DNA from: Asanoa hainanensis
GTDB lineage: Bacteria; Actinomycetota; Actinomycetes; Mycobacteriales; Micromonosporaceae
Length of the DNA stretch: 64,000 nt
Reading direction: 5' to 3'
NCBI RefSeq assembly: GCF_900188485.1
Contig: NZ_FZPH01000002.1
Span: 721,423-785,422, forward strand
Part shown: positions 1-64,000 of the stretch, piece by piece
Numbering within the stretch: the first letter of the stretch is position 1
Layout: each line of letters opens with the position of its first letter
Notes under the pieces: generated by a model
What the model saw: the letters and a program-made list of their open reading frames with translations, nothing else
Told to the model about the DNA's origin: nothing
Databases searched by the model: none
Translations under genes and position numbers: made by a program

Positions 1-78
1 GCGACGAACCAGGACGGGGGTGGGCGGAGGGGCTCCGCCTACCCCGTAGTCCCGCAAACGGCAACAGACGAAGGATCA
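1..78. other. Left-edge leader, possible tail of a preceding gene
   Basis: Short stretch before the first gene. One frame is open from the edge to a TAG at 47-49 and reads as a Gly/Pro-rich tail, so it may hold the last codons of an upstream plus-strand gene; 15 codons are too few to identify it. The bases AGACGAAGGATCA just before 79 give a weak ribosome-binding site. Confidence 0.3.
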
Positions 79-765
79 ATGGTGCGGACGCTCGTCGAGT
101 ACGCCGCCGGGGTGGTCACCCTCGTCCTGCTCACGCTGGCCGTCATGGTCGGTGTGCTGGCAACCGACCGCACGGTGCTGCGGCCCCGGCATCGGGTGTT
201 GCTGCAACCCGTACACAGCGCCTTGAGCGTGCTCGCCGTCGGTGCGGTCGTGCTGCACGTCGTGAGCATGATCGCCAAGGGGTACGCGTCGACGCTCGAC
301 GTGTTACTGCCGTTCCTCGGCGGACGGAGCTTCGAGGTCGGGATGGGCGCTCTGGCGCTGTACCTGATGGTGAGCGTGTTCTGGACCGGCCTGATCCGGG
401 CCCGGTTCGCCGGTTCCGGCCGGCCGTGGCTGTGGCGGGTCCTGCACAGCGGGGCCTACGCGGCGTGGCCGATCGCGCTGTACCACGGTTTCGAGGCGGG
501 CCGCGCGGCCGCCGCGTGGGTGGAGCTCAGCTACTTCGCCTGCGCCTTGGCCGTCGTGGCCACGCTGCTCGCCCGGCTCGCCGGCTTGTTCGCCCGCAAG
601 CGCGGCGCCCGGCCCACGCGCTACGTGCGGCTACTCGACGAATCGACCCAGCTCCGCTCCACCCCCACCGTGCGACCCGACCGGGGCCGGACCGCTCGCA
701 CGCCCGACGTCGACTCGTTCGACGACGGCGACTACTGGGCCCAGTTGCGGGGCACCGCGACGTGA
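79..765 (+). CDS. Ferric-reductase-like haem-b membrane protein
   Basis: A 228-residue integral membrane protein with about five hydrophobic helices in the first 180 residues and a hydrophilic, Arg/Asp-rich cytoplasmic tail. It has two histidine pairs in the middle helices: His46 and His60 (H-x13-H), then a second pair inside HSGAYAAWPIALYH. Such pairs typically hold b-type haems in ferric-reductase and cytochrome-b-like membrane domains. It lacks the FAD/NADH domain of a full ferric reductase. Its last codon overlaps the GTG start of the downstream NuoF-like flavoprotein (GTGA), so the two are translationally coupled. Inference: NADH electrons enter through the flavoprotein and ferredoxin and cross the membrane through this haem protein; the acceptor is unknown. 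Confidence 0.8.
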   Translation: MVRTLVEYAAGVVTLVLLTLAVMVGVLATDRTVLRPRHRVLLQPVHSALSVLAVGAVVLHVVSMIAKGYASTLDVLLPFLGGRSFEVGMGALALYLMVSVFWTGLIRARFAGSGRPWLWRVLHSGAYAAWPIALYHGFEAGRAAAAWVELSYFACALAVVATLLARLAGLFARKRGARPTRYVRLLDESTQLRSTPTVRPDRGRTARTPDVDSFDDGDYWAQLRGTAT

Positions 766-2240
766 CCCGCTCCGCCCTCCCGCCCGTCACCCACCTCGCG
801 ACGCCACGGTTGACCGCCGGGCTCGACGAACACGGTTGGTTGGACGCGGCGACCCACCGTCGCGTGCACGGCCCGCTGCGGCCGCTGCCCACCGACGTCC
901 TGGTGCAACTCGTCGACGACATCCAGCTCACCGGCCGGGGCGGCGCGGGCTTTCCGTTCGGCCGAAAGCTGCGGGCCGTCCTGGAGTCGGCACGGCGCCA
1001 GCAGCGGCCACCGGTGGTGACGGTCAACGGCTCCGAGAGCGAGCCACTGTCCTTCAAGGACAAGGTCCTGCTGACCCGCGCACCTCATCTGGTCCTCGAC
1101 GGCGCCGCACTGGCGGCCGACGCCATCGGCGCCTCCGAGATCGTGGTCGCGGTGACCGACGACGAGGGTGCCGAGCGATCGCTGCGCGCCGCGCTGGCGG
1201 AACGGCAGATGCCGGTGCCGACCAGCGTCCACGTCGTTCCACACAGGATCGTCTCCGGCCAGAGTGGCGCGCTGGTCAACGGCATCAACGGGAAGAAGCA
1301 CATCCCGCCGGCGACCTCGCAGCGAACCAGCGACGCGGGTGTCAAATCCCATCCGACGTTGCTCTCGAACGCGGAGACCTACGCCCAGTTGGCGATCGCG
1401 GCCCGTCGCGGGCCGTACGGATACACTTCGCTCGGCCTGGTCGACGAGCCCGGCACCGTGCTGCTCACGGTGACCGGCGCGGCCGCCCGGCCGGCAGTGA
1501 TGGAGGTGCCGACCGGCACGCCGCTGTGGCGGGTTCTGGAGCTCTGCCACGCGCCGGCCGACGCCGCGGTGCTCACCGGCGGCTACGAGGGCACCTGGAT
1601 CAACCCGGAGTCGGCGCTGCGGGCGACGATCTCCCGCGCCGGCTTCGCCGCGGTCGGTGGCACGCTGGGCCCCGGCGTCATCGCCCCGATCGGCCCCGAC
1701 ACGTGCCCGCTCGGCGAGCTCGCCCAGGTGGTGCACTTCCTGGCGGCCGGGTCCACCGGCCAGTGCGGGCCGTGCCGGCTCGGCCTGCCGGATCTCGCGC
1801 GCAGCGTCGACCTCATCGTGGCCGGGACGGCGCCGACGGCGTTGGTCGAGGCCGCGGTCGAGGCGGTACGCGGCCGGGGCGCGTGCGGCCACCCGGACGC
1901 CACGGCCCGGATGTCCGCGTCCGCGCTGATGGTGTTCGCCGCGGACATCGCCACCCACGGTGCCCGCCACGGCTGCGGCCGGCCCGTCAAGGGCCAGCTC
2001 CTCGTGCCGCCCGGGCCGGCCGACACCAACGCCAGGCTCAGCGTGGACTGGTCCCGCTGCGACGGTCACGGGCTCTGCGCCCACGTCCTGCCGGAGCTCG
2101 TCAGCCTGGACGCCAACGGGTTTCCGGCCCTCCCGCAGTCGCCCGTGCCGGTCTGGCTGCATGGCCAGGCCCGCCGGGCGGTGCGGATGTGCCCAGCGCT
2201 CGCGCTGCGGCTGACCACGGAAGGCCATCATGCCGCTTGA
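762..2240 (+). CDS. NuoF-like NADH dehydrogenase flavoprotein fused to a ferredoxin
   Basis: A 492-residue protein. The N-terminal part resembles the 51-kDa NADH/FMN subunit of complex I (NuoF): a glycine-rich GRGGAGFPFGRKL loop near residue 60 and ESEPLSFKDK near residue 95. The NuoF C-terminal iron-sulfur region follows, with CGPC near 332 and a further Cys in ACGHP near 374. The last 65 residues form a separate small ferredoxin (CDGHGLC near 431 and a late Cys-Pro), as in single-cluster 3Fe-4S or 4Fe-4S ferredoxins of P450 systems. The GTG start at 762 lies in the stop of the upstream gene and fits the family N-terminus; a longer open frame upstream is only an overlap shadow. Probable reaction: NADH oxidation with transfer through FMN and Fe-S to the neighbouring haem membrane protein. 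Confidence 0.85.
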   Translation: MTRSALPPVTHLATPRLTAGLDEHGWLDAATHRRVHGPLRPLPTDVLVQLVDDIQLTGRGGAGFPFGRKLRAVLESARRQQRPPVVTVNGSESEPLSFKDKVLLTRAPHLVLDGAALAADAIGASEIVVAVTDDEGAERSLRAALAERQMPVPTSVHVVPHRIVSGQSGALVNGINGKKHIPPATSQRTSDAGVKSHPTLLSNAETYAQLAIAARRGPYGYTSLGLVDEPGTVLLTVTGAAARPAVMEVPTGTPLWRVLELCHAPADAAVLTGGYEGTWINPESALRATISRAGFAAVGGTLGPGVIAPIGPDTCPLGELAQVVHFLAAGSTGQCGPCRLGLPDLARSVDLIVAGTAPTALVEAAVEAVRGRGACGHPDATARMSASALMVFAADIATHGARHGCGRPVKGQLLVPPGPADTNARLSVDWSRCDGHGLCAHVLPELVSLDANGFPALPQSPVPVWLHGQARRAVRMCPALALRLTTEGHHAA

Positions 2241-2868
2241 GAAAGGACGCGCCTACCGGCTGGCCGGCGTCGCTGCCGCGTTGATGGTCACTGCGGTGGC
2301 GATCGTCGGGGTGCGAACGCTCGATCGCGACCCGGACGGACCCACCGCAGCAGCCGCGACGGGGACCGCGGCCGCGACCACGGCCGGCAATGCGGCCGCG
2401 ACGGGGACCGGAACCGGGACGATCGTCCTCAACCCCACCGATGACGCGTTCCTCCAACTCATGATCCCGATCGACGAGAGCGCCCTGACCTTCCTCGAGG
2501 AGGCGCAGACGATCACCAGCTCCCCGGCCCTGCGTGCCCTGGCCGCCCAGCTCGCCGAAACCCACCGGACGGAGCTGAAGGACATGCGGGCGCTGCTGGC
2601 CGCGGGCGGAACACCTGAGCAGAACATCCACGAGGGCCACCGGATGCCCGGCATGATCTTCGACGACCAGCTCGCCGCGCTGCGCACCGCGCCGGAGGCC
2701 GACCGGGACGCCCAGGCGATGACGCTGCTCAAGGGGCACCTGGAGCAGTGCGAGGTGCTCGCCACGGGCGAGGAGGCGGCCGCCGGAAGCGACGAGACCC
2801 GCGCCTTCGCCGTGCGCCTGAAGCAGCGGCGCACCGAACAGCTCAACCAACTGGCCGCGATCGGGTAG
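2230..2868 (+). CDS. DUF305 family membrane-anchored protein
   Basis: A 212-residue protein with one N-terminal membrane segment (residues about 10-27), an Ala/Thr/Gly linker to about 70, and a helical DUF305 (ferritin-like four-helix) domain. Family members usually carry HH or H-x-H pairs near the start of each half; here the first pair is replaced by IPIDESALTF and only scattered His residues remain (THRTELK, HEGHRMPGM, GHLEQ). It starts inside the end of the NuoF-like gene (11-bp overlap) and closes the three-gene operon. Function is unknown. Its genomic tie to redox genes and the family's metal-rich relatives suggest an extracytoplasmic, redox- or metal-linked role. Confidence 0.8.
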   Translation: MPLEKGRAYRLAGVAAALMVTAVAIVGVRTLDRDPDGPTAAAATGTAAATTAGNAAATGTGTGTIVLNPTDDAFLQLMIPIDESALTFLEEAQTITSSPALRALAAQLAETHRTELKDMRALLAAGGTPEQNIHEGHRMPGMIFDDQLAALRTAPEADRDAQAMTLLKGHLEQCEVLATGEEAAAGSDETRAFAVRLKQRRTEQLNQLAAIG

Positions 2869-2886
2869 CGGCCCGCCGCCGCGACC

Positions 2887-3219
2887 GTGGGGTTGCCGTT
2901 CGAGCTCGCGTACTCGATGACCAAGGCGACCATGGACATCTTCACGAAGACGTTGGCCTGGGATCGCGCGATCGCCGAACGGCACATCACGGTCAACGCG
3001 GTGCGCCCGAGCCTGGTCGACACGGACATGGCCGCCTACCTGGTGCACGTGCCGGAGCGGTTCGAGTGGGCCGCGTCGCAGGCGGCGGTGCGGGCGGCGG
3101 CCGGCCCGGCCGACATGGCCGGCGTGGTGGCATTCCTGGCCTCCGCCGATGCCCGGTTCGTCACCGGCCACGTCCTGGACGCGACGGGCGGCACCGGACT
3201 CGGACCGACGGGACTCTGA
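2887..3219 (+). pseudogene. C-terminal remnant of a short-chain dehydrogenase/reductase
   Basis: Reads as the last 110 residues of a classical SDR: the active-site YSMTK (Tyr-x3-Lys), the VNAVRPSLVDTDM segment after it, and the family C-terminus with FVTGHVLDATGG. The N-terminal Rossmann half with the cofactor loop TGxxxGIG is absent; an in-frame TAG of the upstream gene lies only seven codons before. A GTG at 2887 could start translation, but the product could not bind NAD(P). Best explained as a 5'-truncated gene. No partner fragment is seen in the window. Confidence 0.75.
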
Positions 3220-3284
3220 CAAGCCCTCGTATTGATGTTTGTCTTCGTCTAGATTGGCTCTGTCAGGCCATCGGGGAGGTTGAC

Positions 3285-4493
3285 ATGACATCGCTGGACG
3301 ACACGACGGCGCTCGCGCTCCCGCTTCCGCCGGCACCCAGCATCTACCATCCGACGCCGCGACTCGCCGAGTTGCGTGCCAACCGGCCGGTCGCCGAGGT
3401 CGCGTTCAAGGACGGATCGACGGGCTTTCTGGTCACGAGGTACGCGGACGTCCGCCAGGTGTTGATCGACCCGCGGTTCAGCCGCGCGGCCGCGGCGAGC
3501 ACGTCCGCATCCGACACCGGCCTCGCCATGGTGGCCACCGACTCGATCCTCGGCATGGACCCGCCCGAGCACACGCGCCTGCGCCGGCTCGTCGCCGGTG
3601 CGTTCACCGCGCGCCGGGTCGAAGAGCTGCGGCCCACGGTCAGGGCGCTGGTCGAGGCGCTGCTCACCGACGTCGCCGCGCGGCCGCGCCCGGTCGACCT
3701 GGTCGAGCACTTCTCGTTGCCGCTGCCGGTGCGCGTCATCTGCGAGCTGCTCGGCGTGCCGCCCGAGGACCAGCACGTCTTCCACGCCTGGTCCGACACG
3801 ATCCTGTCCGACGCGGGCGCCGACCCCGCCGAGATCCGGGCGGCGATGGGCAAGCTCGGCGCCTACTTCGGCAAGCTGATCGCCGACAAGCGGGCCACGC
3901 CGGCCGACGACCTGATGACCGCGCTCATCGCGGCGCGCGACGACCAGGACCGGCTGACCGAGCAGGAACTGGTCAACCTGTGCTTCGGCCTGCTCATCGC
4001 CGGCCACGAGACCACCGCCAACCAGATCAACATGTTCCTGCTGACGCTGCTGCACTTCCCGGAGGAATACCAGCGGCTGGCCGAGTCGCCGGAGCTGATC
4101 CCGCAGGCCGTCGAGGAGCTGATGCGCTTCGTCCAGCTCGGCGAGGGCTCGGGCCTGCCCCGCGTCACCACCGAGGCGGTGGAGCTGAGCGGCGTCACCA
4201 TCCCGGCCGGCTCCGTCGTGATGACCTCGATGGTGGCGGCCAACCGCGACGAGTCGGTCTTCGTCGACGCGGACCGGCTCGACCTGACCCGCGAGATCAC
4301 CCAGCACCTCGGCTTCGGCGCGGGCGCGCACCACTGCCTGGGCGCTCAGCTGGCACGCTTGGAGCTGCAGGAGGCGTTGCGGGGTCTGCTGCGACACCTG
4401 CCGGGCCTGCGGATCGCCGTGCCCGACTCGGAGCTGCGGTTCAAGACCGGCATGATCGTACGAAGCCTGCACGCCCTGCCGGTGACGTGGTAG
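3285..4493 (+). CDS. Cytochrome P450
   Basis: A soluble bacterial P450 of 402 residues, the usual length. Helix I carries AGHETTANQ near residue 238 (oxygen activation), ELMR near 278 is the ExxR pair, and FGAGAHHCLG near 344-353 is the haem loop with Cys351 as the iron ligand. The ATG at 3285 follows GGGGAGGT at a good distance; the open frame upstream runs through the SDR remnant and is not used. A ferredoxin gene begins 11 bp downstream and is the likely electron donor. No ferredoxin reductase is adjacent. Substrate cannot be told from sequence. CYP105/107-like by general appearance, but no family assignment is made. Confidence 0.95.
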   Translation: MTSLDDTTALALPLPPAPSIYHPTPRLAELRANRPVAEVAFKDGSTGFLVTRYADVRQVLIDPRFSRAAAASTSASDTGLAMVATDSILGMDPPEHTRLRRLVAGAFTARRVEELRPTVRALVEALLTDVAARPRPVDLVEHFSLPLPVRVICELLGVPPEDQHVFHAWSDTILSDAGADPAEIRAAMGKLGAYFGKLIADKRATPADDLMTALIAARDDQDRLTEQELVNLCFGLLIAGHETTANQINMFLLTLLHFPEEYQRLAESPELIPQAVEELMRFVQLGEGSGLPRVTTEAVELSGVTIPAGSVVMTSMVAANRDESVFVDADRLDLTREITQHLGFGAGAHHCLGAQLARLELQEALRGLLRHLPGLRIAVPDSELRFKTGMIVRSLHALPVTW

Positions 4494-4504
4494 GGCTGCG
4501 TCCG

Positions 4505-4717
4505 ATGTGGAATGTCGAGGTGTCGTCCGAATGCATCGGGTCCGGCGTGTGCGCGGGCAGCGCTCCGCGGCACTTCGCGCTCGGGGCTGACGGCCGCTCC
4601 CGACCACTCGCGACGCCCGTCGACCCGGACGACGCGGTGTTGGGGGCGGCCGCCTCGTGCCCGATGGAGGCGATCGGCGTGAGCGACGCCGGCACCGGCG
4701 TACCAGTGCCGTTCTAA
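4505..4717 (+). CDS. Single-cluster ferredoxin, P450 partner
   Basis: A 70-residue ferredoxin of the type found beside actinobacterial P450s. Cys residues occur in SECIGSGVCAGSAP and in the later SCP motif; only three cluster ligands are visible, as expected for a [3Fe-4S] ferredoxin. It lies just after the P450 gene and should pass electrons to it. The ATG at 4505 is preferred; a GTG at 4487 overlapping the P450 stop would add six residues and would couple translation. Confidence 0.85.
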   Translation: MWNVEVSSECIGSGVCAGSAPRHFALGADGRSRPLATPVDPDDAVLGAAASCPMEAIGVSDAGTGVPVPF

Positions 4718-5565
4718 CGCCGTTTTCCCCCGGGGAAGCCGGGAGGCGGCGTCAGGTCGAACACCTTCAAGTTCTCCGGGGTGCGCTCCGACCAGGTGTA
4801 CGTGGTGGTGCGGGTGAGAGCGCCGAACTCGTGCGTCGTGGTGATGGTGCTGCGATGGGGGAGGTAGCTGTCGGCGTCCACCCAGAGCTCCATCGTCGTG
4901 GGGGTCGTCGCCGTGGGACCGGCCTCGATCTCTGTCTCCAGCCGCAGTCGGAGCGTCTCGTGACCGTCGATCGTCTCCTTGCCGACGATCTCCAGGGTGC
5001 CGTCGGCGAGCGCCTGGCTGATGCTTTCCGGGTTCGCTTCCGGGAGGTCCTCGAAGAAATCAGGGAAGGTGTGCTCCATTTCGGCCGGGGTCCGCTGCCA
5101 GTGCGCGTACCAGCGGTTGAGATAGTCGATCTGGAGCCCGCGCTGGCCGCCGTCGGCCTCGTTCGTCACCACGACGGAGACCGACAGCTTCCCGTCTCCG
5201 TACCAGTCCGTCCGGACGCGGCGGGTGGCGGCATCGGTCCACTTGTCGACGCGGTAGGGGGCGCCGTTCGCCGTGCGGGCCAGCACAACGTAATCGGTGC
5301 TTCGGGCGAGCGCGTCGGTCACCTGGGTGCGCACGTGGGCGACGTCGACCAACTCCGGATCGGCGCGGTCGGCGCCCGGCACGGCCACGAGACCGACCGC
5401 CCCGGTGATCGCGACCACGGCGACGGCGCAGGCTCCCACCAACAGCTGTCTGCGCCTGGCCCGGCCACGCAGCCGGTCGGTCAGGTTCGGAGCGGAGTGG
5501 ACGTCGGACAGTTCGTCGCGCAGCAGGGTGGCGAGTCGCCGCCCGAACTGGTCGTCATCAGTCAT
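4714..5565 (-). CDS. Membrane-anchored anti-sigma-type protein, partner of SigE-family factor
   Basis: A 283-residue protein. A short cytoplasmic N-terminus (about 40 residues, including a helical LATLLRDELSDVHSAP stretch) precedes one transmembrane helix and a large extracytoplasmic domain rich in Thr and charged residues (STDYVVLARTANGAPYRVDKW and onward). This layout is typical of the putative anti-sigma genes that follow SigE-type ECF factors in actinomycetes. The ATG at 5565 overlaps the end of the sigma gene by 8 bp. An upstream TTG at 5580 is possible but less likely. The outer domain probably senses the envelope and restrains the sigma factor; that is inferred from context. Confidence 0.75.
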   Translation of the reverse strand: MTDDDQFGRRLATLLRDELSDVHSAPNLTDRLRGRARRRQLLVGACAVAVVAITGAVGLVAVPGADRADPELVDVAHVRTQVTDALARSTDYVVLARTANGAPYRVDKWTDAATRRVRTDWYGDGKLSVSVVVTNEADGGQRGLQIDYLNRWYAHWQRTPAEMEHTFPDFFEDLPEANPESISQALADGTLEIVGKETIDGHETLRLRLETEIEAGPTATTPTTMELWVDADSYLPHRSTITTTHEFGALTRTTTYTWSERTPENLKVFDLTPPPGFPGGKRR

Positions 5566-6085
5566 GGTGCGCCCTCGCAAGGTGGGTGGTGTCGTTGTCG
5601 TTGTCGTCCAGCAGCTCGCGGAGCCGGGCCAAGGCCCGGGAGGTGTGGGACTTGACCGTTCCCGGCGGCATGTCCAGCAGCTCGGACGTCTGCTCCACGC
5701 TCAGGTCCTCGAAGTAGCGCAACACGACGACCTGCCGTTGCCGCTCCGGCAGGCGCGCCAACGCCGCGACGACCAGGTGCCGTTCCGCGACCGCGTGGTC
5801 GTGCGGCCCGACGGCCGCGACCTCGTCGTGGGTCGGCGCCAGCGGTCTCTCCCGGACACGGCGCATGAGCCACCGCACCCGGTCCCGAGACAGGTTCAGC
5901 AGGATCTTCCGGACATAAGCGCCGGGCCTGTCGCGCGCGGCGGCCCACCGCCGAGCGGTCCGCAACAACGCGACCTGAAGGAGATCCTCGGCGTGGCCCC
6001 GGTCATTGGTGAGGAGATAAGCGAACCGCAGCAGCGCTGTGGACTCGCGCTCGACGAAGGCGTCGAAGGTGGGATCGACCCGCAT
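5558..6085 (-). CDS. SigE-family ECF RNA polymerase sigma factor
   Basis: A 175-residue ECF sigma factor. Region 2 spans about residues 8-75 (FAYLLTNDRGHAEDLLQVALLRTARRW) and region 4 about 105-160 (LARLPERQRQVVVLRYFEDLSVEQTSELLDMPPGTVKSHTSRALARLREL, helix-turn-helix). There is no regulatory extension. It directs RNA polymerase to a small regulon, probably controlled by the membrane protein whose gene overlaps its 3' end. A second, independent SigE-like pair lies 0.9 kb away on the other strand. Confidence 0.92.
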   Translation of the reverse strand: MRVDPTFDAFVERESTALLRFAYLLTNDRGHAEDLLQVALLRTARRWAAARDRPGAYVRKILLNLSRDRVRWLMRRVRERPLAPTHDEVAAVGPHDHAVAERHLVVAALARLPERQRQVVVLRYFEDLSVEQTSELLDMPPGTVKSHTSRALARLRELLDDNDNDTTHLARAHHD

Positions 6086-6121
6086 GTCCCTCAGAACTCC
6101 GGTGGGCGCGGATCGGTTGCA

Positions 6122-6883
6122 TCAGCCGGCCCGGCGTGCGCCTTCGCGTGGCGGCAGCTCGTCGTCGTACGCGCCGCTGCGGCCGGCGTACCGCCGGCCG
6201 TCGAGGTACGGCCAGGCGTTTGGCTCGCACCCGTGCAGGCCGAGCGTCTGCTGCTGCATCACCGGTGCCGGCTCGCCCCGGCCGGGGCACAGCTCGTGGC
6301 CGTGGCCGAGCCGGTGCCCGACCTCGTGGTTGACCATGTACTGCCGGTAGGTGCTCAGGTCGCCACCGTAGCCGGGCACGGCCTTGACCCAGCGCGCCAC
6401 GTTGAGCACCACCTTGTTGCCGTTGCGGCACGAGGTGTAGCCGTCGGGGACGTCGTCGCACAGGTCGTCGCGGGTGCCGGGGGTGACCAGGTAGATGGTG
6501 AAGTCGGCCGGCTGTTCGGGGCCGACCCGGCGCAGTCGCCAGGTCCCGCCTGCGGTCCACCCTCGCCGGTCGTTCAGCGTCGCGGTGATCGCTTTGGCCA
6601 CGCCGGCGACCGGTAGGCCCTTGATGTCGCGCTCCACCGACACGCGGTAGCGCAGCAGCTGGCCTCCGCCGGACGGGGTCCGCCCCTCGCCGTCGGCGGT
6701 CGACCAGGTTTCGCTTCCCGTGGCCGGATAGCTGACGGGTGGGACCGGCGCGCGGGACATCCGCGCGGTCCCCGCGGGGGCGGCGTTCTTCTCCGGCGTC
6801 GTCGTGGGTTGGCCGGCCGCCGGGGCACCACAGCCGGCGAGCAACAGCGCCAGCAGCACTGCTCCCGTACCCTTCCTCAGCAT
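6122..6883 (-). CDS. DUF3152 lipoprotein with zinc-metalloprotease motif
   Basis: A 253-residue exported lipoprotein: signal peptide with lipobox LLAGC (Cys18), a Pro/Ala/Thr linker, then a DUF3152 domain. HEVGHRLGHGH near residues 186-196 is a metzincin-like zinc site (HExxHxxGxxH), followed by Cys-rich segments. It probably acts outside the membrane as a protease-like enzyme; DUF3152 proteins have no firm assigned substrate. It stands between two sigma/anti-sigma pairs, upstream of the minus-strand sigma gene and divergent from the plus-strand one, so it may belong to one of their regulons. Confidence 0.85.
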   Translation of the reverse strand: MLRKGTGAVLLALLLAGCGAPAAGQPTTTPEKNAAPAGTARMSRAPVPPVSYPATGSETWSTADGEGRTPSGGGQLLRYRVSVERDIKGLPVAGVAKAITATLNDRRGWTAGGTWRLRRVGPEQPADFTIYLVTPGTRDDLCDDVPDGYTSCRNGNKVVLNVARWVKAVPGYGGDLSTYRQYMVNHEVGHRLGHGHELCPGRGEPAPVMQQQTLGLHGCEPNAWPYLDGRRYAGRSGAYDDELPPREGARRAG

Positions 6884-7023
6884 GTCTCTCCCCTCGCGCC
6901 GCTGTTATTCGGCTGCGCGGAAAGGGAGACGGGTGACCGGCCTAGAAAGTTGATCTTTGTGAGACTCAACCTATTTCCGTCGCCACCCGTCCTTTGCCTA
7001 CGTGGAACGGGAGAGGGGTGGCG

Positions 7024-7527
7024 GTGACCCGGGGTGACGCCGAGTTCGTCGAGTTCGCACAGGCGGCGTCCGCGCGGCTGGTGCACGCGGCGTACCTCAT
7101 GACCGGCGACCACCACCGGGCCGAGGACGCGGCACAGACGGCGCTGGTCCGCACGTACGCGTCCTGGTCACGCATCCGGGAGGGCGACGCGTACGGCTAC
7201 GCGCGCAGCGTCCTGGTCAACCACCTGGTCGACGGCTGGCGGCGGCCGATCCGCGAGTACCCGACCGAGGACCTGCCGGACCAGGGACGCGGCGACGTCG
7301 CCGAAGAGGTCACCACCCGCCGCTGGCTGGTGACGGTGCTGGGCGCGCTCAGCCCGCGGGAACGAGCGATCGTCGTGCTGCGCTACTACTTCGACCTGGC
7401 GGAGGCGAAGGTGGCCGACGAACTGGGCGTTTCGCTCGGCACGGTCAAGAGCACCAGTTCGCGTGCGCTGGAGAAGCTGCGGGCCGCGAACATCCGAGCG
7501 TCAGAGACTCAGGAAACGTGCCGATGA
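7024..7527 (+). CDS. SigE-family ECF RNA polymerase sigma factor (second)
   Basis: A 167-residue sigma factor. Region 2 carries LVHAAYLMTGDHHRAEDAAQTALVRTYASW; region 4 carries LGALSPRERAIVVLRYYFDLAEAKVADELGVSLGTVKSTSSRALEKL. The GTG at 7024 is chosen because GGGAGAGGGG ends 6-7 nt upstream; GTG 7018 or TTG 6994 would also be in frame. The gene is divergent from the DUF3152 lipoprotein, with 140 bp between, and overlaps its own putative anti-sigma gene by ATGA. Confidence 0.88.
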   Translation: MTRGDAEFVEFAQAASARLVHAAYLMTGDHHRAEDAAQTALVRTYASWSRIREGDAYGYARSVLVNHLVDGWRRPIREYPTEDLPDQGRGDVAEEVTTRRWLVTVLGALSPRERAIVVLRYYFDLAEAKVADELGVSLGTVKSTSSRALEKLRAANIRASETQETCR

Positions 7528-8234
7528 GCGAGCTACAGCGGCTGCGCGAGGCCATGCGGGTGACCGAGCGGCCCAGTTCCCTTGATCTGGCCGCCATCAT
7601 GCGCGACGGGCGACGCCTGCGCCGGCGGCGCGTTTTCGCGCGCAGCGGAGGCGCGACGCTGGCCGCCGCCTTCGTGGCGGCGGTAGCGGTGGTCGCGGTG
7701 AACCAGGACGACCCGTCACTGAACGAACACGTCCCCACACCGGCCGCGGTGGCGCCGACACCGTCGCCTGCCTTCGAGTCGGAGTCGCGCAAGCCGATCG
7801 GCGCCGTGGTCGACACCGGCATCTCGTACGGCGTCGAGCGGCGGGTCTATTACTTCGTGCCCGTGGAGGTGCCCGGTCACCCCAAGGTGCGGATGGGACT
7901 GGTCGGTGGCCGCCTGCTGCCGGGTGGCTCGCTCACCTCGGACTATTTGGTCAACGACGTCGAGGGCATCGACCGCAGCGCCGGCTTCCACGAGATCGGC
8001 AACGACGAGTCGGGCCCGGGCCAGACCCGCCCGCCGGTGCCCACGTTCGGCTACTTCGTCGGCCCGGCCCAGTCGATCGTCGGCACCGTCGACGGCAAGG
8101 ACATAAAAGCGCGGTTGGCCCGGTGGAGCGAGGACGCCCAGGTAGTGATCTTCTGGTTCGACCCGACCGACCTGGCGCCGGGCGTACCCCTGGACGGGAT
8201 CATCGCCCGTGACAAGAGCAACCGCCGGCTGTGA
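7524..8234 (+). CDS. Single-pass membrane protein, putative anti-sigma factor
   Basis: A 236-residue protein: about 45 cytoplasmic residues (SELQRLREAMRVTERPSSLDLAAIMRDGRRLRRRR), one transmembrane helix (GGATLAAAFVAAVAVVAV), then a Pro/Ser/Thr linker and an outer domain. Its ATG overlaps the sigma stop (ATGA), so the two are made together. No known domain is recognised in the outer part. The layout equals that of the partner protein at 4714-5565, although sequence similarity is weak by eye. Role as anti-sigma is inferred from arrangement. Confidence 0.7.
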   Translation: MSELQRLREAMRVTERPSSLDLAAIMRDGRRLRRRRVFARSGGATLAAAFVAAVAVVAVNQDDPSLNEHVPTPAAVAPTPSPAFESESRKPIGAVVDTGISYGVERRVYYFVPVEVPGHPKVRMGLVGGRLLPGGSLTSDYLVNDVEGIDRSAGFHEIGNDESGPGQTRPPVPTFGYFVGPAQSIVGTVDGKDIKARLARWSEDAQVVIFWFDPTDLAPGVPLDGIIARDKSNRRL

Positions 8235-8251
8235 CCGGGCCCGGAAAGAGT

Positions 8252-8282
8252 TCAGGGACGGGCCTATGTGGGCCGTCCCTGA
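8252..8282. terminator. Hairpin between anti-sigma gene and tRNA-Lys
   Basis: TCAGGGACGG at 8252-8261 pairs perfectly with CCGTCCCTGA at 8273-8282 across an 11-nt loop. It lies 17 bp after the stop of the anti-sigma gene and 10 bp from the 3' end of the oppositely oriented tRNA, so it can end transcripts from both sides. Confidence 0.6.
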
Positions 8283-8292
8283 GAGTTATTGC

Positions 8293-8368
8293 TGGTGCGC
8301 CGCCAGGGACTCGAACCCCGAACCCGCGGATTAAGAGTCCGCTGCTCTGCCAGTTGAGCTAGCGGCGC
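8293..8368 (-). tRNA. tRNA-Lys (anticodon CTT)
   Basis: On the minus strand the acceptor arms GCGCCGC (8368-8362) and GCGGCGC (8303-8297) pair fully. The anticodon stem GCGGA/TCCGC encloses the loop CTCTTAA with anticodon CTT. The T-loop GGTTCGAGTCC is standard. The CCA end is encoded (8295-8293). It decodes AAG, the main lysine codon in a high-GC genome. Confidence 0.97.
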
Positions 8369-8746
8369 TCGTTCGGCAACGAGACGTACGTTAGCACGCG
8401 CCCTGAGGGATGTTCCAACTGGTGGCGAACGACCGCCCGAATGCCTCAAACACCCCCATATAACCAGCGGCGGCTAGAACTACGCCGGTCGATCGTCGAA
8501 GATAGAGCGTCGTGGTTCTCCTGAATGCGAACAAATCTAACCTCAGCATGCACAAAGGGGCGCTGACCTGGGATTACTTCGGGGAAATCGTCGTTAGTGC
8601 GAGGTTCCGACCGGTTCGCGCCCCAGGGTTACCCATGTGGCTGAGGCGGGGAGTGGACGTCATCTGGCACCCTGCCGGATCGAGGTACATAGCGGGTGTG
8701 GCTGGGGCACGATGACCCCAAGGTTGCGAAGGAACGGGGACATCTA
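8369..8746. other. Intergenic region upstream of first L,D-transpeptidase
   Basis: About 380 bp without a supported gene. A 67-codon frame at 8512-8715 has no ribosome-binding site and no recognisable product. The region is somewhat less GC-rich than its surroundings around 8450-8590 and should hold the tRNA promoter (near 8370-8410 on the minus strand) and the promoter of the downstream gene. Confidence 0.5.
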
Positions 8747-10045
8747 ATGGGCCGGTTCGTGACACGTGAAGCAGCCATCGGGAAGATCCTTGCCGCCACG
8801 GCGGTCGGGGGTCTCGCACTCACCCTTGTCACTGCCTGCGGCGATGACCAGGCGAAGGCGCCCGCGTTCGTCAACCCCAACCAGGCGGCGGCGCCCTCCG
8901 CGTCACCGACCGCACCGCCGGTTCCGTTCGAGTTCGCGGTCACGCCGGCCGACAAGAAGAAAGACCTGCCGGTCAGCACCGAGATCGGCACCAGCGTCAA
9001 GGGTGGCGAGATCACCAGCGTCACGCTGACCGACAAGGCCGGCAAGGCGGTCAAGGGCAACCTGCGCGACGACAAGTCGTCGTGGGTGCCGAGCGCGCCG
9101 CTCAAGTACGACACCAGCTACACCGCGACCGTCGTCGCGACGAGTGCGGCCGGACAGGCCGAGACGAAGAAGGTGTCGTTCTCCACGCGGGGCAAGTCGG
9201 GCAACGAGATCGGTTCCGGCATGTACCTGTTCAACGGCAAGACGTACGGCGTCGCCATGCCGGTCGTCATGGAGTTCAGCCCGGGCATCCCGAAGAAGGA
9301 CCGGGCCGCCGTGCAGCGCCGGCTGTTCGTGCAGACCGACCCGCCGCAGCCGGGCGTCTGGCACTGGGTCAGCAGCGGCACGCAGGCGTACTACCGCGGG
9401 CCCGAATACTGGCAGGCCGGCACGAAGATCACTGTGCGGGCGGCGCTCGAGGGCATCCCGCTGTCCAACGGCCGCGTCGGCGACCAGGACCGCAAGGCGA
9501 GCGCCAAGATCGGTGACAAGTTCGAGATGAAGGTCGAGAACAAGACCAAGAAGATGCAGGTCTTCAAGAACGACAAACTGGTCAAGACGTTCCCGGTCAG
9601 CCTCGGCAAGCCCAGCACGCCCTCGTCCAGCGGCACGCTCATCGTGATGGACAAGCAGGAGCACACGGTCTTCGACACCTTCGCCGAGCTCGGCCCGGAG
9701 GAGGGCTACCGCACCGACATCGACTTCGCGCAGCGGCTGACCTGGGGTGGCGAGTTCATCCACTCGGCGCCGTGGTCGGTGGGTGACCAGGGCCGGCGCA
9801 ACGTCTCCCACGGCTGCGTCAACCTCGCGCCGCAGAACGCGAGCTGGTTGTTCGGTCAGACCAAGGTCGGCGACCCGATCACCATCCGGGGCACCGAGCG
9901 CAAGCTCGAGGCCGGCAACGGCTGGACCGCCTGGAACCTGTCGTGGGCGGACTTCGTCAAGGGCAGCGCGCTGCCCGTTCCGGACAGTCTGAAGTCGGTG
10001 GGTTCGACCGCTAACGCCACGCCGACACCGACGCCTACCGATTAA
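8747..10045 (+). CDS. L,D-transpeptidase lipoprotein (first of a tandem pair)
   Basis: A 432-residue exported lipoprotein: signal peptide with lipobox LVTAC near residue 33, a Pro/Ala/Ser linker, an Ig-like domain (about 65-150), a second Ig-like segment and a C-terminal YkuD catalytic domain. The active site NVSHGCVN has Cys at about 357, with the upstream His in FIHSAPW. Such enzymes make 3-3 cross-links in actinobacterial peptidoglycan. The ATG at 8747 follows GGAACGGGGA with a 6-nt gap; a GTG at 8696 would extend past the signal peptide. It is followed 140 bp later by a paralogue. Confidence 0.95.
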   Translation: MGRFVTREAAIGKILAATAVGGLALTLVTACGDDQAKAPAFVNPNQAAAPSASPTAPPVPFEFAVTPADKKKDLPVSTEIGTSVKGGEITSVTLTDKAGKAVKGNLRDDKSSWVPSAPLKYDTSYTATVVATSAAGQAETKKVSFSTRGKSGNEIGSGMYLFNGKTYGVAMPVVMEFSPGIPKKDRAAVQRRLFVQTDPPQPGVWHWVSSGTQAYYRGPEYWQAGTKITVRAALEGIPLSNGRVGDQDRKASAKIGDKFEMKVENKTKKMQVFKNDKLVKTFPVSLGKPSTPSSSGTLIVMDKQEHTVFDTFAELGPEEGYRTDIDFAQRLTWGGEFIHSAPWSVGDQGRRNVSHGCVNLAPQNASWLFGQTKVGDPITIRGTERKLEAGNGWTAWNLSWADFVKGSALPVPDSLKSVGSTANATPTPTPTD

Positions 10046-10185
10046 GTCTCTTTCGGGTACCGTTGCTCAGCTCGATCGTTCGTACACTCGTCTGCGTGTT
10101 ACCGCACACGGCACGAAACCGTGAGGTGTTCCGAAGCGTCTTTCGGGCAACATGACTGCGGTACACGGACCTGTGAGGGGATCTC

Positions 10186-11421
10186 ATGCTGAGCAGCCGA
10201 AAGTGGCGTCCCACTCGCCGAAATGGCGTCATGCTGGCGGCCGTCGCCATGGCCGGGTTGCTCTCGGTCACAGCGGGTTGCACGAAGAGTGGCAACGCGG
10301 CGTGGTCGGACGGTGCGAAGCCGGGTTCGTCGCAGTCGGCCGAGCCTGACACGAAGGCCAAGGCGACGATCACCGAGCCGGCCGCCAACGCCGCCGACGT
10401 GCCGGCTTCGACCGCGATCGCGTTCGACACCACCGACGCGGTCGACACCTCGGTCGAGCTGAAGTCGGCTGACGGCGAGACCGTCAAGGGCACCCTGTCC
10501 GCAGACAAGAAGAGCTGGCTGCCGACGGGCGCGCTCGACTGGGGCACGAGCTACACCGCGACGGTGACCGCGACCGGCGACGACGGCAAGGCCGCGACGG
10601 CCGAGAGCACCTTCAAGGTCATGGCCAAACCGGGCAACACGACCGCGGTGAGCAGCTTCCTCGGCGACGGCGCCGTGGTCGGCGTCGGCATGCCGATGAT
10701 CGTCAAGTTCGGCAAGGCGATCCCGCAGGATGCCCGCGCCGACGTCCAACGGCGCATGAAGGTCACCACGACGCCGGCGCAGGAGGGCACCTGGGCGTGG
10801 ATCAGCCCGACCGAGATCCACTTCCGCCCCAAGGAGTTTTGGAAGGCCAACACCAAGGTCCACTACAAGCTGCAGACCGGTGGCCTCCCGCTGGGCAACG
10901 GCTCGTTCCTCCGCAACGACCTGACGGTGGATCTGAAGATCGGCCCGGCCCTGGTCATGACGGTCAACAACAGCACCAAGCGGATGACGGTGACCAAGGA
11001 CGGCAAGGTCATCAAGACCATCAAGGTGAGCCTCGGCAAGAAGAGCACCCCGTCGTCGACCGGCACGATGATCGTGATCGAGAAGAAGCGCAAGACGGTC
11101 TTCGACACGTTCGAAGAGCTCGGCCCGGAAGAGGGCTACCGCACCGACATCGACTTCGCGCAGCGCCTGACCTGGGGCGGCGAGTTCATCCACGCCGCAC
11201 CGTGGTCGGAGGGCCAACAGGGCACAACCAACGTCTCCCACGGCTGCGTCAACGTCTCGATGAAGGACGGCGAGTGGCTCTTCGGCCAAACCCGGATCGG
11301 TGACCCGATCACGGTCAAGGGCACGGAGCGCAAACTCCAGAACGGCAACGGCTGGACCGACTGGAACATGTCGTTCGCCGAGTACGCGGAGCTCAGCGCC
11401 ATCCCCCTTTCCGAGCAGTAG
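10186..11421 (+). CDS. L,D-transpeptidase lipoprotein (second of a tandem pair)
   Basis: A 411-residue paralogue of the preceding gene, with the same plan: lipobox VTAGC near residue 30, Ig-like domains, then a YkuD domain with NVSHGCVN (Cys about 354) and HAAPW. Long stretches such as ELGPEEGYRTDIDFAQRLTW are identical in the two proteins, while the N-terminal linkers differ. The strong GAGGGGATCTC before the ATG and a 140-bp gap suggest its own promoter or at least its own ribosome-binding site. The pair arose by tandem duplication. Both should act in the wall on the outer side of the membrane. Confidence 0.95.
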   Translation: MLSSRKWRPTRRNGVMLAAVAMAGLLSVTAGCTKSGNAAWSDGAKPGSSQSAEPDTKAKATITEPAANAADVPASTAIAFDTTDAVDTSVELKSADGETVKGTLSADKKSWLPTGALDWGTSYTATVTATGDDGKAATAESTFKVMAKPGNTTAVSSFLGDGAVVGVGMPMIVKFGKAIPQDARADVQRRMKVTTTPAQEGTWAWISPTEIHFRPKEFWKANTKVHYKLQTGGLPLGNGSFLRNDLTVDLKIGPALVMTVNNSTKRMTVTKDGKVIKTIKVSLGKKSTPSSTGTMIVIEKKRKTVFDTFEELGPEEGYRTDIDFAQRLTWGGEFIHAAPWSEGQQGTTNVSHGCVNVSMKDGEWLFGQTRIGDPITVKGTERKLQNGNGWTDWNMSFAEYAELSAIPLSEQ

Positions 11422-11468
11422 CTTTCCCGGGTCCGCGGTGGTGCGGACCGCCGCTCCCGCCGGAGACC

Positions 11469-11494
11469 GGGTCGGGCCCTCGGGGGCCCGACCC
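11469..11494. terminator. Hairpin terminator after L,D-transpeptidase pair
   Basis: GGGTCGGGCCC at 11469-11479 pairs perfectly with GGGCCCGACCC at 11484-11494 over a 4-nt loop, 48 bp after the stop codon. A short C/T run follows. Confidence 0.75.
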
Positions 11495-11982
11495 TTCGGC
11501 GTCCGTGGGTCGAAAAGCAAGATCCGCGGCGAAGCAGGGCGAGGGCGAGGGAACGTTCGGTCCCTCCGTCCTGACGCGCGAGGCCGTGCGTGGCGCGGCG
11601 ACACGTCCCGGGTTGCGGGGCGGGTCTCCGGCGGAAACGACTGCGGGCGTCGTGCGCCCGTTGCCCGGACCGCCAGGAGGTACCCGGCCCGGACGCTCGG
11701 GAGATATCCGGCCGTTGCCCGGACCGGACGCCCAGGAGGTACACGCCCGTTGCGCAAAGCCGCGCCGCCGCGGCGTCCGTGCCTACCGCGGAGTCGGGTC
11801 TGACGCCGCGTCTGGCGTGGCCACCCCGGGTGGCCCCGGGCACGCCCGCTTGCTGTGGTGTGGCCCTGAGCGCACTCCGCCTGGTGGTCAATGCCCACCA
11901 GGGTCCGGGTCATTTCGCCGCCCGCGGCGGACCGGGTCGACCGGAGGCCCCTTCGCCGCGTCGACGGTCGCGGGCGTTGACG
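11495..11982. other. Gene-free GC-rich stretch before the tandem array
   Basis: About 490 bp with several overlapping open frames in all phases but no start with a ribosome-binding site and no recognisable protein. Near 11658-11760 there is an imperfect duplication built on CCGTTGCCCGGACC and CAGGAGGTAC. No promoter or RNA gene is recognised. Confidence 0.5.
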
Positions 11983-12268
11983 GCTCGTGGACCGCGTCCG
12001 GGCTCGTGGACCGCGTCCGGGCTCGTGGACCGCGTCCGGGCTCGTGGACCGCGTCCGGGTTCGCGGACCGCGCCCGGGTTCGCGGGCGTTGACGGCTCGT
12101 GGACCGCGTCCGGGCTCGTGGATCGCGTCCGGGCTCGTGGACCGCGTCCGGGTTCGCGGACCGCGCCCAGGTTCGCGGGCCTTGCCGGCTCGTGGACCGC
12201 GCCCGGGCCCGTGGACCGCGCCCGGATTCGCCGGCGTTGACGGCTCGTGGACCGCGTCCGGGCTCGCT
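11983..12268. repeat. Nested 19-bp tandem repeat array
   Basis: About 16 units based on GCTCGTGGACCGCGTCCGG. Unit starts fall at 11983, 12002, 12021, 12040, 12059, 12078, 12095, 12114, 12133, 12152, 12171, 12188, 12207, 12226, 12243 and 12262. The step is 19 bp except after 12078, 12171 and 12226, where it is 17 bp. Each short unit carries GGCGTTGACG or a close variant, so the array is built of blocks of 112, 93 and 55 bp. The second-to-last units of a block have GTTCGCGG in place of GCTCGTGG. There are no spacers. Nineteen is not a multiple of three, so the repeated peptides seen in every frame are a by-product and not evidence for coding. Confidence 0.9.
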
Positions 12269-12292
12269 GCTGCGGCAAGGCCTCGGGAGGAT

Positions 12293-12883
12293 CTAGGCCT
12301 GGTGCACCTCGCGGCCGGCGAAGGCGGCCAGGCGGTCGTATAGGTGGGCTTCGGCTGAGATCGGGACCTCTGGGCCGAAGGATTTGCCTTCGCTTTCGGG
12401 GCCGCGGAACTGGGGGACCAGCGTGCCGCGCATCCAGTCGAGGGCCAGTTGGCCCACCTCCGGGTCTAGGTTTGTCGATTGGCCTGTTGCTCGGGCCAGG
12501 TCCCAGGCGTGCACCGCGAACTCGGCCGTCTGTAGGTCGACCGGGAAGCGGGCCGGCACCTCACCCATCCCCGGGAACGTGACCGTGCCCGTCAGGTCGC
12601 CGGCCGCGCGCCAGGCGTCGAGCAGGTCTGCGGCGCGCGATCGGAATATCGACGGCCGCTCGGCTGCCGGCACCACCGCGGCCTCGGCGGACCAGTCGGC
12701 CTTGCCGCCGGTGGCCGTCAGACGGAACTGGCCTAGGTCGTGGACCACGTGGTCGCCGAGTTGGGCCACCGTCCACGAGCGACACGGGCTCGATAGGTGT
12801 TCCTGGTCCGCGCGGATCTCCGAGAGCACCTCGCCGACCTGGTCAAGCGCACGTGCCAGCAGCGTGAGCGGTTCGTTGTCCAC
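12293..12883 (-). CDS. DinB-like TIGR03086-type metal-binding protein
   Basis: A 196-residue protein of the DinB/mycothiol-dependent maleylpyruvate-isomerase superfamily. Visible features are SSPCRSWTVAQLGDHVVHDLGQF (with the metal-binding His in GDHVVH), and AEFAVHAWDLARATGQ near residue 130, which carries a further conserved His. Members are four-helix bundles that bind a divalent metal and are linked to mycothiol chemistry; no specific reaction can be named. The GTG at 12883 has GGAGAG 6 nt before it; a start at 12928 would add an unlikely Cys/His-rich leader. The gene begins right after the tandem array. Confidence 0.85.
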   Translation of the reverse strand: MDNEPLTLLARALDQVGEVLSEIRADQEHLSSPCRSWTVAQLGDHVVHDLGQFRLTATGGKADWSAEAAVVPAAERPSIFRSRAADLLDAWRAAGDLTGTVTFPGMGEVPARFPVDLQTAEFAVHAWDLARATGQSTNLDPEVGQLALDWMRGTLVPQFRGPESEGKSFGPEVPISAEAHLYDRLAAFAGREVHQA

Positions 12884-12928
12884 CGTGAACTCTCCATGTC
12901 GTCCCACGTGACAAAGACAACCACACAC

Positions 12929-13957
12929 CTACGACATTTCCCGGACTGACGGCCACGAGCGGAGTACCTCGGCCACGTCGGGCGACGCTGCCGAGAGAGC
13001 GGCAGCATGGGCCGACGCCAACACGTCGTCGATCACGACCGGCAGGCCCGTGGACGCCGACTCGACCGCGCAGAGGACCATCGCCAGGCTCATCACGTTG
13101 AAACGCACAGCCGTTGCCGGGGGTCGGCCCGACCGCAAAGAAGAGACGAAGACCGACAACGACGCACTGATGGTGTCCAGCAAGGTGTTGGCGTCGGCCG
13201 GAGAGCGATCGCCGTCCCAGAAGGCCGTGCCTCCGGCGGCCACCGCGCGCCAGTTGCCGTTCCACGACGTGTCGCCGCCGTCGGCGCACCAGGACGCCAG
13301 GTACGAGTAGCGGGCGCCGGACGCGAAACGGAACAGGGCGTTGGCCGACGCGTCACCGGCGTACCAGCTCCAGGACGGGTTGTACGCGTCGCAGTACACC
13401 GAAACAGGGTCGTCGTCGAGCAGGTAGCGGGCCGTGTCGAAGGCGTGGATGGCCATGTCCAGCAACAGCGGATTGGCCATCGTCTCGCGGAAGCCGCCGA
13501 ACCGCGCACCCCGGTAGAACTCCGTGGTCAACGAGCCGACCGGGCCCAGCGCGGAAAGCCGCGACTTGAACGACGGAAGACCCCGCTCGAAGCGCCGCGA
13601 CTGGCTCACCACGAACAGCGAACCCGTCAACGACGACAACGCCGCCAACGTCAACGCCTCCGGCAGCGTCGCGGTCAGCGGCTTCTCGCCCAACACCGGC
13701 AGGCCCAACCGCAACGCCGAGGCCGTGACGGAGAAGTGGGCCGACGGCACCGTGGCGTTCACGACGAAGTCGGCACCGGAGGCGACCGACGCCAGCGTGG
13801 TGGAAGACGGAACAACGCCCTGAGCCGCGCGCTCCGCAGCCGCCAAATCGAGATCAACCACGGCGGCCAGCGTCACGTCCGGGCTGGCGGCGATCGCCGA
13901 AAGCCACTCGACACCCATAGCGCCGGCCCCCACCAACACAGCCCGAAGACCACTCAC
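12929..13957 (-). CDS. Gfo/Idh/MocA family oxidoreductase
   Basis: A 342-residue NAD(P)-dependent sugar or inositol dehydrogenase-like protein. Rossmann motif AVLVGAGAMGVEW at the N-terminus, then GEKPLTATLPEA (the family EKP motif with the catalytic Lys) near residue 95, and the GFRETMANPLLLDMAIHAFD segment carrying the His expected at the active site. The GTG at 13957 overlaps the stop of the ThuA-like gene (GTGA), so the pair forms an operon. ThuA plus Gfo/Idh is a recurrent combination in actinobacteria for disaccharide or amino-sugar oxidation. Substrate not determined. Confidence 0.92.
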   Translation of the reverse strand: MSGLRAVLVGAGAMGVEWLSAIAASPDVTLAAVVDLDLAAAERAAQGVVPSSTTLASVASGADFVVNATVPSAHFSVTASALRLGLPVLGEKPLTATLPEALTLAALSSLTGSLFVVSQSRRFERGLPSFKSRLSALGPVGSLTTEFYRGARFGGFRETMANPLLLDMAIHAFDTARYLLDDDPVSVYCDAYNPSWSWYAGDASANALFRFASGARYSYLASWCADGGDTSWNGNWRAVAAGGTAFWDGDRSPADANTLLDTISASLSVFVSSLRSGRPPATAVRFNVMSLAMVLCAVESASTGLPVVIDDVLASAHAAALSAASPDVAEVLRSWPSVREMS

Positions 13958-14697
13958 GACCCCACGAACCAATCAGGCGCCGCGTACGCGATCGGGGTCG
14001 ACGAACGCGGACCGGCAGGCGCGGCCCAGACGGCGGCGTTGGCGATCACCCGGCGTACGTCCGGATGGTGGTAGACGGGATAGTCCTGGTCCCCGGGGCT
14101 GAAGTAGAACACCCGGCCCCGCCCGCGGCGCCAGGCGCACCCGCTGCGGAACACCTCACCGCCCGTGAACGAGCTGACGAAGACGAGCTCGTCGGGTGCG
14201 GGGATGTCGAAGAACTCGCCGTACATCTCCTGGCTCGGTATCGAGATCGGGCTCGGCACCCCCGCCGCGACCGGATGCGTGGGATCCACCGTCCAGACCA
14301 GCTCCCGGTCGTCGCCGTTGCGCCAGCGCAACGCGCAGCTCGTACCCATCAGCCGTTTGAAGATCTTCGACCAGTGACCGGAGTGCAGCACGACCAAGCC
14401 CATCCCGGCGAGCACGGCCTCCTGCACCCGGTCGACCAGGTCGTCGCTCACCTCGTCGTGGGCGATATGTCCCCACCAGGTCAGCACGTCGGTCGAGTCC
14501 AGCACCTCCGCCGGCAGGCCCTGCCCAGGATCGTCGAGCGCGACGCAGCGGACGGTGACCGCCGAACCGGCCTGCGAAGCGATGCCAGCGGCGATCGTCG
14601 CGTGCATGCCGTCGGGATAGAGCTCACGCACGTTCGCGTCGCGCTTCTCGTGGCGGCCTTCGCCCCACACCGTCACCCGGATCGGTTCATCACCCAT
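13954..14697 (-). CDS. ThuA domain protein
   Basis: A 247-residue ThuA-like protein with a class-I glutamine-amidotransferase-type fold. Recognisable parts: RVTVWGEGRHE at the N-terminus, DVLTWWGHIAHDEV, GLVVLHSGHWSKIFKRLMG and GRGRVFYFSPGDQDYPVYHHPDV near the C-terminus. ThuA proteins occur in trehalose or sucrose utilisation loci and often travel with Gfo/Idh dehydrogenases, as here. The ATG at 14697 starts at the family N-terminus; an open frame to 15198 is a shadow of the gene on its other side. No ABC sugar transporter lies nearby. Confidence 0.9.
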   Translation of the reverse strand: MGDEPIRVTVWGEGRHEKRDANVRELYPDGMHATIAAGIASQAGSAVTVRCVALDDPGQGLPAEVLDSTDVLTWWGHIAHDEVSDDLVDRVQEAVLAGMGLVVLHSGHWSKIFKRLMGTSCALRWRNGDDRELVWTVDPTHPVAAGVPSPISIPSQEMYGEFFDIPAPDELVFVSSFTGGEVFRSGCAWRRGRGRVFYFSPGDQDYPVYHHPDVRRVIANAAVWAAPAGPRSSTPIAYAAPDWFVGS

Positions 14698-14747
14698 CCC
14701 GGCATTCTCGGCGAGCGCGGCCCGGCCCGCCACCAACAGACGAAGCG

Positions 14748-15419
14748 CTAACGTGTGGCCGGCGTCCGATGGGCCATTCGCCGCTCGAGGTCGAACTTGA
14801 TCGGCCCGCCGACCTTGACCACGTCCCGCCCCAGCAGTCCGTTGATGAGCGCGGCCGACCCCGCGTACCAGGCGATCAGCGCCGTGATGACGCCCAGATA
14901 CCCGCCGACCCGCACCGCCGTGCTGTTGTCGACGAAGAAGCCGATGCAGAGCACGACCTCGGTGACGCCCAGGAAGAAGAACAGCGCGAACAGGGCCTCG
15001 TTGACCTGACTGGACCACAGCAGCAGATAGAAGTTGAACAGGGCGAACGCCAGCAGGATCCAGGCGAGGTCGTTGCGTTGTGCCGCCGCGTCCGCGCTTG
15101 GTGCGACCAGGGTGAAGTACAACGACAGTCCGAAGTAGAACGCGGCGTACATGGAGAACGCGACGGTCGCGAACAGGTTGCGGTTGCGGAAGGACCACAT
15201 CCCGGCGAGCAGTTGTACGAGGCCGCCGGCCACGAACCCGAAGCTCAGCCAGGCGGTCGTGCCACTGGTCCAGCCGGCGTTGAACACCGAGAACAGGAAG
15301 GTCGACAGCGCGAAGGCGGCGAGCCCCAGCGGTACGGCGTCCGCGACCCCGCCGGTCCGGGTTTCGGTCTCTCCGGCGGAAAGTCGGGCAGATGGCATGC
15401 GCGGGTCAGCGTCGGTCAT
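14748..15419 (-). CDS. GPR1/FUN34/YaaH family acetate/succinate transporter
   Basis: A 223-residue membrane protein with six predicted helices. The signature AVPLGLAAFALSTFLFSVFNAGW opens the first helix, and AFYFGLSLYF lies in the middle, as in SatP/YaaH acetate-proton symporters. The N-terminal 30 residues are hydrophilic. Start ATG 15419 follows GAGGGGATCACA; an upstream in-frame start at 15446 is less likely. It is a probable monocarboxylate or dicarboxylate transporter. It lies 50 bp before the ThuA gene on the same strand, but no metabolic link is obvious. Confidence 0.9.
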   Translation of the reverse strand: MTDADPRMPSARLSAGETETRTGGVADAVPLGLAAFALSTFLFSVFNAGWTSGTTAWLSFGFVAGGLVQLLAGMWSFRNRNLFATVAFSMYAAFYFGLSLYFTLVAPSADAAAQRNDLAWILLAFALFNFYLLLWSSQVNEALFALFFFLGVTEVVLCIGFFVDNSTAVRVGGYLGVITALIAWYAGSAALINGLLGRDVVKVGGPIKFDLERRMAHRTPATR

Positions 15420-15493
15420 TGTGATCCCCTCGTCAGACGTGCGCAATTCCGACTATTCCACCGAGCAAGAGCCGCTGGCCAGGGTCCGCCGCT

Positions 15494-16201
15494 TTACGGG
15501 ACGGGATGGGCGGATGTGGTGCCGGCCCGGGCGGAAATCAGCGCCGCCACGCCGTCGAGGATCCGAGCCAGGCCGAAGTCGAGCGCCTGGTTCAACTGAC
15601 CGCCCGCCCGCGCCGCCGACACCGCCGCGCTCAGCGCCGGAAACCGCTCTTCGCGGCCGGCGACGAGGGCGGCGATGGCGTCGTCCAGTGCCCCCTCCGC
15701 GTCCAAGGGCATGCCCGCCGTCTGCTGCGCCAGGCTGCGCACGTGGCCGGCCAGGGTAGCCGCCACGTCCAGCATCTCCGCGCCGTGCAGGCCGGTGTCG
15801 GTCAGGGCGGCGACCGCCGCCTCCATCCAGCCGAGCTCGTTGGGCCCGATCACCCGGGCCCCGACCGCCGCCTCCAGCGCCCACGGGTGGGCGGCGAACG
15901 CCGCGAAGAGCGCGTGGGACCAGGCATCCAGCGCGGGCCGCCAGTCGTGGCCGGAAAGGGGCGGTGGCTGGCCGATCGCGAGGTCGAGCATCAGTGCGAC
16001 CAGCTCGGCCTTGCCGGGCACGTAGCGGTAGAGCGCCATCTTGGTCACGCCGAGCTGGTCGGCGACCCGCTGCATGGTGACGGCCGCGAGGCCGTCGGAA
16101 TCGGCGATCGCGATGCCCGCCCGGGCGATGTCGTCCAGCGTGAACGCCGGCCGTGGGCCCCGCCTGGGGCCGGGCGGAGGCCCCCACAACAGCTTGTCCA
16201 T
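15494..16201 (-). CDS. TetR family transcriptional regulator
   Basis: A 235-residue TetR repressor. The DNA-binding helix-turn-helix is within TLDDIARAGIAIADSDGLAAVTMQRVADQLGVTKMALYRYVPGKAELVALMLD (residues about 21-73); the rest is an all-helical ligand-binding domain of the TetR_C type. It diverges from the FAD monooxygenase gene over 88 bp that hold a 12-bp perfect inverted repeat, so it most likely represses that gene and itself. Confidence 0.93.
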   Translation of the reverse strand: MDKLLWGPPPGPRRGPRPAFTLDDIARAGIAIADSDGLAAVTMQRVADQLGVTKMALYRYVPGKAELVALMLDLAIGQPPPLSGHDWRPALDAWSHALFAAFAAHPWALEAAVGARVIGPNELGWMEAAVAALTDTGLHGAEMLDVAATLAGHVRSLAQQTAGMPLDAEGALDDAIAALVAGREERFPALSAAVSAARAGGQLNQALDFGLARILDGVAALISARAGTTSAHPVP

Positions 16202-16232
16202 CAGTCGCCACCTTAAGGGCTTGCCGGGTCAC

Positions 16233-16277
16233 CGTAACTGTGTCTATCGTAAACAGCATCCGAGGGACACAGTTACG
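16233..16277. promoter_or_regulatory. Inverted-repeat operator between tetR and FAD monooxygenase
   Basis: CGTAACTGTGTC at 16233-16244 and its exact complement GACACAGTTACG at 16266-16277 flank a 21-bp centre that also contains TATCGTAAACAG. The right arm ends only 12 bp before the monooxygenase ATG and touches its ribosome-binding site GAGAGGA. Likely binding site(s) for the TetR protein. Confidence 0.75.
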
Positions 16278-16289
16278 AGAGGAACAAGA

Positions 16290-17474
16290 ATGAGCGGCAA
16301 ACTGAGCGGGTTCCGGGTCCTGGTCTCCGGCGCGGGCATCGCCGGCCCCGCGCTGGCCTGCCGGCTCGCCGACGCCGGCGCCGAGACCACCGTGGTCGAG
16401 GTGGCGCCCAGGTTGCGCACCAGCGGGTTCGCTGTCGACTTCCGGGGTCCGACGCACCTGCGGGTGCTGGAGCGGCTCGGCGTGCTCGACGACCTCAAGG
16501 CGGTGCAGACCCACGCCGGCGCGATGCGGACGGTCGACGCCGCCGGGAAGACGATCTTCGAGCTACCGGCCGAGTTCGCGGGCGGCGACGTCGAGGTCCG
16601 CCGGCGGGACCTGACCGCGGTGCTGCACCGGCGCAGCGCGGACCGCGCCCGCTACGTCTTCGGCGACTCGATCGCCGCCATCGACGAGCGCGGCCGGGCC
16701 GGCGTCGAGGTCCAGTTCAAGAGCGGCAGCAGCGGCGTGTACGACGCGGTGGTGGGCGCCGACGGCATCCACTCGACGGTCCGGCGGCTGGCGATGGGTC
16801 CCGAGGAGCGGTTCGTGAAGCACCTCGGCTACCACATCGCCGGTTGGGACCTGCCCAACGACGTGGGCGCGTTGACCGTCTCGCAGCAATACAACGTGCC
16901 CGGGCGGATGGCCAGCGTCGCCGCCGACGACCGCGACCCGAGCCGGGCCGGTGCGCTGACGGTCTGGGCGTCCAAGCCGCTCGGCATCGGCTGGCAGGAC
17001 CTCGACGCGCAGAAGGCCGTGGTCCGTCAGGCTTTCGGCGGGCTCGGCTGGCACGTGCCCCGGTTGCTGGCCGGGCTCGCCGACGCGCCGGACCTCTACT
17101 TCGACGCGATCAGCCGGGTCTCCGTGCCGACGCTGCACAAAGGACGGATCGCGCTGCTCGGCGACGCCGCGTGGGGCGTGACCCTCGGCGGCATGGGTGT
17201 CGGCACGGGCGTGGTCGGCGCCTATGTGCTGGCCGGCGAGTTGGCCCGCACGAGCGGCGATGTCACGGCCGCGTTCGCGGCCTACGAGCAACGGATGCGG
17301 TCGTACGCGGGGCGCTGGCAGAAGGGCGCGAGCCCGGGTCATTTCCTGGCCCCGGCGACCCGCACCGGGCTGTGGCTGCGCGACACGATGTTCCGCCGGG
17401 CGGCCGTCCGGCGGCTGCTGGTCAGCAGCTCGACCGCCCTGGCCAGCGCGGCGGACCTGCCGGACTATCCGTAA
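16290..17474 (+). CDS. FAD-dependent monooxygenase
   Basis: A 394-residue class-A flavin monooxygenase (PHBH fold). VLVSGAGIAGPALACRLADAGAETTVVE at the N-terminus is the FAD GxGxxG motif; VVGADGIHSTVRR is the DG motif; GRIALLGDAAWGVTLGGMGVGTGVVGAYVLAGEL is the GD motif that contacts the FAD ribityl chain. These enzymes hydroxylate aromatic or polyketide-like substrates with NAD(P)H. The ATG at 16290 follows GAGAGGA. Under probable control of the divergent TetR gene, it resembles drug- or phenolic-inactivating monooxygenases, but the substrate is unknown. Confidence 0.94.
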   Translation: MSGKLSGFRVLVSGAGIAGPALACRLADAGAETTVVEVAPRLRTSGFAVDFRGPTHLRVLERLGVLDDLKAVQTHAGAMRTVDAAGKTIFELPAEFAGGDVEVRRRDLTAVLHRRSADRARYVFGDSIAAIDERGRAGVEVQFKSGSSGVYDAVVGADGIHSTVRRLAMGPEERFVKHLGYHIAGWDLPNDVGALTVSQQYNVPGRMASVAADDRDPSRAGALTVWASKPLGIGWQDLDAQKAVVRQAFGGLGWHVPRLLAGLADAPDLYFDAISRVSVPTLHKGRIALLGDAAWGVTLGGMGVGTGVVGAYVLAGELARTSGDVTAAFAAYEQRMRSYAGRWQKGASPGHFLAPATRTGLWLRDTMFRRAAVRRLLVSSSTALASAADLPDYP

Positions 17475-17513
17475 CCGGGATCACAGCGCGCGCGGAGGCG
17501 CGGAGCGCTAGCG

Positions 17514-17531
17514 TTCTGACAGTTGTCAGAA
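17514..17531. promoter_or_regulatory. Palindromic operator upstream of cupin gene
   Basis: TTCTGACA-gt-TGTCAGAA is a perfect 8-bp inverted repeat with 2-bp centre, 22 bp before the cupin ATG. Its size and spacing fit a TetR-family operator. It differs from the tetR/monooxygenase operator, so the responsible regulator is probably encoded elsewhere. Confidence 0.65.
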
Positions 17532-17552
17532 GCTCAGAACGGGGATAGTGAA

Positions 17553-18071
17553 ATGAGCCTGCCATTCCAGGACGTGGCCGCCGACGATCCGCGCTACACC
17601 AGGCGAGGCGCGATGTTCGTGCCGGCCGGCGAGGGAATCCAGCGCTGGGTCTGGGGCGACATTTACTCGGTCAAGGCCACCAAGGACAACACCAACGGCC
17701 TGCTCGGCTTCGTCGAGGCGTCGGTGCCGCCCGGCGGCGGGCCGGTGGCACACGTGCACAACCGCGACAGCGAGGCGTTCTACGTGCTCGACGGGCAGCT
17801 CGAGTTCCTCGACGGCGACGAGACCCGCATCGCGCGCTCCGGTGACTTCGTCTTCGTGCCGCCGGGCATCCGCCACCGGTTCCTGAACACGGGCCTGCAC
17901 ACGGCCAAGATGCTGTTCCTGTTCAGCCCTGGCGGGCTGGAGCAGTCCTTCGTGGTCGGCGGCGACGAGCCCGTGCCCGGCCAGCCGGTGCCGGCCTGGG
18001 ATCAGAAGCGGGGCGCGCGGATGGCCGCGGAGATCAGCCACCTCGAACTCGACACGGACATCCTGCCCTAA
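17553..18071 (+). CDS. Cupin domain protein
   Basis: A 172-residue single-domain cupin. The two cupin motifs are visible: [27 protein letters not shown] (G-x5-H-x-H-x-E-type metal ligands) and [16 protein letters not shown] with the last His. Similar small cupins act as quercetinase-like dioxygenases, isomerases or non-enzymatic sensors. The start ATG at 17553 has GGGGAT upstream. It has its own palindromic operator and follows the monooxygenase gene by 78 bp. Function not assigned. Confidence 0.88.
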
Positions 18072-18162
18072 CCCTGGAGAGTTCCCCCGATCGGGGCGCG
18101 TCTGCCGGCCGGCCAGCGTCGTTAGGCCCAAGGCTGGTTGGCAGACGACCCCGGGGGCTGTT

Positions 18163-19911
18163 TTGACGTCCGTAGTTCCAAAGCCGATCGTTACGCGTCC
18201 ATGGCCGGTGCGGGACCAGCCGCACGGGAACGCCCTGTCGCGGCTGATCCGCACCACCGACGCGAAGCAGATCGGGATCCTGTACCTCACGACGAGCCTC
18301 GGGTTCTTCGTCGCCGGCGGCATCATGGCGCTGTTGATGCGCGCCGAGCTCGCCCGGCCCGGCATGCAGTTCCTGTCGCCTGAGCAGTACAACCAGCTGT
18401 TCACGATGCACGGCACGATCATGCTGCTGCTGTTCGCGACGCCGATCCTCTTCGCCTTCGCGAACTTCGTGGTCCCGTTGCAGATCGGCGCACCCGACGT
18501 CGCGTTCCCGCGGCTCAACGCTTTCGCGTACTGGCTCTACCTGTTCGGTGGCTCGCTCGTGCTGCTCGGGTTCCTCACCCCGAGCGGGGCGGCCGACTTC
18601 GGCTGGTTCGCGTACACGCCGCTGAGCGACGTCGAGAACTCGCCGGGCATCGGGCCGAACATGTGGGTGATCGGTCTGATCATCTCGGGTCTGGGCACGA
18701 TCCTCGGCGCGGTCAACATGATCACCACGGTCGTCACGCTGCGGGCGCCGGGCATGACGATGTTCCGGATGCCGATCTTCACCTGGAACATCCTGATCAC
18801 CAGCGTGCTGGTCATCATGGTCTTCCCGCTGCTGGCGGCAACCCTGTTCGCGTTGGGCGCCGACCGGATCCTCGACGCGAAGGTGTACGAGCCGTCCCAC
18901 GGCGGCCCGCTGCTCTGGCAACACCTGTTCTGGTTCTTCGGCCATCCCGAGGTCTACATCGTCGCGCTGCCGTTCTTCGGCATCGTCACCGAGGTCATCC
19001 CGGTCTTCTCCCGCAAGCCGCTGTTCGGCTACAAGGGCCTGGTCGGTGCGACGATCGCGATCGCGGCGCTATCGATGAGCGTGTGGGCGCACCACATGTT
19101 CGCGACCGGCCAGGTGCTGCTGCCGTTCTTCAGCTTCCTCAGCTATCTCATCGCGGTGCCGACCGGCGTGAAGTTCTTCAACTGGATCGGCAGCATGTGG
19201 CGCGGCCAGATAACGTTCGAGACGCCGATGCTGTTCTCCATCGGCTTCCTGGTCACGTTCCTGCTCGGTGGCCTGACTGGCGTGCTGCTGGCCAGCCCAC
19301 CCGTGGACTGGCACGTGTCCGACTCGTACTTCGTGGTCGCGCACTTCCACTACGTGCTCTTCGGCACGATCGTGTTCGCCGTCTACTCGGGCATCTACTT
19401 CTGGTTCCCGAAGATGTTCGGCCGCATGCTCGACGACCGGCTGGGCAAGATCCACTTCTGGCTGACCTTCGTCGGCTTCCACACCACGTTCCTGGTGCAG
19501 CACTGGTTGGGCGCGGAAGGCATGCCCCGGCGGTACGCGGACTACCGGCCGGACGACGGCTTCACCACGCTCAACGAGATCTCCACGATCGGCGCGTTCA
19601 TCCTCGGCGCTTCGACGCTGCCGTTCATCTACAACTGCTGGAAGGCGTACAAGGCCGGTCCCGTGGTGTTGGCCGACGACCCGTGGGGGCACGGCAACTC
19701 ACTGGAGTGGGCGACCTCCTCGCCACCGCCGCTGCGCAACTTCGACCGCATGCCGCGGATCCGTTCCGAGCGGCCGGCCTTCGACCAGAAGTTCCCGGAG
19801 CTCGCCGCCGGCCAGCAGTCGATCGCCGGCCCGCCGGAGGGTGGTGCCAAGCCGTTCAGCCGCGAGTCGGACGGCGGGGCCTCGTACCCGGAGGACAAGC
19901 CGCGCCGGTAA
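18163..19911 (+). CDS. ctaD: Cytochrome c oxidase subunit I
   Basis: A 582-residue haem-copper oxidase subunit I with twelve membrane helices. Ligand motifs are all present: FTMHGTIM (low-spin haem a), [10 protein letters not shown] (CuB His cross-linked to Tyr), WAHHMFATG (two CuB His) and [11 protein letters not shown] (haem a3 and a). The start is TTG at 18163, with [16 protein letters not shown] as N-terminus. The C-terminal 70 residues are a hydrophilic tail. The genes for subunits II, III and IV and for the bc1 complex are not in the window, so this is either a second CtaD copy or a gene separated from its operon, as is common in actinomycetes. Confidence 0.97.
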
Positions 19912-19945
19912 GGACACGGCGGAAAACCAGGCATCGAAAAATTTC

Positions 19946-19976
19946 GTTAGGTCTATTTACTGTTAGGTTTGTTTAC
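19946..19976. promoter_or_regulatory. Direct repeat in LPMO promoter region
   Basis: GTTAGGTCTATTTAC (19946-19960) and GTTAGGTTTGTTTAC (19962-19976) match at 13 of 15 positions with a 16-bp period, in an unusually AT-rich patch 56-86 bp before the LPMO start. Possible activator or repressor site for the chitin/cellulose gene. Confidence 0.45.
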
Positions 19977-20031
19977 CTTACTCTTGCGGCCAGAAGGGAT
20001 CGGTATCGCTCTATGAAGTGAGGAGGACTTC

Positions 20032-20742
20032 ATGCGTAGACGCATCATGCTTCCGGTGCTGACGGTCGCCGCCCTGCTGGTCTCGATGTTCCTGGCCGCA
20101 CCCGCTCAGGCACACGGCTACATCTCCTCACCGCCGAGTCGGCAGGCGATGTGCGCGCAGGGCCGGGTCGCCAACTGCGGTGACATCGTGTACGAGCCGC
20201 AGAGCGTCGAAGCCCCCAAGGGCTCCATGCAGTGCAACGGAGGCGGCAGCCGCTTCTCCGTCCTCAACGACAACAGCCGGGCCTGGCCCGCGACCTCGGT
20301 CGGCCAGAGCGTGACGTTCAACTGGGTCATCACGGCCCGGCACGCCACCAGCACCTGGGAGTACTTCGTCGGCGGCAGCCGGATCGCCAGCTTCAACGAC
20401 GGCGGCGCCCAGCCCGGCGCGACCAAGTCCCACAACGTCAGCCTCGGCGGCCGCACCGGCCGGCTCACCGTGCTGGCCCGGTGGAACGTCGCCGACACCA
20501 ACAACGCCTTCTACGCCTGTGTCGACCTCCAGGTCGGCAGCGGCGGTGGTGGGACCAACCCGCCGCCGCCTCCGCCGCCGACCAACTGCGGCACCGCGTG
20601 GAGCGCGAGCGCGGTCTACAACGGCGGCGCGATCGTCTCCTACAACGGCCGGCGTTGGCAGGCCCAGTGGTGGACGCAGGGCGAGACGCCCGGCACCACC
20701 GGCGAGTGGGGCGTCTGGCGCGACCAGGGAGCCTGTTCCTGA
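20032..20742 (+). CDS. Secreted AA10 lytic polysaccharide monooxygenase with CBM5/12
   Basis: A 236-residue secreted enzyme. The signal peptide ends APAQA, leaving His28 as the new N-terminus (HGYISSPPSR), one half of the copper histidine brace; His104 in ITARHATSTWEYF is the other. The compact AA10 domain ends near 170, followed by a Gly/Pro linker and a C-terminal CBM5/12-type carbohydrate-binding module (CGTAWSASAVYNGGAIVSYNG, WQAQWWTQGETPG). AA10 enzymes cut crystalline chitin or cellulose oxidatively. The CBM5/12 module favours chitin, but cellulose is possible. AGGAGGA lies 6 nt before the ATG. Followed by a strong hairpin terminator. Confidence 0.95.
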   Translation: MRRRIMLPVLTVAALLVSMFLAAPAQAHGYISSPPSRQAMCAQGRVANCGDIVYEPQSVEAPKGSMQCNGGGSRFSVLNDNSRAWPATSVGQSVTFNWVITARHATSTWEYFVGGSRIASFNDGGAQPGATKSHNVSLGGRTGRLTVLARWNVADTNNAFYACVDLQVGSGGGGTNPPPPPPPTNCGTAWSASAVYNGGAIVSYNGRRWQAQWWTQGETPGTTGEWGVWRDQGACS

Positions 20743-20748
20743 GATTCG

Positions 20749-20779
20749 AGTGGCCCGCGCCGCCTTGGCGCGGGCCACT
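20749..20779. terminator. Hairpin terminator after LPMO gene
   Basis: AGTGGCCCGCGCC at 20749-20761 pairs perfectly with GGCGCGGGCCACT at 20767-20779 over the loop GCCTT, 7 bp past the stop codon. Confidence 0.85.
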
Positions 20780-20780
20780 T

Positions 20781-20840
20781 GCTCTGCATCCATATCCGCA
20801 TCACCTGTCGGGCTGGGTGATGCGTGTATGGAAGCAGAGC
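20781..20840. repeat. 25-bp imperfect inverted repeat (large hairpin)
   Basis: The 25-bp arm at 20781-20805 (begins GCTCTGC, ends GCATCACC) pairs with 20816-20840 (begins GGTGATGC, ends GCAGAGC) with three mismatches around a 10-nt loop. It starts one base after the LPMO terminator and ends 28 bp before the DUF305 start. Compensatory-looking mismatches suggest selection on structure or a small mobile palindrome. Confidence 0.75.
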
Positions 20841-20867
20841 AAAGCCCACCGGCAAGGGAGGTCCGGG

Positions 20868-21422
20868 GTGACGGGACGACGCGCGTTTCTCGCGGCGGTG
20901 CTGCTGTTGGTGGCGGGCTGTGCCGGGCCCGCGCCCGCCGCGCCGGCCCCACCACCACCGTCCTACAACGACACCGACGTGATGTTCCTGCAGATGATGC
21001 TGGCCCACCACGAGCCGGCCGCGAAGCTGTTGACGCTGGGGGAGAAGCAGGCCACCCGGCCGGAGGTCAGGGCGGCCGCGACCGAGCTCTCGGCCGCGCA
21101 GGCGGCCGAGACGACCACCATCCGGGACCGGCTCGCGGGCTGGGACGAGCCGCTGGTCTCCACCGCACACGCCGGCCTGCACGAGGCACACGGCGGCCTG
21201 CCCCTGCTCGACGACGCCGAGCTGCTGCGGTTGGCCGGACTGACGGGGGCCGAGTTCGACAGCACCTTCCTCACGATGCTGATCGGTCACCAGCACGGGG
21301 CGGTGGAGCTGGCCCGCATGGAGACCACGTCGGGCATCGACCCGCCGACGCGCGAGCTCGCGGCCCGCACCGACGAGACCGTCCGCGCCCAGATCCAGAA
21401 ACTGCTCCGGATGGTCGGTTAG
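20868..21422 (+). CDS. DUF305 family lipoprotein
   Basis: A 184-residue lipoprotein with lipobox LLVAGC near residue 17, a Pro/Ala linker and a DUF305 domain. Unlike the paralogue at 2230-2868 it keeps the family metal-type signatures: MMLAHHEPAAKL in the first half and MLIGHQHGAVELARME in the second. It is probably an extracytoplasmic four-helix bundle binding metal; a copper link is known for some relatives but cannot be shown here. The GTG at 20868 follows AAGGGAGG; an ATG at 20820 is in frame but falls inside the large hairpin. Its TAG stop is formed by the TA duplication and first G of the MITE-like element. Confidence 0.88.
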   Translation: MTGRRAFLAAVLLLVAGCAGPAPAAPAPPPPSYNDTDVMFLQMMLAHHEPAAKLLTLGEKQATRPEVRAAATELSAAQAAETTTIRDRLAGWDEPLVSTAHAGLHEAHGGLPLLDDAELLRLAGLTGAEFDSTFLTMLIGHQHGAVELARMETTSGIDPPTRELAARTDETVRAQIQKLLRMVG

Positions 21423-21585
21423 GCCCTGTTTCGTGTCTGCGGCCGGGCTGCGGCGGGCCCAGGCGCCGCCTGGCCGCACGGCACCTTTGCCCGGATACAA
21501 CACCGGTATCCGGGCAAAGCCGCCGCACACCCAGACGACCCCTGGACTCCGCCTCGCCTCGACCCCAGACACGAAACAGGGCCTA
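21420..21585. mobile_element. MITE-like element with 18-bp perfect TIRs and TA duplication
   Basis: GGCCCTGTTTCGTGTCTG at 21422-21439 is repeated exactly inverted at 21566-21583, and both ends are flanked by TA (21420-21421, 21584-21585). The 162-bp interior has no coding capacity. It contains a perfect 13-bp hairpin (CTTTGCCCGGATA at 21485-21497 with TATCCGGGCAAAG at 21507-21519) and a smaller CCAGGC/GCCTGG hairpin near 21460. TA duplications fit IS630/Tc1-type or some IS5-group transposases, none of which is encoded here. It sits between convergent genes and supplies the TAG of each. It may also act as a bidirectional terminator. Confidence 0.8.
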
Positions 21586-22347
21586 GAAAACGACCCGGGC
21601 GGCGGAGAGAGGGCTGTCCTTCGGGAGTTCGACGCCGTCGCGGCCGGAGAGGTGCAGCATCATCGACAGGGTGTCGGCGGTGACCGACTCGACCGGTGCT
21701 CCGCGGCCGAGCTCCCACACGCCACCGGCCGGGCCGGTCAGCTCCAGCCGCAGCGGCGGGCGCTGCCAGCCCTGGTCCAGCTCGCGGACCACCTGGCCGA
21801 CGATCTCGTGGTCATGGTCGTCCACGTCGAACACCCCGCCGGTCGCCCGGGCCAGCTCCATGCGGTGCATCCAGGTGTCGCGCGGCAGGATCACGTCGGC
21901 CAGGTAGCCGAGGTTCGACTCCTGCAGGGGTGACTCCGGGAAGAACCGCAGGGTCGAGATCCGCCGGAACAGCCCTGGCATCAGCCGGATCCGCCGGAGC
22001 GCCACCGGGCCCAGCCGCTGCAGGCGGCCGAACAGCTCGGCCGGCGGCAGCCCACCCAGCTCGTCGATCTGCACCTGGTTGTGCCCGTCGAGGGCGATCT
22101 TGTCGGGATAGCGCTGCCGCGCGACACGCAGCCGGTGCAGCAGCACCGTCGGCTTGGCGAGCTCCTCGTACTGCCCGCAGACGTGGGCCACGACGTCCTT
22201 GACCGTCCAGTCCGGGCAGTCGGTGGGCCTGGCCCAGTCGGCGTCGTCGAGGGACGCCAGCGCGGCGCCGAAGGCGCGCAGCTCCGCCGCGGCCACCTCC
22301 GCCGCCCGGCGCCGGCTCAGCGCTTGCGGCCGGGAGTCGACAACCAT
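21583..22347 (-). CDS. Mycothiol-dependent maleylpyruvate-isomerase family protein
   Basis: A 254-residue protein of the DinB-like maleylpyruvate-isomerase family (TIGR03083 type). PTDCPDWTVKDVVAHVCGQYEEL near residue 45 holds the first metal-binding His; later LPRDTWMHRMELARATGG carries the other conserved His/Glu positions. The C-terminal part has a DUF-type mixed domain (PLRLELTGPAGGVWELG). Such enzymes use mycothiol as thiol cofactor for isomerisation or S-transfer. ATG 22347 has AGAGAGG 8 nt upstream; a GTG at 22356 would sit on that site. The stop is provided by the adjacent MITE-like element. Confidence 0.85.
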   Translation of the reverse strand: MVVDSRPQALSRRRAAEVAAAELRAFGAALASLDDADWARPTDCPDWTVKDVVAHVCGQYEELAKPTVLLHRLRVARQRYPDKIALDGHNQVQIDELGGLPPAELFGRLQRLGPVALRRIRLMPGLFRRISTLRFFPESPLQESNLGYLADVILPRDTWMHRMELARATGGVFDVDDHDHEIVGQVVRELDQGWQRPPLRLELTGPAGGVWELGRGAPVESVTADTLSMMLHLSGRDGVELPKDSPLSAARVVF

Positions 22348-22487
22348 CGCGATCACCTCTCTCTTGGAAAGCTAAGCGCGACACGCCAGGCATTCGTGCC
22401 GAATCCGGCCAACTTCCGTGATTCGCCTTTTATGCGAAGTTTCTCTGCATACAGTCACCCCTGGGAGTGTTGTGAAGGGAGAAACCA

Positions 22488-23201
22488 ATGGGGAAACTGC
22501 GCACGAGGGTGGGCTTGGGCGCGGCGGTGGTCGGGTTCGCGCTGGCGCTGAGCTCGCCGGCGTTCGCGGACGGTGCTCGCTTTCAGATCACCAGTCCGCA
22601 GACCGGCTCGACCATCTCGAACACGCCGACGGTCCGGGGCGTCGGGCAGCCTGGCGCCCGGGTCGCGGTCGAGGCATTGAGCCAGCGGAACAACGACAAC
22701 AACCACTGGAACAACGGCAACGGCAACGGCCAGCCTGGCAACAACGGCCCGGGCACCGGTCCGGCCAACAACGGTCCTGGCGGCCGTCCGAGCACCGGAC
22801 CCAACAACAACGGTCCGGCCAACAACGGCCCAGGCAACGGCCCGGCCAACAACCAGCCGGGCAACAACGGCAACCAGTGGAACGGTGAGCGGCCGACCGA
22901 GAGTGACGCGGAAGCGGCCGGCACCTGCAACACCACGGTCGGCGACAACGGCTACTGGTCCTGCACGATCTCGCCGCGCTTGCGTCCGGGGACCTACCGG
23001 ATCGTCGCACGGCAGAGCATCCCGGGCGGGGGCAACGAGGTCTCCGCCGTCGACAACCTGACGGTGCCCGGCGGCGCGCTGCCGGTCACGCCGGGTCCTG
23101 ACCCGGTCCCGGTCGTCGCGGGCGGCCTGGTGCTGCTCGCCGGTGGCGCCGTCGTCGTCGCCGCGACCCGCACCCGCCGCCGTGGGAAGCACGCGGCCTA
23201 G
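22488..23201 (+). CDS. Secreted Asn/Gly/Pro-rich protein with wall-anchor-like C-terminus
   Basis: A 237-residue exported protein: signal peptide (residues 1-27), a small Ig-like N-terminal part (ITSPQTGSTISNTPTVRGVGQPGARVAV), then a low-complexity Asn/Gly/Pro block (about 70-130, NNGPGNGPANN-like), the second half of the Ig-like fold (NGYWSCTISPRLRPGTYRIVARQ), and a C-terminal LPVTPG, a hydrophobic helix and RTRRRGKHAA. The end resembles a sortase signal (LPxTx, helix, Arg tail), though Pro replaces the usual Gly. The insertion of the repeat inside the Ig-like domain is unusual. GAAGGGAGAAA precedes the ATG. No sortase gene is in the window. Confidence 0.8.
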   Translation: MGKLRTRVGLGAAVVGFALALSSPAFADGARFQITSPQTGSTISNTPTVRGVGQPGARVAVEALSQRNNDNNHWNNGNGNGQPGNNGPGTGPANNGPGGRPSTGPNNNGPANNGPGNGPANNQPGNNGNQWNGERPTESDAEAAGTCNTTVGDNGYWSCTISPRLRPGTYRIVARQSIPGGGNEVSAVDNLTVPGGALPVTPGPDPVPVVAGGLVLLAGGAVVVAATRTRRRGKHAA

Positions 23202-23211
23202 GTGCCCACAC

Positions 23212-23254
23212 CCGAAGTGGAGTCGCCCGCGACCGTGGGCGGCTCCACTTTCGG
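23212..23254. terminator. Hairpin terminator after Asn-rich wall protein
   Basis: CCGAAGTGGAG (23212-23222) pairs with CTCCACTTTCGG (23243-23254, one bulged T), and an inner CGCCC/GGGCG stem extends it. It lies 10 bp past the stop codon. Confidence 0.75.
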
Positions 23255-23269
23255 GGTAAGGACGAGATC

Positions 23270-23680
23270 GTGGAAGACCAGCATGTACGCCCGCCCGGGC
23301 TCGACGACGACACGGTGGCCGCCCTCGGCAAGCTCAGCGAGGCACTGGAGACCGTCGAGCGGGTACGCGGCCACCTCTACTCGATGCACCAGCTCACCGG
23401 GCACGCGGACCTGATGCTCGACCAGGCGGTCGACCTGCTGCGCCGGGCCGGCCACGACGCGCTCGCCGACGAGGTGCGCGACGAGCTCATCGGCCGCAAC
23501 GTCATCGAGGGCCAGTGGACCTACCAGATCGTCGAGGACTACGACGCCGGCTACTACGCGGCCTTCCGGGACGTGGAGGCCAAAGCCCGCGATCAACTAG
23601 CCGGCGGCCGCCGCCACCTCTACGAGGCGGAGATGAAGGAGCGCCGCCGCACCAAAGGTCGCCGCGGCCACGAGGCTTAG
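23270..23680 (+). CDS. Conserved hypothetical protein
   Basis: A 136-residue soluble, mostly helical, strongly charged protein with a GTG start. A Leu/Glu-rich helical N-terminus (TVAALGKLSEALETVERVRGHLYSMHQLTGHADLMLDQAV) is followed by a Tyr-rich middle (GQWTYQIVEDYDAGYYAAF) and a basic tail (KERRRTKGRRGHEA). No known domain is recognised. The pattern resembles uncharacterised actinobacterial proteins. It overlaps by 4 bp the convergent alpha/beta hydrolase gene. Codon use is typical for the region, which supports coding. Confidence 0.75.
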   Translation: MEDQHVRPPGLDDDTVAALGKLSEALETVERVRGHLYSMHQLTGHADLMLDQAVDLLRRAGHDALADEVRDELIGRNVIEGQWTYQIVEDYDAGYYAAFRDVEAKARDQLAGGRRHLYEAEMKERRRTKGRRGHEA

Positions 23681-24903
23681 TGACGAGTCCCGCTCAGGAC
23701 GGCGGAAGGGCGGAGGACCGAGTCAAGCCAGCCGAAGGCACGTGCGTGGAAGAGCGTTCGGGCGCCCGCCTCGCAGTGGTCGCCCGCGCCCTCGGCCACC
23801 GTGAAGGTGATCAGCTCCTTGCGGGTGGTCAGCGCGTCGTAGAGCTCGGGTGCCTGGGCGCCCAGCGGGTCGGACTCCGCGTGGCAGACCAGCGTCGGGC
23901 AGGTGATCCGCCCGGCCCGGCCCTTCATCGTGTAGTCCCGGAGCATGTCCAGATAGGTCATCGAGTCGGCCGCGCCGTGCACGAGCTGGCCCCGGCGCAG
24001 CGACCAGCCGGCGGTCGGCCGGCGGTCCAGGCCGCGCAGGGCCCGGCGCAGCAGCGCCGCCGACGACGAGCGCCCCTCGGCGAAGCCGCGCGCGATAGGC
24101 GCCGGCATCCGCTGCAGCACCGCGTCGAACAGGTCGTACTGGCCGCCGTCGGCGATGCAGGCGGCCAACCGGTGCTCGCCCGAGGCCGCCCGGGGTGCGA
24201 GGTAGCCGCCGAGGCTGAGCCCGACCAGCGCGATCCGGTTGACGTCGACGTCCGCCAGGCCGAGCACGTAGTCGACCACCGGGGTCACCACGTTCTCGTA
24301 GTCCGGCCGCATGACCATCCCGCGCTGGAGCAGGGCCGTGCCCTGGCCGGGGCCGTCGAAGGTCAACACGTCGTAGCCCCGGGCCAGCGCCGCCGCGCCG
24401 TTGAAGAAGTAGCCCTCCTCGGCCGTGCTGTCGTAGCCGCCCAGGCAGATCAGCATCGGCCGGTCCCGCGGGTCGCCGGCCCGGAAGAGATAACCGGGCA
24501 GCGAGCCGTCCGGGAACGGGATCTCCACCTGCTTCGGCGGGAGCGGCAGCAGGGCGGCGCCGCGGCGGAACGCGTCGGTCTGCCGCAGGTTGGCCTCGAC
24601 CACCCGCCGATCCAGGGGCGCGCCGAGCAGCATCGTGCCGGCGTTGCGGAAGTAGTTCGACGCCCGCCAGTACGCCAGCCGGGCGCTCTCCACGTGCCCG
24701 GCGGCCTCCTCGGCCTCGGCCAGCGCCTGGAGGCGGTTGGCAGTCAGCGTCCACTCGCCGTACCAGCTGTCCAGGTCCGTGCCCTGCACCCGGGCCAGCG
24801 TCGCCAGGCATTCGCCGATGTCGGCGCCCCCGTACGGGGCATGGCCCATGGTCCGCAACGTCTGTGCGCCGAACAGCTCGTCCTTGGCGCCGATTCTGGT
24901 CAT
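23677..24903 (-). CDS. Alpha/beta hydrolase with N-terminal helical domain
   Basis: A 408-residue hydrolase. An all-helical N-terminal domain of about 130 residues (ANRLQALAEAEEAAGHVESARLAYWRASNYFR) precedes a canonical alpha/beta hydrolase core: oxyanion region ICLGGYDSTAEE, nucleophile elbow VGLSLGGYLAPR (Ser), an Asp in CHAESDPLGAQ, and the His in EGAGDHCEAG. This layout resembles the FrsA/2,6-dihydroxypseudooxynicotine hydrolase group. It probably cleaves C-C or ester bonds; the substrate is unknown. GGAGG lies 5 nt before ATG 24903. Confidence 0.9.
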   Translation of the reverse strand: MTRIGAKDELFGAQTLRTMGHAPYGGADIGECLATLARVQGTDLDSWYGEWTLTANRLQALAEAEEAAGHVESARLAYWRASNYFRNAGTMLLGAPLDRRVVEANLRQTDAFRRGAALLPLPPKQVEIPFPDGSLPGYLFRAGDPRDRPMLICLGGYDSTAEEGYFFNGAAALARGYDVLTFDGPGQGTALLQRGMVMRPDYENVVTPVVDYVLGLADVDVNRIALVGLSLGGYLAPRAASGEHRLAACIADGGQYDLFDAVLQRMPAPIARGFAEGRSSSAALLRRALRGLDRRPTAGWSLRRGQLVHGAADSMTYLDMLRDYTMKGRAGRITCPTLVCHAESDPLGAQAPELYDALTTRKELITFTVAEGAGDHCEAGARTLFHARAFGWLDSVLRPSAVLSGTRH

Positions 24904-24992
24904 CGGAACCTCCACCTGGGCTGGCCTCTGGCCAGCGTCGCACGACCCGGACTGGCAGGCTGGACAAAGCCGAAAGCGGGGAGAAACGGATC

Positions 24993-25189
24993 ATGACGCG
25001 AGCCGGGAGTACGCGGAGCCGATCGTCCGCGAGCTGGTGGTGCCGGTGGGGCCGACCGAGGCGTTCGACCTGTTCACCGGCCGGATCGGCGACTGGTGGC
25101 CGAAGTCGTTCACCGCCAGCGGCGCCGCCCTCGCCGCCGAAGGTGGCTGGACCCAGGTCCTCGAGTCCTACCGGGCGAAGGCGCTTTAG
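24993..25189 (+). pseudogene. Decayed SRPBCC (AHSA1-type) gene
   Basis: The frame ending at 25189 reads REYAEPIVRELVVPVG, then PTEAFDLFTGRIGDWWPKSF, the N-terminus of an activator-of-Hsp90-ATPase-like SRPBCC protein. After about 40 residues it jumps directly to GGWTQVLESYRAKAL, which is the family C-terminus. Roughly 90-100 central residues are missing. The likely start, ATG at 24993 (MTR), is in another frame; removing about five bases after it would restore MTREYAEP. So the gene carries both a frameshift and an internal deletion. Its end overlaps the MFS gene on the other strand by 4 bp. Confidence 0.75.
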
Positions 25190-26535
25190 ACCCGCCGCGC
25201 CACCAAGACAGCGGCGGCGCCGAGCAGCGTCGACAGTGTCAGGGTTCCGGCGAAGGACCACCAGGCGCCGAGGCCGGCCAGCGACTGGAACAGCAGGCCG
25301 GCCAGCGCGAGGGCGAGGCTGCCGCCGACCACGTCCGCGATGCTCTTGGCGGCCGTGTTGAAGCCCTGGGTGCCCGGCTCCGAGGCGGCCAGCACCAGCG
25401 TGCTGACCCGGGGATACATCAGGCCCATGCCTGAGCCGGCCAGCAGCCACCCGAGGCCGACGAACAGCCAGTGCGGGCTGACCAGCGCGGTCACCAGCTC
25501 GGCGGCGGCGCCGGTCGCGAGGAACAGCGCGCCGAGCCGGAGCACCGCCGAGTCGGTCCACCTGTCACCGATCCGGCCCTGCACGTGCGAGCCGGCCGCC
25601 CAGGCGATCGCCCCGACGGTCAGCGTGAAGCCCGACAGCCAGCCGGGCAGCCCGTACCGGTCGTGCAGGAGCAGCGGCAGGTAGACCTCGGTGCTGAAGA
25701 AGGTGCCACCGGCGGCGGCGCTGAGCAGCACCGCGCCGGGCAGGCCCGGGCGGGCGCGCAGCGTGCCGGGCGGCAGCAGCGTGCGGACGGACGCCAGCAA
25801 CAGCGCGACGGCGACCGCCACGACGAGCCAGCCCCGGGCGTCCGGCAGCTCACTGGACAGCCCGGCCGTCACCGCGGCGACGGCCACCACCGCGGCGGCG
25901 GCGATCCGCTTGCCGGCACCGGCCGAGACCGTGCCGGACGGGACGACCGTGGACCGGAGCACCGGCACGATCACCAGCGTCGCGGCGGCGACCAGCACCA
26001 GCACGCCGAGGAACACCCAGTGCCAGCTCCACGCGTCGGCCACGAGGCCGGCGACGAAGGGGCCGACCATCGACGGCACCACCCAGGCGGCGGCGAACAG
26101 CCCGAAGATGCGCGGGTGCAGCACAGCCGGGTAGACGGCGGCGATCAGCACGTACAGCGCGACCGTGATGCCGCCGGCGCCGAGGCCTTGGAGGAACCGG
26201 CCGGCGACGAAGACGCCCATGGTGCCGGCCGTGCCCGCCACCGCCAGGCCGGCCGCGAACACGACGATCGCCACCAGCAGGGCCCGCCGTGGGCCGCGCC
26301 GGTCGGCCCACGCACCGGCGGCCACGCTGCCGACCACGTTGGCCGCCGTCGTGGCCACGAACGCCACCGAGTAGAGCGACCGGCCGTCGAGCTCGGCCGT
26401 GATGGTGGGCATCACGGTGGTGACCGCCAGGGCCTCGAACGCGGCCAGGAACACCAGGCTGGTCGAGCCGGCGGTGGCCAGCGCGTAGCGGCGGTCGAAG
26501 AGTCGGGTCTCGGGCTCGATGGCGGTGACGGTCAC
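25186..26535 (-). CDS. MFS drug-exporter-like transporter
   Basis: A 449-residue major facilitator with about 14 membrane helices (DHA2-like). The helix 2-3 loop GAWADRRGPRRALLV is the MFS motif A, and GRFLQGLGAGGITVALYVLI is the helix 4-5 region. The GTG at 26535 is chosen because a SoxR-type promoter places its -10 just 6 nt upstream, so the message would be leaderless; the longer frame to 26556 would start inside the operator. Regulation by a redox-sensing SoxR protein predicts export of redox-active metabolites or dyes. No soxR gene is in the window. Confidence 0.9.
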   Translation of the reverse strand: MTVTAIEPETRLFDRRYALATAGSTSLVFLAAFEALAVTTVMPTITAELDGRSLYSVAFVATTAANVVGSVAAGAWADRRGPRRALLVAIVVFAAGLAVAGTAGTMGVFVAGRFLQGLGAGGITVALYVLIAAVYPAVLHPRIFGLFAAAWVVPSMVGPFVAGLVADAWSWHWVFLGVLVLVAAATLVIVPVLRSTVVPSGTVSAGAGKRIAAAAVVAVAAVTAGLSSELPDARGWLVVAVAVALLLASVRTLLPPGTLRARPGLPGAVLLSAAAGGTFFSTEVYLPLLLHDRYGLPGWLSGFTLTVGAIAWAAGSHVQGRIGDRWTDSAVLRLGALFLATGAAAELVTALVSPHWLFVGLGWLLAGSGMGLMYPRVSTLVLAASEPGTQGFNTAAKSIADVVGGSLALALAGLLFQSLAGLGAWWSFAGTLTLSTLLGAAAVLVARRV

Positions 26536-26541
26536 CGCACG

Positions 26542-26572
26542 ATGATCTGACCTCAAGCGGGGTTGAGGTCAA
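26542..26572 (-). promoter_or_regulatory. SoxR-type promoter of MFS exporter
   Basis: On the minus strand: -35 TTGACC (26572-26567), 19-bp spacer, -10 GATCAT (26547-26542). The spacer holds CCTCAA-N6-TTGAGG (26551-26568), part of a perfect 9-bp inverted repeat TGACCTCAA/TTGAGGTCA. The over-long 19-bp spacer and 18-bp box match SoxR/MerR-type promoters. The start codon follows 6 nt after the -10. Confidence 0.8.
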
Positions 26573-26579
26573 CCGAGTT

Positions 26580-27620
26580 TCAGCCCTCCGCGGTGTGCTC
26601 CCGGGGCACGACCTCGTCGGCGCGCACCGGCCCGGGCGGGGTGCCGTCGCCGAACGGGCGCCCGCCGAGCGCCTCCCGGCCGTGCGGCGTGAGCCAGCCC
26701 GACAGGTCCGGACCTGCGGGCACGATCCCGGTCGGGTTGATGTCGCGGTGCACCTCGTAGTAGTGCCGCTTGATGTGGTCGAAGTCGACGGTGTCGCCGA
26801 AGCCCGGCGTCGCGAACAGGTCCCGCGCGTACGCCCAGAGCACCGGCATCTCGGTCAGCTTCTGGCGGTTGCACTTGAAGTGCCCGTGGTAGACCGCGTC
26901 GAACCGGACCAGGGTGGTGAACAGCCGCACGTCGGCTTCGGTGATCGTGTCGCCGACCAGGTAGCGCCGGTCGGCCAGGCGGTCCGAGAGCCAGTCGAGC
27001 CGATCGAAGAGCCGGGTGTACGCCTTCTCGTACGCCTCCTGCGACCCGGCGAAGCCGGCCCGGTAGACGCCGTTGTTGACGTCCTTGAAGACTACCTCGT
27101 TGACCTCGTCGATCTCCGGCCGGAGCGCCTCCGGGTAGAGCTCCGGCGCGCCCGGGCGCTGGTGGTCGCGCCACTCCAGCGACATGTCGATGGTGATCTG
27201 CGGGTAGTCGTTCGTGACCACCTCGCCCGTGGTGACGTCGACGATCGCCGGCACCGTGATGCCCCGCTCGTAGTCGGGGAACCGCTTGAAGAAGGCCTGC
27301 TGGAGCCGCTCGTAGCCGAGCACCGGGTCGATCCCGCCGGGAGCGAGGTCGAAGGTCCAGCTCCGCTTGTCGTGCGTGGGCCCGGCGATGGCCATCGAGA
27401 TCGCGTCCTCCAGACCGAGCAGCCGACGGACGATCACCGCGCGGCTGGCCCACGGGCAGGCCCGGCTCACGACCAGGCGGTAGCGGCCCGCTTCGACGGG
27501 GTAGCCGTCGCGCCCGTCCCGGGTGATCCGGGAGGCGATGTAGCGCTGGTCACGGGTGAACTCACCGGCGGGGTTGACGTAGACCCCCTGCTCGGTCGTG
27601 ATGTCGGGCATGCGTCCCAT
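26580..27620 (-). CDS. Glutathionyl-hydroquinone-reductase-like transferase
   Basis: A 346-residue protein of the Xi-class glutathione transferase/YqjG-ECM4 family. The thioredoxin-like N-domain has SRACPWASRAV with the catalytic Cys near residue 55; the C-domain is the helical GST half (YRAGFAGSQEAYEKAYTRLFDRLDWLSDRLADRRYLVGD, then ADVRLFTTLVRFDAVYHGHFKCN). Family enzymes reduce thiol-hydroquinone conjugates. In actinobacteria mycothiol is the probable thiol. It lies just upstream of the SoxR-controlled exporter on the same strand, which fits quinone detoxification. ATG 27620 is used; ATG 27611 is possible. Confidence 0.9.
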   Translation of the reverse strand: MGRMPDITTEQGVYVNPAGEFTRDQRYIASRITRDGRDGYPVEAGRYRLVVSRACPWASRAVIVRRLLGLEDAISMAIAGPTHDKRSWTFDLAPGGIDPVLGYERLQQAFFKRFPDYERGITVPAIVDVTTGEVVTNDYPQITIDMSLEWRDHQRPGAPELYPEALRPEIDEVNEVVFKDVNNGVYRAGFAGSQEAYEKAYTRLFDRLDWLSDRLADRRYLVGDTITEADVRLFTTLVRFDAVYHGHFKCNRQKLTEMPVLWAYARDLFATPGFGDTVDFDHIKRHYYEVHRDINPTGIVPAGPDLSGWLTPHGREALGGRPFGDGTPPGPVRADEVVPREHTAEG

Positions 27621-27743
27621 AGTGCCTCGCGATCACGCCGACCGCCCGTCCAGATCTTCCCGCCGGGTTGCGCCGCGGGGTAGCTTGGCCAAGCATCGAT
27701 GCTGGTCGAGTTTCCCGTCCCGAGCGCCAGGAGGCATTCATCC

Positions 27744-28718
27744 ATGTGCGTCAACGACCAAGAAGCACACCAGAGCGCCCCTCCGATGACGGAGGAGCAA
27801 CGGACCACCCTGACCCGGCGCGGCGCGCTGCGGGCCGCGACCGTCGCGGCGGCAGCGGGGGCCGTCGGGGCCGTGGGTCTCGGCGCCGCCCCGGCGAGCG
27901 CGGGCGGTCGCGGTGGCAGCCACGGCCGGGTTCCCCGCGACAACATCAGCGTGCAGCTCTACACCCTGCGTGACCAGCTCTCCGCCGACCTGCCGGGCAC
28001 GCTGCGCGCCCTGGCCGACATCGGCTACACGCGGGTGGAGCACGCCGGCTTCGTCGGCCGCACCGCTGCCCAGTTCAAGGCCGCGCTCGACGCGGTCGGG
28101 CTGCGGGCGACCTCCGGGCACGTCGGCATACCTCAGCCGTTCGACGCCGCGGCCTGGCAGGCGGCGTTGGCCGACGCCCGGCTGCTGCGCCAGCGCTACA
28201 TCGTGCACCCGTTCTTCGGCGTGGGCGCAAACGGCGTCATCCGCGACTCGGCGACGTACCGGGCGTTCGCCCGCGACCTCAACAAGGCCGGCGCGCTGGC
28301 CAAGAAGGCCGGGCTGCGCTTCGGCTACCACAACCACCACTTCGAGTTCTTCCGCCTCGACGGTGGCACCACCACCGGTTGGGACATCCTCACCAACGAG
28401 ACCGATCCCGATCTGGTGCATCTCGAGGTCGACCTGTTCTGGGTCACCCGGGGCGCGCACGACCCGGTCGACGTGATCCGCGAGAACCGCGGTCGCATCA
28501 AGCAGTTCCACGTCAAGGACATGAACGACGGCGGCTCGTTCGCGGACGTCGGCGACGGTCTGATCGACTTCGCGCGCATCTTCCAGCACGGCCGCGAGGC
28601 GGGCATCGACGAGTTCATCGTCGAGCGCGACGACGCCGGCACGGCACCGCGCACCCCGGCACAGTCCATCGACACGGCCCGCGTGGGCTACAACTACCTC
28701 GCCAACCTGAGGTTCTAG
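27744..28718 (+). CDS. Tat-exported sugar phosphate isomerase/epimerase-like protein
   Basis: A 324-residue TIM-barrel protein of the xylose-isomerase-like AP-endonuclease-2 family. The N-terminus has a twin-arginine signal (LTRRGALRAATVAAAAGAVGAVG) ending ASA near residue 52. The barrel has SVQLYTLRDQLSADLPGTL, GLRFGYHNHHFEFF, HLEVDLFWVTRGAHDP and KQFHVKDM with the metal-binding His/Glu/Asp residues in place. Exported members occur with sugar oxidation systems and may act on keto-sugars. ATG 27744 follows AGGAGG by 9 nt. It is transcribed alone, convergent with the conservon. Confidence 0.9.
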   Translation: MCVNDQEAHQSAPPMTEEQRTTLTRRGALRAATVAAAAGAVGAVGLGAAPASAGGRGGSHGRVPRDNISVQLYTLRDQLSADLPGTLRALADIGYTRVEHAGFVGRTAAQFKAALDAVGLRATSGHVGIPQPFDAAAWQAALADARLLRQRYIVHPFFGVGANGVIRDSATYRAFARDLNKAGALAKKAGLRFGYHNHHFEFFRLDGGTTTGWDILTNETDPDLVHLEVDLFWVTRGAHDPVDVIRENRGRIKQFHVKDMNDGGSFADVGDGLIDFARIFQHGREAGIDEFIVERDDAGTAPRTPAQSIDTARVGYNYLANLRF

Positions 28719-28734
28719 CAGGGCGCGGCCGCGG

Positions 28735-29343
28735 CTATCCGACGGGAGTCGGCGAGCCGCGGCCGAACTCCTCCCGCAGGGCGCGCATCGCGTGCTCGAC
28801 GACCTCGATCAGGGTCTCCTTGACCGCCTCGCGCCGGCGGGCATCGGTCATCAGCAGCGGCACGCTGGGCGGGATGGCGAGCGCCTCGCGCACCTCGTCG
28901 ACCTCGTACGTCCGCGCGCCGTCGAAGCAGTTCAGCGCCACCAGGTACGGCAGGTTGTGCTTCTCGAAGTAGTCGAGCGGCGCGAACGCGTCGGTGATCC
29001 GCCGGGTGTCGACCAGCACCACCGCACCGACCGCGCCGCGGACGAGCTCGTCCCACATGAACCAGAACCGGGTCTGCCCGGGCGTGCCGAACAGGTAGAG
29101 GATCAGGTCGTCGGCCATCGTGATCCGGCCGAAGTCCATCGCCACCGTGGTGGTCTCCTTCTCCGGCACCTTCGAGCGGTCGTCGATGCCCGAGCCGGCC
29201 GTGGTCAGCAACGCCTCGGTGGTCAACGGGGTGATCTCGGAGACCGCACCGACCATCGTCGTCTTGCCGACGCCGAAGCCACCGGCGATCACGATCTTCG
29301 CCGAGATGATGCCCCGCTCGCGGTCAGAGCTTGCGTAGTCCAC
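28735..29343 (-). CDS. cvnD: Conservon Ras-like GTPase
   Basis: A 202-residue small GTPase. GGFGVGKTTMVG near residue 21 is the P-loop; LYLFGTPGQTRFWFMW holds the switch-II DxxG-like element (GTPGQ); ALNCFDG sits at the NKxD position. This is the last gene of a cvnABCD conservon, a membrane-associated signalling complex in actinomycetes that resembles eukaryotic G-protein systems and affects development and secondary metabolism. It overlaps cvnC by 20 bp. It is expected to act at the inner membrane face with the other three products. Confidence 0.95.
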   Translation of the reverse strand: MDYASSDRERGIISAKIVIAGGFGVGKTTMVGAVSEITPLTTEALLTTAGSGIDDRSKVPEKETTTVAMDFGRITMADDLILYLFGTPGQTRFWFMWDELVRGAVGAVVLVDTRRITDAFAPLDYFEKHNLPYLVALNCFDGARTYEVDEVREALAIPPSVPLLMTDARRREAVKETLIEVVEHAMRALREEFGRGSPTPVG

Positions 29344-29689
29344 TTAGCACCCTCTCCAACATCTCCATCCGTTCCTCAAAGCGCTGGGCGGGTGCGGCGC
29401 TGTGCAGCGTCAGCAGCCGCTCGCCGACCATGTCGGCCACGATCACCCGGGCCACACCGAGCGGCAGGCGGGTGTACGCGGCGATCTCGGCCAGCGACTG
29501 CGGAGTGGACTGGCAGATCTGCGCGATCCGGTACTTGTCGTGGCCGGCGAACCGGGCCTCGGTGACCGCCTGCACGCTGGCCGTGAGCACGGCCTCGAGG
29601 GCGATGTGCCGCGACGGTTCGGTGCGGCCGCGGGTAACCGCGTACGGGCGCACCAGCGCGCCCCTGGGATCGCCGTGCGGCGGGTCCAT
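29324..29689 (-). CDS. cvnC: Conservon DUF742 protein
   Basis: A 121-residue DUF742 protein, third gene of the conservon. It has the winged-helix-like core ICQSTPQSLAEIAAYTRLPLGVARVIVADMVGERLLTLH, with an N-terminal VRPYAVTRGRTEP motif typical of the family. Probably an adapter between the roadblock protein and the GTPase. It begins 53 bp after cvnB ends and overlaps cvnD by 20 bp. Confidence 0.95.
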   Translation of the reverse strand: MDPPHGDPRGALVRPYAVTRGRTEPSRHIALEAVLTASVQAVTEARFAGHDKYRIAQICQSTPQSLAEIAAYTRLPLGVARVIVADMVGERLLTLHSAAPAQRFEERMEMLERVLSGLRKL

Positions 29690-29742
29690 GCGCGGTTACC
29701 TCCTCACGGTTGTGCGGGGGCGGCACGTTCTCGTCCACCGTG

Positions 29743-30159
29743 CTACGACCGGCGGCCGATCACGGCTTCGCGGCGGTCCGGCGACAGGGCCTTGCCGACG
29801 CGTTCGACCAGCAGGGCCATCTCGTAGCCGACCTGGCCGACGTCGCTGTTGCGGCCGGCCAGCACGGCCATCGACGAGCCGTCGCTGATCGACATGAGGA
29901 ACAGGTATCCGCTGTGCATCTCGATGACCGTCTGGAGCACGTTGCCGCCGTCGAACATCCGCGCCGCACCACTGGTCAGGCTGACCACGCCGGCGGTGAT
30001 CGCCGAGAGCTGGTCGGCCCGGTCCGGGGGTAGGTCCCGCGACGAGGCGAGCAGGAGACCGTCGGCGGAGACGGCGACCACGTGGGCGATGCCGGCGACG
30101 CTGTCGGCGAAGTTGCTCAGCAACCAGGCCATGTCCTGCATGGTCGGTGCCCTGTTCAT
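29743..30159 (-). CDS. cvnB: Conservon roadblock/LC7 protein
   Basis: A 138-residue roadblock/LC7 domain protein. MQDMAWLLSNFADSVAGIAHVVAVSADGLLLASSRDL begins the domain, and MHSGYLFLMSISDGSSMAVLA forms the central strands. Roadblock proteins commonly modulate the GTPase encoded beside them. AAGGAGAGCCG precedes ATG 30159, and the start overlaps the stop of cvnA (ATGA). An open frame extending to 30825 is an overlap shadow of cvnA. Confidence 0.95.
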   Translation of the reverse strand: MNRAPTMQDMAWLLSNFADSVAGIAHVVAVSADGLLLASSRDLPPDRADQLSAITAGVVSLTSGAARMFDGGNVLQTVIEMHSGYLFLMSISDGSSMAVLAGRNSDVGQVGYEMALLVERVGKALSPDRREAVIGRRS

Positions 30160-32903
30160 CGGCTCTCCTTGCTCGCGTCGGGTTGGTCGAGCTCGGCGCC
30201 GGCCGTGCGGCCCCGCTGGACACCACGGTGGTAGGCGGACAGCAGGCCGCGGACCTCTTCCGGCGCGCGCTTGACGCCCTCCTTCGGACGGGTCTCGACG
30301 CCACCGGGCACGAGCTGCGCCTGGGGCACCCGCTTGGGCAGGCCGGACCGGGTGGTGCCGTCCGTCGCCGGTCGGGCGGCCCGGGTGGCCCGTTCCCAGC
30401 CGTCGTCGGCCGCGGTCCGCCACAGGTCGTCGTCGGCCGCCGGCGGCGCGGTCGGCCGGGCGGAGCTCGCGGGCGGCTGCGGCGGGACGGCGGGCGGCGT
30501 GGGCGCGGGAGCGGCCGGTGGGGGCGGGACGGGTGCCGTCGGGCGGGCGGCCGCTGGCGCGTAGTTGTCCGGCAGGTGCAGGATCTGCGTGGAGCTGTGG
30601 CCGTGTGACTGGAACCAGACGGCTTCCATCTCCCGGAAGATCGGCATTTCGGTGGTCGCCTCCCGGCTGGGCTCGGCGAGCAGCGCGGCCTCGCCGCCCG
30701 CGACAGGTGGGACGGGCGGTGCGGATGCGGTGCCGAACGCGGGCCGCTGTGGCAGCGAGACGTCCCACTGGGCCGGTGCGGCCGGTGGCTCGGCCAGGGT
30801 CGTCGCCGACGCGCGGTTGGCCCAAGCGCTGCCGCCGGGCGCGTGGCCGTTGCTGGCGGCCAGCGAGCCCACCTCCGCCGACGCCGGCACCCGCTTGCGG
30901 GGCAGCAGGGTCGGTGGGTGGCCGGCGTGCTGCGGCACGACCACGATCTCGGCCGGCAGCGTGACCAGGGCGACCGTGCCCTGGTCCAGCGTGCGGCGCA
31001 GCTCGACCTGGATCCGGTAGCGGGCCGCCAGGCGGGCGACGACCGCGAGGCCCATCAGCCGGAACGCCGACACGTCGACCGGTGACGGCGCCTGCAGCCG
31101 CTGGTTGAGCACCTCGATCTGGTCGTCGTCGAGGCCGAGGCCGCGGTCTTCGACCTGGACCACCACGTAGTCGCGGATGCGCCGGGCGTCGGCCACCACC
31201 ACGGTGTTCGGCGGCGAGAAGCGCGTGGCGTTGTCGAGCAGCTCCGAGAGGATCCGGACGACGTCGTTGACGGCCTTGGCGGACACGGAGATGTCCGGGT
31301 CGACCGTGCCGAACTCGATGCGGTTGTAGAACTCCACTTCGGACTGTGCGGCGCGCAGAGCGTCGATGAGCAACGCGTCCTCGCGGCGTGGTGGCGCGGT
31401 ATCGGCGCCGGCCAGCACCAACAGGTTCTCGTCGTTGCGCCGCATCCGGGTGGCCAGGTGGTCGAGCACGAACAGCTTGGCCAACCGCTTCGGGTCTTCC
31501 TCGCCGCGCTCGATCGAGTCGAGCTCGCCGATGATCCGGTCGACCAGGGTCTGGCTGCGGCGGGCCAGGGTGAGGAACATCGCGGAGACGCTGGTGCGCA
31601 GCGCGGCCTGCTCGGCCGCGATCCGGACCGCCTCGCGGTGCACCACGTTGAACGCGGCGGCGACCTCGCCCACCTCGTCGCGGTTGGTCAGGCGGATCGG
31701 GTCGCGTACCTCGTTGACGATCTCCTCGACGCCGCCCTCGCCGAGCTTCTCCAGCTCGCGCAGCCGGCCGACGGCCTCGGGCAGGCCGTGGTTGGCGACG
31801 GTGAGCGCGCCGTCCCGCAGCCGGAACAACGAGCGGTTGAGGGACCGGGCGATGACGATCGCGAGCAGCAGCGCGACCAGCAGCACCGTGAGCACCAGCG
31901 TGCCCTCGATGGTGGCCTGCCGCACCGCGGCGGCGCGCGCGTCGTCGGCCTGGCCGAGCAGGTCGCGCTCGAGGTTGGTCTCGGCGTAGCGCATCAGGTC
32001 GTTGACCGCGCCGATGGCCGGGCTGCCGACCGAGGCCGGGAAGGGCGCCACCTCGCCGACCGAGCGGGTCAGCTGGGCGGAGACCTGGTCGGCGAGCAGC
32101 GAGGCGTCGCCGGTGACGGTCCGGTCGACCGCACCGCGCTGGGCGGCCGAGGCCGAACCCGCGAACGCGGCGAACGCCTCCTGCTGGCTGGTCAGCGTCG
32201 CGACGAAGGCCGAGAACTGTTCCTGGCTCAGCCCGCCCGAGGACAGCGCGCCGAAGACCACCGCCTCCTCCTCAGCGGTGGCGGCCTTGGCCCGGGCGAA
32301 CGCGGCCATCGCGCGGAGGCTGTCCGCGAGGTCGCCCTCGCCGGACACCTGCCCGACCGCGTCGCCGTACGCCACCAGGTCGCCGAGCACGACGCCGTAG
32401 CGCAGGGTCGCCTCCGCGACCGACATCTGCCCGCGGGCCAGCGTCTCCTCGCGGATGCCGGCGAGCCCTTCCAGGTGGTCGTCGATGGCCGCCAGCCGGT
32501 CGCGCACCGAGCCCGGCAGGTCCGGCAGGTTGGCCCGGCGGGCCTGGTAGGTGGTCACGAGCGCGTCGGTGCTGCGCACCCGCAGGTTGTACGCGTCCGC
32601 CTTGGCCTCCGGCGCGGCCAGGAACGCGGCGGCGGCCATCCGCTCCTTGTGCAGGTTCTGCGTCAACGCCGAGACGTCGATCGAGAGCTCTGACAGGGAG
32701 CGGATGAGCGTCGCGTCGGAGGCCTGTCGGGAGACGTCGACCAGCCGGACCGCGGCGAGCGCGATCACGGCGACCAACGGCACCAGCAACAGGAGGCCGA
32801 GCTTCGAGCGGATGCGCGCGTCGGCGAGGCGCGGCAGCCCGCGCCGGTCCAGCCCAGGGGTCCTGGGGCTGCGCGTAGACAGCGTCATCCGTCCGGTGGT
32901 CAC
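30156..32903 (-). CDS. cvnA: Conservon nitrate/sulfonate-sensing-type histidine kinase
   Basis: A 915-residue membrane sensor. TM1 (residues about 34-54, LGLLLLVPLVAVIALAAVRLV), an extracytoplasmic NIT-type helical sensor (to about 330), TM2 (about 335-355, TLVLTVLLVALLLAIVIA), a HAMP segment, then an HATPase_c domain (ELLDNATRFSPPN N-box; DRGLGLDDDQ G1-box). As usual in CvnA, no clear phospho-acceptor H-box is seen before the ATPase domain. The last 220 residues are Pro/Ala-rich. GTG 32903 has GGAGG 7 nt upstream; the frame to 33179 is unlikely coding. A binding-protein gene is divergent 396 bp away. Confidence 0.93.
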   Translation of the reverse strand: MTTGRMTLSTRSPRTPGLDRRGLPRLADARIRSKLGLLLLVPLVAVIALAAVRLVDVSRQASDATLIRSLSELSIDVSALTQNLHKERMAAAAFLAAPEAKADAYNLRVRSTDALVTTYQARRANLPDLPGSVRDRLAAIDDHLEGLAGIREETLARGQMSVAEATLRYGVVLGDLVAYGDAVGQVSGEGDLADSLRAMAAFARAKAATAEEEAVVFGALSSGGLSQEQFSAFVATLTSQQEAFAAFAGSASAAQRGAVDRTVTGDASLLADQVSAQLTRSVGEVAPFPASVGSPAIGAVNDLMRYAETNLERDLLGQADDARAAAVRQATIEGTLVLTVLLVALLLAIVIARSLNRSLFRLRDGALTVANHGLPEAVGRLRELEKLGEGGVEEIVNEVRDPIRLTNRDEVGEVAAAFNVVHREAVRIAAEQAALRTSVSAMFLTLARRSQTLVDRIIGELDSIERGEEDPKRLAKLFVLDHLATRMRRNDENLLVLAGADTAPPRREDALLIDALRAAQSEVEFYNRIEFGTVDPDISVSAKAVNDVVRILSELLDNATRFSPPNTVVVADARRIRDYVVVQVEDRGLGLDDDQIEVLNQRLQAPSPVDVSAFRLMGLAVVARLAARYRIQVELRRTLDQGTVALVTLPAEIVVVPQHAGHPPTLLPRKRVPASAEVGSLAASNGHAPGGSAWANRASATTLAEPPAAPAQWDVSLPQRPAFGTASAPPVPPVAGGEAALLAEPSREATTEMPIFREMEAVWFQSHGHSSTQILHLPDNYAPAAARPTAPVPPPPAAPAPTPPAVPPQPPASSARPTAPPAADDDLWRTAADDGWERATRAARPATDGTTRSGLPKRVPQAQLVPGGVETRPKEGVKRAPEEVRGLLSAYHRGVQRGRTAGAELDQPDASKESR

Positions 32904-33299
32904 GCCATCGCCTCCGTGGTGGGTTACGTGGCGGGTCCGCCACCGGTCGTCACGGCGCCCCCGCGGCTCACGCGGCACGGCGGCGATTTCATCAGTTTCT
33001 GAGGGTGTACGGAAGGGGGATGGGGGTAGCAAACGGTCGTCGCGTGCACAACAGACAGTCGGCGCCTCAACCTGTCCTTTCGGACAACGCGCTGAGCTGC
33101 TTGGTCGCGATCTCCGTGTCTGTCTGAGCACGGAAAGTAATGTCCATTGTGCGGACGGATATCTCACGCATTGAGACAATCAGATATGGGAATTCTTCAG
33201 CTTGACCAGAGCTGATGAGCTTGGCAAGGTTTCTCAACGCTTGCCGACCGCTGCCGGTCGTTGTCTCTCCACTGAGGAACACCGTCCAGGAGGCATCCC
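32904..33299. other. Divergent intergenic region, conservon / binding protein
   Basis: About 400 bp carrying the promoters of cvnA (minus) and the ABC binding protein (plus). It contains lower-GC patches around 33125-33210. A 71-codon minus-strand frame at 33067-33282 has no convincing ribosome-binding site or known product and is not called. No clear operator is seen. Confidence 0.5.
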
Positions 33300-34502
33300 G
33301 TGACGTCCGTCAATTCCTTGACCCGCTCGCTCGCCGTCATCACCGCGACGGCGCTCGCCGTGACCGTGGCCGGCTGCGGTGGAGACGACGACGCCGGCGC
33401 GGTCGCGTCGGGCGGCCCGATCGTGGTCGCCGCGGACCTCGAGCTCTCCGGCGCCGACGCGGCCGCCGGGCAGGCCTTCCAGCGGGCGCTGGAGCTGCGG
33501 GTCGACCAGCTCAACGGCTCCGGGCTGGCCGGCGGCCGCACCATCAAGCTGGTGGTCAAGGACAACCGCTCGGACCCCGGTGAGAGCCTGCGCAACATCC
33601 AGGACTTCAGCGCCGACCGGGCGGTCAGCGCGATCATCATGGGCGCCTGCGCACCCTGCGCGGTCAACGCCGCCCGGACGCTCAACGACAAGGCCATCCC
33701 GGCCATCTCGCTCGCCGCCGCGGGCGCGGTGGCCAGCCCGGTCGCCGAACGGCGCTTCATGTTCAAGCTCGGCCCCAACGCCAACGACAACGCGGCCGCG
33801 CTCGCCGCCGAGCTGAGCCGGACGCCCGCGCTGCGCAAGGTCGGCCTGCTCTACACCGCCGACGGCTATGGCGCCGAAGGGGCTACGGCCCTCGACCGCG
33901 AGCTGGGCAAGGTCGGGCTGAAGCTGGCGGCCAAGACCGAGGTGAAGCCGACCGAGGACAACCTCGACGACCCCATCGAGCAGCTCGTCGCCGACGCGCC
34001 GGACGGGATCCTGGTGTGGACCGGCGCCGAGCAGGCCGTGAAGGCCGCCTCGGCGGCCGCCGAGGCCGAATACCAGGGCCGGCTGTTCCTCGACGCCGCC
34101 GCGGCCGGTGACCTGTTCCTCGGTGGCCGCGACGGCTCGACGCCGGACGGCACGACGATGGTGTTCACCCAGACGATGGTGATCGACGACGTCATCGCGA
34201 CGACGCCCGCGAAGGCCGCCCGCAAGCAGTGGTTCCGGGACTACACCGCCCGCTGGGGCAGCTACTACGGCATCGCCTCGTTCGCCGCCGACGCCCTGCA
34301 GCTCGTCACGGACGCGACGCTGCGGGCCGACGCCGACCCGGCGACGCCCGACCGGTCGGCGATCCGCGACCAGATCGAGATGTCGCAGATGGACGGTCTC
34401 TCCGGGCCGATCCGGCTCACCCCGGACAACCACTCGGGCCTGATGCGCCAGTCGCTGACGATGCTGGTCGCCCGCGGCGGCCGCTGGCGCCTGGCCGGCT
34501 AG
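33300..34502 (+). CDS. Branched-chain-amino-acid-type ABC substrate-binding protein
   Basis: A 400-residue periplasmic-binding-protein type I (Leu/Ile/Val-binding family) lipoprotein: lipobox TVAGC near residue 26 and then IVVAADLELSGADAAAGQAFQRALELRVDQLNGSG, NRSDPGESLRNIQDF, and the hinge-type KVGLLYTADGYGAEGATAL. GTG 33300 follows AGGAGG. No cognate permease or ATPase genes flank it, so it is an orphan receptor. Its divergence from the conservon kinase raises the idea that it feeds ligand to that sensor. It overlaps the ABC permease on the other strand by CTAG. Confidence 0.9.
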   Translation: MTSVNSLTRSLAVITATALAVTVAGCGGDDDAGAVASGGPIVVAADLELSGADAAAGQAFQRALELRVDQLNGSGLAGGRTIKLVVKDNRSDPGESLRNIQDFSADRAVSAIIMGACAPCAVNAARTLNDKAIPAISLAAAGAVASPVAERRFMFKLGPNANDNAAALAAELSRTPALRKVGLLYTADGYGAEGATALDRELGKVGLKLAAKTEVKPTEDNLDDPIEQLVADAPDGILVWTGAEQAVKAASAAAEAEYQGRLFLDAAAAGDLFLGGRDGSTPDGTTMVFTQTMVIDDVIATTPAKAARKQWFRDYTARWGSYYGIASFAADALQLVTDATLRADADPATPDRSAIRDQIEMSQMDGLSGPIRLTPDNHSGLMRQSLTMLVARGGRWRLAG

Positions 34503-35299
34503 CCCGTGGTGGCTTTCACCCAGGGCACAGTGACCCGCTCGATGGCGACGAGCGCGTAGAACAGGACGATGCTCATCAGCGAGAGCAGGGCCACGCAGGC
34601 GAAGGCCAGCGCGGTGTTGCCGCTGCCGCCGGACGAGCTGATCAGGTAGCCGAGACCGGCGTCGGACGCGAACAGCTCACCGACGACGGCACCGACCAGA
34701 GCCAGCGGCAGGGCGACTTTGAGTCCGACGAAGATCTGGGGCAGCGCGGCCGGGAAACGGATCTTCACGAAGGTCTGCACGCGGGACGCGTCCAGGGAGC
34801 GGGTGAGCTCGACGAGGTCGGCCGGCGTGCTGCTCAGCCCGGCGGCGGTGGCCAGGGTGATCGGGAAGAAGCAGAACAACACGGCCATGACGATCTTCGG
34901 CGCGCTGTCGAATCCGAACCAGACGATCAGCAGCGGGACGATTGCCACCTTCGGCGCGGCGTTGAGGGCGACCAGCATCGGGTAGACCGCCCGCTCGACG
35001 GTCCGCGAGCCGGCGATCAGCGCGCCGATCAGCACGCCGGCGACGACCGAGATGCCGTAGCCCGCGACGGTCTCCCAGAGCGTCACCTTGGCCTCGGCGA
35101 ACAGGTCACCGGGCATGTCGGCGAACACCCGGAGCACCTCGAGCGGGGTCGGCACGAGGTAGGGCTGGATCTCGAAGGCCACCACGGCCAGCCACCACAA
35201 CGCGACGGCGGCCAGCGTGCCGGCCACGGGGATGGCGACCGCGAGCACCCGCCCGCCGCTCGCGGGACGGGCGAGGTCGGGCGGAGTGCTCGCGGTCAT
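34499..35299 (-). CDS. ABC transporter permease, nitrate/sulfonate/thiamine-precursor type
   Basis: A 266-residue permease with six helices (SsuC/TauC/ThiX family). The conserved cytoplasmic loop that docks the ATPase is visible in RSLDASRVQTFVKIRFPAALPQIFVGLKVALPLALVGAVVGEL (EAA-like, around residue 175). It lies 19 bp downstream of the binding-protein gene and forms a two-gene unit with it. The matching ATPase lies on the opposite strand beyond it. Confidence 0.92.
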   Translation of the reverse strand: MTASTPPDLARPASGGRVLAVAIPVAGTLAAVALWWLAVVAFEIQPYLVPTPLEVLRVFADMPGDLFAEAKVTLWETVAGYGISVVAGVLIGALIAGSRTVERAVYPMLVALNAAPKVAIVPLLIVWFGFDSAPKIVMAVLFCFFPITLATAAGLSSTPADLVELTRSLDASRVQTFVKIRFPAALPQIFVGLKVALPLALVGAVVGELFASDAGLGYLISSSGGSGNTALAFACVALLSLMSIVLFYALVAIERVTVPWVKATTG

Positions 35300-35318
35300 C
35301 GTGGCTCCACAGTGGTTG

Positions 35319-36356
35319 TCAGGCGGAGGGCTTGGGGATCAGGTCGAACGAGATCACGTCTTCCGGCTTGAGGCCGTCCGGAATCGCGCCGGCGCCCTGG
35401 AGGATCGCGATGCTGCGGGCGGCGCGGGCCTGGTCGATCTGGCCGAGACCGGTGCCGAGGTCGACGTACGGTCGCATCAGCGTCATCTCCGCGGCGGCGA
35501 CCGGCGCCGGCTGGGTCTTCTCGAACTTGGCGTAGATCTGGCCCGCTTCCTGCGGGTTGCTGATCGTGTCCGAGAGCCCCTTGAGCAGCGCGGTCATGAA
35601 CCGCTTGACCTGGTCCGGCTTCTCCTGGGCGGTCTTCTTCGAGACACCGATGGCGCCACCGAACAGGTCGGTGATCACGTCGGTGTACGGGAGCACGACC
35701 GCCTTCTTGCCGCCGGCCGCCCGCTCCACGCCCGGCTTGCCGACCGGGAACTGGGTGATCACGTCGACCTTCTTGGAGGCCAGCAGTTGCGGCTGCTGCT
35801 GCGGCGCGACGTTCTGGAACTTCACCTTCGCCGCGTCGATGCCGGCGAGCCGGGCGTACGTCGGGAACAGCACCTGGTTGACCGAGCCGGGCTGCGCGCC
35901 GATCGTCTTGTTCTCCAGGTCGCGCGGCGTGCTGATGCCGCTCTCCTCCAGCGCCATCAGCGCGGTCAGCGAACGCTGCTGCACGGCGCCGACGATGGTG
36001 AAGTCGTTGATGCCGCCGGGGCGGCCGTACTCCAGGAACGCGCCGGTCAGGTCGATCGAGGCGTACTGGACGGCGCCGGAGCTGAGCGCCTTGAGGTTGC
36101 CGTTGGTGCCGACGCCGGGCTTGACCTCGACGTCCAGGCCGGCCTCGCGGAAGTAGCCCTTGTCGATGGCGGCGTAGACATAGGACTCACGGCCGAAGAG
36201 GCCGAAGCCGCTCATGTAGACCACCTTGTCCAGTGGCTTGTCAGCGGCGTTCTGGGTGTTGCTGGCGGGCGCTTTGTCGTCGGAGCCGGAGCAGGCGGCC
36301 ATGGTCAGCAGCAACGCCGCTGCACCCACGGCGGCAACCGCGCGGAGGGTTCGCAT
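35319..36356 (-). CDS. ABC transporter substrate-binding protein, NMT1/THI5-like
   Basis: A 345-residue lipoprotein binding protein: lipobox LTMAAC near residue 21, then VVYMSGFGLFGRESYVYAAIDKGYFREAGLDVEVKPGVG, the typical opening of NMT1/SsuA-like proteins, with GAQPGSVNQVLFPTYARLAG. Such proteins bind sulfonates, pyrimidines (thiamine precursors) or similar small molecules; the ligand is not determined. ATG 36356 is preceded by AAAGGGA at 9 nt; ATGs at 36380 and 36398 are in frame but lack a signal-like start. Confidence 0.9.
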   Translation of the reverse strand: MRTLRAVAAVGAAALLLTMAACSGSDDKAPASNTQNAADKPLDKVVYMSGFGLFGRESYVYAAIDKGYFREAGLDVEVKPGVGTNGNLKALSSGAVQYASIDLTGAFLEYGRPGGINDFTIVGAVQQRSLTALMALEESGISTPRDLENKTIGAQPGSVNQVLFPTYARLAGIDAAKVKFQNVAPQQQPQLLASKKVDVITQFPVGKPGVERAAGGKKAVVLPYTDVITDLFGGAIGVSKKTAQEKPDQVKRFMTALLKGLSDTISNPQEAGQIYAKFEKTQPAPVAAAEMTLMRPYVDLGTGLGQIDQARAARSIAILQGAGAIPDGLKPEDVISFDLIPKPSA

Positions 36357-36496
36357 AACGGGAGGTCCCTTTCGTGGCATCGAAGGATTGACACACATTG
36401 GGCGGGGGACGACGCATCACCCTAGGGGAAACCCGGCGTTTGGCAACAGCCCGCACACCTATCCATCCGAGGCACGAAAGGGATAACCTGGCGTCG

Positions 36497-37408
36497 ATGT
36501 TTCTCCGGATCTTCGCCTCCACCAAGGGCGGCACGAGCTACGCGGACATCCTCGGCCTGGCAAGACATGCCGAGGCCTGCGGCTTCGACGGGTTCTTCCG
36601 TCCCGATCACTACCTGCCGCTCGGCGGGCCACCCGACCACACCCCGACCGACGTCTGGACCACAGTGGCCGGTCTGGCCCGCGACACCACGCGGATCCGG
36701 CTCGGCTCGTTGATGAGCGCGGCGACGTTCCGGTCGCCGGGCGCCTTGGCGGTCGCGGTGAGCCAGGTCGACGAGATGAGCGCGGGGCGCGTGGAGCTCG
36801 GGCTCGGCACCGGCTGGTACGAGGCGGAGCACGCCGCGTTCGGCCTCCCGCTGCCGCCGCTCGGCGAGCGGTTCGAGCGGCTCGAGGAACAGCTCGCGAT
36901 CGTCACCGGGCTGTGGACCGCGCCGGACCGGTTCGACCACGCCGGCAGGCACTACACGCTGGCCGGAGCCCCGGGCCTGCACACCACCCAGCGGCCGCAT
37001 CCGCCCGTGATCGTCGGCGGCAAGGGGCCGCGCCGCACCCCGCGGCTGGCCGCGCGCTACGCCGACGAATACAACGTCCAGTTCGCCAGTCCCACCGACA
37101 CCAAGGAGCTGTTCAACCGGCTCGACGCCGAGTCGGCGAAGCTGGGCCGGGCGGTGCGGCGCTCGGTGTGCGTGTCCGTGGCGTGCGGTCGCGACGCCGC
37201 GGCGGTCGAGCGGCGGGCGGCCATCCTGCGCCCGCCGGTGCGGGCGGCCGCGTCCGGCGCGTACGGCTCGGTGGACGAGGTCGTCGACTATCTCGGCCAG
37301 TTCGCCGCGCTCGGCGCCGAGCGGGCCTACCTGCGGATCACCGACCTGGCCGACCTCGACCACCTCGACCTCATCGCGTCCGAGGTGCTGCCGCAGGTGG
37401 CCGGATGA
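36497..37408 (+). CDS. LLM-class F420-dependent oxidoreductase
   Basis: A 303-residue bacterial-luciferase-like (LLM) TIM-barrel protein. It starts FLRIFASTKGGTSYADILGLARHAEACGFDGFFRPDHYLPLG, has RIRLGSLMSAATFRSPGALAVAVSQVDEMSAGRVELGLGTGWYEAEHAAFG, and PPVIVGGKGPRRTPRLAARYADEYNV. These motifs fit F420-dependent members (FGD-like). Its stop overlaps the ATPase start (ATGA), so oxidation of the imported substrate is the simplest model. The ATG at 36497 has only a weak ribosome-binding site. Confidence 0.9.
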   Translation: MFLRIFASTKGGTSYADILGLARHAEACGFDGFFRPDHYLPLGGPPDHTPTDVWTTVAGLARDTTRIRLGSLMSAATFRSPGALAVAVSQVDEMSAGRVELGLGTGWYEAEHAAFGLPLPPLGERFERLEEQLAIVTGLWTAPDRFDHAGRHYTLAGAPGLHTTQRPHPPVIVGGKGPRRTPRLAARYADEYNVQFASPTDTKELFNRLDAESAKLGRAVRRSVCVSVACGRDAAAVERRAAILRPPVRAAASGAYGSVDEVVDYLGQFAALGAERAYLRITDLADLDHLDLIASEVLPQVAG

Positions 37409-38172
37409 TCCAGCTCTTCGGGGTCTCGCAGGTGTTCACGGGCCGCTCCGGCTCGGTCGAGGCGCTGCGCGACATCGACCTGAAGATCGAGGAGGGCGAG
37501 TTCGTCGCGGTGGTCGGCCGGTCGGGCTGCGGCAAGTCCACGCTGCTGCGCCTGGTCGCCGGGCTGCTTCCGCCGACCAGCGGCGAGATCCAGGTCGGCG
37601 ACGAGCGGGTCACCAAGCCCCGGCAGGACATCGCGATGCTCTTCCAGCGCCCGGCCTTGCTGCCGTGGCGCAGCGTGCTCGACAACGTGCTCCTGCCCGC
37701 GGAGATCTTCAAGCTGGGCCGGGCGGCGTTGCGGGAGCGGGCGCTCGCCCTGCTGGAGATGGTCGGGCTGGCAGGCTTCGAGAGGCGGTTGCCGCACGAG
37801 TTGTCGGGCGGCATGCAACAGCGGGTGGCGCTGTGCCGTTCGTTGCTGTCGGGCCCGCGCGTGCTGCTGATGGACGAGCCGTTCTCGGCTCTCGACGCGC
37901 TCACCCGTGAAGACCTCTCCACAGAACTCCAGCGCATCCACATGGAAAACAAAGCAACCATCATGTTCGTCACGCACTCGATAGACGAGGCCGTCCTCCT
38001 CGCCGACCGCGTGGTCGTCCTGAGCCCCCGCCCAGGCCAGATAGTGGATGTCCTGAACATCGACATCCCACGCCCGCGTTCGCTGGGCCGCACAGCTCAA
38101 CTGGACCAGGTCATGGCGGCTCGCGCGGAGCTCCACGACCTGCTGATGCGCCGGGAGCCCGCGCGAGCCTAG
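37405..38172 (+). CDS. ABC transporter ATP-binding protein, nitrate/sulfonate type
   Basis: A 255-residue ATPase. Walker A GRSGCGKSTLLR near residue 39, Q-loop AMLFQRPALLPW, signature LSGGMQQRVAL, Walker B RVLLMDEPFSALD and H-loop FVTHSIDEA. It has the close features of SsuB/TauB proteins and is the missing part of the transporter on the other strand (permease 34499-35299, binding protein 35319-36356). It overlaps the LLM oxidoreductase gene by ATGA and ends 8 bp from the convergent snapalysin gene. Confidence 0.95.
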   Translation: MIQLFGVSQVFTGRSGSVEALRDIDLKIEEGEFVAVVGRSGCGKSTLLRLVAGLLPPTSGEIQVGDERVTKPRQDIAMLFQRPALLPWRSVLDNVLLPAEIFKLGRAALRERALALLEMVGLAGFERRLPHELSGGMQQRVALCRSLLSGPRVLLMDEPFSALDALTREDLSTELQRIHMENKATIMFVTHSIDEAVLLADRVVVLSPRPGQIVDVLNIDIPRPRSLGRTAQLDQVMAARAELHDLLMRREPARA

Positions 38173-38179
38173 CCGACGG

Positions 38180-38719
38180 TCAGGCGGTCGGTTGCCAGAC
38201 GAACTGTTGGGCCGGCACTGAGGTCAGTGAACGGAAGCGGTTGTTGACCGTGGCCGCCTCGGTGCTGTTCGGGAACGCGTTGGTGCAGGAGACGGGCGCG
38301 CTGCTGCCGGACATGAGGTCGGCGCACAAACCGGTCCTGCGGTCCGGGAGGCCGAGGATGTGGCCGAACTCGTGTGTGGAGATGCGCGGCTGGTAGTAGC
38401 CCTGGTTGACGGCCTGGCGGCCCATGTACCAGTAGCCGTTGCCGAGCGACGTCGTGTAGGTGCGCGGCCAGCCGTTGTCGGCGTAGACCCGGATGTTGGG
38501 CGTGCGGCCGGCGGGCACGGGCTCCAGGCGCACGTTGGTCACGCGGCTGTTCCAGTTCGCCGCGCCCTGGCGCACCACGGCCACGAACTCCTGGGACTGG
38601 CTGGCGTCGTAGTAGAGCACCCGGACGGCGGCCTGGGCGACGCCGGCCGATGCGAGCTGCACACCGACGAGCGCGACGGCTGTCAGGACGAGGGCGGAGA
38701 GTCTGCGGCGTAGGGCCAT
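38180..38719 (-). CDS. Secreted snapalysin-type zinc protease (M7)
   Basis: A 179-residue secreted protease: signal peptide cleaved after AQA (residue 30), then the M7 catalytic domain with no propeptide. HEFGHILGLPD at residues 116-126 is the zinc motif with the third ligand Asp126, the hallmark of snapalysin; a Cys pair near CADLMSG and SCTN and the Met in DLMS form the Met-turn. It degrades extracellular proteins, typically in Streptomyces milk-clotting enzymes. GAGGAGG precedes ATG 38719. No LysR-type activator gene, often found beside snapalysin genes, is next to it. Confidence 0.93.
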   Translation of the reverse strand: MALRRRLSALVLTAVALVGVQLASAGVAQAAVRVLYYDASQSQEFVAVVRQGAANWNSRVTNVRLEPVPAGRTPNIRVYADNGWPRTYTTSLGNGYWYMGRQAVNQGYYQPRISTHEFGHILGLPDRRTGLCADLMSGSSAPVSCTNAFPNSTEAATVNNRFRSLTSVPAQQFVWQPTA

Positions 38720-38931
38720 CGGGGGGCCTCCTCGTGGGAGCGGAAGGGATGGGGTGTCGGCCCATCCTATCGAGCTGCATCGATCCGATGGTCATCCCGA
38801 CGGGCACCTACCGCCGGGCGATGGTAGGGCGGGCACTACCCCTGGTTGGGGTACCTGTGGCAGTGACCCGGCGTGCTCGGATCGGAAGAGTGGTGGTCGA
38901 TGGTTCCGTGCGTTCGACTGGGGGAGCGGTG

Positions 38932-39096
38932 ATGGGTGCACGATCCACAGTGGGCATGAGGATGGCGGGCCTGCTGCTGCTGGCGCTGTTGGGGATGACC
39001 GCCGGTGGGGTGCTGGGGCGGCTGCCGGCGTTGGCGGACTACTCGCCGGTGCCGGTGCTGCCGGTCGTGGAGTGGGCGGTCGGCGGGGGTCGGTAG
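38932..39096 (+). CDS. Small membrane or secreted protein
   Basis: A 54-residue reading frame starting ATG after GGGGGAGCGG. The product has a single hydrophobic helix (MAGLLLLALLGMTAGGVLG) after a short Arg-containing N-terminus and a Pro/Val tail ending WAVGGGR. Possibly a signal-anchored small protein. No homologue is recognised; coding is supported by the ribosome-binding site and the helix only. Confidence 0.5.
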   Translation: MGARSTVGMRMAGLLLLALLGMTAGGVLGRLPALADYSPVPVLPVVEWAVGGGR

Positions 39097-39183
39097 GGCC
39101 GCGGGGTCTCCGTGACATTTAGGGCATAAGCCGCGTTATTGAATGCGGGCCGGTGCCCCTGCCCTGAACCCACGGAGGCTTTG

Positions 39184-40026
39184 TTGAAGAGATTCCAGGT
39201 CGCCCTGCGGCGACGGTTCCCCCTGTTGTTCGCGGCGGTCGCGGTCGCGCTGCTGGCGTGGCCGGCGGTGGTCGTGGCCCGGCCCGCGGCCGAGGACGCC
39301 TACCCCCTGCGGCCGACGATCGTGCTCGTGCACGGCGCCTGGGCCGACGGCTCGTCGTGGGACGGCGTGACTGCCCGGCTCCAGGCGGCCGGCTACCCGG
39401 TGCGGGTGCCGCCGAACCCGTTGCGCAGCCTGCCCGGCGACAGCGAGACGATCGCCGACTTCCTCTCCACGATCAAGGGCCCGATCGTCCTGGCCGGACA
39501 CTCGTACGGCGGTGCGGTGATCACCAACACCGCCGAGGGCAACGCGAACGTCCGGGCGCTGGTCTACGTGGACGCGTTCGCGCCGGACGAGGGCGAGAAG
39601 GTGGTCGACCTGGTCGGTCCCGACTCGGTCCTGGCCGGCGACCCGGCGACGATCTTCGACTTCGTGCCGTACCCGGGAGCGCCCGACGGCGACGCCGACC
39701 TCTACCTGCAGGAGCAGGTCTTCCTCACCGGCTTCGCCAACGGCGTCCCGGCAGAGCAGGCCGCGGTGCTCTGGGCCAGCCAGCGACCGCTGGCGGCCAC
39801 CGCCAGCAACCAGCCCTCGGGGCCGGCCGCCTGGAAGACCATCCCGTCCTGGTACGTGGTCGGCACCCAGGACCAGGTGATCCCGAAGGACCGGCAGCTC
39901 TTCATGGCCAAGCGGGCGGGCTCGGCGGTCACCAAGGTCGACGCCGGCCACCTGTCACTGGTCACCAACCCGGACGAGGTGACCGCGGTCGTCCTCGACG
40001 CGGTCAAGCACGTCTCCGCGACGTGA
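39184..40026 (+). CDS. Alpha/beta hydrolase with N-terminal membrane/signal segment
   Basis: A 280-residue hydrolase. The N-terminus RRRFPLLFAAVAVALLAWPAVVVA is a signal peptide or membrane anchor. The core shows VLVHGAWADGSSWDGV (oxyanion loop), VLAGHSYGGAVITN (nucleophile Ser), VVGTQDQVIP (Asp) and DAGHLSLV (His). This resembles small exported esterase-like members such as those annotated as non-haem chloroperoxidase/EstC-type. TTG 39184 is used because GGAGG ends 5 nt upstream; an open frame begins at 39139. It could act on esters outside the cell. Confidence 0.85.
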   Translation: MKRFQVALRRRFPLLFAAVAVALLAWPAVVVARPAAEDAYPLRPTIVLVHGAWADGSSWDGVTARLQAAGYPVRVPPNPLRSLPGDSETIADFLSTIKGPIVLAGHSYGGAVITNTAEGNANVRALVYVDAFAPDEGEKVVDLVGPDSVLAGDPATIFDFVPYPGAPDGDADLYLQEQVFLTGFANGVPAEQAAVLWASQRPLAATASNQPSGPAAWKTIPSWYVVGTQDQVIPKDRQLFMAKRAGSAVTKVDAGHLSLVTNPDEVTAVVLDAVKHVSAT

Positions 40027-40055
40027 ACCCCGGCCGCCGGCCGGTCCCGTCTTCG

Positions 40056-40514
40056 TCAGGCGGGCCGGCTGGCGGCGCCGTCGCGGGCCTCGCGCAGGCC
40101 GCGGTTGGCCAGGCCGTCGGCGCGCTCGTTCTCCGGGTGGCCCGAGTGGCCCTTGACCCAGAACCAGCTCACCTCGTGCGGCTCCAGCGCGGCTTCGAGG
40201 CGCTGCCACAGGTCGACGTTCTTCACCGGCGTACGCGCCGAGGTCTGCCAGCCGTTGGCCTTCCACTTCGGCAGCCACTTCGTGATGCCGTCGCGCACGT
40301 AGACGCTGTCGGTGTGCAGCCGGACCACCGACGGCCGGGTCAGCCCCTCCAGCGCGCTGATCGGCGCCATGAGCTCCATGCGGTTGTTGGTGGTCGCCGT
40401 CGCCTCGCCGCCGCACATCTCCTTCTCGACCGTGCCGTAGCGCAGCAGCGCTCCCCAGCCGCCCGGCCCGGGGTTGCCGCTGCACGCGCCGTCAGTCCAG
40501 ATGTCCACGGTCAT
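40056..40514 (-). CDS. rnhA: Ribonuclease HI
   Basis: A 152-residue type-1 RNase H. The catalytic carboxylates are all present: Asp in [16 protein letters not shown], Glu in [10 protein letters not shown], Asp in LHTDSVYV, and Asp in NERADGLA, together with the conserved [10 protein letters not shown] loop. It removes RNA from RNA-DNA hybrids during replication and repair in the cytoplasm. Length and motifs are standard. It overlaps no other gene and converges with the hydrolase on the left. Confidence 0.97.
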
Positions 40515-40543
40515 TCCGGCACCCTACGCGATGTCGATCCGGT

Positions 40544-40559
40544 TGTACCATCTGGTACA
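40544..40559. promoter_or_regulatory. TetR operator overlapping SRPBCC start codon
   Basis: TGTACCA-tc-TGGTACA is a perfect 7-bp inverted repeat. Its right arm ends in the A of ATG 40559. Repressor bound here would cover the start and any -10, consistent with a leaderless or very short-leader message and autoregulation by the TetR gene at 40978. Confidence 0.75.
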
Positions 40560-40981
40560 TGATGCTGACGACGAGCACCGAGGCGCGGGCGTCCCAGGCC
40601 GCGACCTGGGCGGTGTTGCGCGACGTGACCGACTGGCCACGCTGGACGCGGTCGATGACCTCGGTCGAGCGCCTCGACGACGGCCCGCTGCGCCTCGGCA
40701 GCCGGGCCCGGATCAAGCAGCCGGGCATGGCGCCCCTGGTCTGGGAGGTCACCACGTTCGCCGACGAGACGGAGTTCTCCTGGACGAACCACTCGCCGGG
40801 GGTACGCACGGTCGGCCGTCACCTGATCGACGCCAACCCGGACGGCTCGACCCGCATCACGCTGGAGCTGCACCAGACCGGCCCATTGGCCGGACTGCTC
40901 AACCTGTTCCTCGGCCGGCGGAACCGGCGCTATCTGGAGCTGGAGGCGGCCGGCCTGAAGGCGGCGAGCGAGGCCGCGTGA
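40559..40981 (+). CDS. SRPBCC family (polyketide cyclase/lipid-binding fold) protein
   Basis: A 140-residue single-domain SRPBCC (START-like) protein: STEARASQAATWAVLRDVTDWPRWT, SMTSVERLDDGPLRLGSRARIKQPGMAP and ITLELHQTGPLAGLLNLFLGRRNRRYLELEAAGLKAA. These bind hydrophobic small molecules in an internal cavity. ATG 40559 overlaps the operator; ATG 40562 is equally possible. No Shine-Dalgarno is seen, in line with a leaderless message. It is followed by an overlapping TetR gene (GTGA), forming an autoregulated pair. Confidence 0.85.
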   Translation: MMLTTSTEARASQAATWAVLRDVTDWPRWTRSMTSVERLDDGPLRLGSRARIKQPGMAPLVWEVTTFADETEFSWTNHSPGVRTVGRHLIDANPDGSTRITLELHQTGPLAGLLNLFLGRRNRRYLELEAAGLKAASEAA

Positions 40982-41538
40982 GCGCCGCCCGCGAGGCACT
41001 GCTCGACCGCTGCTTCGAGGTCGTCCGCCGGCACGGGTTCAGCCACCTCAGCCTGCGCGAGATCGCCGCCGAGGCCGGCACCAGCCACCGGATGCTGATC
41101 TACCACTTCGGCTCCCGGGACGGGCTGCTGGCCGAGGTGGTCGGCCGGATGGAGGCGGAGCAGCGGGCCCTGCTCGCCGACCTGGTCACGGGCGACGCCG
41201 ACATCTTCACGGCGTCCGCGGCCTTCTGGGCCCACCTGACCAGCCCGGAGGTGCTGCCCGCGCAGCGGCTGTTCTTCGAGATCTACGTGCAGGCGCTGTA
41301 CGGCCGGGAGTGGACGGCGGCCTTCCGCGAGTCGGTGATCCGCGCCTGGGAGGAGCCGCTGATGGCGCTGTTCGAGCGGGCGGGGGTCGCGGGCGACCGG
41401 GCACGGGCGCACGCCCGGCTCGGGCTCGCGGTGACCCGAGGCCTCGGGCTCGACCTGCTGATGAGCGGCGACCACGCCGAAGTGGACGCGGCGATGACCC
41501 TCTTCGGCGAGCTGGCCCGAGCCGACCTGCGTGACTAG
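40978..41538 (+). CDS. TetR family transcriptional regulator
   Basis: A 186-residue TetR regulator. The DNA-binding part is RCFEVVRRHGFSHLSLREIAAEAGTSHRMLIYHFGSRDGLLAEVVGRME (residues about 9-58); the rest is helical. Its GTG start overlaps the SRPBCC stop, so it is the second gene of that operon. It should bind the palindrome over the SRPBCC start. A small ligand may be shared with the SRPBCC protein. It overlaps the next, convergent gene by CTAG. Confidence 0.9.
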   Translation: MSAAREALLDRCFEVVRRHGFSHLSLREIAAEAGTSHRMLIYHFGSRDGLLAEVVGRMEAEQRALLADLVTGDADIFTASAAFWAHLTSPEVLPAQRLFFEIYVQALYGREWTAAFRESVIRAWEEPLMALFERAGVAGDRARAHARLGLAVTRGLGLDLLMSGDHAEVDAAMTLFGELARADLRD

Positions 41539-42008
41539 CGGGACTGCGGTGCCAGGGCGGCGGCGGTGACCGCGACGGCCGCGGTGAGCAGGTCCTCGGC
41601 GACCGCGGCCACGAGCGCCGTGACCTGCTCGGTGCCGGCCCAGCGCCGCCAGTACGCGCCCGCGTAGCTGCCGGCCACCGCGCCCACGCCGCCGCACAGC
41701 GCACCGAGTGCGGGGTTGCCGCGGGTCCGCTGCGCCAGCGCCGCCCCGCCGAGCGCACCGGTGGCGATCCGGATGGCCAGCCCCCGCGGCATCAGGCGGC
41801 TCGGGGTGCTGGGCAGCTTGTCGCCGACGAGCTCGGCGGCCGCGCCGGTGGTCAGCAGGACCCGGCCGGGAGCGCTGGCCGCGCGGTCGAGCCACATCGA
41901 CGACGTGCCCGGGCGCGTGGTCAGCGCGATCGTCGCGAGGCCGGTCATGCTGCGCCCACCGGCGGCGACACCGGCCAGGAACGCACTGGTCAGGGCGGCC
42001 GTCTCCAT
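41535..42008 (-). CDS. DUF4126-like small membrane protein
   Basis: A 157-residue protein with several hydrophobic, Ala/Gly-rich segments (TSAFLAGVAAGGRSMTGLATIAL; GLAIRIATGALGGAALAQ; ALCGGVGAVAGSYAGAYWRRWAG; AVAEDLLTAAVAVTAAALA). The arrangement and the GRSMTGLA motif match DUF4126-type membrane proteins. Function unknown. ATG 42008 chosen; a longer frame to 42122 would add an Arg/Ser-rich shadow. Confidence 0.75.
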   Translation of the reverse strand: METAALTSAFLAGVAAGGRSMTGLATIALTTRPGTSSMWLDRAASAPGRVLLTTGAAAELVGDKLPSTPSRLMPRGLAIRIATGALGGAALAQRTRGNPALGALCGGVGAVAGSYAGAYWRRWAGTEQVTALVAAVAEDLLTAAVAVTAAALAPQSR

Positions 42009-42045
42009 GCGCTTCAGGCTAGCCTGCCGGCGCGGCGCGGCGGGC

Positions 42046-42654
42046 CTACTCCACGAGGCGCGACCGGGCCGCCGCGAGCACGGCGCCGTCGACGCCGCAG
42101 TCGGCCAGGTACTTCGCCACATCGCCGTAGGTCTGCCGCAGGTGGTCGAGGGTGTTGACCATGGCTTCGCGGTGAACGCCGTCGGTCAGCGCGTAGTCGT
42201 CGGCGATGTCGTCCTCGGCCACGCCGGCGACCAGCAGCAGGAGGGCGACGAGCACGCCCGTGCGGTCCGCGCCCGCGTGGCAGTGCACCACGACGCCGCC
42301 CGGCGGCGCCTCGGCCACCGCCCGGAACGCGGCGCCGATCTGGGGCCGGTTGTGGTCGAGCAGGGCCGCGTACGTGTCGGGCAGGATCTCGTAGTCACCG
42401 TCGCCGATCAGTGGGGCGTTGACGTAGCGCGGGTCGCCGCCGAACGGGCTCGGCCACTTGGTGTTCTCGCGAGCCCAGCGCAGGTCGACGATCCGCCGTA
42501 CGCCGCCGGCCCGGATGGCCGCGACCGTGTCGGCGGTCAGTTTGTGGTGGCCGTCGGAGCGCAACAGCGCCTCGGACCGGATGCGCCGGCCGTCGGTGGT
42601 GGCGAGGCCACCGAGATCACGAACGTTCGTGCAGTCCGGCCAGTCCAGGATCAC
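42046..42654 (-). CDS. Tyrosine-protein phosphatase (PTP/MptpB type)
   Basis: A 202-residue phosphatase. The signature HCHAGADRTGVL (C-x5-R) near residue 121 holds the nucleophilic Cys and phosphate-binding Arg, and the N-terminus NVRDLGGLATTDGRRIRSEALLRSDG is typical of the MptpB-like family. It removes phosphate from tyrosine, or from phosphoinositides in some members. GTG 42654 has AAGGAG at 7 nt. That ribosome-binding site overlaps the foot of a strong hairpin, so expression may be read-through-dependent. Confidence 0.9.
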   Translation of the reverse strand: MILDWPDCTNVRDLGGLATTDGRRIRSEALLRSDGHHKLTADTVAAIRAGGVRRIVDLRWARENTKWPSPFGGDPRYVNAPLIGDGDYEILPDTYAALLDHNRPQIGAAFRAVAEAPPGGVVVHCHAGADRTGVLVALLLLVAGVAEDDIADDYALTDGVHREAMVNTLDHLRQTYGDVAKYLADCGVDGAVLAAARSRLVE

Positions 42655-42664
42655 CGTCGGGCTC

Positions 42665-42702
42665 CTTCCGTGGGGGATACGGATCATGATCCCCCACGGA
42701 AG
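42665..42702. terminator. Perfect 14-bp hairpin in leader of phosphatase gene
   Basis: CTTCCGTGGGGGAT (42665-42678) and ATCCCCCACGGAAG (42689-42702) pair without mismatch over a 10-nt loop. It lies between the two same-strand genes at 42722-43420 and 42046-42654 and its lower strand includes the first bases of AAGGAG. It can terminate the upstream transcript or hide the phosphatase ribosome-binding site. Confidence 0.75.
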
Positions 42703-42721
42703 CGACCAGCGGCGATCCGTT

Positions 42722-43420
42722 TTACGCGGTGCTGCGCCGCGTGACGCGGATCCGCCACCGCCCGAACAGGACGGTGCCGACGACGAACAGCGCCGCGACG
42801 GCGGCCAGCACCAGCAGCCACGGCTGTGGTCCGGACGGCGCGGTGTTGGCAACCGGTTGCGCCTCGACCGCAGCCGGTGGGTCGTCGACGGCCGCCGCGG
42901 GCGCGGCCGCGGTGAACGGGTCGCGCTGCTGGTCGACCGGCAGGACCGGCGGCCTGACCGCGCCGGGCCAGTATTCCGCCAGCTGTTCCTTCGTCGGCGC
43001 GACCACCGTCGGTAGCTGCTGGAGGCCGCCCTTCGCACTGATCGTGCCCACCTCGTACGGTGCGAACCAGCCCTGGATCCCGACGACGGTGAACGGGCCG
43101 TCGTGCGGCAGCACGAGCGAGACCGCGTAGTGCGCCGGCTCCTTGAGCTTCACGGCCGCGAACTTCGTGGCCGTGCCCTTGCTGTCGACCAGTTGCAGGG
43201 CGACCTCGCTGAGCTCGCCGTCGTACGGGTGGAAGCCGTGCTGGAGCACCCACGTGCCCACGGTGTACGTCTGGTGCGCCTGAAGCTGCCCGGGCATGGG
43301 CTCGAGGACGGTCGCCGCCCAGCCACCGGCGTGGGCCGGGCCAGGCGCGGCGATCGCGGCGACCGTCGCCGCGAGCAGGGCCGCCGTGGTTGCCGCGAGG
43401 GCGCGCAAAGTGTTCGACAT
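42722..43420 (-). CDS. Secreted, C-terminally anchored hypothetical protein
   Basis: A 232-residue protein: signal peptide to PAHA (residue about 30), a beta-rich domain with GQLQAHQTYTVGTWVLQHGFHPYDGELSEVALQLVDSKG and HYAVSLVLPHDGPFTVVGIQGWF, a Pro/Ala/Val linker, a transmembrane helix (PWLLVLAAVAALFVVGTVLF) and a basic RWRIRVTRRS tail. This resembles CopC/YtkA-like Ig domains on a C-terminal anchor, but the copper ligands are not evident, so no function is assigned. GGAGG precedes ATG 43420. Confidence 0.75.
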   Translation of the reverse strand: MSNTLRALAATTAALLAATVAAIAAPGPAHAGGWAATVLEPMPGQLQAHQTYTVGTWVLQHGFHPYDGELSEVALQLVDSKGTATKFAAVKLKEPAHYAVSLVLPHDGPFTVVGIQGWFAPYEVGTISAKGGLQQLPTVVAPTKEQLAEYWPGAVRPPVLPVDQQRDPFTAAAPAAAVDDPPAAVEAQPVANTAPSGPQPWLLVLAAVAALFVVGTVLFGRWRIRVTRRSTA

Positions 43421-43507
43421 GTTCGCCACCTCCGGTGGTGACGAGCCGCACACCCGCCTGCCGGTTCCCGCTGTCACGTTTCCCGGTGGCCGCCTCGTCG
43501 TGAGGGC

Positions 43508-44278
43508 ATGCGAGTACTAGTCATCGGAGGCTCGGGTGTGGTCGGGCGACCCACCGCGGGCGCGTTGTTCCAGCGTGGCCACCAGGTCGCGGTGCTCAGC
43601 CGTGGTGGCACGGCCGGCCCGGCCGGGACCGAGGCGTTCCAGGGTGACCTCACCACGGGCGCGGGGCTCGACCGGGCGTTGGCCGGCGTCGACTGCGTGG
43701 TCGACTGCGCCAACGTCGCGACCATGTCCCGCGCGGCGGCGGTTCGCTACTTCACCGACACCACCACGCTGCTCGGGCGGCGCGCCGAGGCGGCCGGGGT
43801 CAAGCACCACGTGGTGCTGAGCATCGTGGGCATCGACCGGGTGCCCAACGGCTACTTCAGCGGCAAGCTGGCCCAGGAGGAGGCGGTGCTCGGCGGCCCG
43901 GTGCCGGCCACTGTCCTGCGGGCGACGCAGTTCCACGAGTTCGCGGGCCAGGTGATGGGTCAGCTGGCGGTCGGGCGCTTCGCGTTCGTGCCGCAGATGC
44001 GGACCCAGCCGATCGCGGCCGCCGAGGTCGGTGCTGCCCTGGCCGAGGTGGTCGAGGACGGCCCGCGCGGCCGGGTCCCGGACATCGGCGGACCGCGGGT
44101 GGAGTGGTTGCCCGACCTGGCCCGGCAGTTCGCGCGGCACCGCGGCCTGGGCCGCACGGTGGTGCCGCTGTGGGTGCCCGGCAAGGCGGGCCGGGAGATG
44201 CGCGGCTCGGGCCAGCTACCCGGACCCGGTGCCGTCCTGCGCGGTCCGACCTTCGGGGAGTGGTTAAAGGACCAGTAG
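43508..44278 (+). CDS. NAD(P)-binding NmrA/SDR-type protein
   Basis: A 256-residue atypical short-chain dehydrogenase: MRVLVIGGSGVVGRPTAGALFQRGHQVAVLSRGG is the Gly-rich cofactor loop; HHVVLSIVGIDRVPNGYFSGKLAQEEAVLGG keeps a Tyr-x3-Lys (YFSGK). NmrA-like members often sense redox state without catalysis. It converges with the quinone oxidoreductase and overlaps it by 15 bp. An NmrA-like gene is a known SoxR target in some Streptomyces, but no box is seen before this start. Confidence 0.88.
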   Translation: MRVLVIGGSGVVGRPTAGALFQRGHQVAVLSRGGTAGPAGTEAFQGDLTTGAGLDRALAGVDCVVDCANVATMSRAAAVRYFTDTTTLLGRRAEAAGVKHHVVLSIVGIDRVPNGYFSGKLAQEEAVLGGPVPATVLRATQFHEFAGQVMGQLAVGRFAFVPQMRTQPIAAAEVGAALAEVVEDGPRGRVPDIGGPRVEWLPDLARQFARHRGLGRTVVPLWVPGKAGREMRGSGQLPGPGAVLRGPTFGEWLKDQ

Positions 44279-45196
44279 CGTCTTGCCGATCGTGGAGCGC
44301 GCCTCGATCGCCGCGTGGGCGTCGGCGGCGCGCTCCAGGGGGAAGCGCTGTCCGATCACCGGGCGGAGCCGGCCGTCCGCGGCGAGCCGGAGCGCCTCCG
44401 CGGACAGGGCGCGCAGCTCGTCGGGCGTGCCCGTGGCGCCGCGGATCAGCGTCACGCCGCGCGCGGTGGCCTCGTCGTCGGTGACGTCGGACCAGGCGCC
44501 GCTGGACAGGCCGTAGCTGAGCATCCGGCCGCCGGGCGCGAGCTGTTCGAAGGCCGCCCGGGCGACGTCGCCGCCGACGCCGTCGAACACGACGTCCAGC
44601 GGGCCGATGCCGCTCGCCCAGCCGGGCGCGGTGTAGTCGACGGCGAGATCAGCACCTACGTGCGCCAACTTGCCCGCGCTGGCGGCCCCCGTGACCACAG
44701 CGCCGGCCGCCTTCGCGAGCTGGACCAGCAGCGTGCCGACCCCGCCCGCGGCGGCCTCGACCAGCACTCGCTCGCCGGGCTTCGGCGCCGCCCCGCGCAG
44801 CAGCAGCAGAGCGGTGCGGCCGTCGGCGAGCAGGGCCACCGCGGTATCCAGGCCGAGTCCGTCGGGCACAGGCACGAGGCCGGCCGCGTCGACCACCACC
44901 TGCGACGCGTAGCCGCCGGAGCCGCCGGTCGAGGTGACCACCCGCGTGCCGACCAGCGCGGGGTCCACCCCGGTGCCGACCGCGGCGACCACTCCGCCGA
45001 CCCCGTTGCCGGGCACCATCGGGAACTCGCCCTTGAAGGGGCCGAAGCCCTTCGCCCGGAACATCGTCTCGACGAAGGTGATGTTGGCGTAGGCCACGTC
45101 AACCAGCGCCTGGCCCGCGGCGGGGGATGGGTCCGGTGCTTCACCGGGAATCAGCACGGATGGGTCGCCGAACTGCGTCAACCACACGACTCGCAT
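44264..45196 (-). CDS. NADPH-dependent quinone oxidoreductase, SoxR-type promoter
   Basis: A 310-residue medium-chain dehydrogenase of the zinc-independent quinone reductase type. MRVVWLTQFGDPSVL opens the catalytic domain; GERVLVEAAAGGVGTLLVQLAKAAGAVVTG is the NADPH-binding loop. No structural zinc cysteines are present. ATG 45196 lies 7 nt after a -10 element of a SoxR-type promoter, hence the message may be leaderless. The product should reduce quinones by two electrons and so limit redox cycling. It resembles the oxidoreductase reported as a SoxR target in Streptomyces coelicolor; this is recalled knowledge and not an alignment. Confidence 0.92.
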   Translation of the reverse strand: MRVVWLTQFGDPSVLIPGEAPDPSPAAGQALVDVAYANITFVETMFRAKGFGPFKGEFPMVPGNGVGGVVAAVGTGVDPALVGTRVVTSTGGSGGYASQVVVDAAGLVPVPDGLGLDTAVALLADGRTALLLLRGAAPKPGERVLVEAAAGGVGTLLVQLAKAAGAVVTGAASAGKLAHVGADLAVDYTAPGWASGIGPLDVVFDGVGGDVARAAFEQLAPGGRMLSYGLSSGAWSDVTDDEATARGVTLIRGATGTPDELRALSAEALRLAADGRLRPVIGQRFPLERAADAHAAIEARSTIGKTLLVL

Positions 45197-45203
45197 GCGA
45201 CGA

Positions 45204-45234
45204 AGGATCACACCTCAACCCACGTTGAGGTCAA
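45204..45234 (-). promoter_or_regulatory. SoxR-type promoter of quinone oxidoreductase
   Basis: On the minus strand: -35 TTGACC (45234-45229), 19-bp spacer, -10 GATCCT (45209-45204). The spacer contains CCTCAA-N6-TTGAGG (45213-45230), the centre of a perfect 7-bp inverted repeat ACCTCAA/TTGAGGT. The -35 covers the stop codon of the trmO gene. Element sequences and distances match those before the MFS exporter at 26535. Confidence 0.8.
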
Positions 45235-45635
45235 CGCTCCGCCACACCGCCGACGACCGGCTTGACGTCGACGATCGGCGTACCGTCGAGCGCCTCCAGG
45301 TTGTCGACCTTGACGTTGAGGCCGTCGATTTCGAGCACGGTGACCCGGTGCAGGCCGATCGGGTTGGGGCGGTCGGGGGAGCGGGTGCTGAAGACGCCGG
45401 TCAACGGCCGGTCGACGGCGCCGCGCGGGCGCACCCGCAGCACCGCTCGGTCGGCCCGGTCGAACCAGGTGAGCAGCAACACCTCCTGGCCGGGCGCGAG
45501 ATCTGAGAGCGCGTCAGCGACCGCCGGGTCGAAGCGCAGCCAGGCGTCCGGCGCGCCCTCGTCGCCCTGCTTCGGCGCGGTCGCAGCGTCGGTGAGTGGG
45601 GAGGAGACGAACCCGATGGGCGAAATCTCATACAT
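45231..45635 (-). CDS. trmO: tRNA (t6A37-N6)-methyltransferase TrmO-like
   Basis: A 134-residue TsaA/TrmO protein. [26 protein letters not shown] near residue 80 is the family signature, and the N-terminus [11 protein letters not shown] is typical. TrmO uses S-adenosylmethionine to make m6t6A37 in some tRNAs. The start overlaps the end of the ECF42-type sigma gene by 8 bp, implying co-transcription. The stop codon lies in the SoxR-type promoter of the following gene. Confidence 0.9.
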
Positions 45636-46884
45636 CTGGCGATCCTAGGGACGCGAGGCGCCGGGCCAGGTACTCACGCTCCGGTTCGTTGCCGACCAAC
45701 GCCAGCGCGGCGCGATAAGCCTCGCCTGCCTCGGCGGTGCGGCCCAACCGCCGCAACAGGTCGGCGCGGGCGGCCGGCAGCAGATGGTAAGAGGCCAGGT
45801 GCCGGTCCGCGGCAAGCGAGTCGAGCAGCGCCAGCCCGGCCTCGGGACCGTCCACCATGGCCACGGCCACCGCGCGGTTGAGCTCGACCAGCGGCGACGG
45901 CGCCACCGTGCGGAGCACGTCGTAGAGGGCGACCACCTGCGGCCAGTCGGTGGTCGCGACGGACGCGGCGTCGTCGTGCACGGCGGCGATCGCGGCCTGC
46001 AGCGCGTACGCGCCGGGTGGCCCGCCCGTCAACGCCTCGACGACCAGCCGTCGGCCCTCGGTGATGGCGTCGACCGTCCACAGCGAGCGGTCCTGGTCCT
46101 CGAGCAACACGAGCCGGCCGGAAGCGTCGACCCGGGCTGGTCGGCGCGCGTCGACCAGCAGCATCAGCGCGAGCAGGCCGGTCACCTCGCGCTCGGCGGG
46201 CAGCAGCCGGTGCAGGATCCGGCCTAGCCGGATCGCCTCGTCGGTCAGGTCGGCGCGGACCAGCCTGTCGCCGCCCGTGGCCGCGTACCCCTCGGTGAAG
46301 ATCAGGTAGACCACCTGCAGCACCGCCGGCAGCCGGTCGGGCAGTTCGGTCGCGGAGGGCACCCGGAACGGGATCCGCGCCTCGCGGATCTTGCGTTTGG
46401 CGCGCACCACGCGCTGCGCCATGGTGGCCGGCGGCACCAGGAACGCCCGCGCGACCTCCGGGGTGGTCAGGCCGGCCAGGCAGGTCAGCGTCAACGCGAG
46501 TTGGGCGTCGAGCCCCAGCGCCGGGTGGCAGCAGGTGAAGAACAGCCGCAGCCGCTCGTCGGGCGCGTCGTCGCTCCACACCGGGTCGATCGGCGGCGGG
46601 CTGTCCCGGCGGTCCGCCTCGACCTGGAGCAGGGCCAGCTTCGCGGCGAACACCTTGTCGCGGCGCAGCAGGTCGACGGCGCGGTGCCGGGCCACGGTGA
46701 GGAGCCAGGCGCCAGGGCGGTCGGGTACGCCGTCCTTGGGCCAGCGGGCCACGGCGGAGGCGACGGCGTCGGCGGCGACCTCCTCGGCCAGGTCGAGATC
46801 GCCGAGGGTACGGACGAGCCCCGCCAACAGCCGCCCCCACTCTTCGCGGAAGACGGCCTCGACGGAGGCGGCGCCCGTACCCAT
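45628..46884 (-). CDS. ECF42-type sigma factor with C-terminal TPR-like extension
   Basis: A 418-residue sigma factor, far longer than ordinary ECF proteins. Region 2 is within [70 protein letters not shown], region 4 in [41 protein letters not shown]. The C-terminal 200 residues are helical TPR-like repeats with [24 protein letters not shown]. Families with such extensions lack a classical anti-sigma factor; the extension is thought to control activity. A DGPF/YCII protein gene lies directly upstream, the known genomic partner of ECF42. Confidence 0.92.
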
Positions 46885-46898
46885 CGGCTGCTGCTCGG

Positions 46899-47249
46899 TT
46901 ATTCGCCGAACTCCATCACGGGCCGGACCTCGACCGAGCCGTACTTGGAACCGGGGCAGCGCTCGGCCCACTCGATCGCGGCGTCGAGGTCGGGCACGTC
47001 GATCAGGTAGAAGCCGCCGAGCACCTCGCGGGTCTCGGCGAAGGGGCCGTCGGTGACCGACCGCTGGCCGTCCTTGACCCGCACGGTCGTCGCGGTCGTC
47101 GACTCCTGCAGCGCGTCGCCGCCCTTGCCGATGCCGGCCTTCTCGATCGCCTCGGAGTAGGCCCAGTACTCGTTCATCACCTTCTCCGCCTCGGCGGGGT
47201 CCGGCGTCCCGCGGTTCTCCTCGCTGTAGATCAGCAACAGGTAGCGCAT
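46899..47249 (-). CDS. YCII/DGPF domain protein, ECF42 partner
   Basis: A 116-residue YCII-fold protein. The DGPF motif is visible in [21 protein letters not shown], with [11 protein letters not shown] at the N-terminus and a catalytic-type His absent, as in many DGPF proteins. Such proteins are encoded beside ECF42 sigma factors and are often targets of them. It precedes the sigma gene by 15 bp. Function unproven. Confidence 0.92.
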
Positions 47250-47341
47250 GGGGTTTCTCCCTTGGCAGGCGGTGGTCGGTGACCACCTCTCATCCTGACG
47301 ACGAGCGACTTCGCCGCAATCGACATCGCGGTGAGAATTTT

Positions 47342-48109
47342 TTAGACCGGTACCGAAAGAGTGACCGTCAGCCCCTGCTCGACGTCGCCGGTGACGGTGC
47401 CCAGTTGCAGCGAGTAACCGTCGCTGAACACCATGTCCGTCTCGAGCGAGGTGTTGCCCATGTTGCGCACGCTCTGCTCGTAGCCGCTGGTGGCGTACAC
47501 CTTCGTGCTGGCCTCCTCGGGCAGGGCGAGCTGGCTGGTGCGCAGCTTGTCGGCGGCGCTCGTGGCCTTGGCCAGGTCCGCGTAGACCTCGAAGTGGATG
47601 TGCGGCCAGCGCCCGTCGTACGCGGCCGGGTAGACGCTGGTGAAGGTGACCTTGCCGGCGGCGTCGGCCACCTGGACGCCCCGCAGGTAGTTCTGCTGCT
47701 CGACGCCGTTCGAGTAGAGCGAGTAGCGGCCCTGCTGGTCGCAGTGCCAGAGGTAGACGGCCGCACCCGGTCGTGGGCTGCCGCTCGTGTCGACCACCGT
47801 CAGCGCGATCGTCAACGGCACGCCGGTGGCGACGCCCGTCGCGGTGCCGAAGCTGCGGGTGAGGTCGCTGCGCACGATGCCGCTCTCGGTGAGGACGTTG
47901 ACGCCGTTGGACCCGTCACCGGGGAACGGCCCGGCGGTCTCCTCGGGTATCTCGGTGCCCGTCGCCGTCACGGCCGCGGTTTCGGCCTGCTTTCCGGGTG
48001 CGCACCCCGCGACGGCGGCGGCGCCGGCCGCGGTGAACAGCCCGAGGACCCGCCGACGGCTCAGCAGCGTCGGCAGGTCGAGCGACAGTCCCTGGTCGTG
48101 CTGGTGCAT
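47342..48109 (-). CDS. Exported intradiol ring-cleavage dioxygenase family protein
   Basis: A 255-residue protein with an RRVLGLFTAAGAAAVAGC start: twin-arginine-type signal and lipobox (Cys near 36). The core has the intradiol dioxygenase beta-fold: YLWHCDQQGRYSLYSNG and GRWPHIHFEVYADL carry the Tyr/His iron ligands (Tyr, Tyr, His, His), ETAGPFPGDGSNG lies near the start. It would cleave catechol-like rings outside the membrane using Fe(III), or has a related role; exported members are poorly characterised. GAGGAGG lies before ATG 48109. Confidence 0.9.
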   Translation of the reverse strand: MHQHDQGLSLDLPTLLSRRRVLGLFTAAGAAAVAGCAPGKQAETAAVTATGTEIPEETAGPFPGDGSNGVNVLTESGIVRSDLTRSFGTATGVATGVPLTIALTVVDTSGSPRPGAAVYLWHCDQQGRYSLYSNGVEQQNYLRGVQVADAAGKVTFTSVYPAAYDGRWPHIHFEVYADLAKATSAADKLRTSQLALPEEASTKVYATSGYEQSVRNMGNTSLETDMVFSDGYSLQLGTVTGDVEQGLTVTLSVPV

Positions 48110-48150
48110 CGGTGGCCTCCTCGGTTCGGTGGCCTCAACCCTTCGTCGGC

Positions 48151-48582
48151 TTACTGCTGCGCTGCTTTCGGCGGGCTGTGCGGTGGCTGTGCGTCGAGCT
48201 CCTCGAAGAGCGTCACGTGCAGATCGCCTGGCGCGTCGAGGCGCGAGTTGAGCGACCGCCACGGCGTCTGGGTCGGCGGCGCCACCGTCTCGGCCCCGGC
48301 CGCCGTCAGCTTGTCGGTGTCCGCCGCGGCGTCGTCGACCTCGAACGCGATCCGGAACCGGGGTGCCACCGGCCGCCCGACCTCGACCTCGTCGATGTAG
48401 CGGTGGTGCGCCGGGTTCGCCAGCTCCAACGTGGCCCGACCGGCCTCCAGGATCATCACCTGGGCGCCGTCGCCGCCGCTGAACGCCGCCTCCTCGGTGA
48501 GCCCGAGCGCGTCACGGAAGAACGCCACCGCCGCGTCGTAGTCCTCGACCTCGACCACGAGCCGCATCTGTTTGACCGTCAT
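48151..48582 (-). CDS. VOC family (glyoxalase-like) protein
   Basis: A 143-residue VOC-superfamily protein: VEVEDYDAAVAFFRDALGLTEEAAFSGGDGAQVMILEAGRATLEL is the first beta-alpha-beta-beta-beta unit and RFRIAFEVDDAAADTDKLTAAGAETVAPP with LDAPGDLHVTLFEEL the second. It could be a metal-dependent isomerase or dioxygenase, or a resistance protein that binds its ligand without catalysis. It precedes the dioxygenase gene by 41 bp and may be co-transcribed. Confidence 0.88.
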   Translation of the reverse strand: MTVKQMRLVVEVEDYDAAVAFFRDALGLTEEAAFSGGDGAQVMILEAGRATLELANPAHHRYIDEVEVGRPVAPRFRIAFEVDDAAADTDKLTAAGAETVAPPTQTPWRSLNSRLDAPGDLHVTLFEELDAQPPHSPPKAAQQ

Positions 48583-48592
48583 GCCGGCAAAG

Positions 48593-49492
48593 CTAGCCGC
48601 GACTGGACCTCGTCCGCAGTTCGCGCAGGTGCTTGGCGATCGCGCTGATGTCCCGCTCGCCGTAGCCGTCGTCCAGCGCGGCGGCGATCGCGGCCTTGTT
48701 GGCCTGCGCCTGCGGCACGGGCACCCCGGTGCGCTCGGCCAACGCCAGCACCAGGCCGGCGTCCTTGTCGACCAGGTCGAGCGAGAACGCGACCTCCGCG
48801 TGGTCGGGATGCTCGAAGACTTCGCGCTTGTACTTCAGGTACGGCGCACCGGTGGCACCGGCCAGGAACACGTCGTACGCGGTGGCGGGGTCGATGCCGG
48901 CCGCCTCCGCCAGCACGTACGCCTCGGAAAGCCCCTGGTTGATCGCGATCAGCAGGGTGTTGATCGCGACCTTCATGGTCGCCCCGGTGCCGGTCGGCCC
49001 GATGTGGAACACCTTGCCGAGGTGGCCGAGGACGGGCCGGACCCGGTCGACGTCGGTGGCCTCGCCGCCGGCGAGCACCGCGAGCGTGCCGGCCTCGACG
49101 CTGGACCCGCTGCCGGAGACCGGGCAGTCGACGTGCACCCCGCCGGCGCCGCGCACCATCTCGGCGAGCCGCAGCGTCGTGCGCGGGTCGATGGTGCTCG
49201 TGTCGACGATCGGCGTGCCCCGGCCCAACCCGGCGACGATCCCGTCGCGCCCTTCGTGGGCGGCCAGGTCGGCGGCGTCGTTGGCCAGCGAGACGAGCAC
49301 GACGTCGGAGGTGCCGGCGGCCTCCCGTGGAGTGCCGGCGACGGTCGCGCCGGTGCGGGCGGCGACGGCGTCAGCGCGCTCCCGGGTGCGGTTCCAGACG
49401 GTCACCGGATAGCCGGCGGCGCGCAGCCGCACCACCATCGCGCCACCCATGTGGCCCGTGCCGATGATCGCCACCCGTGTCGACTCGCTCAT
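48593..49492 (-). CDS. 3-hydroxyisobutyrate-dehydrogenase-like NAD(P) oxidoreductase
   Basis: A 299-residue beta-hydroxyacid dehydrogenase. VAIIGTGHMGGAMVVRLRAAGYPVTVWNRT is the NAD(P) loop (GxGxxG); DCPVSGSGSSVEAGTLAVLAGG is the substrate region; ATMKVAINTLL carries the catalytic Lys. It reduces or oxidises short hydroxy acids or imines. It lies 12 bp downstream of the peptide-transport ATPase gene on the same strand and is probably in that transcript. ATG 49492 is used; GTG 49495 is adjacent. Confidence 0.9.
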   Translation of the reverse strand: MSESTRVAIIGTGHMGGAMVVRLRAAGYPVTVWNRTRERADAVAARTGATVAGTPREAAGTSDVVLVSLANDAADLAAHEGRDGIVAGLGRGTPIVDTSTIDPRTTLRLAEMVRGAGGVHVDCPVSGSGSSVEAGTLAVLAGGEATDVDRVRPVLGHLGKVFHIGPTGTGATMKVAINTLLIAINQGLSEAYVLAEAAGIDPATAYDVFLAGATGAPYLKYKREVFEHPDHAEVAFSLDLVDKDAGLVLALAERTGVPVPQAQANKAAIAAALDDGYGERDISAIAKHLRELRTRSSRG

Positions 49493-49504
49493 CACCCCAT
49501 CCTG

Positions 49505-50521
49505 TCACCGGGCGAGGGCCTCCTGCCGGACCTCCTCGGTGAAATGGCAGGCCACGGTGCGTGGGTCGGTCTCGCCGAGCGCCCGGAGGGCGGGCGTCTC
49601 GGTGACGCAGCGCTCCTGGCTGAAGCGGCAGCGGGTGTGGAAGCGGCAGCCGGTCGGCGGGTCGCTCGGGCTGGGCGGGTCGCCGGCGAGCATGATCCGG
49701 CTCGACAGCCGCCGCCGGGTGCGGTCGACGACCGGGGAGGCGGACAACAGCGCCTGGGTGTACGGGTGCCCGGGCTCGTCGTACACGGTGTCGGTGTCGC
49801 CGACCTCGGCGAGGCGGCCGAGGTACATGACGGCGGTGCGGTCGGCCACGTGCCGGACGACCGACAGGTCGTGCGCGATGAACAGCAGCGCGATGCCCAT
49901 CCGCTCCTGCAGGTCGCGCAGCAGGTTGACGACCTGGGCCTGCACCGACATGTCGAGGGCGGAGACCGGCTCGTCGCAGACCAGCACGCGGGGTTCGAGG
50001 GCGAGCGCCCGGGCGATGCCGATGCGCTGGCGCTGACCGCCGGAGAACTGGTGCGGGTAGCGGTGCATCAGCTCCGGCGCGAGGTTGACCAGGCCGAGCA
50101 GCTCGGCGACCCGGTCGCGCCGGGCGGCCGTGCCGGTGACCCGCTTGTGCACGACCAGCGGCTCGCCGACGAGCTCGAGCACCGTCATCCGGGGATCGAG
50201 CGAGGTGTACGGGTCCTGGAAGACCATCTGCACCTCGGAGCGCAGCAGCCGGCGGTCCCGGCCGCGTACTTTCGTGACGTCTTTGCCGTGCACCGTGATG
50301 CTGCCCGAGTCGGGGCGTTCGAGGCCGACGATCATCCGGGCCAGCGTCGACTTGCCGCAGCCGGACTCACCGACGATGCCGAGCGACTCGCCGGCCCGCA
50401 GGTGCAGGCTCACGCCGTCGACCGCGCTGACCCGGGCCCGGCGCAGGCCGGAGCGGCCCGTGTGGAACGTCTTGTGCAGGTCCTGGGCGTCGAGCACCAG
50501 GTCACCCGGCGACGGCGACAT
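49505..50521 (-). CDS. Oligopeptide ABC transporter ATPase, OppF-like
   Basis: A 338-residue ATPase. Walker A GESGCGKSTLARMIVG, Q-loop QMVFQDPYTSLDPR, signature FSGGQRQRIGIARAL, Walker B RVLVCDEPVSALDMSVQAQV and the H-loop IAHDLSVV. The C-terminus holds the oligopeptide/dipeptide-type Cys cluster (CRFHTRCRFSQERC) found in Dpp/Opp ATPases. It overlaps the OppD-like gene by 20 bp and, with it, powers the permeases encoded divergently at 54533-56376. Confidence 0.94.
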   Translation of the reverse strand: MSPSPGDLVLDAQDLHKTFHTGRSGLRRARVSAVDGVSLHLRAGESLGIVGESGCGKSTLARMIVGLERPDSGSITVHGKDVTKVRGRDRRLLRSEVQMVFQDPYTSLDPRMTVLELVGEPLVVHKRVTGTAARRDRVAELLGLVNLAPELMHRYPHQFSGGQRQRIGIARALALEPRVLVCDEPVSALDMSVQAQVVNLLRDLQERMGIALLFIAHDLSVVRHVADRTAVMYLGRLAEVGDTDTVYDEPGHPYTQALLSASPVVDRTRRRLSSRIMLAGDPPSPSDPPTGCRFHTRCRFSQERCVTETPALRALGETDPRTVACHFTEEVRQEALAR

Positions 50522-51518
50522 GGCCGACCTCCTCGGAACGGTGACAGGCGGCGAACCGGGCGGCGTTGACCGTGCTCGCCAGAAGCGGTGGGCGCGTGGT
50601 GCGGCAGTCGTCGACGACGTACTCGCAGCGGGGATGGAACGGGCAACCAGCCGGTTGGTTGGCCGGGCTGGGTGGGCTGCCGGAGATCGCGTGCAGCCGG
50701 CCCTCGCGGCGGTCGGCCCGGGGCACGGACCGCAGGAGCGCTTCCGTGTACGGGTGTGCCGGCCGGCTGAGCAGGTCGTCCGCGCTGCCGGCCTCGACCA
50801 CCCGGCCCGCGTACATGACCATGACCCGGTCCGCAACCTCGCTGACCACGCCGAGGTCGTGGGTGATCAGCAGGACGGCCATGTCGAGATCGCGGCGCAG
50901 GGTGTCGAGCAGTTCGAGGATCTGGGCCTGGACGGTGACGTCGAGGGCCGTCGTCGGCTCGTCGGCGATGATCAGCTCCGGGCGCAGCGCGATCGCCATC
51001 GCGATGAGGATGCGCTGGCGCATGCCGCCCGAGAACTGGTGCGGATAGTCGGAGATCCGGCGGGCCGGCGCCGGGATGCCCACCTGGCCGAGCAGGTCGA
51101 CCGCCGCGGCGCGGGCCGCCTTGCGGGACAGGTCGCGATGCTCGCGGAACAGCTCGCCGAGCTGGTCCCCGATGGACAGCACGGGGTTCAGCGCGGACAG
51201 CGCGTCCTGGAAGACCAGGCTCATCCGGGTGCCGCGCAGCTTGCGGTGCCGCTGCTCGGACAGGGTGCGCAGGTCGGTGTCGCCGAGCTTGAGCGTGTCG
51301 GCGGTGACGGTCGCGTTGCGATCGGACAGCCCCATGATCGCGCGGGCCGCCGCCGACTTGCCGGAGCCGGACTCGCCGAGGAGCGCGACGAGCTCGCCCC
51401 GGGCGACGTCGAGATCGACGTCGACGACGGCGGGCACGGGGCCGCGGCGCGTGGTGAACGTGACCGAGAGGCCCCGCACCTCCAACGCCCGTGACGTGGA
51501 GTCAGTCGACGATTCCAT
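50502..51518 (-). CDS. Oligopeptide ABC transporter ATPase, OppD-like
   Basis: A 338-residue ATPase. Walker [18 protein letters not shown]-loop [14 protein letters not shown], signature [17 protein letters not shown], Walker [21 protein letters not shown] and the H-loop ITHDLGVV. C-terminal cysteines ([14 protein letters not shown]) match Opp/Dpp ATPases. The start ATG 51518 has GGGGAG at 8 nt. It diverges from the M19 dipeptidase operon over 192 bp. The two ATPases make a heterodimer for the peptide permease. Confidence 0.94.
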
Positions 51519-51710
51519 TGCGTGTTCTCCCCAGCAACGAAACGGACGTTCCTGCCCGTAGTTCACCATCTCGGCGTCCACGACGCCCGTTCTTCTTTTG
51601 CATCTTGACTATGGCGCCGGATTTTTGCAACCCTCCCATGCATCGCCGAGCATGCTTCGCCGATCGCGGGTGCCGGGCGACGAAATCTGCGACACAGAGG
51701 GAGGGCTTCG
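51519..51710. promoter_or_regulatory. Divergent promoter region of peptide locus
   Basis: A 192-bp region between the ATPase operon and the dipeptidase/transport operon. TTGACT near 51605 could be a plus-strand -35. TTTTTGCAA and TTTTGCAT occur about 28 bp apart. GAGGGAGGGCTTCG precedes the dipeptidase ATG. It is a likely target of the Lrp-type regulator encoded at the end of the operon. Confidence 0.45.
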
Positions 51711-52919
51711 ATGCTGGAGAGCGCGAAGCGTTACACCGGATACACGGCTTACGACTACCTGGAGCCAGGCAAGGACTACAAGGTCTTCGAGTACGCCGAG
51801 CAGATCAGCCGGGTACCGGCATACGAGGGCCTCGAGCTCTCCGACAGCCAGCGCGAGCGGGTCGTCCGGCTGCTCACCGACGAGATCGTCATCTCCCTGC
51901 ACGACCACGTGCAGGTCTTCCCCCAGGACATGGGGCAGTTGCGCGAGCACATCCGGCAGGGTCGCGAACCCACCGGCTACCGCGGCCTGGCCCGGTCCGG
52001 CATGACCGCCGTCTTCGACAACGGCATGGACGGCACCTGCTGCATCTCCAGTGACGCCGGCTGGAAGTACCAGGACGTGCTGTTCGACCTCGGCGTGCGG
52101 ATGGCCGACATCGCGCACCAGGACTTCGTCATCAAGGGCGAGACGCTCAAGGACATCTACCGGGCGCACGAGACCGGCCGGATGGCGCACGTCTTCGCGC
52201 TGGAGGCGGCGACCCCGATCGAGAACGAGGTCGACCGGCTCGACGTGCTCTACGGCTTCGGCGTGCGCCAGATCGGCATCGCCTACTCCGAGTCCAACTA
52301 CCTCGGCAGCGGCCTCAAGGAGCGCGGCGACGGTGGCCTGACCTACTTCGGCGAGAAGGCCGTCGAGCGGATGAACAAGCTCGGCTTCGCCATCGACATC
52401 TCGCACTCCGGTGACCGCACCGCGCTGGAGACCGTCCAGCACTCGACGAAGCCGGTGTTCATCACGCACTGCGGTTCGCGCGAGGTGTGGCCGACCAACC
52501 GGATGAAGCCGGACGCCGTCATCAAGGCGTGTGCCGAGCGCGGCGGCGTGCTCGGTCTCGAGGCGGCGCCCCACACGACGCTGTCGGCGGCCCACCCCCG
52601 GCACAGCCTCGAGTCGGTCATGGACCACTTCACGCACTGCGTCGACCTGATCGGCATCGACCACGTCACGTTCGGCCCGGACACCCTGTTCGGTGACCAC
52701 GTCGGCCTGCACAAGGCCTTCGCGAGCAACCTGTCCACAAAGGAAGCCCACGGTCGCGTGGAGTTCCCCGAGGTGGAGTACGTCGACGGCCTGGAGAACC
52801 CGGCCGAGTGCTTTTACAACATCATCGGATGGCTGGTGAGCCACGACTACTCGGACGACGAGATCCGCAAGGTCGTCGGCGGCAACACCATCCGCGTCCT
52901 GGAGGAGGTCTGGGTCTAG
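51711..52919 (+). CDS. Membrane dipeptidase (peptidase M19) family protein
   Basis: A 402-residue renal-dipeptidase-type metallohydrolase. Metal ligands are recognisable but divergent: SLHDHV (usual DGHND), FALEAATP (usual Glu), DISHSGDRT and THCGSR (His), and GIDHVTFGPD (Asp). It is longer than typical at the N-terminus, and an insertion is seen near TYFGEKAVERM. M19 enzymes split dipeptides, including some with D-amino acids. First gene of an operon with a peptide ABC transporter and two further hydrolases, so it probably handles imported peptides in the cytoplasm. Its stop abuts the next start codon. Confidence 0.9.
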   Translation: MLESAKRYTGYTAYDYLEPGKDYKVFEYAEQISRVPAYEGLELSDSQRERVVRLLTDEIVISLHDHVQVFPQDMGQLREHIRQGREPTGYRGLARSGMTAVFDNGMDGTCCISSDAGWKYQDVLFDLGVRMADIAHQDFVIKGETLKDIYRAHETGRMAHVFALEAATPIENEVDRLDVLYGFGVRQIGIAYSESNYLGSGLKERGDGGLTYFGEKAVERMNKLGFAIDISHSGDRTALETVQHSTKPVFITHCGSREVWPTNRMKPDAVIKACAERGGVLGLEAAPHTTLSAAHPRHSLESVMDHFTHCVDLIGIDHVTFGPDTLFGDHVGLHKAFASNLSTKEAHGRVEFPEVEYVDGLENPAECFYNIIGWLVSHDYSDDEIRKVVGGNTIRVLEEVWV

Positions 52920-54509
52920 ATGCGCCTTCGTCAGTCCCTGATAGCGGTCGCCGCCGTCGTGGCGGTCTCCGCCGTGACCGCGTGCAGTCCGAGCGCGCCC
53001 GACAAAGCCGACGACGCGGCGGGCAGCGGCACCACGCTGACCATCGCGACCACGACCGACGTGGTCAACTTCAACCCCCTGGTCGGCAACAGCCGCACCG
53101 ACAACTGGATCACCAGTTTGATGTACCCCCGGCTGCTCTCGATCTCGGCGGACGGCCAGAAGTCGCCGCTGCTCGCGAAGGACTACGGGTTCACCAACCC
53201 GACGACGGCGTTCTGGAACCTGCGGGACGACATGAAGTGGAGCGACGGCCAGCCGGTCACGGCCGACGACGTCGCGTTCACCATCAACTCGATCCTGCGT
53301 GACAAGCCGGCCGGCAACACGACCTACGGCCAGCTGGTCAATGTGGACTCGGCCTCGGCACCGTCGCCGACCCGGGTCGAGCTCAAGCTCAAGCGGCCCG
53401 ACTCGACGGTGGTGACCGAGGTCGGCTTCTGGATGAACGTGGTCCCGAAGCACGTCTTCGAGCCGTCCGGCAACGTGGCCAAGTTCGCCAACGACAAGGA
53501 CTGGGTCAGCGCCGGCCCGTACAAGCTCACCGGCGTCGCCAAGGGCCAGAGCTACACGCTCGAGCGGGTCACCCCGTACCCGTTCGCCCCCAACAACACG
53601 CCGGTGGTCAGCAAGATCGTCTACCGGGTCTACCCCGATATCAACACCGAGATCCTGGCGCTGAAGAACAACGAGGTCGACCTCATCGCCAACGCCCTGC
53701 CGCCGGCACAGGTCAAGAACCTGCAGAACACGCCGGGCATCAAGGTGCAGGAGATCCCGGGCCTCGGGTACGCGCACATGACGTACAACATGAAGCACCC
53801 GGCTCTGGCGAACCTCAAGGTGCGGCAGGCGCTCTCGCACGCCGTCAACTACGACGCCATCCGCTCGGTCGTGCTGCAAGGGCAGGCGGTCACGACCGGC
53901 TCCAGCCCGATCCCGCCGGTGCTCAAGGAGTTCGCCGACCCGTCGAGCCAGGAGTACGCGTTCGACATCGAGAAGTCCAAGCAGTTGCTCGCCGAGGCCG
54001 GCTACGGCCCGAGCAAGCCGCTGACGCTGACGATGATCTACTCGCTGCAGGACGCGGTGACCTCGCAGTGGGCCAACCTCGTCAAGGACGACGCGGCCAA
54101 GGCCGGCATCACCATCAACCTGCAGGGCATGGACCGCAACACGTACCTGGCCAAGACCGCCGCGGGTGAGTACGACATCTACGCCGGCAACTTCGCGATC
54201 ATGGACGACCCGACGACCAACATGGCGTTGACCTACCTGCCCGGTGGGGCCATCAACTACTCGCTGGTCGACGACCCCGCGCTGAACTCCCTGATCACGC
54301 AGGCGCAGGGCACCACCGACAAGGCCGCGCAGAAGCAGTTCGTGCAGCAGGCGGCCACGATGGTCCGGGACAACGTCTACGACAACGTCATGTACATGCA
54401 GAACCTCTACGTCGCGCACAGCGACAAGTGGAGTGGCTTCGTCGTCAAGCCCAGTGAGCTGCTGTCCGTCGTGGACCCGCAGTCGCTGGCGAACGCGACG
54501 AAGAACTGA
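52920..54509 (+). CDS. Peptide ABC transporter substrate-binding protein
   Basis: A 529-residue extracellular solute-binding protein of family 5 (OppA/DppA). Lipobox SAVTAC near residue 22 anchors it outside; the mature part has TIATTTDVVNFNPLVGN, NPTTAFWNLRDDMKWSDGQPVTADDVAF (the family signature), DWVSAGPYKLTGV and VRQALSHAVNYDAI. It delivers the peptide-like ligand to the permease. Its ATG follows the dipeptidase TAG directly, with no gap. Confidence 0.93.
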   Translation: MRLRQSLIAVAAVVAVSAVTACSPSAPDKADDAAGSGTTLTIATTTDVVNFNPLVGNSRTDNWITSLMYPRLLSISADGQKSPLLAKDYGFTNPTTAFWNLRDDMKWSDGQPVTADDVAFTINSILRDKPAGNTTYGQLVNVDSASAPSPTRVELKLKRPDSTVVTEVGFWMNVVPKHVFEPSGNVAKFANDKDWVSAGPYKLTGVAKGQSYTLERVTPYPFAPNNTPVVSKIVYRVYPDINTEILALKNNEVDLIANALPPAQVKNLQNTPGIKVQEIPGLGYAHMTYNMKHPALANLKVRQALSHAVNYDAIRSVVLQGQAVTTGSSPIPPVLKEFADPSSQEYAFDIEKSKQLLAEAGYGPSKPLTLTMIYSLQDAVTSQWANLVKDDAAKAGITINLQGMDRNTYLAKTAAGEYDIYAGNFAIMDDPTTNMALTYLPGGAINYSLVDDPALNSLITQAQGTTDKAAQKQFVQQAATMVRDNVYDNVMYMQNLYVAHSDKWSGFVVKPSELLSVVDPQSLANATKN

Positions 54510-54532
54510 CGGCGAGCTGACGGAGAACGACG

Positions 54533-55498
54533 ATGACCCAGGTTGTCCGATTCACGGCGCGCCGGCTCGGCAGGGCCCTGTTGACCGTGTGGTTCGCGGT
54601 CACGGTCACCTTCCTGCTCCTCCGGCTCCTGCCGGGTGACCCCGCGCTCGCGGTGGCCAGCCCGAACATGACGCCGGAGGCGCGGCTGGAGCTGTTGCGC
54701 CAGTACGGCCTGGACGAGCCCCTCCTCGTCCAGTACGGCAAGTACCTGTGGCAGCTCCTGCACGGCAACCTGGGCATCTCGTTCGCCCGGCAGGTCCCGG
54801 TCAGCGACGTCCTGATGGAGCGACTGCCATGGACGCTGCTGCTCACCTTCTCCTCGCTGTTGGTCACGGTCGCGGTCGGCATCCCCCTCGGGGTGCTGGC
54901 CGCGACCCGGCCCCGCGGCTTCCTCGACCGCTTCACCCAGGTCGGCGGCGTCATCGGGCAGTCCCTGTTCGTGCCGAGCGTCGGCATCTTCCTGCTGTTC
55001 TTCCTCGGCCTGAAGCTCCACCTGCTGCCGATCGGCGGCTCCTACTCACCGGGCGTCTACGGCCCGGCGTGGTACCTCGACGTTCTCAAGCATCTGATCC
55101 TGCCGTGCCTGAGCCTCATGCTCGTCCAACTCGGCTCGTACGTGCTGACGTTGCGGTCCACGCTCATCGACGCCCTCGGTGAGGACTACTGCGTGCTCGC
55201 CCGGGCGAAGGGCATGCCCAACCGCAAGGTGGTCTGGAAGCACGCGTTGCGCAACGCCCTGCTGCCGACCACCACACTGGTCGGCCTCCAGCTCGGCTAT
55301 CTCGTCGGCGGTGCGGTGCTGACCGAGACCGTCTTCGCCTATCCCGGCATCGGGCGCGGCATCTACGAGGCGGTCACGCAACTCGACTTCCCCGTGCTGC
55401 AGGGCGCGTTCGTGCTGCTGGCCGTCACGGTCGTGATCGCCAACATGCTGACCGACCTGACGTACGGCGTGCTCGACCCGAGAGTGAGGACGGCATGA
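54533..55498 (+). CDS. Peptide ABC transporter permease, DppB-like
   Basis: A 321-residue permease with six helices. N-terminal RRLGRALLTVWFAVTVTFLLLRLLPGDPALA is standard for DppB/OppB; the EAA-type loop is RAKGMPNRKVVWKHALRNALLPTTT. It lies 23 bp after the binding protein and overlaps the second permease by 4 bp (ATGA). Confidence 0.94.
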   Translation: MTQVVRFTARRLGRALLTVWFAVTVTFLLLRLLPGDPALAVASPNMTPEARLELLRQYGLDEPLLVQYGKYLWQLLHGNLGISFARQVPVSDVLMERLPWTLLLTFSSLLVTVAVGIPLGVLAATRPRGFLDRFTQVGGVIGQSLFVPSVGIFLLFFLGLKLHLLPIGGSYSPGVYGPAWYLDVLKHLILPCLSLMLVQLGSYVLTLRSTLIDALGEDYCVLARAKGMPNRKVVWKHALRNALLPTTTLVGLQLGYLVGGAVLTETVFAYPGIGRGIYEAVTQLDFPVLQGAFVLLAVTVVIANMLTDLTYGVLDPRVRTA

Positions 55499-56376
55499 CC
55501 GCTACTGTCGCCGGCCTGGACAGCGTCACCAACGACCAGGTCACCGCGGCCCGGGCGACCTGGGCGGCGTTCCGGCGCAACCCGCTCGGCATGATCTCCG
55601 TCGGCATCCTCGTGCTGCTGGTGATCGTCGCCGCCTGCGCGCCGCTGATCGCCGCCTATCCCACCGGGTACGGCGACCAGGTGCTCCAGGCGCCGTCGGG
55701 TGCGCACTGGTTCGGCACCGACAACCTCGGCCGCGACATCTTCGCCGAGGTCGTCTGGGGTGCGCGGCTCAGCATCGTGATCGCGGCGCTGTCCTCGGCG
55801 CTCGCGATCGCGATCGGGGTCGTCGTCGCCGTGCTCGGCGCGTACTTCCCGAAGGTCGACTCGATCGTCGGCACCGTCGTCGACCTGTGCCTGTCGCTGC
55901 CCGTACTCCCGCTGATGATCCTCGTCGCGGCCCTGGCCGGGCCGAGCCTGGTCACCCTCGTCCTGGTCATCGCGTTCTTCTCCTGGCCGGAGGTGACCCG
56001 GGTCGTCCGGTCGCAGGCGCTCTCGGTGGTCCGACTGCCCTATATGGACGCGGCCCGGCTCACCGGTGGCTCCTCGATCTGGATCATCCGTAAGCACCTG
56101 CTGCCGGCGGTCGCGCCCGTGATCGTCGTCTCGGTCGTGCTCACCGCGTCGCGGGCGGTGCTCTCCGCGGCCGGCCTGGCCTTCCTCGGCCTCGGCGACC
56201 CGACGAGCTGGTCCTGGGGCCGGATCCTCTACGAGGCCCAACAGTCCGGTGCGATGCAGAGCGCCTGGTGGACCACGTTGTTCCCGTCGCTGGCCATGCT
56301 CGCTCTCGTCGTGTCGGCGACCCTGATCTCGATCGCGTACAACGACGCGCGTAACCCGCGCGCCCGGGAGGACTAG
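55495..56376 (+). CDS. Peptide ABC transporter permease, DppC-like
   Basis: A 293-residue permease with six helices. FRRNPLGMISVGILVLLVIVAACAPLIA is the family N-terminus and GTDNLGRDIFAEVVWGARLSIVIA is the conserved DppC motif; DAARLTGGSSIWIIRKHLLPAVAPVIV is the EAA loop. It completes the membrane part with the preceding gene. The M24 gene starts 3 bp after its stop. Confidence 0.94.
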   Translation: MTATVAGLDSVTNDQVTAARATWAAFRRNPLGMISVGILVLLVIVAACAPLIAAYPTGYGDQVLQAPSGAHWFGTDNLGRDIFAEVVWGARLSIVIAALSSALAIAIGVVVAVLGAYFPKVDSIVGTVVDLCLSLPVLPLMILVAALAGPSLVTLVLVIAFFSWPEVTRVVRSQALSVVRLPYMDAARLTGGSSIWIIRKHLLPAVAPVIVVSVVLTASRAVLSAAGLAFLGLGDPTSWSWGRILYEAQQSGAMQSAWWTTLFPSLAMLALVVSATLISIAYNDARNPRARED

Positions 56377-56379
56377 TCC

Positions 56380-57561
56380 ATGCTGGACACCCAACGGTTG
56401 CCCGCCGCCTTGTACGCCGCACTCCAGGACGACCTCCGCGTCGCCCTCGCGGCGGAGGGACTCGACGCGGTCATCGCCGACCACCCCGACGACGTCGCCT
56501 ACCTGACCGGCTTCTTCCACCACCCCAACGAGCGGCCGGCCGTCGTGCTGCTCTCCCAGGAGGGCCCGACCCTGCTGCTCGTGCCGGAGCTGGAGCGGGA
56601 GTACGCGCTCGCCCAGCACGCGGCGGCCGAGGTCGTCGCCTATCCGGAGTTCCCGGGGCTGCGCCCGCCGCTGCACTACCTCGGTGCGGCGGCGGAGACG
56701 GGTCGGGCGCGGCGTCTCGGCTATTCCGGCGACCTCACCGTCGACCGGCTCGATCAGGTCCGGGCCGCTTTCCCCTCCGCGACGCTGGTGCGGTCCGAGG
56801 TCGTCATGCACGCGCGCTACGTCAAGCGGCCCGAGGAGGTCGCCCTGCACGCCGAGGCGGCCCGGATCACGGACCTCATGCTGGTGGCCGGTCGCGCGCT
56901 GGTCGAGGAGGCTCTTTCCGCCGGGGGCTCGCTGCCGAGTGAGGCCGAGATCGCCGCGCACATCGGGCGGGTCGGCACGTCCACCATGTACGCCGATCAC
57001 GCCGAGGTCGTCGTGGTCTCGTTCCTGGCCGGCGGGCTGGTCTACTCGGGCGCCAACAGTGCCCGCCCGCACGCGCTGCCGTCGGGTCACCGGCTGCGGC
57101 CGGGGGAGACGTTCATGCTCTCGTTGGGCTGCGCGGTCGGTGGCCGGTTCGTCGAAGGTGAGCGCACCTTCATCCTTGGCGAGCCGAGCGCCGACCAGCG
57201 CCGCTACTACGAGGCGGTGCGCGAGGCGCAGGCGGTCGGCGGCGCGGCGCTGCGGCCGGGCGTGCCGTGCTCCGAGGCCAACCGGATCTGCCTCGACGTG
57301 ATCCGGGACGCCGGGCTCGGCCAGTTCCTCCGCCACCGCCAGGGGCACGGCATCGGTCTCGGCATGCACGAGGCGCCGTGGCTCTCCGACGGCGACGACA
57401 CCCCGCTGGCCGCCGGCATGGTCGTCTCGAACGAGCCGGGCATCTACATCCCCGGGCACGCCGGCTACCGCATCTCCGACTCGATGCTGATCACCGAGGA
57501 CGGCGCGCGGCCGTTCACCTCGTACCCCCGTGCCTTCGACGACATCGTCATCCCGGTCTGA
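56380..57561 (+). CDS. M24 (prolidase/creatinase fold) family protein lacking usual metal ligands
   Basis: A 393-residue pita-bread-fold protein with a creatinase N-domain (VIADHPDDVAYLTGFFHHPNERPAVVLL) and a C-terminal M24 domain. The usual first Asp (DxG) is Ser (MLSLG), the second (SDxTRT) reads VEGERTF, and the last Glu (RxE) is Ser in YRISDSM; HGIGLGMHEAP and NEPGIYIP remain. So several metal ligands are missing, as in creatinase, which works without metal. It probably hydrolyses an amide or C-N bond in an imported compound, or is inactive as a peptidase. It starts 3 bp after DppC. Confidence 0.87.
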   Translation: MLDTQRLPAALYAALQDDLRVALAAEGLDAVIADHPDDVAYLTGFFHHPNERPAVVLLSQEGPTLLLVPELEREYALAQHAAAEVVAYPEFPGLRPPLHYLGAAAETGRARRLGYSGDLTVDRLDQVRAAFPSATLVRSEVVMHARYVKRPEEVALHAEAARITDLMLVAGRALVEEALSAGGSLPSEAEIAAHIGRVGTSTMYADHAEVVVVSFLAGGLVYSGANSARPHALPSGHRLRPGETFMLSLGCAVGGRFVEGERTFILGEPSADQRRYYEAVREAQAVGGAALRPGVPCSEANRICLDVIRDAGLGQFLRHRQGHGIGLGMHEAPWLSDGDDTPLAAGMVVSNEPGIYIPGHAGYRISDSMLITEDGARPFTSYPRAFDDIVIPV

Positions 57562-57582
57562 CCTTCTGAGAGGAACCATCCC

Positions 57583-58428
57583 GTGCGGCTGAGAATCAAC
57601 GACAACGAGCTAGAGGTCGAGGTCTTCGGCGCCGACGACGCGCCGGTGCTGATCGCCCACCACGGCGCGCCGGGCCTCGGCTCCCGGGCCGAACCGCGTG
57701 CCACCTTCGCGCCGTTCGCCGACACGTTCCGGGTCATCGTCTTCGACGCCCGCGGCTCCGGGATCAGCGAGGGCAACGGGCCCTTCACCCACGAGCAGTG
57801 GGTGGCCGACGTGGACGGTCTGCGCGAATGGGCCGGTGTCGAGACGTTCGTGATGGCCGGTGGCTCCTACGGGGGATTCATCTCCATGGAGTACGCCATC
57901 CGCCACCCCTCCCGCGTGCGGGCGCTGGTGCTCCGGGACACGTCGGCGGACCACGAGAACGACAAGGCGGCCCGGGCCAACGCGCTCTCCTCGACGCGGG
58001 TCGACATCGACGTGCCGAAGTTCGACCGGATCAACGACGGCGTCGTGTGGGACGACGACGACCTGCGCGACTGCTGGCGCGAGATCCTGCCCTTGTACGA
58101 CCACGTCTACGACCCGGCCAAGGTGATCGAGAAGGTCGAGGCGACGCCGTACCGCTACCAGACCCACAACTTCGCCTTCTCGGTCAACATCCCGAACTAC
58201 GACATCAAGGACCAGCTACATAGGATCACCTGTCCCACGCTGGTGACCGTCGGCCGCGACGACTGGATCACGCCGGTGGCGAGCAGCGAGACCATCACCT
58301 CGCTGATCCCGAACGCTAGGCTCGTCGTGTTCGAGAAGTCCGGCCACTCCCCACAGGTCGAGGAGGCGGAGTTGTGGCGCCAGACGGTCCGGGACTTCCT
58401 GCGGGAGGTAGGCGCGGATGACCGCTAG
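57583..58428 (+). CDS. Alpha/beta hydrolase, proline-iminopeptidase-like
   Basis: A 281-residue hydrolase. IAHHGAPGLGSRAEPRATF is the oxyanion region, VMAGGSYGGFISMEYAIRHP the nucleophile elbow (Ser), VTVGRDDWITPV the Asp and FEKSGHSPQVE the His. The shape matches proline iminopeptidases and related amidases. In this operon it may take N-terminal residues from peptides or split a final intermediate. GTG 57583 follows GAGAGGA. The regulator gene starts inside its 3' end. Confidence 0.9.
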   Translation: MRLRINDNELEVEVFGADDAPVLIAHHGAPGLGSRAEPRATFAPFADTFRVIVFDARGSGISEGNGPFTHEQWVADVDGLREWAGVETFVMAGGSYGGFISMEYAIRHPSRVRALVLRDTSADHENDKAARANALSSTRVDIDVPKFDRINDGVVWDDDDLRDCWREILPLYDHVYDPAKVIEKVEATPYRYQTHNFAFSVNIPNYDIKDQLHRITCPTLVTVGRDDWITPVASSETITSLIPNARLVVFEKSGHSPQVEEAELWRQTVRDFLREVGADDR

Positions 58429-59419
58429 CGGTCACCTCGACGAGCTCGACCGGCGCATCATCGCCGCGTTGCAGAGCGACGGTCGGGCGAGCTGGACCGA
58501 GATCGCGGAGCTCTCGGGCAGCTCGGTCGCGACCGTCGCCCGGCGCGGCCAGGCGTTGCTGCGCGACGGGGTCGTCCGGGTCGCCGCCATTCCCGGCAAC
58601 AACCATCCCGGTCCGGCGGACCTGTACGTGCTGCGCATCACCTGCTCGCCCGGCACGCAGTTCGAGGTGCTCAACGAGCTCGTCCGCTTTCCCGACCTGC
58701 GGTTCCTCGGCCTGGTCACCGGACCGTACGACATCCTCGCCGAGCTCAGCCTGCGCCGGGAGGAGTCGCTGCTGTCCCGCATCGTCGAGGAGATCCTCGC
58801 GATCGACGGCGTGCAGCGCTGCGACACCGACCTGACGCTGCACGTCTTCAAGGTGTCCAGCGACTGGGCCCGGCAGTTGCTGACCGACGAGGCGCCGCAC
58901 ACCCCGGGCGAGGCGCACCAGTGCGATCCCGGCCACCTCGACGAGGTCGACCACGAGATCGTCGACCTGATGCGCGACGACGGCAGGGCGAGCTTCCGGA
59001 CGGTCGCGACCGCCATCGGCCTCAACGAGAGCACCGTGCGGCGCCGCTTCGAGACGATGATCGGCCGCGGCTGCCTCCAGGTGACCACGCTGGTCCCGGC
59101 GGCGGCGATGGGCTTCGAGTCCGAAGTGATCCTCAACATCACCGTCGCCCCGCCGTTCCTGGACGAGGTCGCCCGCACGCTGTCGGCCTATCGGGGTGTC
59201 CGGTACGTCGCCGCGATGCTCAGCCACAACGCGCTGATGTGCGAGCTGATACTGCCGACCACCAAGGACCTGTTCGCCTTCACGACCAACACGCTGGGCC
59301 GCCTCGAAGGCGTGCAGGGCTGGACGGCCAGCGTCGTGCTCCTGGTCCTGCGCCGCGGTTTCGTCGAGACCCCCTGGTGGCGCGACAGTCTCGAGCGCGG
59401 CCCCAGCCCGGACGCCTAG
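58418..59419 (+). CDS. Two-domain Lrp/AsnC-type transcriptional regulator
   Basis: A 333-residue regulator made of two Lrp/AsnC units in one chain. First unit: helix-turn-helix LDELDRRIIAALQSDGRASWTEIAELSGSSVATVARRGQALL, then a ligand-binding RAM-type domain (DLYVLRITCSPGTQFEVLNELVRF, FLGLVTGPYDILAEL). Second unit: HLDEVDHEIVDLMRDDGRASFRTVATAIGLNESTVRRRFETMIGRG and a second RAM. Single Lrp proteins have about 150 residues. It ends the peptide operon and overlaps the preceding gene by 11 bp, so it is likely a local regulator of peptide uptake. Confidence 0.92.
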   Translation: MTASGHLDELDRRIIAALQSDGRASWTEIAELSGSSVATVARRGQALLRDGVVRVAAIPGNNHPGPADLYVLRITCSPGTQFEVLNELVRFPDLRFLGLVTGPYDILAELSLRREESLLSRIVEEILAIDGVQRCDTDLTLHVFKVSSDWARQLLTDEAPHTPGEAHQCDPGHLDEVDHEIVDLMRDDGRASFRTVATAIGLNESTVRRRFETMIGRGCLQVTTLVPAAAMGFESEVILNITVAPPFLDEVARTLSAYRGVRYVAAMLSHNALMCELILPTTKDLFAFTTNTLGRLEGVQGWTASVVLLVLRRGFVETPWWRDSLERGPSPDA

Positions 59420-59445
59420 GGTCCGTCTCGCAGTCTTGGGCGGCG

Positions 59446-61488
59446 TTATCGGCCTGGTGGGCCGACGATTGCGGCTGGGTCCTGGTGGGTGGTCTCCGTG
59501 TCCGCGAGCCGGGTCGCGATGTGGCTGAGGGCGGTGTCCAGGTCGGCGCGCGTGGGGCGGTGGCCGTCGCGCTCCGGGAGCTTGGTCAACAGCCAGGTCT
59601 TCCAGGCTTCGGCGAGCTTGGTGTACGCCTCTTCGCCCGGGCCGGTCAGGCTCAGGCACTCGTCGTCGTCGATGGCGACCAGGCCGCGCCAGGCGGCAGC
59701 CGCGAACGCCGGCCGCAGCACGGCCCCCGGCAGCTGGTAGGCCCGTCCGACGCCGGCGAGGTCGATCGGGCCCGCGTACCGGGTGCGCAGGTGGATCTGG
59801 GCCAGGCACCAGGCGTCGGCGGCGCTCAGCTTGGTGCCCGAGGCGGCCAGGACGCTCGGCGCGGCCGCCGGGCCCTCGCTGCGGAAGACGCGGGAGATCG
59901 CCTGCTCGAGCTCGGCGTCCGAGCTCTGCGCCTCCGGCATGCCGAAGCCCTCGCCCAGGTCCGGCGCGGCGGCCCGGGCCATGTCGCGCAGCGGGACCTC
60001 CTTGAGGAACAGGGCGATCGCGAAGGCGATCAACGGGACCGGGACCGCGTAGAGGAACAGGCTGTGCACCGACTGCGCGTACGCCTCGATGATCGGTCCG
60101 GATTGCGCCGGCGGCAGGCTGTGCACCGCGGTCGGCACGCCCAGCACGTTGGGTGGGATGAAGCCGGTCTGGCGCAGCGCGTCGGCGAGGTGGTGGTTGA
60201 GCTGGTTGGCGAAGATCGTGCCGAACACCGCCGCGCCGAACGAGCTGCCCAGCGTACGCAGGAACGTCACGCCCGAGGTGGCCACGCCGAGGTCCCGGTA
60301 GGCGACCGTGTTCTGCACGATGATGATCAGGATCTGCATGGAGAGCCCGATCCCGACGCCGAACACGAACATGTAGACGGACGTGATCAGCACCGACGTG
60401 CCGGAGCCCATCCGGGACATCAGGAAGAGCCCGAGCGCCATGACCAGGCCGCCGGCGACCGGGAACAGCTTGTAGCGGCCGGTGCGACTGACGGTGGTGC
60501 CGGCCAGCACGGCCGTGACCAGCAGGCCGAACACGAGCGGCAGGGTGCGTACGCCGGAGACGGTGGCGGAGACGCCCTGCACCCACTGTAAATAGGTCGG
60601 CAGGAAGGTGAACGCGCCGAGCAGCGTGAAGCCGACGAAGAAGCTGAGCGCCGACGACACCACGAACACGCGCGACTGGAACAGCCGGATCGGCAGCACC
60701 GGCTCTTTGGCGCGGCGCTCGGCGAACCCGAACGCGATCAGCAGTCCGGCCGAGACCGCGAACAGCACGATGATGATGGGGGAGCTCCACGGGTACTCCG
60801 TGCCGCCCCAGCTCGTCGCCAGCGTCAGGCCGGCCGCGCCCGCACCGATCAGCACGATGCCGAGATAGTCGATCACCGGACGGCCGCGGCTGGTGATCGC
60901 CGGAATGGTCCGGGCGGCGACCAGGATCACCACGACGGCCAGCGGCACGTTGATGTAGAACACCCAGCGCCAGCCGAGCCCGCTGTCGGTGAACAGCCCG
61001 CCGATCAACGGACCGACGACGGTGGCCAGGCCGAACACGGCGCCCAGGCCGCCCTGGTAGCGCCCGCGGTCGCGCAGCGGGATCACGTCGCCGATGAGCG
61101 CGGTGGCGGTGACCAGCAGGCCGCCGGCGCCGATGCCCTGCACGGCCCGCGAGGTGACGAGCCAGATCAGGCTCTGCGCGGCGCCACACAGCAACGAGCC
61201 GAGGATGAAGACCAGCGCGCTGACCTGGAAGATCCGCTTGCGTCCGAACTGGTCGCCGAACTTCCCGGCGAGCGCGGCGGAGATCGTCTGGGTCAGCAGG
61301 TAAGCGGTGACCACCCACGACAAATGATCGGCGCCGCCCAGGTCCCCGACGATCGTGGGCAACGCGGTAGCGACCACGGTTTGGTCCATGGCGGCGAGCA
61401 ACAGCCCGAGCGCGACCGTGCCGTAGATGACGTTGATCTGGCGTCGGGACAGCTCAGGTCGGCGCACCTCGTCGTCGTCCGTTGCCAT
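59446..61488 (-). CDS. DHA2-family MFS exporter with C-terminal cytoplasmic extension
   Basis: A 680-residue transporter with 14 helices (residues about 1-505). AALAGKFGDQFGRKRIFQVSALVF is the motif-A loop, GIGAGGLLVTATALIGDVIPLRDRGRYQG the helix 5 region, and GPLIGGLFTDSGLGWRWVFYINVPL motif C, as in QacA/EmrB-type drug/H+ antiporters. The last about 170 residues form a soluble, alpha-helical domain with LSAADAWCLAQIHLRT and LRPAFAAAAWRGLVAI, like a winged helix. It could be a regulatory or partner domain. Start ATG 61488 (MATDDDEV) is preferred over an upstream longer frame. Confidence 0.9.
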   Translation of the reverse strand: MATDDDEVRRPELSRRQINVIYGTVALGLLLAAMDQTVVATALPTIVGDLGGADHLSWVVTAYLLTQTISAALAGKFGDQFGRKRIFQVSALVFILGSLLCGAAQSLIWLVTSRAVQGIGAGGLLVTATALIGDVIPLRDRGRYQGGLGAVFGLATVVGPLIGGLFTDSGLGWRWVFYINVPLAVVVILVAARTIPAITSRGRPVIDYLGIVLIGAGAAGLTLATSWGGTEYPWSSPIIIVLFAVSAGLLIAFGFAERRAKEPVLPIRLFQSRVFVVSSALSFFVGFTLLGAFTFLPTYLQWVQGVSATVSGVRTLPLVFGLLVTAVLAGTTVSRTGRYKLFPVAGGLVMALGLFLMSRMGSGTSVLITSVYMFVFGVGIGLSMQILIIIVQNTVAYRDLGVATSGVTFLRTLGSSFGAAVFGTIFANQLNHHLADALRQTGFIPPNVLGVPTAVHSLPPAQSGPIIEAYAQSVHSLFLYAVPVPLIAFAIALFLKEVPLRDMARAAAPDLGEGFGMPEAQSSDAELEQAISRVFRSEGPAAAPSVLAASGTKLSAADAWCLAQIHLRTRYAGPIDLAGVGRAYQLPGAVLRPAFAAAAWRGLVAIDDDECLSLTGPGEEAYTKLAEAWKTWLLTKLPERDGHRPTRADLDTALSHIATRLADTETTHQDPAAIVGPPGR

Positions 61489-61532
61489 GACCGCCACGCG
61501 CCCGCACCCCCGTACGCCCGCCCGCTGGATCT

Positions 61533-62306
61533 TCAGCGTACGGGCGGCACCAGGACGCTGAGGCAGGTTACGCAACCTTCGAGCTTCTCGTACTCGCTGA
61601 TGTCGACGACAACAGGCGCGAACCCGAGCTGGTGGATGAGGTCGGCGGTGTGTGGCGCGGAGGCGGCGATGAGCACACGCTCGTCGCCGAGCGGCACGAG
61701 GTGACAGCCGGCTTCCTCTTCGACGGGAAGGAGCTGCGGGAGGGCCTGGATGTCGAGCAGCCCGGGCAAAGCGACCAAGGTCCCGTCGGGAAGAGCGGTA
61801 ACGGCGGATTTGAGGTGCAGCACCCCATGCAACCCAACCGCGGTCGTGGTCCGCCCACGGGTCTTGAGGTGATCACGGAGCTGTTCGAACCCCGCCTGGT
61901 TGGTCCGCCCACCAACGCCGACATAGACCCGGTCCCCAACCTGAAGCACGTCACCCCCGTCGAGCATCCCGGGCGCCTCGATCTCGACGACGTCGAGGAG
62001 CAACGCCTCGGCAGCGGCCCGGGCCCCAGCGATTTCGGGCCGGCGCTCCGTGGCACCGGGCCGGGTAAGCACGGCAAGGTCGCCGCAGACCACGAGGGTG
62101 TCCTCGACGAAGACGCTGTCGGGGCAGTCGTCGGCCGGCGCCACGTCCACCACGGACCACCCGGCGCCGGCTAGGGCCGTCCGGTAGTCGTCGTGCTGCC
62201 GTCGGGCAAGATCAAGGTCAACGGACGTGCGCTGGATGTGCGTGACGATGCCCTCGGCCAACCGCGAACTAGGCGCCCGAACCAACGCCGTCCCACCAGC
62301 GATCAT
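61533..62306 (-). CDS. ddaH: Dimethylarginine dimethylaminohydrolase (DDAH)
   Basis: A 257-residue amidinotransferase-fold hydrolase. The active-site Cys is in EKLEGCVTCLSVLV at the C-terminus; the substrate-binding PADDCPDSVFVEDTLVV and the catalytic His in VLHLKSAVTALP are present. DDAH converts N-omega-methylated arginines to citrulline and amines; arginine-deiminase-like activity is an alternative. ATG 62306 fits the family start. It stands between two minus-strand genes and is probably transcribed alone. Confidence 0.9.
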   Translation of the reverse strand: MIAGGTALVRAPSSRLAEGIVTHIQRTSVDLDLARRQHDDYRTALAGAGWSVVDVAPADDCPDSVFVEDTLVVCGDLAVLTRPGATERRPEIAGARAAAEALLLDVVEIEAPGMLDGGDVLQVGDRVYVGVGGRTNQAGFEQLRDHLKTRGRTTTAVGLHGVLHLKSAVTALPDGTLVALPGLLDIQALPQLLPVEEEAGCHLVPLGDERVLIAASAPHTADLIHQLGFAPVVVDISEYEKLEGCVTCLSVLVPPVR

Positions 62307-62314
62307 TGGTCGAT

Positions 62315-62505
62315 TCTGAGCGCGACTGCCCAATGCCGCAACGCGCGGGTGAAGCGGACAGGTCTGAGCGCGACCGCCGAGGGCGGCAACGCGGTGGCGT
62401 TGGCAGTCGGGTCTGAGCGACCGCCGAGGGCGGCAACGCGGTGGCGTTGGCGGTCGGGTCTGAGCGCGACCGCTAGTGCCGTAATGCGGTGGTGATGGTC
62501 ATTAG
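62315..62505. repeat. Tandem repeat of about 48 bp at 3' end of AAA+ gene
   Basis: Four copies start at TCTGAGCG: 62315, 62363, 62412 and 62459 (steps 48, 49 and 47). Two central copies share almost all bases (GACCGCCGAGGGCGGCAACG); the outer copies are diverged. The last copy runs into the end of the AAA+ coding sequence (its stop at 62473-62475), so the array looks like repeated duplication of the gene's 3' end, outward into the intergenic space. Confidence 0.75.
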
Positions 62506-64000
62506 GTCCGATTGGGTGATGGGTGAGCCCTTGCCGCCTCGCGCCTCTTGCATGGCCTTGGCGAGTTGGGCTCGGCGTAGGACCTCGCCGACGTCGGCTC
62601 CGCTGAAGCCGTGGCTGGCCGCGGCCAAGGCGGCTGGGTCTACGTCGGCCGCGAACATCTTGAAGCCCGCGTATTCGTGGCGTTCGGTCAGGTCTTGGAT
62701 CTTCATCTTGAAGATCTCGGCTCGGCCTGCCTCGTTGGGTAGCGGGATCGAGAGTTTGACGTCGAAGCGGCCCGAGCGGATCAGGGAGTCGTCGACGCGG
62801 TGTGGGAAGTTGGTGGTCGCTACGACGATCACGTTCTGGTTGTCTTCGATCAGGTTGTTCATTTCCTGCTTGAAGATGCCCGCGACCGCGTTGACCGCCT
62901 GGCTGGCCGCGTCGCCGCCCGTGCCTGCGTAGCTGATGATGCTGTCGAACTCGTCGAAGAGCATCACCGTCGGGTGCCGGTAGCGGCGGGCCTCTTGGAA
63001 GATGGTTTTGATGTTGCGTTCGGAGCCGCCGAGCCACTTGTCGAGGATCTCGGGTGTGCGGATCTCGCGGAACGTCGCGCCGATCTCGTTGGCCAGCGCT
63101 CGCGCGAGCATGGTCTTGCCCGTGCCGGGCGGGCCGTAGAGCAGGATGCCCTGCGGTCGGCGGGCGCCCCAGCGGGCCATGATGTCGGGGTGTCGGAAGC
63201 TGACCGCGATCTCGCGGAACTGGCCGACGATCGTGTCGAGGCCGCCGACGTGGTCGAGCGTGACGTTCTCGGTGCGGGTCGGGCCCGGCGCGGCGGCCGA
63301 TTGCTGGTCTCCGCTCGGCGGAGACTGCGACTCGCGCTTGCCGATCACGTAGGTGCGGCCGCGTAGTGGCGCGTCGCCGCCCACGAACTCGCCGACCACC
63401 CGCAGCACCAGCAGGGTCATCTCGCGTAGCAGGTCGGTCGACATGTCGGCGCTGGGCACGCTCGCCCGGATCGAGACCGTGCGTGGCCCGCCGCGCAGCG
63501 GCCCGTCGGCCGAGAACGGGTTGCCGCCGCCCGAGCCGTTGCCGGTCGGGCCCTGGTAGGTGATGGTCGCCTTGAGCCCCGCCGCGTTGGCGGCGGCCAG
63601 TGGGTCGACCTTCTCGCCGTAGTCGTCGGGTGGCCAGATGGTGCGGACCAGCCGGCTCGGCACCGAGCCGATCACCTCGGCGCCCTGCGCGATCTTGCTG
63701 GCCACCGGGCCGTCGTTGCCGAACTTGCGGGCGAGCATCGCGCCCAACGGTGCCGCGGCGCCGAGCATGGCGGCGTCGAACATCGTGCGGGCGCTCGGCC
63801 CGCCGCGGACGCTGACATCGGCGGACAGCTGATGCATCGCGGCGCCGTCGATGTGCGCGGTGTCCAGCCAGTAACGCACGTCTTGCACCGGCGGCGGGAA
63901 GTAGCCACCGCTGAGCAACCGCACCCGCGTCTCGCGTGCCGCGACGATGATCGCCGGGCCATCGTTGATCACCAGTCGCCCACCGAGCACCTCGACGGTC
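62473..64000 (-). CDS. AAA+ ATPase, CDC48-like (partial, N-terminus beyond edge)
   Basis: The last 505 residues or more of an AAA+ protein; the reading frame stays open to the window edge, so it is N-terminally incomplete. An N-terminal region of about 200 residues (VRLLSGGYFPPPVQDVRYWLDTAHIDGAA; LRGGPRTVSIRASVPSADMS) precedes one AAA module: GPPGTGKTMLARALA (Walker A), VMLFDEFDSI (Walker B), VVATTNFPHRV (sensor 1), HGFSGADVGEVLRRAQLAKAM (sensor-2 region). It most resembles CDC48/spastin-like proteins with one ATPase ring domain. Substrate unknown. The 3' end is next to a tandem repeat. Confidence 0.88.
   Translation of the reverse strand, partial: TVEVLGGRLVINDGPAIIVAARETRVRLLSGGYFPPPVQDVRYWLDTAHIDGAAMHQLSADVSVRGGPSARTMFDAAMLGAAAPLGAMLARKFGNDGPVASKIAQGAEVIGSVPSRLVRTIWPPDDYGEKVDPLAAANAAGLKATITYQGPTGNGSGGGNPFSADGPLRGGPRTVSIRASVPSADMSTDLLREMTLLVLRVVGEFVGGDAPLRGRTYVIGKRESQSPPSGDQQSAAAPGPTRTENVTLDHVGGLDTIVGQFREIAVSFRHPDIMARWGARRPQGILLYGPPGTGKTMLARALANEIGATFREIRTPEILDKWLGGSERNIKTIFQEARRYRHPTVMLFDEFDSIISYAGTGGDAASQAVNAVAGIFKQEMNNLIEDNQNVIVVATTNFPHRVDDSLIRSGRFDVKLSIPLPNEAGRAEIFKMKIQDLTERHEYAGFKMFAADVDPAALAAASHGFSGADVGEVLRRAQLAKAMQEARGGKGSPITQSDLMTITTALRH

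Follow-up and report, generated by a model that had tools for sequence, protein, structure and literature searches.

SoxR of Streptomyces coelicolor binds and activates a small regulon of six genes, which code for a transporter and for redox enzymes, among them an oxidoreductase and a quinone oxidoreductase (PMC4146615, in the parts available). In Stenotrophomonas maltophilia, the MFS gene mfsA has a promoter of the form TTGACC-19 bp-CATGCT with a CCTCAA-N6-TTGAGG dyad, and binding of SoxR was shown there by gel shift (PMC4411124, likewise in part). Leaderless genes have been described separately: 21% of the mapped primary transcription starts of S. coelicolor are leaderless (PMC4895711, in part), and a TAnnnT motif some 12 bp ahead of the start codon is taken to mark leaderless genes (PMC3160421, in part). 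As far as these sources were available, the word SoxR is absent from the main texts of the leaderless-gene papers (PMC4895711, PMC4681348, PMC3160421), and the passages on SoxR and on leaderless transcripts in a study of S. coelicolor SigR are not tied together (PMC4921905); the word leaderless, in turn, is absent from the main text of PMC4146615. Co-regulated SoxR gene sets are already known. The less usual feature of the promoters described here is that their mRNAs are predicted to begin at the start codon.

The window, i.e., the whole stretch of 64,000 nucleotides of Asanoa hainanensis DNA that was analysed, contains two SoxR-type promoters on the minus strand, identified by their sequence, their rarity and their conservation in the genus. 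The first (26542–26572) lies ahead of an MFS gene and has in common with Stenotrophomonas mfsA, as described in the available part of PMC4411124, the -35 element TTGACC (here at 26567–26572), the 19-bp spacer (26548–26566) and the dyad CCTCAA-N6-TTGAGG (26551–26568), which here lengthens to arms of 9 bp. Its -10 element, GATCAT (26542–26547), is followed by CGTGCG and, after this gap of 6 nt, by a GTG start codon at 26535. The second (45204–45234) lies ahead of a quinone oxidoreductase gene and consists of TTGACC (45229–45234), a 19-bp spacer (45210–45228), the same dyad (45213–45230) and the -10 element GATCCT (45204–45209), from which TCGTCGC separates the ATG at 45196 (7 nt). At both sites the dyad begins within the -35 element and occupies most of the spacer, and both promoters fit the layout of SoxR-activated promoters, in which the dyad lies between -35 and -10 elements held apart by an over-long spacer of 19 bp. 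Mention should be made of the flanking DNA: a glutathione S-transferase-like gene (26580–27620; Pfam GST_N_2 and GST_C_2) terminates 8 bp ahead of the MFS promoter, and the -35 element of the second promoter overlaps the TGA stop (45231–45233) of the upstream TrmO gene.

An earlier note on this DNA had described the MFS promoter as TTGACC, a 19-bp spacer, a 9-bp inverted repeat and GATCAT placed 6 nt before the GTG, a description that the sequence bears out. It had also classed the promoter as SoxR-type with an over-long spacer, and this class is upheld by the dyad that fills the 19-bp spacer and by the presence of SoxR homologues in the genome. The further statement that the two sites match base for base at all defining positions is correct for the -35 elements, the dyad arms and the spacer length, but not for the whole -10 element, in which one base differs; the N6 and the two bases following GAGGT differ as well.

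The MFS gene (25186–26535, minus strand) starts with GTG and encodes a predicted exporter of 449 aa on a predicted leaderless mRNA. The protein scores 126.6 bits against Pfam MFS_1 (cut-off 33.4) and thus belongs to the general family, and orthologues are present in all six genomes of the genus. Among the NCBIfam efflux models, none is over its cut-off (SdrM, 71.2 bits vs. 550; EmrB/DHA2, 70.8 vs. 230.2). The second gene (44264–45196, minus strand, 310 aa, ATG start, predicted leaderless) encodes a zinc-type dehydrogenase or quinone oxidoreductase, in which the Pfam zinc dehydrogenase domains ADH_zinc_N_2, ADH_zinc_N and ADH_N are all over cut-off; its best NCBIfam match, the PIG3-type model TIGR02824, reaches 139.3 bits and stays under the cut-off of 296.8. 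The two targets originally proposed, an MFS gene and a quinone oxidoreductase gene, can therefore be retained at the level of Pfam families, while the word exporter is a family-level prediction, and the substrates of both products are predictions only because the NCBIfam efflux and quinone-reductase models remain below their cut-offs. The two genes are 18.6 kb apart here and about 8.5 to 25 kb apart across the genus, so no significance attaches to the value of 18.6 kb as such. The only tRNA found in the window, which is also its only Rfam match over threshold, is a tRNA-Lys (CTT) at 8293–8368.

How rare such sites are depends on the pattern searched. For the 23-base form TTGACCTCAA-N6-TTGAGGT, the window has two matches, and 100 dinucleotide-preserving shuffles gave none. 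If up to two mismatches are allowed, the dyad on its own is not rare by chance, with a mean of 1.06 per shuffle and at least two copies in 25 of the 100; neither window dyad, though, has any mismatch. Throughout the genome (8.64 Mb, 44 contigs), the 23-base form has three matches and its reversed control none. A genome-wide scan for CCTCAA-N6-TTGAGG, which the earlier note had proposed as a check, yielded three exact dyads and four further places with one mismatch, the reversed control being found at two places. All three exact dyads sit in the same promoter frame, and once the -35 and -10 elements are added, these three and a single one-mismatch site stand out (control 0). The third exact site (contig C42, locus L003) has the -10 element CAGACT, with an ATG 7 nt on, and lies ahead of a second quinone oxidoreductase gene (L003:892-1484). 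This gene is broken as assembled: residues 55–163 of the 298-residue protein of a sister genome are unmatched, and its two fragments are found in different frames or near each other. The one-mismatch site (contig C11, locus L004) has the -10 element GAGGCT, with an ATG 6 nt on, and lies ahead of an NmrA-type oxidoreductase gene; its other flank is a soxR-like gene, SoxR-B. The idea of a small local regulon therefore stands as regards a small SoxR-type gene set, but the set is not local, as the third exact and the one-mismatch sites are on other contigs.

A looser search of the same genome, with up to three mismatches and the -10 element included, gave eight rows that correspond to six places, two of the rows being known sites on the opposite strand (control 0). 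One place with two mismatches (L232) was dropped: the nearest start codon with a frame of 80 codons or more lies 77 nt downstream, and the ATG 6 nt after the -10 element opens a short frame only. On contig C27 (L233:1484-1540), a row of SoxR-like half-sites with three mismatches precedes a frame of 330 aa that looks like one for an MFS protein, which makes it a possible weak additional target.

The sites are conserved beyond this genome. The 23-base form is present in all six genomes of the genus, with 19 sites in total (reversed control 0), and at every one of the 19 a start codon lies 6–8 nt past the -10 element. It precedes the window-type quinone oxidoreductase in 6/6 genomes and the second quinone oxidoreductase in 5/6. 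Among the promoters of the MFS orthologues, four of six have the exact form; the other two have altered dyad arms with unchanged -35 element, spacing and GTG. The remaining four of the 19 sites precede a questin-oxidase-like gene, a short-chain dehydrogenase, a 6-phosphogluconate-dehydrogenase-like gene and a short frame resembling the latter. As a side observation, the DNA upstream of the MFS promoter is similar in five of the six genomes, the exception being G002. At the level of the family, 62 of 150 genomes have the 23-base form (control 0), and 135 of the 150 encode a SoxR over cut-off. Of the 135 genomes with SoxR, 60 have the form, vs. two of the 15 without (Fisher p 0.026, relatedness ignored). 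That the other 75 genomes with SoxR have no exact 23-base form would in part be due to a search that demanded the exact pattern.

SoxR homologues were sought with NCBIfam TIGR01950 (cut-off 116.9), and two proteins of the genome are over the cut-off. SoxR-A (contig C20, locus L008) reaches 199.8 bits and has the [2Fe-2S] cluster motif CX2CXCX5C with its four cysteines, CIGCGCLSMQRC. Its closest solved relative is a SoxR, 2zhg, which we take to be the E. coli protein. Orthologues of SoxR-A in the five remaining genomes of the genus are 90–95% identical to it, and the cysteine motif is present in 6/6. SoxR-B (L009:1438-1869, contig C11) reaches 141.8 bits and is likewise found in all six genomes; here it ends without the four [2Fe-2S] cysteines, which the other five copies retain. 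Both homologues are on other contigs, in agreement with the earlier remark that neither window region has soxR. The earlier note had further advised a search for soxR and had held that the absence of any SoxR homologue from the genome would speak against its claim; this objection fails because SoxR-A, with its cluster cysteines, was found.

It is thus highly probable that the SoxR homologue of this genome binds the two near-identical SoxR-type promoters and, when redox-active compounds have oxidised it, would drive two genes whose mRNAs are predicted to be leaderless and whose predicted products are an MFS exporter and a quinone oxidoreductase. The two window genes are likely to be switched on together by such compounds. 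Following published work on SoxR and other MerR-type regulators, a SoxR dimer would sit on the dyad between the -35 and -10 elements, where the 19-bp spacer would be too long for RNA polymerase alone. Redox-active compounds would oxidise the cluster of SoxR-A, SoxR would then distort the spacer DNA, and transcription could start. As the -10 elements end 6–7 nt upstream of the start codon, RNA polymerase is predicted to begin at the codon's first base or at the base before it. The reductase would modify quinone-like compounds, whether self-made or foreign, and the pump would remove them.

As the intact paralogue, SoxR-A is the likelier acting regulator. Control of both window promoters by SoxR-B, alone or together with SoxR-A, would be consistent with its score over the TIGR01950 cut-off, its presence in 6/6 genomes and the near-match of the operator in the intergenic region between SoxR-B and its divergent neighbour. 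However, the copy in this genome is without the four cluster cysteines kept by the other five, and at the adjacent site the left arm is altered to CCTGAA and the centre is rich in A/T, unlike the G/C-rich centres of the window sites, which makes such control unlikely. Across the genus, the SoxR-B site (L222-L227) shows an altered arm, and its centre, CAAATG or CATTTG, is A/T-rich, while the other sites have G/C-rich centres; judging from these sequences, SoxR-A and SoxR-B may distinguish their own sites by the composition of the centre.

The second part of the proposal, leaderless transcription, concerns the distance from the -10 element to the start codon. Taking a -10 element of the form xAnnnT that ends 5–8 nt before the start as the leaderless layout, both window promoters have it (MFS, 6 nt; quinone oxidoreductase, 7 nt), so that the start codons are indeed placed where a leaderless mRNA would begin, as had been claimed. 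In the family, 92 sites were listed (L018-L060, L236-L284), of which 91 were readable, L280 having been dropped as too close to the end of its locus. The A and T positions of the -10 element lay outside the search pattern, and at the 91 listed sites they are occupied by A in 96% and by T in 99%. An ATG or GTG that opens at least 100 codons lies 5–8 nt past the -10 element at 65 of these 91 sites, where 9.5 would be expected from positions 9–150; outside the genus, 46 of 72 listed family sites have the same layout. A further set of named sites was drawn from 119 listed stretches, with seven from Actinomycetota and two from Pseudomonadota dropped as too close to the locus end. Among the matches listed, a start 5–8 nt past the -10 element was found at 37 of 62 sites of named Actinomycetota (5.4 expected) and at two of 48 sites of Pseudomonadota (3.0 expected).

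For all readable Actinomycetota sites among the matches listed, the layout is thus present at 102 of 153; some of these 102 calls must be chance because 9.5 of 91 and 5.4 of 62 are expected. Compared with leaderless actinomycete genes as described in the available parts of PMC4895711, PMC4681348 and PMC3160421, this would place one regulon well above the 21% share, a strong contrast which is no statistical test, as it sets transcripts against a layout read from sequence alone and includes related, non-independent sites. A control with three patterns for promoter-like sites that have no SoxR box, at 123 Actinomycetota loci, gave a start at 5–8 nt at 0/5 sites (0.3 expected), no site at all and 0/36 (1.4 expected), respectively; this control is too small to carry weight, many of the 36 may be non-promoters, and a long frame of any kind is near 24 of them.

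The promoters could also be genuine SoxR targets with mRNAs that are not leaderless, either because a promoter further upstream or because a start codon further downstream is used. Among the matches listed, the only long frame lies further on at 49 of the 153 Actinomycetota sites, and two have none, as this alternative would allow. In the window genes, however, the position of the start is constant in 6/6 MFS and 6/6 quinone oxidoreductase promoters, and the next start in the MFS frame, 81 nt on, falls in the part of the protein at which MFS_1 begins to match (residue 27), so we consider messages with leaders quite improbable at these two genes. Finally, functionless dyads due to chance are extremely improbable: although the bare dyad with up to two mismatches is expected about once per window, the 23-base form was absent from all shuffles and from the reversed controls in six and in 150 genomes, the -10 A and T are kept at a fixed distance throughout the family, and the site is retained in orthologous promoters.

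With SoxR-A and leaderless mRNAs as the preferred reading, the gene set resembles the SoxR regulon of S. coelicolor (PMC4146615, in the parts available) in that the genes for the redox enzymes and for a transporter lie apart from soxR and have a SoxR box in every promoter, SoxR binding being a prediction here. Even the sixth S. coelicolor gene, a quinone oxidoreductase frame-shifted by the loss of a base, has a counterpart in the broken third target of this genome. In contrast to that regulon, as described in the same source, the transporter is an MFS protein and not an ABC protein (SCO7008), and the genus studied here has two SoxR paralogues. Stenotrophomonas mfsA differs in another respect: it adjoins soxR, and its mRNA carries a leader of roughly 40 nt (PMC4411124, in part), whereas the window genes are without an adjacent soxR, and their start codons follow the predicted transcription starts too closely for a leader. 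The actinomycetes with small SoxR regulons thus gain a further genus, in which an MFS pump takes the place of the ABC pump of S. coelicolor.

What is less expected is the leaderless layout, which seems to be habitual among the SoxR targets of Actinomycetota. Such a habit was not found stated in the literature searched, which left aside the subscription papers on S. coelicolor SoxR and supplementary tables of start sites. More tentatively, and with considerable doubt, SoxR might run a mainly leaderless regulon in Actinomycetota, with operator, -10 element and start codon forming one module of ~40 bp, and translation free of Shine-Dalgarno sequences might be favoured while redox-active antibiotics disturb ordinary initiation; Pseudomonadota would use the same operator for messages with leaders. 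If this were true, the choice of regulator and the mode of translation start would be tied together. The finding also gives an easy way to test whether a single stress regulon of Actinomycetota is leaderless as a class.

Among the matches listed, a frame lies downstream of 151 of the 153 Actinomycetota sites, and these frames fall into 34 BLAST groups, of which 18 are singletons. The biggest groups, again among the matches listed, are those of the window quinone oxidoreductase (43) and the window MFS protein (22), followed by a flavin-reductase and an ABC-transporter group (10 each); Pfam was used to check one member of each of the latter two groups and a further member of the MFS group. As the quinone oxidoreductase and MFS groups are the largest, the two most frequent target types of the set are both present in the window.
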